DNA from: a virus
Virus record (IMG/VR): IMGVR_UViG_3300048033_000498
Location: 1 to 23,219 of that record
Reading direction: 5' to 3' (one strand)
DNA: 23,219 nt
The translations under genes were made by a program, and so were the position numbers. Positions 1 to 23,219 of this stretch are shown here, piece after piece. The notes under the pieces are model-generated. The model saw only the letters and a list, made by a program, of their open reading frames with translations. It searched no databases and had not been told where the DNA came from. Positions within the stretch are counted from its first letter, which is position 1; every line of letters begins with the position of its first letter.

Positions 1-1798
1 GTGCTGTCTCAACTGGCTGAAGAACTGCGTCCGCCATAACTGGATCAATGCTTGTGGCAATAACATCCAGGAGGGCATCCACATTCAGGCGGTTGTTGGA
101 GTTAAGCTGGTTCAGTGCTACGAACTGCTGGGTCTTTGCTTCCACTGTTTGTGGGTCAGTGTTCTGAACGTCGAAGTTAATAAGAATATCGAAGTTCTCG
201 TCAGCGTTCCCCTTGTCGAATGTCTGAGGATCAGGGATCCCGGTTACACGGAAGAAGATTTCGTCGGGTCCAAAGCGTTGGAAGCACTTGAATGCCATAC
301 GCAGAACCTCTGCTGTGTGGCTAAGGAACTTATCAACTAGGAACTGCTTGCGGATTTGGCTAATGCTGCCCTCTTCATCCAGTCCAACTAGGCGATCAGC
401 TAGATCCAGCAGTGTGGATTCCATCTCAATCGAGCCAGTAGGTGGTGGAGGTGTAGGAGCAAAGTCCAAGTCACCCTTACGGCGATAAGGAATCATACGA
501 CCTGGACCCCAATCAGTAGGTGCTTGACCAACTGGATGCAGGATAGGAGGCAGGGTAGCTAGGCTATTGCGGTCAACTCTGGAGTCCCGCTCAACCTTTA
601 CTTGGTTCTGGATGCCACGCAGTACAGATGGTACTGTCATTGTGTCATACAGTCGCTTGCTGTCCTCGGATAGCTTGGTTACTACAACTGGGTAGTCCTC
701 GTATCCGTTGAGTAATTCAAACTTAGCGTATCCCTGTGTTACATCGTCACCATCGAACTCACGATGGAATACCGTGCAGTAAATACCTTCTGCACTGTCC
801 TCTTCGTCAACTAGACGCTGGTATCCGTAGCAGATCTCAATAAGTTCCTGCGCTTCGTACGCATTGTCAGTAAGGCTGATACTGCGACCGCCTTCCTGTT
901 CCCGCTCAATTGAGTCAATGTTAACGCCACGATATTTATCAATGACGTGGTCAACGAAGTCCTGATCCCATCCATCTGTGATTACCTTGTTTTCTAGTTC
1001 TTGTGGGGTGTAGTAAGTACGCCAGAAGCAGTAAGGTGAACGCTGTGGGTCAGTTACGTACGGAGGGAAGAAGAAGTCCCCATCGGGGGCTAGTGTCTTA
1101 ACTTCGGGGGCATTGACTTGTCGGCGTACGATTGGCAACTCAGCTACGCCATCCTTACGTAGTTCCTTGATTGCTTTCTTGGCTCGCTTCTTGGTTGTTC
1201 CTTCAAAAGTAGCTTGTAGCAAGGCGATGAGTTCTTCGTCATCGTTCCCATCCTGGATAGCTACTGCTACCTCCGGGCTGACTTGTGCAATCTGATTAAG
1301 GTCAAGTTCCTGCAGGAACCGTCGATCCTCACGCTGCCATCCGACATACGTGATCAGTAATCCTCGCTCAAGCAAATAGTTAGCACCGAGTTCCATCTCT
1401 CGGTAAAATCGTGGAATATAGCCCGAACTGACCATCCATTTAAGGAACCCAGATACTACTTGGCTACGTCCAATATCACCACTCTCAACGGGGAATGCTC
1501 GTACATTAGCCCGATTCAGCGATGCCATAAATAAAGATACTAGTCGAGTAATGCGCTCGTCAATGACGTGGCACTCCATATCGGATGATCCCTCCCAAGG
1601 GAATGCATCAGCACCGTGCTTGCGGTGATCGCGGCTCTTACCAGGCCACCAGTTACGGCGGTCATCGTAGCTAGTACGGCAGAGGTCAAAGTAGGACTCC
1701 AGTTCCGTTACTGTCTGGTCGTAAGCGTAACGTAGGGTCTTAATGTCGGGTTCATCCTGGACGTATGTCAAGGAGTCAGAAATTGAATCATTCAGCAT
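1..1798 (-). CDS. Phage portal protein, C-terminus cut by window edge
   Basis: The portal forms the ring at one capsid vertex through which DNA is packaged and ejected, and it docks the terminase. The frame reads open from an ATG at 1798 to the left edge, giving at least 599 residues without a stop. Near the N-terminus it has the motif PWEGSSDMECHVIDERI, followed by a segment about surviving virion geometry typical of marine podovirus-like portals (FLKWM, ANYLLERGLLITYVGW). The middle is acidic, and aromatic-rich motifs such as FFFPPYVTDP follow. Its start overlaps the stop of the upstream HTH gene by 11 nt, so translation is probably coupled, and no strong Shine-Dalgarno is seen. Position downstream of the large terminase is the classical order. 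The family call rests on sequence feel, length and context and not on a search; a head-tail connector is less likely at this size. Confidence 0.85.
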   Translation of the reverse strand, partial: MLNDSISDSLTYVQDEPDIKTLRYAYDQTVTELESYFDLCRTSYDDRRNWWPGKSRDHRKHGADAFPWEGSSDMECHVIDERITRLVSLFMASLNRANVRAFPVESGDIGRSQVVSGFLKWMVSSGYIPRFYREMELGANYLLERGLLITYVGWQREDRRFLQELDLNQIAQVSPEVAVAIQDGNDDEELIALLQATFEGTTKKRAKKAIKELRKDGVAELPIVRRQVNAPEVKTLAPDGDFFFPPYVTDPQRSPYCFWRTYYTPQELENKVITDGWDQDFVDHVIDKYRGVNIDSIEREQEGGRSISLTDNAYEAQELIEICYGYQRLVDEEDSAEGIYCTVFHREFDGDDVTQGYAKFELLNGYEDYPVVVTKLSEDSKRLYDTMTVPSVLRGIQNQVKVERDSRVDRNSLATLPPILHPVGQAPTDWGPGRMIPYRRKGDLDFAPTPPPPTGSIEMESTLLDLADRLVGLDEEGSISQIRKQFLVDKFLSHTAEVLRMAFKCFQRFGPDEIFFRVTGIPDPQTFDKGNADENFDILINFDVQNTDPQTVEAKTQQFVALNQLNSNNRLNVDALLDVIATSIDPVMADAVLQPVETA

Positions 1799-2027
1799 CT
1801 TGCGAGTGTAGGCGTTTTTGTATGGATTTTAATAGTCGAATCGTATAAGTCGATGATACGCCTATTGTATCACATAGGTCAGCATTAGTCATTTGTACTT
1901 CGGATTCGTGTAATACGTGCCTACGAAGTATCTCCCAGCTTGCTAATCTGTCGGACTGCTCCCTGCACCAATTACGGTCAGTAGTAATATCTTCAGTGGG
2001 TTCACTCACAATGTATTCATTTTGCAT
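1788..2027 (-). CDS. Small helix-turn-helix-like phage protein (79 aa)
   Basis: Function is not recognised. I chose the ATG at 2027 because a GGGAGG Shine-Dalgarno lies about 12-14 nt upstream inside the preceding gene; an in-frame ATG at 2066 would add 13 residues and deepen the overlap. The C-terminal half (about residues 46-70, ending in SSTYTIRLLKSIQKRL) looks like a helix-turn-helix: a short helix, a turn at IGVSS, then a basic recognition-like helix. The gene overlaps the upstream 123-aa gene by 11 nt and the portal start by 11 nt. Being squeezed between terminase and portal suggests a packaging or late-regulatory DNA-binding role, which is inference only. Confidence 0.7.
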   Translation of the reverse strand: MQNEYIVSEPTEDITTDRNWCREQSDRLASWEILRRHVLHESEVQMTNADLCDTIGVSSTYTIRLLKSIQKRLHSQDAE

Positions 2028-2388
2028 AGCGGTAGCTGACACCTCCCTTGTCCTCAATTGCCTCAAAGGTAATGACCTTGCCGATCATACGACCCTTGTA
2101 TCGGCTTGGGACCAGTACCGGTACACGTTTACCAATCTCCTTACTGTACACGTAGTTGTACCGTGGGTTCGGGCACTCCTTGAGAACCTTGCCTTTGAAG
2201 TGCTTAGGTATGATTTCCTCAATCATAAAGGAACTCTCTAGTATCTCAGTACCTTCCTCGGTTACCCAGGTGTTCTTACCTCGACCAGTCAGCGAACCCT
2301 CTGGTAGCTTCTCAAGCGCGATGCGCATAGCTTCCTCGAAATCCACTTCTTGTTCTTCTGCGATTTGTATTAGTTTCTTCTTAGGCAT
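2017..2388 (-). CDS. Conserved-looking packaging-region protein (123 aa), unknown function
   Basis: The gene starts with ATG at 2388 in a TAATG overlap with the terminase stop. A textbook AGGAGG Shine-Dalgarno lies a few bases upstream, inside the last terminase codons. Residues 1-50 begin with a lysine cluster (PKKK) and predict helical, with a helix-turn-helix-like run (LIQIAEEQEVDFEEAMRIAL) followed by a basic loop and the WVTEEGTEIL strand. The C-terminal half is basic and beta-rich (RVPVLVPSRYKGRMIGKVI), which could be a small SH3-like barrel. It may be a DNA-binding accessory of packaging. No family is recognised with confidence. Confidence 0.8.
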   Translation of the reverse strand: MPKKKLIQIAEEQEVDFEEAMRIALEKLPEGSLTGRGKNTWVTEEGTEILESSFMIEEIIPKHFKGKVLKECPNPRYNYVYSKEIGKRVPVLVPSRYKGRMIGKVITFEAIEDKGGVSYRYAK

Positions 2389-4061
2389 TAGTATCCTCCT
2401 TTACCTCTGTTGGTAGTTTGCATTTTATTGGATGAAAAGAAATCCGGCCCTTCGCCGCCGTTCGACATTCTCAAATATCGAATAACGTCAAAGAAATCCT
2501 TCAGTGGCTCGTCACTTTTCCCCGCTGAGTTGTAGTTAATAAGGCTGTCGATAAGGTTACCGCAGTCCTTGTGAATATAGCATAGAGGTCGATTGGCTTC
2601 GTCTACCCCTACGTTGGGGTTATAGTTAAACCAATCATCAAGGGCAGTAATCCCTTGTTCCTCCATCTTACCGTCCGATGGTATAAAGCTTAGACCGTAA
2701 TCATAGAACGAAGTAAATAGGTCATCATTGTTCTCATTCTCCCTAGCAAAGAAACGGGAGTCCCCAATCCTCTCGGTTACTTCTATCTGTAGGTCATCCT
2801 CGATCTCCTTGAATAACTCGCAGTACCCCTCGACATTTAACCCGATCTTCTTGGCTGCTGGTCCGTACTTCCACTTAGGGTCCCCGAACATAGCCCACTC
2901 GCCGTACGTATCCCGGTCAGGCCACTCCCTGCGAATATATACTTCACCCTGTTCGTTTACACCAGCCCATATGCAGGTGTAGTTCCTTGCACCAGCGGGG
3001 TCAACCACCTGGTAGCAGGTGAACTGTGACTTATCCGAAATGTCGGGGAACGTCATCTCGTACTTGTTGGGTTCCTCTGATAGTACGTTTACCTCAGTAT
3101 TGAAGAATGGCAATAAAGCATTAGCGGACTTAACAGGTAAGCCGTAGGCACGAACCTTGATCTCATCATCAGGGCGACCAGCTAGGTCCTTTGCAATTCG
3201 CTCATAGCCACCAAAGGGGTTCTCGTCCGAGTGCAGGTAGATCACGGCCGCATCACGGCTAGGACTGTACTGCTTGATAGGTAACTCCTTGTTATTAAGT
3301 AAAGCAGCAGGTCGAGTCTCCAGTGTCTCGGCTCCCTTTAAGTAGTCCGAGATGAATGGCGTGTACCCGTCAATCGGGGTGAAACCAATCACCATCTTTG
3401 AGTCCCGTGTAGCTAGTCGGAAACGTAGGGTATTAACCAGCGAAGCATCACCTAGGTACTCATCCAGCCAGGCTCCTATGTTGGACTCCTCCCCAGCCTT
3501 GATGTTCTCCTTGCGGAAACCGAACTCGAAACCCTCAAGGATAGTAGCATTGTTGCTGTACTGCGTATAGGTCTTGAAGTCCACACGTGTCCTTGTATCA
3601 GGGAACACGAAGGAACTACCCGTGAAACCATTCTGCATAGAATAATTGATATAACCATCAATGCTCTTGGTCTTCTTCTTGAACTCCTTGGGCATCATCT
3701 CCCAGATGGCTGGCTGCTGTACCTTAATAGAGGTATCCGCATTCTGAGAAAAACAAACAATGTGACCGTCATTGTTAGAACTGACAGCCTCCATTATGCG
3801 CTTTGCACAGCCCGTTGTTTTGCCGCTTCGATTTCCACCTAGGGCTAGTACCTCATTATAATCCTTGAATGAATCCGTCATACGCTCCCAGCCCGGAAGG
3901 TCGAACCCGTGGCGGATGGGATCCTCTGTAGCCGCCTGTATGCGTCCCTCGTGCGCCTTGTGGAGTTCCTCAAGTAACTTAGGGTCAGCCTCGCCAAGAA
4001 GGACTATCTCCTCGTCCGTGGGTGGCTTGAGGATCGGGTGCTCTGTGAATTCAATTGGCAT
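2388..4061 (-). CDS. terL: Terminase large subunit (packaging ATPase/nuclease)
   Basis: This is the motor that pumps DNA into the procapsid and cuts the concatemer. At 557 aa it is of usual length. The Walker A motif is GGNRSGKT at residues 75-82. The Walker B motif is IGAWLDEYL around 195-203 with the acidic pair D200/E201. The coupling motif is VIGFTPIDGYT around 224-233. The C-terminal half carries the RNase H-like nuclease acids, seen in QVVDPAGARNYTCIWAG and later in ERIGDSRFFAR. The start ATG at 4061 overlaps the stop of the 28-aa membrane peptide as TAATG, and its own stop overlaps the next ATG in the same way, so the three are translationally coupled. Confidence 0.97.
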   Translation of the reverse strand: MPIEFTEHPILKPPTDEEIVLLGEADPKLLEELHKAHEGRIQAATEDPIRHGFDLPGWERMTDSFKDYNEVLALGGNRSGKTTGCAKRIMEAVSSNNDGHIVCFSQNADTSIKVQQPAIWEMMPKEFKKKTKSIDGYINYSMQNGFTGSSFVFPDTRTRVDFKTYTQYSNNATILEGFEFGFRKENIKAGEESNIGAWLDEYLGDASLVNTLRFRLATRDSKMVIGFTPIDGYTPFISDYLKGAETLETRPAALLNNKELPIKQYSPSRDAAVIYLHSDENPFGGYERIAKDLAGRPDDEIKVRAYGLPVKSANALLPFFNTEVNVLSEEPNKYEMTFPDISDKSQFTCYQVVDPAGARNYTCIWAGVNEQGEVYIRREWPDRDTYGEWAMFGDPKWKYGPAAKKIGLNVEGYCELFKEIEDDLQIEVTERIGDSRFFARENENNDDLFTSFYDYGLSFIPSDGKMEEQGITALDDWFNYNPNVGVDEANRPLCYIHKDCGNLIDSLINYNSAGKSDEPLKDFFDVIRYLRMSNGGEGPDFFSSNKMQTTNRGKGGY

Positions 4062-4147
4062 TACTTTATGTACAGATCAATGAACATATAAGCACTAGCA
4101 AATATGAGTATAAAGAGAATACTAGCCTGTAGGGTTTCTATTAGCAT
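4061..4147 (-). CDS. 28-aa single-span membrane peptide upstream of terL
   Basis: This very short gene runs from ATG 4147 to TAA 4061-4063. Residues 8-23 are almost wholly hydrophobic (ASILFILIFASAYMFI), flanked by E4 on the N side and D24 and K28 on the C side, so one transmembrane helix is expected. Its start overlaps the stop of the 43-aa gene by 7 nt, and its stop overlaps the terL start by 1 nt (TAATG). That exact tiling in a chain of coupled genes argues that it is translated. It could be a small holin-like or membrane-anchoring peptide, or act mainly as a translational relay for terL. Function is unknown. Confidence 0.6.
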   Translation of the reverse strand: MLIETLQASILFILIFASAYMFIDLYIK

Positions 4148-4272
4148 TTCTTTGACTTAGCTGGTTGTTCTGTCCTTGGAGCAGTTGGTTTCTTGCTCCA
4201 GTCAATATCATCGTAGTTCTTACGCTGTTTCTCAGCATTGTGTCCCTTTCGGGGTGCGCATCCTTTACCCAT
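4141..4272 (-). CDS. 43-aa basic peptide, MGKG-start phage type
   Basis: The product begins MGKGCAPRKGHNAEKQRKNY and ends in a lysine-rich tail with a terminal cysteine. It has 11 Lys plus Arg among its first 35 residues, so it is strongly basic. Small proteins beginning MGKG-x-x-PR are familiar from many marine phages near packaging genes, from memory and not from a search. An AGAGGA Shine-Dalgarno sits about 8 nt before the ATG. The start overlaps the 67-aa gene stop by 8 nt, and the stop overlaps the 28-aa gene start by 7 nt. Nucleic-acid binding is plausible from charge only. Confidence 0.7.
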   Translation of the reverse strand: MGKGCAPRKGHNAEKQRKNYDDIDWSKKPTAPRTEQPAKSKKC

Positions 4273-4468
4273 TGTCGTAATCCTCTGTTAGTTGACTTCC
4301 TAGTTCAAACATAGCACTAGCTACATTGTCCTTGTCGTGACCACCAGCCAAGCAAAGAAGGTACATCTCCTGCACAAGCTCCGTAGTAGAAAGGCTGTAA
4401 CTGAACTCAAAGGTCCGTGTCTCTGATTGCTCCTCTAGTATTATTTTAGTTGTTTGGTTCCCTATCAT
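4265..4468 (-). CDS. Hypothetical protein (67 aa) in packaging chain
   Basis: I chose ATG 4468 because it follows a GGGAGG Shine-Dalgarno by 6 nt and begins 1 nt after the stop of the 85-aa gene; a longer frame upstream would run through that gene. The product begins MIGNQTTKIILEEQ and has beta-type residues followed by two helices (ELVQEMYLLCLAGG and NVASAMFELGSQL), ending in an acidic DYDNG tail. I do not recognise the family. Its tight coupling to neighbours on both sides supports translation with the terminase genes. Confidence 0.75.
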   Translation of the reverse strand: MIGNQTTKIILEEQSETRTFEFSYSLSTTELVQEMYLLCLAGGHDKDNVASAMFELGSQLTEDYDNG

Positions 4469-4469
4469 A

Positions 4470-4727
4470 TCAATCCTCCCATAAGCTATCATCTTCCGAG
4501 ATGTCATCATCCTCGAAGTCCCAGATCCAATCATCGTCGTCAATTGGGTTATTGCACTCCTGAAGCATCTCATTCGCCAGCATCTTACCTACTGGTCGAT
4601 TAGTATAGTCATAGTAAACATCACCTGAGTCATCCATTACGATGAACATAAAGTTAGTAAAGTGCTCACCTAGCTGCGCACGGATCCTACCGTACAGTTC
4701 CTCATTCTCCTCATTTACTATGAACAT
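4470..4727 (-). CDS. Acidic hypothetical protein (85 aa)
   Basis: The start ATG at 4727 follows GGAGG by 7 nt. The N-terminal half (MFIVNEENEELYGRIRAQLG) looks like a small alpha/beta fold. The C-terminal 24 residues are extremely acidic and tryptophan-bearing (DDDDWIWDFEDDDISEDD), which resembles DNA-mimic or ssDNA-binding-protein tails. It overlaps the small-terminase candidate by 17 nt. No family is recognised; an acidic tail can also serve as a docking site for a packaging partner. Confidence 0.75.
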   Translation of the reverse strand: MFIVNEENEELYGRIRAQLGEHFTNFMFIVMDDSGDVYYDYTNRPVGKMLANEMLQECNNPIDDDDWIWDFEDDDISEDDSLWED

Positions 4728-5313
4728 CTATTACCTCCGCTTCCTTTGCTTTCTTAATACGATCACGGGCAGCCGCTATAGTAGCCTCGTAGTCATCCTG
4801 GGTGTAGACCTTCCGGTCCTCTGTAATCTGCGTAGCCTCGCCTCTAGCCGTCATAGCCTCCCGTGAAGCATTTGATTTAGCTATTGATAACTCCTTGAGA
4901 TCCTTGAAGCCAACCTCCATTTCGGGGTCATTCTCCATACGGTCACGTACTTTCTCAATTAAATCCTCCTCTAGGCTACTTAGGTTCAAATAGTTCTTGG
5001 CAGCTATACGACCACTTAACTCCTTGAATGTCCCCATATGGTCAGCGTAGTCCGCTAGGACACTAATAATAGTATCCCGATCAAAGCCGTAGTGACGCAC
5101 TAGACGAGTCTGGCTACTGCCCGTACTATACAAGTAAAGCAACTTAGCCGTCTTCTCTGGGTCATATACACTCAAGCACTTAACCTTTAGTCCCCGCTTC
5201 TGGTTACTTACCTCGTGGATACTCTGCTGGATTTCACTCAGCAAAGCTGCCTTCTCCTTCTCGGTCTGGCTCATTGATTCCTCGTCTTTCATACCTTCAT
5301 CAAATTGATTCAT
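4711..5313 (-). CDS. Putative terminase small subunit / DNA-binding protein
   Basis: This is the first gene of the visible late chain, with large terminase four genes downstream, the classical place for the small subunit that recognises the packaging site. The 200-aa product has an acidic N-terminus, then a helix-turn-helix candidate at about residues 54-92 (KLLYLYSTGSSQTRLVRHYG, then DRDTIISVLADY). Long helices at 98-155, likely a coiled-coil oligomerisation region, and a charged C-terminal tail follow. Small terminases are usually 150-200 aa with this order. ATG 5313 has only a weak AGG upstream; ATG at residue 8 or 14 is possible. A transcription regulator is the alternative. Confidence 0.6.
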   Translation of the reverse strand: MNQFDEGMKDEESMSQTEKEKAALLSEIQQSIHEVSNQKRGLKVKCLSVYDPEKTAKLLYLYSTGSSQTRLVRHYGFDRDTIISVLADYADHMGTFKELSGRIAAKNYLNLSSLEEDLIEKVRDRMENDPEMEVGFKDLKELSIAKSNASREAMTARGEATQITEDRKVYTQDDYEATIAAARDRIKKAKEAEVIDVHSK

Positions 5314-5329
5314 ACATACCTGTCAACTT

Positions 5330-5344
5330 ATTAATACTATTAAT
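5330..5344. promoter_or_regulatory. 15-bp AT-rich palindrome before the late chain
   Basis: ATTAATA, one central C, then TATTAAT: a perfect 7-bp inverted repeat just upstream of the small-terminase start. It lies where a regulator of minus-strand late transcription would bind. I see no convincing -35/-10 pair on the minus strand here, so the late promoter may need an activator. Confidence 0.4.
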
Positions 5345-5377
5345 GTAAAATAATATACCATATACATATATTTAGGC

Positions 5378-5405
5378 TTGACGTTGTAAGCACGTATGGT
5401 ACAAT
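5378..5405 (+). promoter_or_regulatory. Sigma70-like early promoter
   Basis: TTGACG at 5378-5383 and TACAAT at 5400-5405 are each one mismatch from the sigma70 consensus, with a 16-bp spacer. This is the best promoter match in the control region and it points into the early module. Its -10 box lies inside the palindrome at 5395-5415, so binding there should repress it. Confidence 0.6.
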
Positions 5406-5415
5406 GTGTACCATA
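5395..5415. promoter_or_regulatory. Operator-like palindrome over the early -10 box
   Basis: TATGGTACA and TGTACCATA form a perfect 9-bp inverted repeat with a 3-bp spacer (ATG). The left arm covers the -10 box of the promoter at 5378-5405. The half-site TATGGTACA recurs at 5515-5523, with related pieces ACCATAA at 5498 and TGTACC at 5549, which suggests several binding sites for one dimeric regulator. No obvious repressor gene is visible in the window. Confidence 0.55.
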
Positions 5416-5491
5416 AGACAGCAACATCATAAGGCAGTTAAGTCCTTAAACGTAGTAATCCCTAAAGAATATAAACAAAGGGAATCATAAA

Positions 5492-5524
5492 TTGACTACC
5501 ATAAACTGACTTCTTATGGTACAC
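5492..5524 (+). promoter_or_regulatory. Second promoter/operator module (copy A)
   Basis: TTGACT at 5492-5497, a 17-bp spacer, then TATGGT at 5515-5520 resemble a weak sigma70 promoter whose -10 is again the TATGGTACA half-site. ACCATAA (5498-5504) and TTATGGT (5514-5520) are inverted repeats of each other. A close copy of this module occurs at 8618-8651. Confidence 0.45.
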
Positions 5525-5576
5525 GAAGAACACTAAGGATTCCTTGAGTGTACCTGTTAAGTAATATCGGATATAG

Positions 5577-5646
5577 CCATAGGATTACCTTGGTTTGTTA
5601 AATTCCATAGGATTAAAGAGAATCCACGTTGATTTCCATAGGATTT
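5577..5646. repeat. Three spaced copies of CCATAGGATT
   Basis: CCATAGGATTA at 5577 and 5605 and CCATAGGATTT at 5636 are near-identical 10-11-mers at 28- and 31-bp spacing, roughly three helical turns. A shortened copy (ATAGGATT) follows at 5649. Regular spacing on one face of the helix suggests a protein-binding array, either regulatory or origin iterons. Confidence 0.5.
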
Positions 5647-5671
5647 AAATAGGATTCCTGGCCGTGGTAGA

Positions 5672-5704
5672 AGCCCCTTGAGGACTGAATTTTTTTGAGG
5701 GGCT
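5672..5704. repeat. Inverted repeat AGCCCCT/AGGGGCT with T7 tract in loop
   Basis: A 7-bp perfect stem (5672-5678 with 5698-5704) encloses a 19-base loop that contains seven consecutive T at 5690-5696. The T run is inside and not after the stem, so it is not a standard terminator on either strand. It may be a structured leader element or a protein site. Confidence 0.35.
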
Positions 5705-5886
5705 GATTATGTATACATACACGGAGTCGCAGCAACTCGTCGACCCCCTCCACCCCTCGCGCGCGCGTACCCGTGCGCTATTGTCCTGGACCGGTGCTCA
5801 CTTGTGCAGTAGTGAACGGACGTGCAGTAGGTGCAGCTATGCATATGAATGATTATTTTATTCTTAATCGACGGGATATGTTCGCG

Positions 5887-5943
5887 CACTGTTCGCACAC
5901 TGTTCACACTGTCCACACTGTTAGCACTGCCATTGTCGCACTG
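5887..5943. repeat. 9-bp iteron-like cluster (CACTG core)
   Basis: CACTG occurs six times, at 5887, 5898, 5907, 5916, 5925 and 5939; four of them are spaced at exactly 9 bp with flanks like TTCA or TCCA. GTGCAGTAG repeats at 5804 and 5822 are 18 bp apart, also a multiple of 9. Short tandem direct repeats next to AT-rich sequence resemble initiator-binding iterons. Confidence 0.5.
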
Positions 5944-6069
5944 TCTGAAATAGTGGTATGGTTTGGCGTAGAAAATAAATGTATAGTTTTAAGAAATATA
6001 CTTGACGCCCTTTTAAATACGTGCATAGATGCTGACTCACTCTTAATTATAACTGAATAAATAAACACT

Positions 6070-6405
6070 ATGAAAAATATACAAAAAATTGATGGAGAAT
6101 ACGAAGTAACACTGCCCAATGGTCTGATTGCTGGATATCAGCTTGGAGGTTACTGGCACGTCGTTAACTCAAACTTGAACTTAATTGCTGGCTGGGTAAC
6201 TAAGGAGCAAGTGCGTAAACTGTCCAATGTAATCAACTTGGCACACGAATACTATTTCGATGAACACGAAAAATACGGAATGAGATTTGATCATTGCATA
6301 TGCATTGAGGACATACACGAAATGTTCGGGAGGGAGATTGCCAAGGAGATAAACAATGAGATCGTAACCGATATCCCCGAATTGGGCGTCGAGTTAATCA
6401 AGTAA
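6070..6405 (+). CDS. Hypothetical early protein (111 aa)
   Basis: First plus-strand gene after the control region. The product starts MKNIQKIDGEYEVTLPNG and reads as a beta-hairpin with a conserved-looking tryptophan motif (GYWHVVNSNLNLIAGWVT), then a helical, histidine-containing middle and an acidic C-terminus. No family is recognised. The leader lacks a Shine-Dalgarno and ends AAACACT before ATG, a pattern shared by many genes in this module. First position suggests an immediate-early, host-takeover role, by context only. Confidence 0.75.
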   Translation: MKNIQKIDGEYEVTLPNGLIAGYQLGGYWHVVNSNLNLIAGWVTKEQVRKLSNVINLAHEYYFDEHEKYGMRFDHCICIEDIHEMFGREIAKEINNEIVTDIPELGVELIK

Positions 6406-6440
6406 AAGTAAACAAACATTAATACTAAATAATAAATACT

Positions 6441-6767
6441 ATGTATAAACACCACAATCCAAACATCTCTCAACCCCTAATCAGTCAATTGCTGGATGCG
6501 CTCGGCAGTCATTGGTATATTTCAACATATGGCAATGATTCATTGGCTTCTGTGCAATATGAGACAACAGAAGGCGAATATATAACAATATTTGTACCGA
6601 ATGCAATTGAGTGCGACTTAATGCAGGAAGAGCACAGCACATTTCGCGTAAACGCTTTGGATAAATATTATCTTAAATTTGAGACGATTGAAGAAGTGCT
6701 GAGAGCCTTCAAGGATGGAGAGGATGAATTCATTGAAGTAACAGAAGCTATTATATTTAAGAAGTAA
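6441..6767 (+). CDS. Hypothetical early protein (108 aa)
   Basis: The ATG follows AATAAATACT with no Shine-Dalgarno. The product begins MYKHHNPNISQPLISQLLDA; the centre has alternating beta residues (YETTEGEYITIFVPN) and the C-terminal part is helical and acidic (IEEVLRAFKDGEDEFIEVTE). No motif I can place. It sits 35 nt after the preceding gene and is likely co-transcribed with it. Confidence 0.75.
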   Translation: MYKHHNPNISQPLISQLLDALGSHWYISTYGNDSLASVQYETTEGEYITIFVPNAIECDLMQEEHSTFRVNALDKYYLKFETIEEVLRAFKDGEDEFIEVTEAIIFKK

Positions 6768-6815
6768 ACTACACAATTAAAACAGTTTGCGGATCTGTAA
6801 AACCGCCCTTTAAAA

Positions 6816-7424
6816 ATGAAACGTACAATTAAGGAAGCAACCGACAGAAAAATTTTTAATAGCCTTGAGCGCTGGCTTGAGTCAGCAACTCCAGAGCAAC
6901 GCTATAACGGGCTGAGATGGTACAACGATGCGCAAGACTGGTCGAAATATTTATCTGAAACTTTCGGCATTGATCGATACAAGACAGCGGGCGTGATTTC
7001 CGCACTTTCTCCCAACAACAAATGGGAGCGCAACAAAGTCGACGCGTTCAATGTGTGCCAAGCTTGGAAAGATGGAAAGACGGACAATGACGTGAAAGTT
7101 TGCACTTATGGAGCTAACAAGCGCAAAGCGTTTGCGATTCTCAATGGAGATACTGAGATAACTGCCAAATCGCCTAAGACTCACGCATTCGCGGCAAACG
7201 TTGGACTGCTTGCTTCTGACTTTGTAACGGTTGATAAGTGGCACATTCGCGCCTGCCTGTGCTCGCCGAAAGAGGGGATTAAGGATTCAGTGGAAAGTTG
7301 CACGCCAGCTCAGTATAGACGCTTGGAAGCTATTACGTTGAAGCTGGCTAGGAAATACGGCTTGAAAGGCTATGAAGTGCAAGCCGTAATTTGGGTGACA
7401 ATTAAGGAAGCTTGGGGAAGGTAG
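6816..7424 (+). CDS. Conserved phage protein, HhH-glycosylase-like (DUF7178-like)
   Basis: The 202-aa product has the motifs GVISALSPNNKWERN (59-73), CTYGANKRKA (96-105), KSPKTHAF (118-125), VDKWHIRA (139-146) and YEVQAVIWVTIKEAW (186-200). I recall the same order in a phage family catalogued as DUF7178. VDKWHIRA resembles the VD-x-H-x-x-R catalytic-Asp segment of HhH-GPD DNA glycosylases, with D140 in the equivalent place, and the all-helical make-up fits; a classical helix-hairpin-helix G-x-G loop is not obvious. A base-excision or nucleotide-related enzyme is therefore a hypothesis. A strong terminator follows directly, and the leader at 6790-6808 can fold GCGG with CCGC. Confidence 0.7.
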   Translation: MKRTIKEATDRKIFNSLERWLESATPEQRYNGLRWYNDAQDWSKYLSETFGIDRYKTAGVISALSPNNKWERNKVDAFNVCQAWKDGKTDNDVKVCTYGANKRKAFAILNGDTEITAKSPKTHAFAANVGLLASDFVTVDKWHIRACLCSPKEGIKDSVESCTPAQYRRLEAITLKLARKYGLKGYEVQAVIWVTIKEAWGR

Positions 7425-7442
7425 TAAAAGCAAAGCAAGTGC

Positions 7443-7469
7443 AGCCGACGGTAAAACGTCGGCTTTTTT
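7443..7469 (+). terminator. Rho-independent terminator
   Basis: AGCCGACG (7443-7450), loop GTAAAA, CGTCGGCT (7457-7464), then a run of six T. An 8-bp perfect GC-rich stem followed by a T tract 19 nt after the stop of the 202-aa gene is a canonical intrinsic terminator, closing the first early sub-operon. Confidence 0.9.
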
Positions 7470-7670
7470 GTGCTTACTGAAAAGCACGTGCAACGCGAGC
7501 TAAGGTAAACGATCACCCGAAAACAAGCCAGTGCGCAAATTAATGACGTTTAAATGCCTTACAAGGGGCTTTGATTAATTGTTAAGGTGTAAGCTAGGGA
7601 AGCACGGTAAGACAGCTAGAAGGGGAAGCCTGGGAAGCACGGGAAAAAATGAAAATAATTAAAAAAACAT

Positions 7671-7699
7671 TTGACACGCAATAAATAATAGTAAATAAC
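7671..7699 (+). promoter_or_regulatory. Sigma70-like promoter for second early sub-operon
   Basis: A perfect TTGACA (-35) at 7671-7676, a 17-bp AT-rich spacer and AATAAC (4 of 6) at 7694-7699 lie 54 nt before the ATG at 7753 and just downstream of the terminator at 7443-7469, the expected place for a new transcription start. Confidence 0.55.
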
Positions 7700-7752
7700 A
7701 GTAATTGAAGCACGGGAAAAGCCCGATGTATAACATATAAAGAAAGTAAAAA

Positions 7753-8001
7753 ATGAGCAACGAAAATAAAAAATACAATGGCTGGACCAACTACGAAACT
7801 TGGCGTGTAAACCTTGAGATGTTCGACGGGCTGGACCAGGACGGGTGGAATGATTCATCATCGGATGACTGCAAGGAATATGCTGAGATGCTGATTGAGA
7901 ATGAAAGCACGGGTTCCGGGTTCGCATTGGATTACGCAATGGCATTCTTACAAGATGTAAACTGGCAAGAGATCGCCGACAGTCTAAACGATAACGCATA
8001 A
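7753..8001 (+). CDS. Small phage protein with YNGWTNYETW motif (DUF7249-like)
   Basis: The product (82 aa) begins MSNENKKYNGWTNYETWRVN. The N-terminal NGWTNYETW signature is common in small phage proteins catalogued, from memory, as DUF7249; its function is unknown. An acidic middle (DSSSDDCKEYAEMLIE) and a helical C-terminus follow. The leader carries TAACATATAAAGAAA (7731-7745), an exact copy of which precedes the next gene, and there is no Shine-Dalgarno. Confidence 0.85.
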   Translation: MSNENKKYNGWTNYETWRVNLEMFDGLDQDGWNDSSSDDCKEYAEMLIENESTGSGFALDYAMAFLQDVNWQEIADSLNDNA

Positions 8002-8006
8002 CAAAA

Positions 8007-8020
8007 GCCCCGAAAGGGGC
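8007..8020 (+). promoter_or_regulatory. GNRA-capped mRNA hairpin between small early genes
   Basis: GCCCC, tetraloop GAAA, GGGGC: a very stable 5-bp stem with a GNRA loop in the 51-nt gap between two early genes. No T tract follows, so it is more likely an mRNA-stabilising or processing hairpin than a terminator. Confidence 0.45.
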
Positions 8021-8052
8021 GCAACTTAACATATAAAGAAATATATAATACA

Positions 8053-8250
8053 ATGAAAACAAATATACGCACTTATAACGTAAAAGACATAAGCACGGGA
8101 AGGGTTTTAGAATGGACTCTTTCCGATATACTAAGAGAAATTAACTCGGATCGCACTTATGAATGGGAAAATTATAATGAGACGGATTGGCTCGAGGGCT
8201 GGAACGAGTGGGTGGAAGGTGACATCTACCGCCTTATTAATACACAATAA
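8053..8250 (+). CDS. Small conserved-looking early phage protein (65 aa)
   Basis: The product has a beta start (IRTYNVKDISTGRVLEW) followed by TLSDILREINSDRTYEW and a Trp/Glu-rich end (YNETDWLEGWNEWVEG). I have seen this D-W-x-E-G-W-x-E-W pattern in small phage proteins, but no function is known to me. The leader repeats TAACATATAAAGAAA (8027-8041) from the preceding gene. Confidence 0.8.
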   Translation: MKTNIRTYNVKDISTGRVLEWTLSDILREINSDRTYEWENYNETDWLEGWNEWVEGDIYRLINTQ

Positions 8251-8269
8251 CAACCACACATAAAAGAAA

Positions 8270-8545
8270 ATGGAAACTATAGAACTACAAGGCGTTGAAC
8301 TACGCCCGGAAAGATACTTTGACGTAACAGTTGAAGCCGAAGCAGTGACAACTACGCACGAGTGCAGCAGTACAGCAGGGGAGCAGTCCGTCACTGAATC
8401 CTGGGAAGAACGCGACTTGGAAGAATTCGAGATTGTGAAACTAGTCTACTGGACTGACAGCGAGACACCCTGCGAGCTACCGGTAGAGCTACTGAATCAC
8501 GACGACCGGGCTACCATCTTTCAAGAAACCCTCGAGCTTATCTGA
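8270..8545 (+). CDS. Acidic hypothetical early protein (91 aa)
   Basis: Starts at ATG 8270 after an A-rich ACATAAAAGAAA leader, 19 nt after the previous stop. It is rich in Glu and Thr (ESWEERDLEEFEIVKLVYW) and has no basic patch. An acidic early phage protein of this size could be a DNA mimic or host-protein inhibitor, but there is no direct evidence. Confidence 0.7.
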   Translation: METIELQGVELRPERYFDVTVEAEAVTTTHECSSTAGEQSVTESWEERDLEEFEIVKLVYWTDSETPCELPVELLNHDDRATIFQETLELI

Positions 8546-8554
8546 ACCCTACCA

Positions 8555-8592
8555 TATGACTGTCAATCTTATGACTGCCAGTCTTATGATTC
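8555..8592. repeat. 15-bp tandem repeats TATGACTGYCARTCT
   Basis: TATGACTGTCAATCT (8555-8569) is directly followed by TATGACTGCCAGTCT (8570-8584) and a partial TATGATTC. The unit is 15 bp with two differences. Lying 26 bp before the promoter-like module at 8618, it could be an activator or repressor array. Confidence 0.5.
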
Positions 8593-8617
8593 TTTTAATT
8601 TTAATTATAATCTATTG

Positions 8618-8651
8618 TTGACTACCAAGGGCTAACTGTCTTAAGGTACAC
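8618..8651 (+). promoter_or_regulatory. Promoter/operator module (copy B)
   Basis: TTGACTACCA at the left and GGTACAC at the right match the module at 5492-5524, as does most of the middle (CT-x-ACT then CTTA-x-GGTACAC), with one base inserted. The -10-like element is weaker here (TTAAGG). It stands upstream of the 47-aa membrane gene in a 166-bp gap. Confidence 0.5.
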
Positions 8652-8711
8652 AGCATATTCAAATCGTGTCAATACTTGATACACCTCATAACCGATAAAA
8701 ACGTAATAAAA

Positions 8712-8855
8712 ATGAAAAACTACAAAAAAAATGCCAACCTAGATCATCTCGTCAAAGGCGGAGAGAAGGTCTTTTACTCAGCTTGTGTTGTCCTGGCCTG
8801 TGCGCTGGGCGGTAGCATTATGCTACTGATCGCTGCACTCATCGCTCAATTCTAA
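8712..8855 (+). CDS. 47-aa single-pass membrane protein
   Basis: Runs from ATG 8712 to TAA 8853-8855. A lysine-rich N-terminus (MKNYKKNANLDHLVKGGEKV) is followed by a 26-residue hydrophobic stretch with small residues (SACVVLACALGGSIMLLIAA) ending ALIAQF. One membrane span with a cytoplasmic basic N-terminus is expected. Small early membrane proteins in phages often act in superinfection exclusion or host inhibition; this is not shown here. The leader is A-rich with no Shine-Dalgarno. Confidence 0.7.
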   Translation: MKNYKKNANLDHLVKGGEKVFYSACVVLACALGGSIMLLIAALIAQF

Positions 8856-8869
8856 CCGACAAAAATACT

Positions 8870-9130
8870 ATGAAAAAAATAAGCGACACATATAAAGAAC
8901 TAGGGATTGCCTTTACTTTCCCTATCGAGATTTTAGATACCAACGGCAACCAGACTTATTATGAACTCAGTGATGGCTACTGGAGCAAATCTGAGCGTGA
9001 TGCCATCGGTAACAGAACTTACTTTGAAAACAGTGATGGCGAAAAGCTAGGCACACCTAAGTCCGCCAAGACCTGCGAGGGCAAAGTCGTCGAGGTAGAT
9101 GGAATCAAATATAAACTAACAGCACTATAA
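8870..9130 (+). CDS. YD/MORN-like repeat protein, copy 1 (86 aa)
   Basis: The N-terminal 20 residues (MKKISDTYKELGIAFTFPIE) closely match those of the 89-aa protein at 12884. Next come repeats of about 20 residues with the pattern G-x-x-TYYE-x-SDGYW-x-x-x-ERDA (here at NQTYYELSDGYWSKSERDA, then NRTYFENSDG), and a shared GTPKSAK segment. Copy 1 has two repeat units and a unique C-terminal extension (VVEVDGIKYKLTAL). Such aromatic-acidic repeats recall YD or MORN repeats. Function is unknown. Leader ends AAATACT before ATG. Confidence 0.8.
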   Translation: MKKISDTYKELGIAFTFPIEILDTNGNQTYYELSDGYWSKSERDAIGNRTYFENSDGEKLGTPKSAKTCEGKVVEVDGIKYKLTAL

Positions 9131-9147
9131 TAATCAATAATAATACT

Positions 9148-9399
9148 ATGAATACAGAACTACCATCAAGATCCGGGGACTCAATCCTCGACTTCATCGC
9201 GGAGTACAAGCTAAGATTCGTGTGGGTCAAAGCTATGCTACCGGAATCAAAGGAAAGCACCCTAGGGGAGGACACCCTTCTCATCCTATCAAGCGAAGAC
9301 ATCGAGCTGTATTCGGGTCGATACTTTGCTGAGGAGTTCGACCGTAGCACTATTCTACGTGAGGGCGTTGAGTTCATTATGGACCAGGAGGAACTATGA
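9148..9399 (+). CDS. Hypothetical early protein (83 aa)
   Basis: Starts at ATG 9148 after AATAATAATACT. The product has an acidic C-terminus (GVEFIMDQEEL) and a central Phe/Tyr/Leu-rich region. No motif is recognised. Its stop overlaps the next start as ATGA, and the codons for its last residues contain the AGGAGG that serves the next gene. Confidence 0.75.
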   Translation: MNTELPSRSGDSILDFIAEYKLRFVWVKAMLPESKESTLGEDTLLILSSEDIELYSGRYFAEEFDRSTILREGVEFIMDQEEL

Positions 9400-9584
9400 G
9401 CGAAGCAACACACGCAATCAATGAATTCTCGGATCTGTACGAATCCGCAATGCGGAATCATAAGCTAATGGAGGAGGGTCGCCAAGCGGTGGCTCACTTC
9501 CGGAGGCTAGGTCTAATCAAGGATGCTCGCCGCACCAAGACAGGGCGCGCATCGTACCCAACATATGGAAAGAAAAGAAAATGA
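9396..9584 (+). CDS. Small basic protein (62 aa) upstream of nuclease
   Basis: ATGA-coupled to the gene before it and to the nuclease after it; AGGAGG lies 4 nt before the ATG. The N-terminal half is helical (AINEFSDLYESAMRNHKLME) and the C-terminal half basic (RRLGLIKDARRTKTGR, KKRK end). It could be a DNA-binding or nuclease accessory protein, from charge and coupling only. Confidence 0.8.
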   Translation: MSEATHAINEFSDLYESAMRNHKLMEEGRQAVAHFRRLGLIKDARRTKTGRASYPTYGKKRK

Positions 9585-10342
9585 GTCACTTCTACAGCTG
9601 TAACGATATACTGAACCCTCAGTTTGAGGCGGACATTCTAACACCTGCGCAGGCACGGAAGGTCAAGAAGGTCTACCCTTCTGTAACGACAGTGCTAGGC
9701 ATAGTAAAGGATGCCTTCCTGGATAGCATCTATAAGCCCCGAATGATCACGCAACTGGCAAGGGAGTACCCACACCTAGTCTGGCAGGAGATCGAGCGTC
9801 TTACCTATGGTACAAGGGAGCACCCGGTTACTGGTGAGGAGATTCAGTCCTCGGAGTTCGGGACGACCGTTCACAAGGTCATTGAGGACTTCATCAATCA
9901 CGACTACCTAGAGATGGGAGAATCCCCACGGGATACACCTTGGAATGACTGGGCTATGCCGTTCGTTGAGTGGGTTCACGAGAGCGGGGTAAAGCCAGTG
10001 GCCTGTGAGCACATCATTGCAAGCAATCGTATTAAGATTGCAGGCAGTGTTGACTTCATCGGGTACGACAGTGATGAGAAGTTATTCCTCGCGGACTACA
10101 AGTGCCGAACCAATACAAAGGGCAAGGCTAAGTGCTATGACAAGGACTGCCAACAGCTAGGCATTGAAGCCTATATGATGATGAAGGAGCACAAGCTGGA
10201 CTACCTGCCGGAGTGCATCTCAGTGATCATTGATTGCGATACAAAGAAGCACTACCACAAGGTCTGGAGCGAGGAAGAGCTTGACAAGGGCATCAAGGTA
10301 GCAAAGAAATGTGCGGAGCTGTACTGGATGCTCAGAATGTAA
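9581..10342 (+). CDS. RecB/Cas4-like PD-(D/E)XK exonuclease
   Basis: Expected to degrade or resect DNA ends for recombination-dependent replication. The 253-aa product shows the family motifs in order: GTTVH (94-98), a glutamate in CEH (143), GSVDF (155-159), ADYK (171-174) and QLGIEAY (192-198), which correspond to the GxxxxH-like, GxxD, DxK and QxxxY motifs of RecB/Cas4/lambda-exo type nucleases. No Cys cluster for a Cas4-type iron-sulfur centre is evident, although C143-neighbouring and C185/C190 cysteines exist. The start is ATGA-coupled to the 62-aa gene. It likely partners the ERF annealase at 14261. Confidence 0.88.
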   Translation: MSHFYSCNDILNPQFEADILTPAQARKVKKVYPSVTTVLGIVKDAFLDSIYKPRMITQLAREYPHLVWQEIERLTYGTREHPVTGEEIQSSEFGTTVHKVIEDFINHDYLEMGESPRDTPWNDWAMPFVEWVHESGVKPVACEHIIASNRIKIAGSVDFIGYDSDEKLFLADYKCRTNTKGKAKCYDKDCQQLGIEAYMMMKEHKLDYLPECISVIIDCDTKKHYHKVWSEEELDKGIKVAKKCAELYWMLRM

Positions 10343-10372
10343 AACATAAACATAACCTAAAAGAAAGATACA

Positions 10373-11422
10373 ATGTGGATAATACCAAAACAATTACACA
10401 CCTCAGCCTCTGCTCTGGATACGAAGGCATTGGGATTGGACTCCGAAGAGTTCTCCCAAATCTGCGAGAGATCGCTTACGTGGAGAGGGAAGGATTCCCT
10501 GTCGCGAACCTGGTTGCAAAGATGGAAGCGGGAGAACTGGATGCAGCACCTGTGTTCACGGACGTTAAGACCTTCCCTTACGGAGAGTTTCGTGGATGCG
10601 TGGACATCCTCAGTGGTGGCTTCCCGTGCCAACCATTCAGTGCTGCTGGAAAGCGTAACGGCGTTGAAGATCCGAGACACCTCTTCCCATACATCGCCAA
10701 CGGAATCCGAGAGTGCCAACCTCGAATTGTTTTCCTCGAAAACGTTGAAGGAATCATCTCAGCCAAGACAGCAGACGGAGAGTCAGTTCTCCAGTATGTC
10801 CTCCGAGAGTTGGAAGGCTTGGGTTACCGAGCAACGGCAGGAGTATTCTCAGCGGCTGAAGTCGGCGCGCCCCACCAGAGAAAGCGAGTCTTCATCCTTG
10901 GCTTGGCCAACAGCGAGCGTAGCGGGTTGCGTGGAGGGTGGAGTAGTAAGCAATGTGGAGATAACCTCAACGGGCTTCAAGGCAACAAGGGAGAGCGGTA
11001 TAAGCTACGGAGCGAAGCTGAGAGATGCAGTGGAGACTTACGAGAAGAAGAACTGGCCAACAGCAACAACACGGGATTGGAAGGACACCAATGCGACAGT
11101 ACCTCCGAGCAGGGCGAACCCGTCCAAGCAAACACTTGGGCAACGGGTGGCACACATTGGCCTTCTCGACCAGGCGAACCCCAGCACGACTGGGAAGAGC
11201 CAAGGGTCACAGCAGTGGGCGACACCAAGAGCAAACAAGGTTCACCCAGTGATAACGGAGGAGAACAGGGAGCATCTAGCCAATCGAAACAAGTCAAACC
11301 TAGAGGAGGAGATTGCGGGTCACTGCGGCAAAGCACAGGGCAAGCTGAACCCGGACTGGGTCGAGCAACTAATGGGTCTTCCAGTAGGGTGGACCGACTT
11401 AGGCTCTTGGGAAATGGAGTAG
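10373..11422 (+). CDS. Nested overlapping frame inside methyltransferase (349 aa)
   Basis: Read one base before the methyltransferase frame on the same strand, this open frame starts at ATG 10373 behind a leader (AAAAGAAAGATACA) like other early genes. Its second half has motifs known from phage methyltransferase target-recognition regions: WPTATTRDWKDTN, WATPRANKVHPVITEENRE and GKLNPDWVEQLMGLPVGWTDL (split here for length). Its first half has a segment I recall from hypothetical proteins (ESWKAWVTEQRQEYSQRLKS). A random frame opposite a conserved enzyme would not be expected to hold these, so I infer it is coding. Alternatively it joins the N-terminal enzyme through a frameshift. Confidence 0.6.
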   Translation: MWIIPKQLHTSASALDTKALGLDSEEFSQICERSLTWRGKDSLSRTWLQRWKRENWMQHLCSRTLRPSLTESFVDAWTSSVVASRANHSVLLESVTALKIRDTSSHTSPTESESANLELFSSKTLKESSQPRQQTESQFSSMSSESWKAWVTEQRQEYSQRLKSARPTRESESSSLAWPTASVAGCVEGGVVSNVEITSTGFKATRESGISYGAKLRDAVETYEKKNWPTATTRDWKDTNATVPPSRANPSKQTLGQRVAHIGLLDQANPSTTGKSQGSQQWATPRANKVHPVITEENREHLANRNKSNLEEEIAGHCGKAQGKLNPDWVEQLMGLPVGWTDLGSWEME

Positions 11423-11478
11423 TCCCTGCTACGGCAGCTAAGGCATTCTTAACCTTGATACAACGGCTCAATGACTGA
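10375..11478 (+). CDS. DNA (cytosine-5) methyltransferase
   Basis: Transfers a methyl group from SAM to C5 of cytosine in DNA, usually to evade host restriction. Motifs are in canonical order: I LSLCSGYEGIGIGL (10-23), IV with catalytic C85 in GGFPCQPFS, VI ENVEG (122-126), VIII QRKRVFIL (168-175) and X LGNGVVPA (345-352). The region between, the target-recognition domain, is Gly/Ser-rich and variable. I prefer GTG 10375 as start, giving 367 aa, because it overlaps the nested frame's ATG (ATGTG); ATG 10309 would extend 22 residues back into the nuclease gene. No cognate restriction enzyme is seen. A second long frame (10373-11422) overlaps nearly all of it. Confidence 0.92.
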   Translation: MDNTKTITHLSLCSGYEGIGIGLRRVLPNLREIAYVEREGFPVANLVAKMEAGELDAAPVFTDVKTFPYGEFRGCVDILSGGFPCQPFSAAGKRNGVEDPRHLFPYIANGIRECQPRIVFLENVEGIISAKTADGESVLQYVLRELEGLGYRATAGVFSAAEVGAPHQRKRVFILGLANSERSGLRGGWSSKQCGDNLNGLQGNKGERYKLRSEAERCSGDLREEELANSNNTGLEGHQCDSTSEQGEPVQANTWATGGTHWPSRPGEPQHDWEEPRVTAVGDTKSKQGSPSDNGGEQGASSQSKQVKPRGGDCGSLRQSTGQAEPGLGRATNGSSSRVDRLRLLGNGVVPATAAKAFLTLIQRLND

Positions 11479-11674
11479 GTACGAGATACGCACCAAGCGT
11501 GACGATATGCCGGAGGGCTACGTCGGCAAGGTGTACAAGTGGGCGCACGACGAGAAGGCGGCAACCCTGCTTTTATTGAAGAAGAGACCCGATCCCAGTG
11601 GTCGCTGCGTGTTCAAGCGTGGCGGCACTGGCCAGATATTATCAGTAACAGAAGTAAAACATAATCAGAAATAA
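11471..11674 (+). CDS. Hypothetical protein (67 aa) after methyltransferase
   Basis: Overlaps the methyltransferase stop by 8 nt, so it is translated by coupling. The product begins MTEYEIRTKRDDMPEGYVGK and is small, basic and mostly beta (GRCVFKRGGTGQILSVTEV). No family recognised. Confidence 0.75.
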   Translation: MTEYEIRTKRDDMPEGYVGKVYKWAHDEKAATLLLLKKRPDPSGRCVFKRGGTGQILSVTEVKHNQK

Positions 11675-11676
11675 TA

Positions 11677-12000
11677 ATGTACGAAAGAACAGCAGAATCA
11701 GTAAGCGGCTTTATGCGATGGGCGGAAGCCAGAATCGCCAAGGAAGTGGAGGACAATGAATGCCTTGAGAGGACAGCAGGCACTAGGGACTTTATCCCCG
11801 GCAGTAACTGCAACCGACCTACTCACCGACTCAGCCAGGAGGAGAAGACCGAGATCATTAATAAGATTGACACGATGCGTGGCACCGGTGTATCACTGAA
11901 GACATCAGTGCAGCAGTGCGGTATCCATCAATCAACTTACTTCCTATGGAAGAGGACATTCAATCTTCCTGCTTATCAATCACATAAACTCACACACTAG
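11677..12000 (+). CDS. HTH domain protein, transposase_8-like (107 aa)
   Basis: Starts 2 nt after the previous gene. The first half is charged helices (MYERTAESVSGFMRWAEARI). Residues about 50-93 form a helix-turn-helix resembling those of IS3-type transposase OrfA proteins: RLSQEEKTEIINKIDTMRG, then VSLKTSVQQCGIHQSTYFLW. No catalytic transposase part is present, so a DNA-binding regulator is more likely than a mobile-element remnant. It is one of only a few regulator candidates on the early strand. Confidence 0.75.
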   Translation: MYERTAESVSGFMRWAEARIAKEVEDNECLERTAGTRDFIPGSNCNRPTHRLSQEEKTEIINKIDTMRGTGVSLKTSVQQCGIHQSTYFLWKRTFNLPAYQSHKLTH

Positions 12001-12068
12001 AAGTGAACCGAGAGTTGACTTCGGGGGAACTAACAAAACGTCATCACTTATCAACAACTGAGAACACT

Positions 12069-12254
12069 ATGAGTAAAATTGAATCAATAATTGAATTTGA
12101 ATGCTACGACAATAAGCCTTCCGATTGCGAATGGACTCTGCGAAAAGAAGATGTACCAGAAATTGCAAGAACCATTAAGAAACTCTTAATTGAAGAAATC
12201 AAAAAAGTCCCGAATACCTTTGACGATGCTGTTGAATGTATAAACGATTTTTAG
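12069..12254 (+). CDS. Hypothetical protein (61 aa)
   Basis: The frame is open from 12003, but I place the start at ATG 12069, after GAGAACACT, the leader type of this module. The product begins MSKIESIIEFECYDNKPSDC and is acidic with a helical C-terminus (EIARTIKKLLIEEIKKV). No function recognised. Confidence 0.65.
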   Translation: MSKIESIIEFECYDNKPSDCEWTLRKEDVPEIARTIKKLLIEEIKKVPNTFDDAVECINDF

Positions 12255-12262
12255 GAACTCAT

Positions 12263-12490
12263 ATGAAATCAATACCAATAAAAGTAAGCATTAAGTCAGA
12301 TAACCCCAGCTGGAATCCAATCTTCAACAGCGTCCAAGTTGGCGTCGATGATGAGGTAGCTGGTTCTTTCCTGATCATATACGCAGATAACGAGCGAGAC
12401 GACAGTTCTAAAGTTACCCTCGACTGGGAAGAATGGGACGAACTTGTCAAAGTTGTTCGCAAGTATCGTAACGAATGGGAGTGGAAATAG
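12263..12490 (+). CDS. Hypothetical protein (75 aa)
   Basis: Start at ATG 12263 after TTAGGAACTCAT (weak AGGA). Open sequence begins earlier at 12236 but would overlap the previous gene. The product is beta-rich (IPIKVSIKSDNPSWNPIF, SFLIIYADNERDDS) with an acidic-aromatic C-terminus (WEEWDELVKVVRKYRNEWEW). Unknown function. Confidence 0.7.
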   Translation: MKSIPIKVSIKSDNPSWNPIFNSVQVGVDDEVAGSFLIIYADNERDDSSKVTLDWEEWDELVKVVRKYRNEWEWK

Positions 12491-12494
12491 CACT

Positions 12495-12665
12495 ATGAAA
12501 CCACTAAGCGAAGTATATAATCGACTGGTTCGAGTTCTATTTTGTCACAAATGGAAATACGACCATAGAGAGCCAGCGAGTCGAACGTGCGAGAAATGTG
12601 GGAAGACGCAATTCTGGCACGATGCAGAACTATCAAACCCATTTACGGACGGCTGGTGGATATAG
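12495..12665 (+). CDS. Zinc-ribbon-like small protein (56 aa)
   Basis: Start at ATG 12495 after AATAGCACT. The product has a helix (MKPLSEVYNRLVRVL), then a possible metal site: C and H in LFCHKWKY, and a C-x-x-C in TCEKCGKTQFWHD. The H-K-W-K-Y...R-x-C-x-K-C-G-K pattern is common in small phage proteins. A structural zinc is likely; the role is unknown. It lies next to another zinc-ribbon gene. Confidence 0.75.
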   Translation: MKPLSEVYNRLVRVLFCHKWKYDHREPASRTCEKCGKTQFWHDAELSNPFTDGWWI

Positions 12666-12687
12666 AATGATATAACCAACACACACT

Positions 12688-12858
12688 ATGAAAAAACTAA
12701 GATATGAGGAATTGAAGGATTCAAATGACGACGCCACGTGCTCTGATTGTGGTGGAGAGCTTATACCTCAACACGTAAATGAGGGACTATATTGGGAGAC
12801 TAAGGCGCAGTGCAAGAAGTGCGATAAGTGCGGAAAGCTGCATTACTTTCTACTATAA
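12688..12858 (+). CDS. Second zinc-ribbon small protein (56 aa)
   Basis: Runs from ATG 12688 after ACACACACT to TAA 12856. The product has two CxxC pairs (CSDCGGEL at 18-25 and CKKCDKCGK at 42-50), the layout of a rubredoxin-like zinc ribbon, and an acidic N-terminus (KLRYEELKDSNDDA). The two pairs are 20 residues apart. Too short for an enzyme; a binding domain is likely. Confidence 0.8.
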   Translation: MKKLRYEELKDSNDDATCSDCGGELIPQHVNEGLYWETKAQCKKCDKCGKLHYFLL

Positions 12859-12883
12859 CTAACAAATCCAATAAAACACATCT

Positions 12884-13153
12884 ATGAAAAAACTAAGCGA
12901 AACACTGACGGAACTAGGGATTGCATTCAGCTTCCCTATCAAGATTAAAGATTCCAATTGCAGAACTACTTACTGGGAAGAAAGCGATGACTACTGGACT
13001 AGGTACGAGCGTGATGCCAAGGGTCGTCCAACTTACCACGAAGACAGCAATGGCTTCTGGTGCAGGTGGGAGCGTGATGCCAATGGGGATGTGGATTACT
13101 ATGAGGACAGTACAGGCGTAAAGAAGGGAACGCCTAAATCAGCCAAGAAGTAA
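12884..13153 (+). CDS. YD/MORN-like repeat protein, copy 2 (89 aa)
   Basis: Paralogue of the protein at 8870, sharing the MKK-x-S-x-T-x-x-ELGIAF start and the GTPKSAK end. It has three repeat units (TTYWEESDDYW, RPTYHEDSNGFW, DVDYYEDSTG), separated by ERDAKG and ERDANG, one more unit than the other copy. The units have a period of about 20 residues. Function unknown; gain or loss of a unit suggests an adaptable binding surface. Confidence 0.8.
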   Translation: MKKLSETLTELGIAFSFPIKIKDSNCRTTYWEESDDYWTRYERDAKGRPTYHEDSNGFWCRWERDANGDVDYYEDSTGVKKGTPKSAKK

Positions 13154-13247
13154 AGGTGTTTGTTTTACACCGAGCGGGAACATTCCCCTGAAGAACCCTA
13201 TCGGGATTCCTTCATCAATAACCAATAACCAATAACCAATAACACAT
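13154..13247 (+). repeat. Intergenic hairpins and four AATAACC heptamers
   Basis: GGTGT and ACACC (13155-13159, 13167-13171) can pair over a 7-base loop, and GGGA/TCCC near 13176-13187 can pair as well. At 13217-13243 AATAACC occurs four times in tandem (last copy truncated), right before an ATG. It looks like a slippage-expanded version of the A-rich leader; a single CCAATAAC also precedes the gene at 15012. Confidence 0.55.
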
Positions 13248-13529
13248 ATGAAAAATACATTAAAACCACTGCCATCATTCGTGGCGGAAGAAAAGTCTGA
13301 AGATGATATTACGTGGCTACATCGTCAGCTTGAGGGTGAGGATGATGCACTAACTCGTGCTTACCGCTTAGGGTACCAGGACGGTAAGCGGGCTCTCCAT
13401 AAGGACAAGGAGCGGCTCGACTGGCTAATTGATAACAACTGTGAGATCTATGAACCAGACACAGCCCTACTGTACTGTGATTGCGACAGAGAGTCCATTG
13501 ACGAAATGATGGCACAAGCGACGCGTTGA
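13248..13529 (+). CDS. Hypothetical protein (93 aa), KERLDWL-type
   Basis: The product begins MKNTLKPLPSFVAEEKSEDD. It has a helix (ALTRAYRLGYQDGKRALHKD) followed by KERLDWLIDNNCEI and a C-terminal DRESIDEMMAQATR. The KERLDWL-x-x-N element followed by a short beta strand and R-x-x-ID is common in phage proteins of unknown role. Leader is the AATAACC array. Confidence 0.8.
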   Translation: MKNTLKPLPSFVAEEKSEDDITWLHRQLEGEDDALTRAYRLGYQDGKRALHKDKERLDWLIDNNCEIYEPDTALLYCDCDRESIDEMMAQATR

Positions 13530-13534
13530 AGCTA

Positions 13535-13621
13535 TACGTTTACATTTACTAAATACGTAAACATTTTTGAAACAAATACTACTACAGATTTGTCACAAAA
13601 CATCCCTTGAACTTGTGACAA
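13535..13621. promoter_or_regulatory. Operator-like inverted repeats before replication genes
   Basis: TTGTCACAA (13590-13598) and TTGTGACAA (13613-13621) are perfect 9-bp inverted repeats over a 14-bp spacer. Upstream, GTTTAC (13538-13543) and GTAAAC (13557-13562) form another pair. They sit in the 134-bp gap before the recombination genes. TTGAAC at 13607 could act as a -35, but no good -10 follows. Confidence 0.5.
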
Positions 13622-13663
13622 TGTCCGTTAAATAGTTCCTTATCCGACGTGACCAATAAAGAT

Positions 13664-13825
13664 ATGACCGATAACATAAATGAACCATCACTCACTGACA
13701 TCATCCTCGATTTAAAGGAGGATTTCATCTACCTACGCAATGAGAACCTCCGGCTACAGGAGGAGAACAATCAACTCAAGCAAGCAATCGCTGCCCTTAA
13801 CGGCCAGCCTACTAATTCACTATGA
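13664..13825 (+). CDS. Coiled-coil peptide (53 aa)
   Basis: From ATG 13664 to TGA 13823-13825, ending in ATGA overlap with the endonuclease VII gene. Almost entirely heptad-like helix: LTDIILDLKEDFIYLRNENL continuing into RLQEENNQLKQAIAALN, with leucines or isoleucines at a/d-like spacing. It may dimerise and act as an adaptor. A second coiled-coil gene occurs at 14730. Confidence 0.75.
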   Translation: MTDNINEPSLTDIILDLKEDFIYLRNENLRLQEENNQLKQAIAALNGQPTNSL

Positions 13826-14268
13826 CATACCTATCACAGAATCAAATCAAGGAGTTCCGGGAGGGCAACAAGCCAATCTCCTGCCCTATACTGGACATCA
13901 AGACAGATGACTGGGTGCTGGACCACGACCACCAGAACGGAATGGTACGAGGTGTAATCTCACGCCAGGCTAACAGTCTACTAGGCAAGGTTGAGAACTT
14001 TTACCTCAAGATGTGCAAGGGTGAGAAGGAAGATTTGCCAAATACTTTGGAGGCAATGGCTGCCTATCTGGAGCAGGAGACGCTGGATGTCCTTCATCCT
14101 GTAGGACTTACACAACTTACAAGAAAGTTTGGAAATAGCTTGACAGCCGCCGAACAAGTAACAGAGTTAAAAGACCTAGGAGCAAGTGATGATGATCTTG
14201 CTTCTTGTAAAAATCAAAAGCAGCGCAAAGAGCTGTTCCGTAAACTAACCAAGAATAAATATGAGTAA
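13822..14268 (+). CDS. Recombination endonuclease VII-like resolvase
   Basis: Expected to cleave Holliday junctions and branched DNA ahead of packaging. The 148-aa product carries VLDHDHQNGMVRGVI (32-46), followed by RQANSLLGKVENF, matching the LDHDH-x-x-G-x-x-RG...N-x-x-LG signature of the endonuclease VII family, with N51 in the catalytic asparagine place. The zinc cysteines of T4 endonuclease VII are mostly absent (only C21 near the start; SRQ replaces the second Cys pair), a known-looking variant. It overlaps the ERF start by 8 nt. Confidence 0.85.
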   Translation: MTYLSQNQIKEFREGNKPISCPILDIKTDDWVLDHDHQNGMVRGVISRQANSLLGKVENFYLKMCKGEKEDLPNTLEAMAAYLEQETLDVLHPVGLTQLTRKFGNSLTAAEQVTELKDLGASDDDLASCKNQKQRKELFRKLTKNKYE

Positions 14269-14728
14269 AACAGAAACCAAGAAAGATAAGATGAACATAC
14301 AACAGAAACTACAAGGTATCCAGACGGAGCTTAAAGCACCGAAAGGACAGACCAACAAATTCGGAGGGTATCGCTACCGCTCCTGTGAGGACATCCTCAC
14401 TGCACTAAAGCCCTTGCTAGCCCAGTATGCTTGTACACTAGCCATCAGCGATGAAATCGTCGAGGTAGGCGGTCGAGTATATGTAATGGCTACAGCCACC
14501 TTAGCATCCACATCGTGTGAAGGTGATGATGCTGTCAGCACAAGTGGATTCGCTCGTGAGGCTGAGACCAAGAAAGGTATGGACGATGCCCAGATCACTG
14601 GCTCCGCTTCATCCTATGCCAGAAAATATGCATTGAATGGACTCTTTGCTATTGACGACACCAAGGATCCGGACGCTACTAATGACCACGGAAAATCCGC
14701 ACCACGTAAACAAGTAACCCAATTCTAA
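14261..14728 (+). CDS. erf: ERF-family single-strand annealing protein
   Basis: ERF proteins bind ssDNA and anneal complementary strands, aiding genome circularisation and recombination-dependent replication. The 155-aa product has the family features: KFGGYRYRSCEDILTALKPL (34-53), a beta core (GRVYVMATATLAS) and the diagnostic QITGSASSYARKYALNGLF (111-129) followed by IDDTKDPD. The C-terminus (KSAPRKQVTQF) is short. P22 Erf is about 200 aa, so this is compact. It overlaps endonuclease VII by 8 nt, and the partner nuclease is probably at 9581. Confidence 0.92.
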   Translation: MSKTETKKDKMNIQQKLQGIQTELKAPKGQTNKFGGYRYRSCEDILTALKPLLAQYACTLAISDEIVEVGGRVYVMATATLASTSCEGDDAVSTSGFAREAETKKGMDDAQITGSASSYARKYALNGLFAIDDTKDPDATNDHGKSAPRKQVTQF

Positions 14729-14729
14729 T

Positions 14730-14984
14730 ATGAACCTACATCACGAACTACTCGATCTTATCTCAACTATCCAAGTGCTGGACAAGCACTACGATGAAAC
14801 CTTTACTGGCATTGAAGATGACCTGGCAGAACTTCGCCAACATAACCTTCACCTAGAGGAAAGAAACAAGATGCTCTCCAAGAAGTTGAATGCGCTGATT
14901 GACTACCTTGAGGTAGAGATCAAATTTCCTGACACATCCTTGAAGGCTGTAAAGCTGGACAGGGAAGTCAGCAATAATAACTAA
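14730..14984 (+). CDS. Coiled-coil protein (84 aa) in recombination operon
   Basis: Begins MNLHHELLDLISTIQVLDKH, 1 nt after the ERF stop. Residues about 25-70 are a continuous amphipathic helix (DDLAELRQHNLHLEERNKML, then SKKLNALIDYLEVE). No motif points to an activity; it may oligomerise or bridge ERF and its partners. Confidence 0.8.
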   Translation: MNLHHELLDLISTIQVLDKHYDETFTGIEDDLAELRQHNLHLEERNKMLSKKLNALIDYLEVEIKFPDTSLKAVKLDREVSNNN

Positions 14985-15011
14985 ACTAAAACCAATAACG
15001 AAAGTAATACT

Positions 15012-15254
15012 ATGTCACAATACGATAACACTAACTCCGGTACATTCTTCGTCAATGACCGTAAAGAGAAACCAAATCATCCTGACTACAGCGGGAAGAT
15101 TAATGTCGAGGGTAAGGAGTACTACCTCAAGGGCTGGAAGAAGACGGCCAAGAGCGGTACTAACTTCTTGTCCTTAGCGGTGAACCCAGTGGACGGTGCA
15201 GGATCTGCCCCCAAAGCTGCAAGTGCGCCAACCAATGACGAAGCCCCATTCTAA
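15012..15254 (+). CDS. Putative ssDNA-binding protein (80 aa)
   Basis: A small beta-rich domain (NSGTFFVNDRKEKPNHPDYS, then GKINVEGKEYYLKGWKKT) ends with an Ala/Pro linker and NDEAPF. The C-terminal acidic-x-Pro-Phe tip resembles the DDIPF tip of bacterial SSB that recruits partners. Aromatic and lysine residues in the body suit ssDNA contact. It is shorter than canonical SSBs (about 110-180 aa). Position between ERF and helicase supports the call. Leader is GAAAGTAATACT. Confidence 0.55.
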   Translation: MSQYDNTNSGTFFVNDRKEKPNHPDYSGKINVEGKEYYLKGWKKTAKSGTNFLSLAVNPVDGAGSAPKAASAPTNDEAPF

Positions 15255-15257
15255 GTA

Positions 15258-15590
15258 ATGCAATTCGACAAAATCTGGTGGGATCAGTTCCGCCGTGATG
15301 AAGTAAATGCCATTCTAACAATGACTGCCAACAAGAACACGGATTACACAGGAGGCGAGAGCTGCGATAACCCCTTCGCAAATTTCGATGGCTCCTCCGA
15401 GTTCGGCGTTCATCCATTGACTGGTGTTTGCATCCGAATGCAGGACAAATTCCAGAGAGCGAAGGCTTTCTGTAACGATGGTCAGCTAAAGGTAGTTACC
15501 AATGGCGACCAATCCAAAGACATATTCCGTGACCTAATTGGCTACTCCTTGATAGCCATAGGGATGCTCGAAAGAGCAGAGACCGAGTAA
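15258..15590 (+). CDS. Nmad1/DUF1599 domain protein
   Basis: The 110-aa product matches the nucleotide-modification-associated domain 1 pattern I know: KNTDYTGG (26-33), DNPFANFDGSSEFG (37-50), TGVCIRMQDKFQRA (55-68), then a C-terminal DIFRDLIGYSLIAIGML. The family is widespread in phages, and by gene-neighbour studies is linked with modified-base metabolism, but its biochemistry is not established. In this window the cytosine methyltransferase is the only modification enzyme seen. It starts 3 nt after the SSB-like gene. Confidence 0.85.
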   Translation: MQFDKIWWDQFRRDEVNAILTMTANKNTDYTGGESCDNPFANFDGSSEFGVHPLTGVCIRMQDKFQRAKAFCNDGQLKVVTNGDQSKDIFRDLIGYSLIAIGMLERAETE

Positions 15591-15607
15591 GTCCTTGTGC
15601 TAAGATG

Positions 15608-15637
15608 CTTGCCCCTTACAATTCCGTAGGGGGCAAG
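15608..15637 (+). promoter_or_regulatory. 12-bp stem-loop upstream of helicase genes
   Basis: CTTGCCCCTTAC pairs with GTAGGGGGCAAG (one U-G wobble) over a 6-base loop (AATTCC). It lies 18 nt after the Nmad1 stop and 8 nt before ATG 15646. Without a T run it is unlikely to be an intrinsic terminator; it may set helicase-gene expression by RNA processing or protein binding. Confidence 0.6.
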
Positions 15638-15645
15638 TAATTCTT

Positions 15646-15861
15646 ATGACTGATAATATAACCGAAACACACCGTAACGAAATGACTAAAATAAAAGAAG
15701 CAGCTGAAGTATCCCTCTCAATCTATAACTCAATTGATGGTTATAAGATCCCGGAAGGAAACCGCGTAGCCCATAAGTCCCTTGGACAAGTCCTTCGTTC
15801 TCTGGTAGAATTACTTGAAAATGAACGATCTGGATCTACAAATACACAATCAGCCACATAG
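15646..15861 (+). CDS. Hypothetical protein (71 aa) overlapping helicase start
   Basis: Starts at ATG 15646 just after the stem-loop. The product is helical (HRNEMTKIKEAAEVSLSIYN, then AHKSLGQVLRSLVELLENE). It overlaps the first 41 nt of the helicase gene, so it may couple helicase translation. No family recognised; a helicase loader would normally be longer. Confidence 0.7.
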   Translation: MTDNITETHRNEMTKIKEAAEVSLSIYNSIDGYKIPEGNRVAHKSLGQVLRSLVELLENERSGSTNTQSAT

Positions 15862-17158
15862 TGCTGAAGCCGAGGAAAAACTAATTGCATCCTGCTTACT
15901 GCCAGGTGACACATCCATATACGATATGGTTCGTCCCCTGCTTGAGCCAGAGGATTTTTACTTATTACGCTTTAGATTACTTTACCAAACTATTGGTGAC
16001 CTTGCACAGCTAAGTCAGCCAATTGATGAGGTATCAATCTCAGAGCACCTGAAGACCCTACAAGGGCTTGACGAGGTCGGAGGCATAGCAGGTATACTGT
16101 CAGTCACTGACAGCGTCTCCAGCACCACCTCAGTTAAGTTCTACGCCAAGACAGTAGCAGAGAAGGCAAGGCTTCGTGAGATTATGAAGTCCTGCCGACT
16201 CGCTGTTGAGGAGGTTGAGAATGAGTCCAAGTCCTACGACGAGATCCGCAGTACCCTTGAGGCTCAGATAACCGAGCGTCCGCTCCTTACCCAAGGCAAG
16301 GCTGACATAGGTTTCTCGGCTGACGAGTTACTGGCTGACATCGCTAAGATGCAGGCTGGTGAGTACGAGGCTGACGTTGTTAAGACTCATACCAATAATC
16401 TGGACCGTGAGTTCGGCAACCGGGGCATCGCTGCTGGTGAGGTACTGACAGTGGCGGCACCTACCTCCTGTGGTAAGTCAGCACTTGCTATGTACATCGT
16501 CTCTCAGTCCGTTGTAAAGGATGGTCACGCCTGCGGGGTGTTCTCCTTGGAGATGCCACAGAAGCAGCTCACAAAGCGACTGACGCAGGTTATCTCAGGT
16601 GTTAACCTACGTAGTGTTGAGGATCAGACAGCTAACCCACAACAGGAGAAGCGAGTCTACGATACCATCAACCAACTGAAGTCCTTACCTATATATACTT
16701 CGCACGCTGTTAAGAACGTAGATGATCTGTACAGTCAGACACGTCAGTTCGTACAGAAGCACGGAGTAAAGCTACTGGTGATTGATTACCTCCAGCTGAT
16801 ACCGTTCTCATCCAGAATGGGCAAGGCTGAGGGCATCGCTAGTATCTCTCACAAGATTAAGCAGATGGCTATTGATCTCAACATAGCCGTGATCCTACTG
16901 GCACAAGTCAACCGAGAGGGAGCCAAGGCTGGCCGACTTAAGTTGTATGACCTGAAGGATTCCGGGGACATTGAGAATGATGCTGATATTGTTCTGCTTA
17001 TGTATCCGTCAAGCGGTGATGTTGAGTCCTCAAAGGACGTAGACAGCCGAGGGGCGTTCACTCGCTTAACCTATGAGATCGCTAAGAACCGTGAAGGTGA
17101 ACGTGATATCGGTGGGTTATTTAAATTCTATCACTGCACAGGGAGGTTCGGACAATGA
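15821..17158 (+). CDS. dnaB: DnaB-type replicative helicase
   Basis: Hexameric helicase that unwinds DNA ahead of the fork. From ATG 15821 the product has 445 aa (a TTG two codons earlier is possible). The N-terminal HSAEAEEKLIASCLL matches the DnaB primase-binding domain start. The RecA-like core shows Walker A APTSCGKS (about 213-220), FSLEMPQKQL (H1a-type), Walker B LLVIDYLQL (about 318-326), LAQVNREG and the DSGDIENDADIVLL block, then the arginine finger-like KNREGERD. Host replicative polymerase is the likely partner because none is encoded here. Its stop overlaps the next start as ATGA, and a GGGAGG sits just upstream. Confidence 0.96.
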   Translation: MNDLDLQIHNQPHSAEAEEKLIASCLLPGDTSIYDMVRPLLEPEDFYLLRFRLLYQTIGDLAQLSQPIDEVSISEHLKTLQGLDEVGGIAGILSVTDSVSSTTSVKFYAKTVAEKARLREIMKSCRLAVEEVENESKSYDEIRSTLEAQITERPLLTQGKADIGFSADELLADIAKMQAGEYEADVVKTHTNNLDREFGNRGIAAGEVLTVAAPTSCGKSALAMYIVSQSVVKDGHACGVFSLEMPQKQLTKRLTQVISGVNLRSVEDQTANPQQEKRVYDTINQLKSLPIYTSHAVKNVDDLYSQTRQFVQKHGVKLLVIDYLQLIPFSSRMGKAEGIASISHKIKQMAIDLNIAVILLAQVNREGAKAGRLKLYDLKDSGDIENDADIVLLMYPSSGDVESSKDVDSRGAFTRLTYEIAKNREGERDIGGLFKFYHCTGRFGQ

Positions 17159-17565
17159 CGGAGGAAGAAGTAGCACAGTACATAATGGCAGCATATCCAC
17201 GGATGCACAAGCTGACCAAAGCCGAGGACGAGTTCAGTCCTTTTGATTACGAGAGCATTGATTATCTGGTTGAGATTAAGGTACGCCGGAAGGCATATGA
17301 CCCCTGGATCATCGAGCAGTTAAAGGTTGATACCAATATCGGTATCGCTGAATCAGTAAAGAAGGACTTCATTTATGTGAACGGATTTCAGCACCTGCTG
17401 TACGCTTGGAATATATCTAAGCTAATTCGGGATGACTATGACTTCGGGTTCGAGGATCGTGAGATGCCCTGGACTACGGACTTCGATGCAGTACAAATAA
17501 TAACTAAGCGCACTGGGTACTTGTACAACAGCAGCGCACTAATCATCAACACGGAGGGACTATGA
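17155..17565 (+). CDS. Putative PD-(D/E)XK-like protein (136 aa)
   Basis: ATGA-coupled to the helicase. Residues 30-42 (FDYESIDYLVEIK) resemble the nuclease signature of an acidic residue then ExK (E40, K42), followed by a conserved-looking RRKAYDPWIIEQLKVD. I have seen this arrangement in small phage proteins beside helicases, but no activity is known to me. The C-terminal part is hydrophobic-aromatic (FGFEDREMPWTTDFD). A structure-specific or end nuclease is a hypothesis. Confidence 0.65.
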   Translation: MTEEEVAQYIMAAYPRMHKLTKAEDEFSPFDYESIDYLVEIKVRRKAYDPWIIEQLKVDTNIGIAESVKKDFIYVNGFQHLLYAWNISKLIRDDYDFGFEDREMPWTTDFDAVQIITKRTGYLYNSSALIINTEGL

Positions 17566-18290
17566 TAACTAAAGAAACATCAAAGGATATAACAGTAAAC
17601 GGAGTAAGGGTAACCTGCTACTCAGATGGCAGTGTAGAGGTTCACGGCAGTCGCAGTCGCGGGAGATCATTTGGCTCGACAAACGGCGATGGCTATATGA
17701 GGAAAACTGTTAATGCGCAAAAATTCAAAGTCCACGATCTGACCGCAAGAGCCTTCCTGGGGAATAAACCAAAGGGCTATGACGTTGATCACATTAACGG
17801 GAACAAGGCTGACAACAGACCATCTAACTTGCGGTACGTGACACGATCTGAAAACCTAAGAGGATACCAGAAGGTTCGCGGTAAGTCCAAGTACAGGGGT
17901 GTAACAGCCCCGAACAACAATCCTAAGTTCATTGTGAACGTAGGTCTAGGTAAAGAGCATCAATACAAGCTCAAGTACTTGGGTTCATTTACTGACGAGA
18001 AGGAGGCAGCTATTGCTCGTGATACCTTCTGTTTTGAGGAACTAGGTTTTCCACCAGAAGGGTTAAATTTTCCTGAGTTATTTGTTGACAAGCAGGAGGA
18101 TTCCGTACAGGTTTCCAGTATGCAAAACACTGAAGAAAACATTGAGCGAGTTCAGACCCAGATTGATATGATTCGGCAGGAGTCCAGGCTTCTGTCATAC
18201 CGTATTGATCGTATGACTGATCAGCGAAAGAGTCTTCAGGAAGAGAAGCGCAAGCTCAAAGATTTCCTTACGCAGGCTAGAAAGCCATAG
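17562..18290 (+). CDS. HNH endonuclease with AP2 domain and coiled-coil tail
   Basis: Free-standing HNH endonucleases of this type are usually homing enzymes that spread themselves among phages. The 242-aa product has an N-terminal beta region, an HNH core with VHDLTARAF (57-65) and DVDHINGNKADNRPSNLR (74-91), and an AP2-like DNA-binding region (about 110-172, KYRGVTAPNNNPKFIVNVG, LKYLGSFTDEKEAA). A helical tail at about 188-240 is predicted coiled coil (LSYRIDRMTDQRKSLQEEKR) and is extra relative to the usual enzyme. The start is ATGA-coupled with GGAGGG upstream. It is the last gene of the early module. Confidence 0.9.
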   Translation: MITKETSKDITVNGVRVTCYSDGSVEVHGSRSRGRSFGSTNGDGYMRKTVNAQKFKVHDLTARAFLGNKPKGYDVDHINGNKADNRPSNLRYVTRSENLRGYQKVRGKSKYRGVTAPNNNPKFIVNVGLGKEHQYKLKYLGSFTDEKEAAIARDTFCFEELGFPPEGLNFPELFVDKQEDSVQVSSMQNTEENIERVQTQIDMIRQESRLLSYRIDRMTDQRKSLQEEKRKLKDFLTQARKP

Positions 18291-18292
18291 TG

Positions 18293-18414
18293 TATAATGC
18301 AGTACGAGGTAAGCTGTAGGAGTAATCCGCAGCGGGGCTTTTATGTTCGTCCTTTTTGATCCCTCGTTTCGTTACGGTAGCCCCGTCCTCTGTGTGTTGA
18401 GGGCGGGGCTTTTT
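18293..18414 (+). ncRNA. Possible small RNA or terminator-control leader
   Basis: TATAAT at 18293-18298 is a perfect -10 box (weak -35 at about 18270), so a transcript of about 110 nt could start near 18305 and stop at the terminator ending at 18414. CGGGGCTTTT at 18333 and CGGGGCTTTTT at 18404 can both pair with AGCCCCG at 18379, so two folds exclude each other. The alternative is a read-through tail of the early operon. This is a weak call. Confidence 0.3.
18379..18414 (+). terminator. Strong terminator at end of early module
   Basis: AGCCCCGTCCTC (18379-18390) pairs with GAGGGCGGGGCT (18399-18410) with one mismatch over an 8-base loop, followed by five T. It closes plus-strand transcription just before the convergent 1144-aa gene. 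On the minus strand no T run follows, so its effect there is uncertain. Confidence 0.85.
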
Positions 18415-18415
18415 G

Positions 18416-21400
18416 TTACCTTGGGTACTGTTGCATCTGTATGCGGCGAATAACAGCTTGAACATCTGACAGCTTCAGCTTGCCTCGCTCGTAGTCATCC
18501 CGGAGCATCTTCATTGCCATCTCCTCTGGCATCTTGCCAGCTAGTTCTACGTACCTTGCTCTCTTGTCGATGCGCTTGGATGGCACGCTAGTTGAGATCG
18601 GCATATCTGGAACAGTGCCTGTCATTAGATTCTCTACCTCAAACTTACTGAAAGTCTTACTTAGTTGCTTCCTGATTTCCTCTTCTGAGGCTTCAAGTGT
18701 GCGAAGGTTGTTCACGTGACGTACTCCCTGCTCCATCTGTGATCGGTAAACATTGTTCAGTTCTTGGTAGGCACCTGAGATGTCGTCCTGATTGTAACTG
18801 GCTGATGCGTACTTTGAACGGATCCCAACGAAGCTCTTTTTCATATCGCTGAACTTGTACCCAGCACTCTCCAGCATATCAAAGTTGCGTGAACGGTAAC
18901 CTAGTAGGTAGCGTAGCCCGTTCTCTACTGTAGTGCGCTCATCCAACTTCTTGATATCCTTTATGGTTCCCGGTGTAAAGGTATCAGCTAGGTACCAGCT
19001 CGCTAAGTCAAGTTTCTTGGACAGTCCGTCAACCTTATTGGAAATACGCCGGCCATTTTGATCCAAGTTGTTTTTAGCGGCTACAATGTTCTTCAAGTTG
19101 ATGGTAAGATCTCCTCCAATCTTGTCCCACAGGGAGTCAATCCACCTGCCCATACCGTCCATAAAGTTATCACCACGTCTAGCAGAATCTACGAGTGATG
19201 ACATTTCTGCGGTAGGCATCTGGTAGCCCAGGTTAGCTGCGCTGATCTTATTCCCGTCCTTGCGTAGGTGTAGTGCTTGATGTTTCTCCCAAGGAGCAAG
19301 GACTGTTTCGCGCATCGCCTTGTCTTTTTCTTCATCGAAGCCTTCTTCTCTGTTCATCATCATTGGGATGGTTGATCCCGCAGATAGGACTGCCGTCAAT
19401 GATGCCATTCGCTTGAAGCCATTGACCTTGATTCTACGAGCCGTGTCCTGGTTTATTGTGACACCGTACTGATCCTGTAGCATCTTAGCAAATGTTCCAT
19501 CGGTCATCTGTTTTGCTAACTTAGCTTGGTTCCAGGTTGTCCGTGCTAGTTCAAAGTTAAATGCACCGAACTCATTTAGAATGCCGTACCTTGATAATGA
19601 ACGGAAACCCTTATTGATTCGGTCATAGTTCATATAGGTATTATTTGTGAGATCGCCAGCCAATTCCTCGAACTGTCTTGTACCCATACGCTTTATGTCA
19701 GCTTCAGGTATAACATCACCTAAGAACTTCTTATAGTTCTCGTATACAGATATACGCTGTGCGGTGTCGAAAGCACTGTAAGCCTTACCTACGCCGTTGA
19801 CTGCACGTTGGAAGAACTTAGGAGTAATGCCATTCTTGAATCCATCGCGGATGTCGGAAGCAGTAATTCCCTTGTCAACAATACCTAACTCCTTGAGTCG
19901 GTTCAGTTCAAGCAATGAGATCTTACCGCTCTTAAACTTCTGGGGTAGCGTCTCGTCAATTGCTACTCGCATCCCCTTGCCGTATCCCCTAAATGGGTTG
20001 AAACCTTGCCCTGCAACAAGGAAGGCATTGCCAGAAAATTGAACAGGGTAGGACGCTAGGTTCAATGGGACACGTACGAACTTAGCTGCGGCTGTAGTTG
20101 TCTTTATTAGGCCAGATATCAGACGAGCTGCCCAGGGACCAGCGTCCTTGACTGCTCCGCTACCGTACAGTTCTTGTAGTGCCTCATTGGCCTCACTTGG
20201 TACGTAGATTAAATCGCCCTTCTGAAGTTCACTTGAAGTAACATAACCAGTTGGATTCTCATCACTGACGGGAACCTTGATCTTGCGGGTTACTCGCTTA
20301 TCACCTGAGCGCATTCCACGTCCACGGATAAATAATGGAACAAATCCTTCGGGTACTGTTCCTGGAGCAAAGGTTGCAGCCGTCCCTTCCTTTAGCATAT
20401 CATCAGCTATACGTCGATTACCGGCTTCGTAGGATGCTAGACGGCCAAGACGTGAGATTGTACCAAATAGTTTTTCTCCCGTCCCCTCGTACTCACCAAG
20501 GTATTCCCTCATCTCCTTGCTTAGATCCTTGTTCTTTCTCTTGAATACTCGCTTGTTACCGGCGACTGTATTCATTGATTTTAATAGATCGTACCTATTG
20601 TCCTTAAGGTCCTGTAGGAATATATCAATCTCCTCATCACTAGAACCCTCCTTCTTGAGTTTCATTCTTAGGTTATTAGTAACCTCTGCGGATGGTACAT
20701 AACTACCATCCTCGTGAAATCTGTACTCACGGGTAAAGTAATTCTTGGAGTCTATGCTGTCCTTGATCTTTGCTGCAATACGTGGATCAATGTCCAGCTC
20801 TCCGGACTTGTACATCTCGTAGATTGTATTCTGGTACTGATCAATCTTGATGCGAGCATCGTCAAGCGTGTCCTTGATACCCGCTAATGATTCAGGGAGT
20901 ACGTTACTCTTGTTTGCCACGTAGTCATTAAGCGCATCAATATCCTCCTTCGGGGCTTTCTTCTCCGCACCCTCAACAATCCGACGAACGGTTGATGCTA
21001 GATCAGTAGCTGCCTCGGATTCATTCTTTGCTCGGACTGCGTCCATTGTTGCATTCTTACCAACAACCTGGGATGGGATGATGTTCTTGTAAAGAGTGCG
21101 CATAAAGCGAGCACCGCGACCATTCGGGTTCTCACCAGCCAGTGTCTCCACGACTTGCATAGCATCAGGGTCACCCTTCTCATATGCTTCATTTAGGTAC
21201 TCACCTGTCTTACCTCCGAACTTAGGGTAAGCTTTTTTCATTAGCTCACCAGCAGCACCTAGGCCTAAACCTAGACCGCCACCTACTAGTAAAGCACTAC
21301 CCAGTTCCTCATTGGTAAGGTACTCACCCTCATCTACAGCCTTCTCTAACTGAGCACCACCTGCTGATATTAAAGCACCACCTGCTGCACGCTTAGTTCC

Positions 21401-21850
21401 TTCTTTCGCTAGACGGGGTAGGAGACGCGCTCCCTTGGAAGCCTTACCTAGACCACCTGGGATTAGATTAAGAGCTGTGTCAGCCGTTACACGACCCCAG
21501 CTTGCTTCATCTCGACCCTCGATCTCTTGAGCCAATAGAGAGCCACCTACGCCGCCAGCCAATGCGCCACCAACGTAACCTAAAGTAGCACCAATTGCCG
21601 CACCAGGTACAGCACCCACTCCACCGAAAAAAGCACCCGCAGCTGCACCAGCCTTTGCGCCGAGAGCAGCTCCAGCTAACTTGGCACCCTCGCCTACAAC
21701 AACCTCAGCACCAAGACCAGCTACTGTCTTGCCTATGCCAGGTTCTTCTTCGTCGAGGACCGACAGGTCAATGCCGCCTTCTTCTTCGTCAAGGACTGAT
21801 AGGTCAATTTCATCTGTAGGCTCGTCAAGAACTGATAAATCAATTTCCAT
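18416..21850 (-). CDS. Large internal virion/ejection-type protein (1144 aa)
   Basis: Probably ejected with the DNA into the host. The size, location among late genes and composition fit internal virion proteins of podoviruses, although I recognise no catalytic motif. Residues 3-36 hold three 12-residue repeats of IDLSVLDE. Residues about 55-105 and 185-205 are Gly/Ala-rich glycine-zipper segments (ALGAKAGAAAGAFFGGVGAV; LLVGGGLGLGLGAAGEL) that could cross a membrane. The rest is helical and charged. The start ATG at 21850 overlaps the upstream gene stop as TAATG. The stop is 2 nt from the terminator T run of the opposite strand. Confidence 0.8.
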   Translation of the reverse strand: MEIDLSVLDEPTDEIDLSVLDEEEGGIDLSVLDEEEPGIGKTVAGLGAEVVVGEGAKLAGAALGAKAGAAAGAFFGGVGAVPGAAIGATLGYVGGALAGGVGGSLLAQEIEGRDEASWGRVTADTALNLIPGGLGKASKGARLLPRLAKEGTKRAAGGALISAGGAQLEKAVDEGEYLTNEELGSALLVGGGLGLGLGAAGELMKKAYPKFGGKTGEYLNEAYEKGDPDAMQVVETLAGENPNGRGARFMRTLYKNIIPSQVVGKNATMDAVRAKNESEAATDLASTVRRIVEGAEKKAPKEDIDALNDYVANKSNVLPESLAGIKDTLDDARIKIDQYQNTIYEMYKSGELDIDPRIAAKIKDSIDSKNYFTREYRFHEDGSYVPSAEVTNNLRMKLKKEGSSDEEIDIFLQDLKDNRYDLLKSMNTVAGNKRVFKRKNKDLSKEMREYLGEYEGTGEKLFGTISRLGRLASYEAGNRRIADDMLKEGTAATFAPGTVPEGFVPLFIRGRGMRSGDKRVTRKIKVPVSDENPTGYVTSSELQKGDLIYVPSEANEALQELYGSGAVKDAGPWAARLISGLIKTTTAAAKFVRVPLNLASYPVQFSGNAFLVAGQGFNPFRGYGKGMRVAIDETLPQKFKSGKISLLELNRLKELGIVDKGITASDIRDGFKNGITPKFFQRAVNGVGKAYSAFDTAQRISVYENYKKFLGDVIPEADIKRMGTRQFEELAGDLTNNTYMNYDRINKGFRSLSRYGILNEFGAFNFELARTTWNQAKLAKQMTDGTFAKMLQDQYGVTINQDTARRIKVNGFKRMASLTAVLSAGSTIPMMMNREEGFDEEKDKAMRETVLAPWEKHQALHLRKDGNKISAANLGYQMPTAEMSSLVDSARRGDNFMDGMGRWIDSLWDKIGGDLTINLKNIVAAKNNLDQNGRRISNKVDGLSKKLDLASWYLADTFTPGTIKDIKKLDERTTVENGLRYLLGYRSRNFDMLESAGYKFSDMKKSFVGIRSKYASASYNQDDISGAYQELNNVYRSQMEQGVRHVNNLRTLEASEEEIRKQLSKTFSKFEVENLMTGTVPDMPISTSVPSKRIDKRARYVELAGKMPEEMAMKMLRDDYERGKLKLSDVQAVIRRIQMQQYPR
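21737..21844 (-). repeat. Three 36-bp (12-residue) repeats of IDLSVLDE
   Basis: Within the N-terminus of the 1144-aa protein, IDLSVLDE starts at residues 3, 15 and 27, so the period is exactly 12 residues. Between neighbouring copies only third codon positions and one leucine first position differ (for example TTA/CTA/CTG, GTT/GTC, CTT/CTC), all synonymous. The peptide motif is therefore kept while the DNA drifts. Confidence 0.85.
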
Positions 21851-23219
21851 TACAGTTTACCTTGCTCTTTCATCTTATTGATAACTTGTTCGCGACTAGA
21901 CTGGGGGTTTGCCTTCATCACCTTAGAGATACGTGCTTCTTGATCTTCAGTAAAACCAGTGTCTTTCTTTGCAATATCATCAAAGCTTGAGAGTACCTCT
22001 GGGTCGTATTTCAACCTTTGCAATATGGCCGCATTCATTTGACTCGGAGTAATAGTGCCTGCCGAAACCAGATCATTTGCTTCATCGATCGCTTCTTGTA
22101 CTTTACTTGGTTCTGCGTCTTTAACGGCTTGCTTTAGTTCACTCTCTAGGATCTCTTGCTGCTGTTTGTAGGCAGCTTCTTGAGCGGCCATCTGTTGCTC
22201 CTGGAGGTACTCTGCCTCAGCTTGCTTTCCTTGCATCTCAGCTTGCATTTGAGCTGCCCTTAAAGCCTTACCGCCACCAACTACGTCACGTAGTTGAGCA
22301 GTTGTGTAACCACCATAGGTACGAGGACCAGTAGTACGCTCTCCTGCTAGGCGTGTATCACGTTCAGTGATTGTCTCGCCTGGTTGTTGCATACGTGCAG
22401 CTAGTCTAGCTTCACGGGCAGCTGATTCCCTTTCGTAGTCCCCGTACGCATCAGCACGTGTTTCAAATTCAGCAGGTATCATACGACCTTGCGGGTCAGT
22501 ACGCAAGCCTGAGACACCCTCAGTGCCACTAGGTGCGTTTAAATACTCATTAAGGGTACGACCGCCTAAGCGAGCGCGAGTCTCCTCTATGCTCATTGGT
22601 GCTGCCCCAATACCTTGGAATGTTTGATCAGCTAATGCTTGTGGTACTGTTACGCTACCACCATCAATATCGAGGGTAGTAGTAGGGATACCGGTTCCTT
22701 GGACTCCAGGAGCACCCATCAATCCAGAATCATCTGGAAGTGTAGCAGCTAATTCGGCGGCTCTTTGTGGGGCTGAGGATGGTCCAGTAGGTGCAGTGAA
22801 TGTCAGCGGCTCATCGCTAAGTCGGGACATCCGTGGAACATCTTTCCTATCTAGCATTTCTTGATAAGCGGCATTCGCCATTTCGGTAAATGGATCAGCG
22901 TATCCCAGTGCCTTAGCCCTTTCTACATCTCCAGCCTCCATTAGTCGGTCATACGCTCCACTTACGGTTGAATCAGCTAATGGTTCAGGGAAAAGGAATG
23001 ATGCGCCAGTGCTTAAAAGTTTTGAAATGGTTGACGCTCCCGGAACACTAAGCTTCCCCGCTGAACCAGAACCAGCAGTTCCGGGAAGTCTAGCTTGCCC
23101 TACCTTCTCTGCTATCTTTATTGGAGGTTTCGCGCTACCCCCAGATGGGACAATCTGTCCCGTCGTAGCAGGTGCTCCGCCAGTGGCTCGTACCGAAGGC
23201 AGTTGTTTTGGGTTGGCTA
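21850..23219 (-). CDS. Ala/Gln-rich structural protein, N-terminus cut by window edge
   Basis: The frame is open from the right edge (first full codon at 23217) through 21850, at least 455 residues, with no start visible; the ATG at 22941 is internal. The visible N-terminal part is Pro/Gly/Ser-rich (GSGSAGKLSVPGASTISKLL). The middle is polar, and about residues 300-400 from the edge are a long Gln/Ala/Glu helix (KALRAAQMQAEMQGKQAEAE) typical of virion coiled-coil proteins. The C-terminus ends EQVINKMKEQGKL. It lies directly before the 1144-aa gene in the late operon and is probably a second internal virion or tail-core protein. Confidence 0.75.
   Translation of the reverse strand, partial: ANPKQLPSVRATGGAPATTGQIVPSGGSAKPPIKIAEKVGQARLPGTAGSGSAGKLSVPGASTISKLLSTGASFLFPEPLADSTVSGAYDRLMEAGDVERAKALGYADPFTEMANAAYQEMLDRKDVPRMSRLSDEPLTFTAPTGPSSAPQRAAELAATLPDDSGLMGAPGVQGTGIPTTTLDIDGGSVTVPQALADQTFQGIGAAPMSIEETRARLGGRTLNEYLNAPSGTEGVSGLRTDPQGRMIPAEFETRADAYGDYERESAAREARLAARMQQPGETITERDTRLAGERTTGPRTYGGYTTAQLRDVVGGGKALRAAQMQAEMQGKQAEAEYLQEQQMAAQEAAYKQQQEILESELKQAVKDAEPSKVQEAIDEANDLVSAGTITPSQMNAAILQRLKYDPEVLSSFDDIAKKDTGFTEDQEARISKVMKANPQSSREQVINKMKEQGKL

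Follow-up and report, generated by a model that had tools for sequence, protein, structure and literature searches.

The cytosine methyltransferase gene of this virus encodes two proteins, in two reading frames of the same strand, which begin at the overlapping start codons of a single ATGTG. We analyzed a stretch of 23,219 nucleotides (the window; IMG/VR virus record IMGVR_UViG_3300048033_000498, positions 1 to 23,219). We call the catalytic protein alpha and the nested protein beta. Our analyses establish dual coding, the allocation of methyltransferase motifs to the two frames, selection on both frames, a conserved double start, and turnover of modules within beta. Probably, given their sequence motifs, alpha and beta are the two chains of one C5 methyltransferase, in which beta would provide motif IX and recognize the target in trans. 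The main features of the locus are:

10375..11478, + strand: alpha, the C5-cytosine methyltransferase frame (367 amino acids from GTG; matches PF00145 and phrog_363)
10373..11422, + strand: beta, the nested +1-frame gene (ATG at 10373 to TAG at 11420-11422; 349 codons)
10373..10377, + strand: ATGTG double start (ATG starts beta, GTG starts alpha)
10358..10367, + strand: weak purine-rich stretch, possibly a shared ribosome-binding site, judging from the sequence
10615..10650, + strand: alpha motif IV, GGFPCQPFSAAG, with the catalytic PC (invariant in alignment A2)

As the first-pass annotation reported, both open reading frames are on the + strand and their ATGTG starts overlap. Alpha overlaps all of beta but 2 nt, or about 1 kb. 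The alpha frame can be extended upstream to an ATG at 10309, which is its start in the list of open reading frames. Judging from the sequences, GTG at 10375 is almost certainly the working start, because it is the only upstream frame-1 start in many homologues. Alpha matches PF00145 (E = 3.9e-35) and phrog_363 (E = 7.3e-57), and its top match in PDB, both by sequence and by fold, is M.HhaI. The C5-methyltransferase motifs I, IV (PC), VI (ENV), and VIII are all present in alpha as invariant columns of alignment A2. The window also encodes a terminase large subunit (2388-4061, - strand), a PDDEXK exonuclease (9581-10342), a DnaB-like helicase (15815-17158), and an HNH endonuclease (17562-18290). 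Among the ten window ORFs that we scanned, we recognized no partner restriction endonuclease, only the PDDEXK exonuclease and the phage-type HNH endonuclease; searches for tRNAs and Rfam families gave no match anywhere in the window.

The nested frame had been suspected of being coding, and codon shuffling, frame-specific substitution rates, and frozen synonymous sites bear this out; we consider dual coding of the locus to be nearly certain. When we shuffled the synonymous codons of alpha, the 348 codons of frame 2 stayed open in 0 of 3,000 trials, with a mean of 6 stops. A search with beta found 180 viral relatives; those that we fetched mostly span residues 1-349, at 46-83% identity. In 71 distinct viral homologues, neither frame is interrupted anywhere along its length. 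Because a search with beta selects for beta, we repeated the sampling with the N-terminal half of alpha alone: both frames were intact in 69 of 70 complete loci, although many of these contigs are also in the beta-search set. The exception (L106) has a single indel after motif VIII, from 2501, which moves both frames together and is either a sequencing error or a recent pseudogene. Random stops or drift of the nested frame in 10900-11422 were not observed; this region is the more constrained part of beta.

We compared frame-specific substitution rates across 25 independent pairs of homologues, with 58 pairs of flanking genes as controls. In the control genes, dNN/dNS was 1.14 and dSN/dSS (which is approximate because SS sites are few) was 1.18, while in the N-terminal half of the locus they were 0.78 (0.64-0.92) and 0.22 (0.14-0.34). 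For the C-terminal half, dNN/dNS in frame 2 (beta) was 0.64 (0.52-0.79) and dNN/dSN in frame 1 (alpha) was 0.95 (0.83-1.08), and codon positions rank in the reverse of their usual order (d1 of 0.211 exceeds d3 of 0.168). Past the stop codon of beta, frame 1 has a dNN/dSN of 0.17, which is strong ordinary constraint. Together, the shuffles and the frame-specific rates rule out a chance open reading frame.

Synonymous sites of alpha are also frozen where beta residues need them. We considered conserved residues of alpha with fourfold-degenerate codons, in about 64-69 sequences. In the N-terminal half, 14 of 64 such sites have an invariant third base, and each of these fixes a residue of beta. 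For example, the codon for V36 of alpha is always GTG, which gives W37 of beta, and the third bases for G150, A153, T154, G156, and A160 of alpha are frozen and give V151, Q154, R155, E157, and R161 of beta. Past the stop of beta, 0 of 7 fourfold sites are invariant, and the mean entropy rises from 0.53 to 1.49 bits.

Within the overlap, the parts of the two proteins are:

10373..10600, + strand: beta N-terminal extension, residues 1-76, over alpha motifs I-III (invariant residues; low dSN)
10796..10867, + strand: beta conserved helix MSSESWKAWVTEQRQEYSQRLKSA, residues 142-165 (the most synonymously frozen block)
10904..11344, + strand: beta recognition region with W[PA]T[PA]-type modules (frame-2 constraint; modules gained and lost)
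11345..11401, + strand: beta motif-IX-like LNPDWVEQLMGLPVGWTDL, residues 325-343 (invariants in alignment A1)
10924..11415, + strand: alpha linker, residues 184-347 (kept open; near-neutral amino acids except for a short block)
11161..11208, + strand: constrained alpha block PSRPGEPQHDWEEPRV within the linker (A2 invariants Q270, W273, E274, R277)
11389..11448, + strand: alpha motif X, VDRLRLLGNGVVPATAAKAF, residues 339-358 (overlaps the end of motif IX in the other frame)

The N-terminal extension of beta has nine invariant residues (E32, L35, W37, R38, K40, W47, R50, L60, and L65) and a low dSN in 10444-10581, and it is missing from most of the distant relatives. The recognition modules are at W178, W228 (WPTATTRDWK), and W282 (WATPRANKVHP); the latter two motifs and a third, which the first-pass annotation quoted, are all in the nested frame. 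Near its end, beta has the motif-IX-like LNPxWVExLMGxPxGWT, with L325, N326, P327, W329, V330, E331, L333, M334, G335, G339, W340, and T341 invariant in alignment A1. Its sequence and its collinearity with other methyltransferases suggest that LNPDWVEQLMGLPVGWTDL is motif IX.

Comparisons to profiles link beta to the recognition half of methyltransferases. Residues 75-343 of beta align to positions 36-281 of phrog_1008 (DNA methyltransferase; E = 1.1e-11), and positions 286-321 of that profile match the alpha frame instead of beta. We also built a profile from 133 nested frames at other loci, some of which are closely related to the window; it gives 193 bits on the window's beta (P0002). This profile matches annotated second chains of methyltransferases from Mycobacterium phage Firecracker (gp5, 87 bits) and Arthrobacter phage ArV1 (067b, 86 bits). 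It also matches residues 160-320 of the one-frame methyltransferase RitaG (36 bits), which is the region between motifs VIII and X. The proposed kinship of the nested frame with target-recognition regions of phage methyltransferases is thus upheld. The profile does not match alpha (the score is below zero). Beta has no match in Pfam or PDB, and we rejected an HNH or intein-type insertion as its identity on those grounds. AlphaFold's model of beta alone is poor (pLDDT of 43) and unusable, and the helix at residues 142-165 is the only well-predicted part (pLDDT around 80). Low confidence would be expected for a chain that depends on a partner or is poorly sampled, and we treat this model as neutral evidence.

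For alpha, AlphaFold gives a pLDDT of mostly 80-95 for residues 1-180, around 30 for residues 184-347, and around 92 for residues 350-366, so motifs I-VIII and X are predicted to be folded and the linker to be disordered. The C-terminal half of alpha looks like a linker that carries motif X, because it is near-neutral, is predicted to be disordered, and does not match the profile of the recognition region; a target-recognition domain and motif IX are both absent from alpha. The first-pass annotation had proposed that two versions of a recognition domain are written over each other. We rejected this idea given the near-neutral evolution of the C-terminal half in frame 1 (0.95), its pLDDT, and its lack of a profile match. 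The constrained block PSRPGEPQHDWEEPRV overlaps a bin (11134-11202) with a dNN/dSN of 0.51. If codons are shuffled synonymously with respect to frame 2, the probability that the C-terminal half of frame 1 has no stop is about 0.003 per sequence, yet stops were seen in 0 of 66 sequences. Apparently, frame 1 is held open there to reach motif X (VDRLRLLGNGVVP) at its end.

The double start ATGTGGAT is nearly invariant among homologues, and where it has been lost, both proteins still have starts. Two loci (L070 and L165) have GTGTG; four (L001, L035, L046, and L072) have a separate upstream ATG for alpha and ATGATNAT for beta; and in L073 and L074, the ATG for beta is displaced 9 nt upstream. The Shine-Dalgarno signal is weak; just 25 of 82 loci have a Shine-Dalgarno-like 4-mer. 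As at AUGUG ambiguous start sites, the AUG and GUG overlap and a long open reading frame follows each. In E. coli, reporters and toeprints have shown that ribosomes can translate both frames from AUGUG and GUGUG (PMC9841429). Those ambiguous initiation sites have the same overlapping start codons, including the GUGUG variants, but they were studied in reporters and at E. coli sites, while the window's locus has long conserved proteins in both frames (PMC9841429). By analogy, both frames would be translated from the AUGUG at this locus, and initiation at AUGUG is probably the route of expression in the window's clade.

If so, ribosomes would initiate in either frame at the AUGUG. The GUG frame would give alpha, with the catalytic domain (motifs I-VIII), the disordered linker, and the helix of motif X. 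The AUG frame would give beta, with its overprinted N-terminal part, the target-recognition modules, and motif IX. Alpha and beta would form a complex, with beta giving in trans the DNA-recognition half that alpha lacks, and the pair would methylate DNA, probably to shield the phage's DNA from host restriction. Since both chains would start at one AUGUG, the choice of initiation codon would set the alpha:beta ratio.

Two-chain methyltransferases of this kind are known. The small chain of M.EcoHK31I is reportedly also encoded in an alternative frame within the large chain. In this C5 methyltransferase of two polypeptides, the larger chain has motifs I-VIII and X and the smaller has motif IX (PMC3404938). 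As judged by sequence motifs alone, the window's locus divides the motifs in the same way (I-VIII and X in alpha, IX in beta). However, M.EcoHK31I and M.EaeI belong to restriction-modification systems, while the window's gene is from a phage and has no recognized restriction enzyme nearby. Also, unlike in M.EcoHK31I, the window's beta (349 amino acids) spans nearly all of alpha and shares its ATGTG start. The recognition modules are in beta at the window, while the recognition domain of EcoHK31I is in the larger chain (PMC3404938). In M.AquI, Firecracker gp6/gp5, and ArV1 067a/067b (phrog_1008), the second polypeptide bears the recognition region and motif IX, as in the window, and the beta of Firecracker and ArV1 likewise begins within alpha in the +1 frame. 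But their beta also holds motif X, which at the window is read in alpha, so the M.AquI-type arrangement (IX and X both in beta) is not found here, and alpha and beta of Firecracker and ArV1 overlap by just 209-266 nt instead of about 1 kb. RitaG has motifs I-VIII, the recognition region, IX, and X all in one frame. Gordonia phage CheeseTouch (L094, 1489-2523) has PTPTASDAD-type recognition motifs in the +1 frame and motifs IX and X in frame 1, which might be an intermediate between the one-frame and nested forms. In ShiLan, as in the window, a protein is hidden in the other frame of a phage methyltransferase gene, but the element in ShiLan is a mobile HNH insertion, while the window's overprinted protein is related to the recognition region of methyltransferases (PMC11855218). 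Overall, the window has a phage version of a known two-chain kind, overlapping from start to end and started by AUGUG, and our searches indicate that the layout is much more widespread than M.EcoHK31I and M.EaeI alone would suggest.

Alternatively, beta might be a separate protein that is not part of the methyltransferase (such as a regulator or an anti-restriction protein), with alpha acting alone through motif X and some minimal segment for recognition, for instance the WEEP block. Alpha does retain motif X and a conserved PSRPGEPQxEWEEPRV block, and neither the PDB search nor the AlphaFold model assigns a fold to beta. But the core of beta is homologous to the VIII-X region of one-frame methyltransferases and to the beta chains of split methyltransferases, and the rest of the C-terminal half of alpha is near-neutral and predicted to be disordered. 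We consider this alternative unlikely.

A single complete methyltransferase could also be made by frameshifting, with a +1 shift after motif VIII into frame 2 and a -1 shift back before motif X. The order of parts in one-frame relatives such as RitaG (I-VIII, recognition region, IX, X) is collinear with such a fusion. However, one message would need two opposite shifts; the N-terminal half of beta, which a fusion would skip, is constrained; homologues conserve or re-create the start of beta; and in Firecracker and ArV1, alpha stops right after motif VIII and beta is annotated as a separate coding sequence. The first-pass annotation had left open whether the frames are used as separate proteins or joined by frameshifting. 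A separate protein with its own start is the most likely, and we think that a fusion is quite improbable. Finally, it is barely credible that frame 2 is open as a side effect of conservation in frame 1, of codon usage, or of RNA-level constraint: frame-1 conservation does echo in frame 2, and 46 of 3,000 shuffles remain open for a GC-rich Synechococcus phage (L002), but the shuffles, the rates relative to the 58 control pairs, and the end of the constraint at beta's stop all argue otherwise, RNA structure is not expected to switch constraint by codon phase, and we found no homologue with a random frame 2.

The nested layout is present in phages annotated for Acinetobacter, Salmonella, Synechococcus, Paenibacillus, Acidovorax, Pseudomonas, and other hosts, and in plasmid records from Acinetobacter and Leptospira. 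A DNA pattern for overlapping motifs IX and X, which preselects this overlap and not an open beta frame, gave hits to at least 120 stretches of the viral collection and at least 118 of a collection of bacterial and archaeal genomes. We fetched 80 from each, and 64 (viral) and 69 (bacterial or archaeal) had a complete frame-1 methyltransferase. Upstream of motif IX, the beta frame is open for a median of 231 codons (viral) or 212 codons (bacterial or archaeal), versus 9 for the third frame, and 86-87% have p ≤ 0.01 relative to shuffles. The first possible start of beta is internal in 93 of 103 cases, typically 150-190 nt into alpha. In the other 10, beta and alpha have coincident starts, with beta's lying exactly -2 nt (ATGTG) or +4 nt (NTGAATG) from alpha's. 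The window falls in this minority with coincident starts, and its beta has the additional constrained N-terminal extension. Two contigs titled as Bathyarchaeota and Alkanophagales MAGs (L311 and L347) also have the nested IX/X pattern; these contigs may be viral or misbinned.

Recognition modules turn over while both frames stay intact. Most beta proteins have 1-7 motifs of the W[PA]T[PA] type, and one has none by the pattern that we used. Across homologues, alpha varies from 302 to 518 residues and beta from 287 to 502, and the two lengths are tightly correlated (r = 0.992). For 144 pairs of homologues, the DNA of the N-terminal half is over 93% identical and the C-terminal halves differ by at least 30 codons, with both frames kept, which is the pattern that turnover of specificity would be expected to leave. 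More broadly, we lean towards the view that a large fraction of phage-type C5 methyltransferases work only as two chains, the recognition chain being overprinted on the gene for the catalytic one, with one AUGUG setting the chain ratio in the window's clade and modules being swapped under selection in two frames at once.

If beta is the specificity subunit, then many "DNA cytosine methyltransferases" in the databases lack half of the enzyme, attempts to predict specificity from alpha by itself will fail, and phage methyltransferases that have been cloned may seem dead because beta was recoded away. The locus also offers a natural setting in which to test dual initiation at AUGUG. When annotated prokaryotic genomes were surveyed, 0 of 715 cases proved to be genuine co-directional overlaps of more than 60 bp (PMC2478687); in contrast, this overlap of about 1 kb is conserved, with signals in hundreds of homologous sequences. 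We found no description of the overlap in phage methyltransferases in the open-access literature that we searched. Pieces of it are annotated (BLOOM_57, Acidovorax gp46, and ArV1 067b), but these annotations do not describe the arrangement itself.

In Acidovorax phage Alfacinha3, the coding sequence annotated as "cytosine-specific methyltransferase" (gp46; L087, 1496-2662) is the beta frame, and the alpha frame (VALHSIELCAG...), which starts at the GTG of gp46's ATGTG, is unannotated. In Paenibacillus phage Bloom, the beta frame is annotated as a second "DNA cytosine methyltransferase" (gene 57, BLOOM_57; L092, 1745-2449) inside gene 56. Within the window, an antisense open reading frame of 195 codons with a TTG start (10977-11564, - strand) faces the doubly coding C-terminal half. 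Two related small open reading frames, at 8870-9130 (MKKISDTYKELGIAFTFPIEI...) and 12884-13153 (MKKLSETLTELGIAFSFPIKI...), have repeated units resembling YxxDSxGxWxRxERDAxG, and both end with GTPKSAK.
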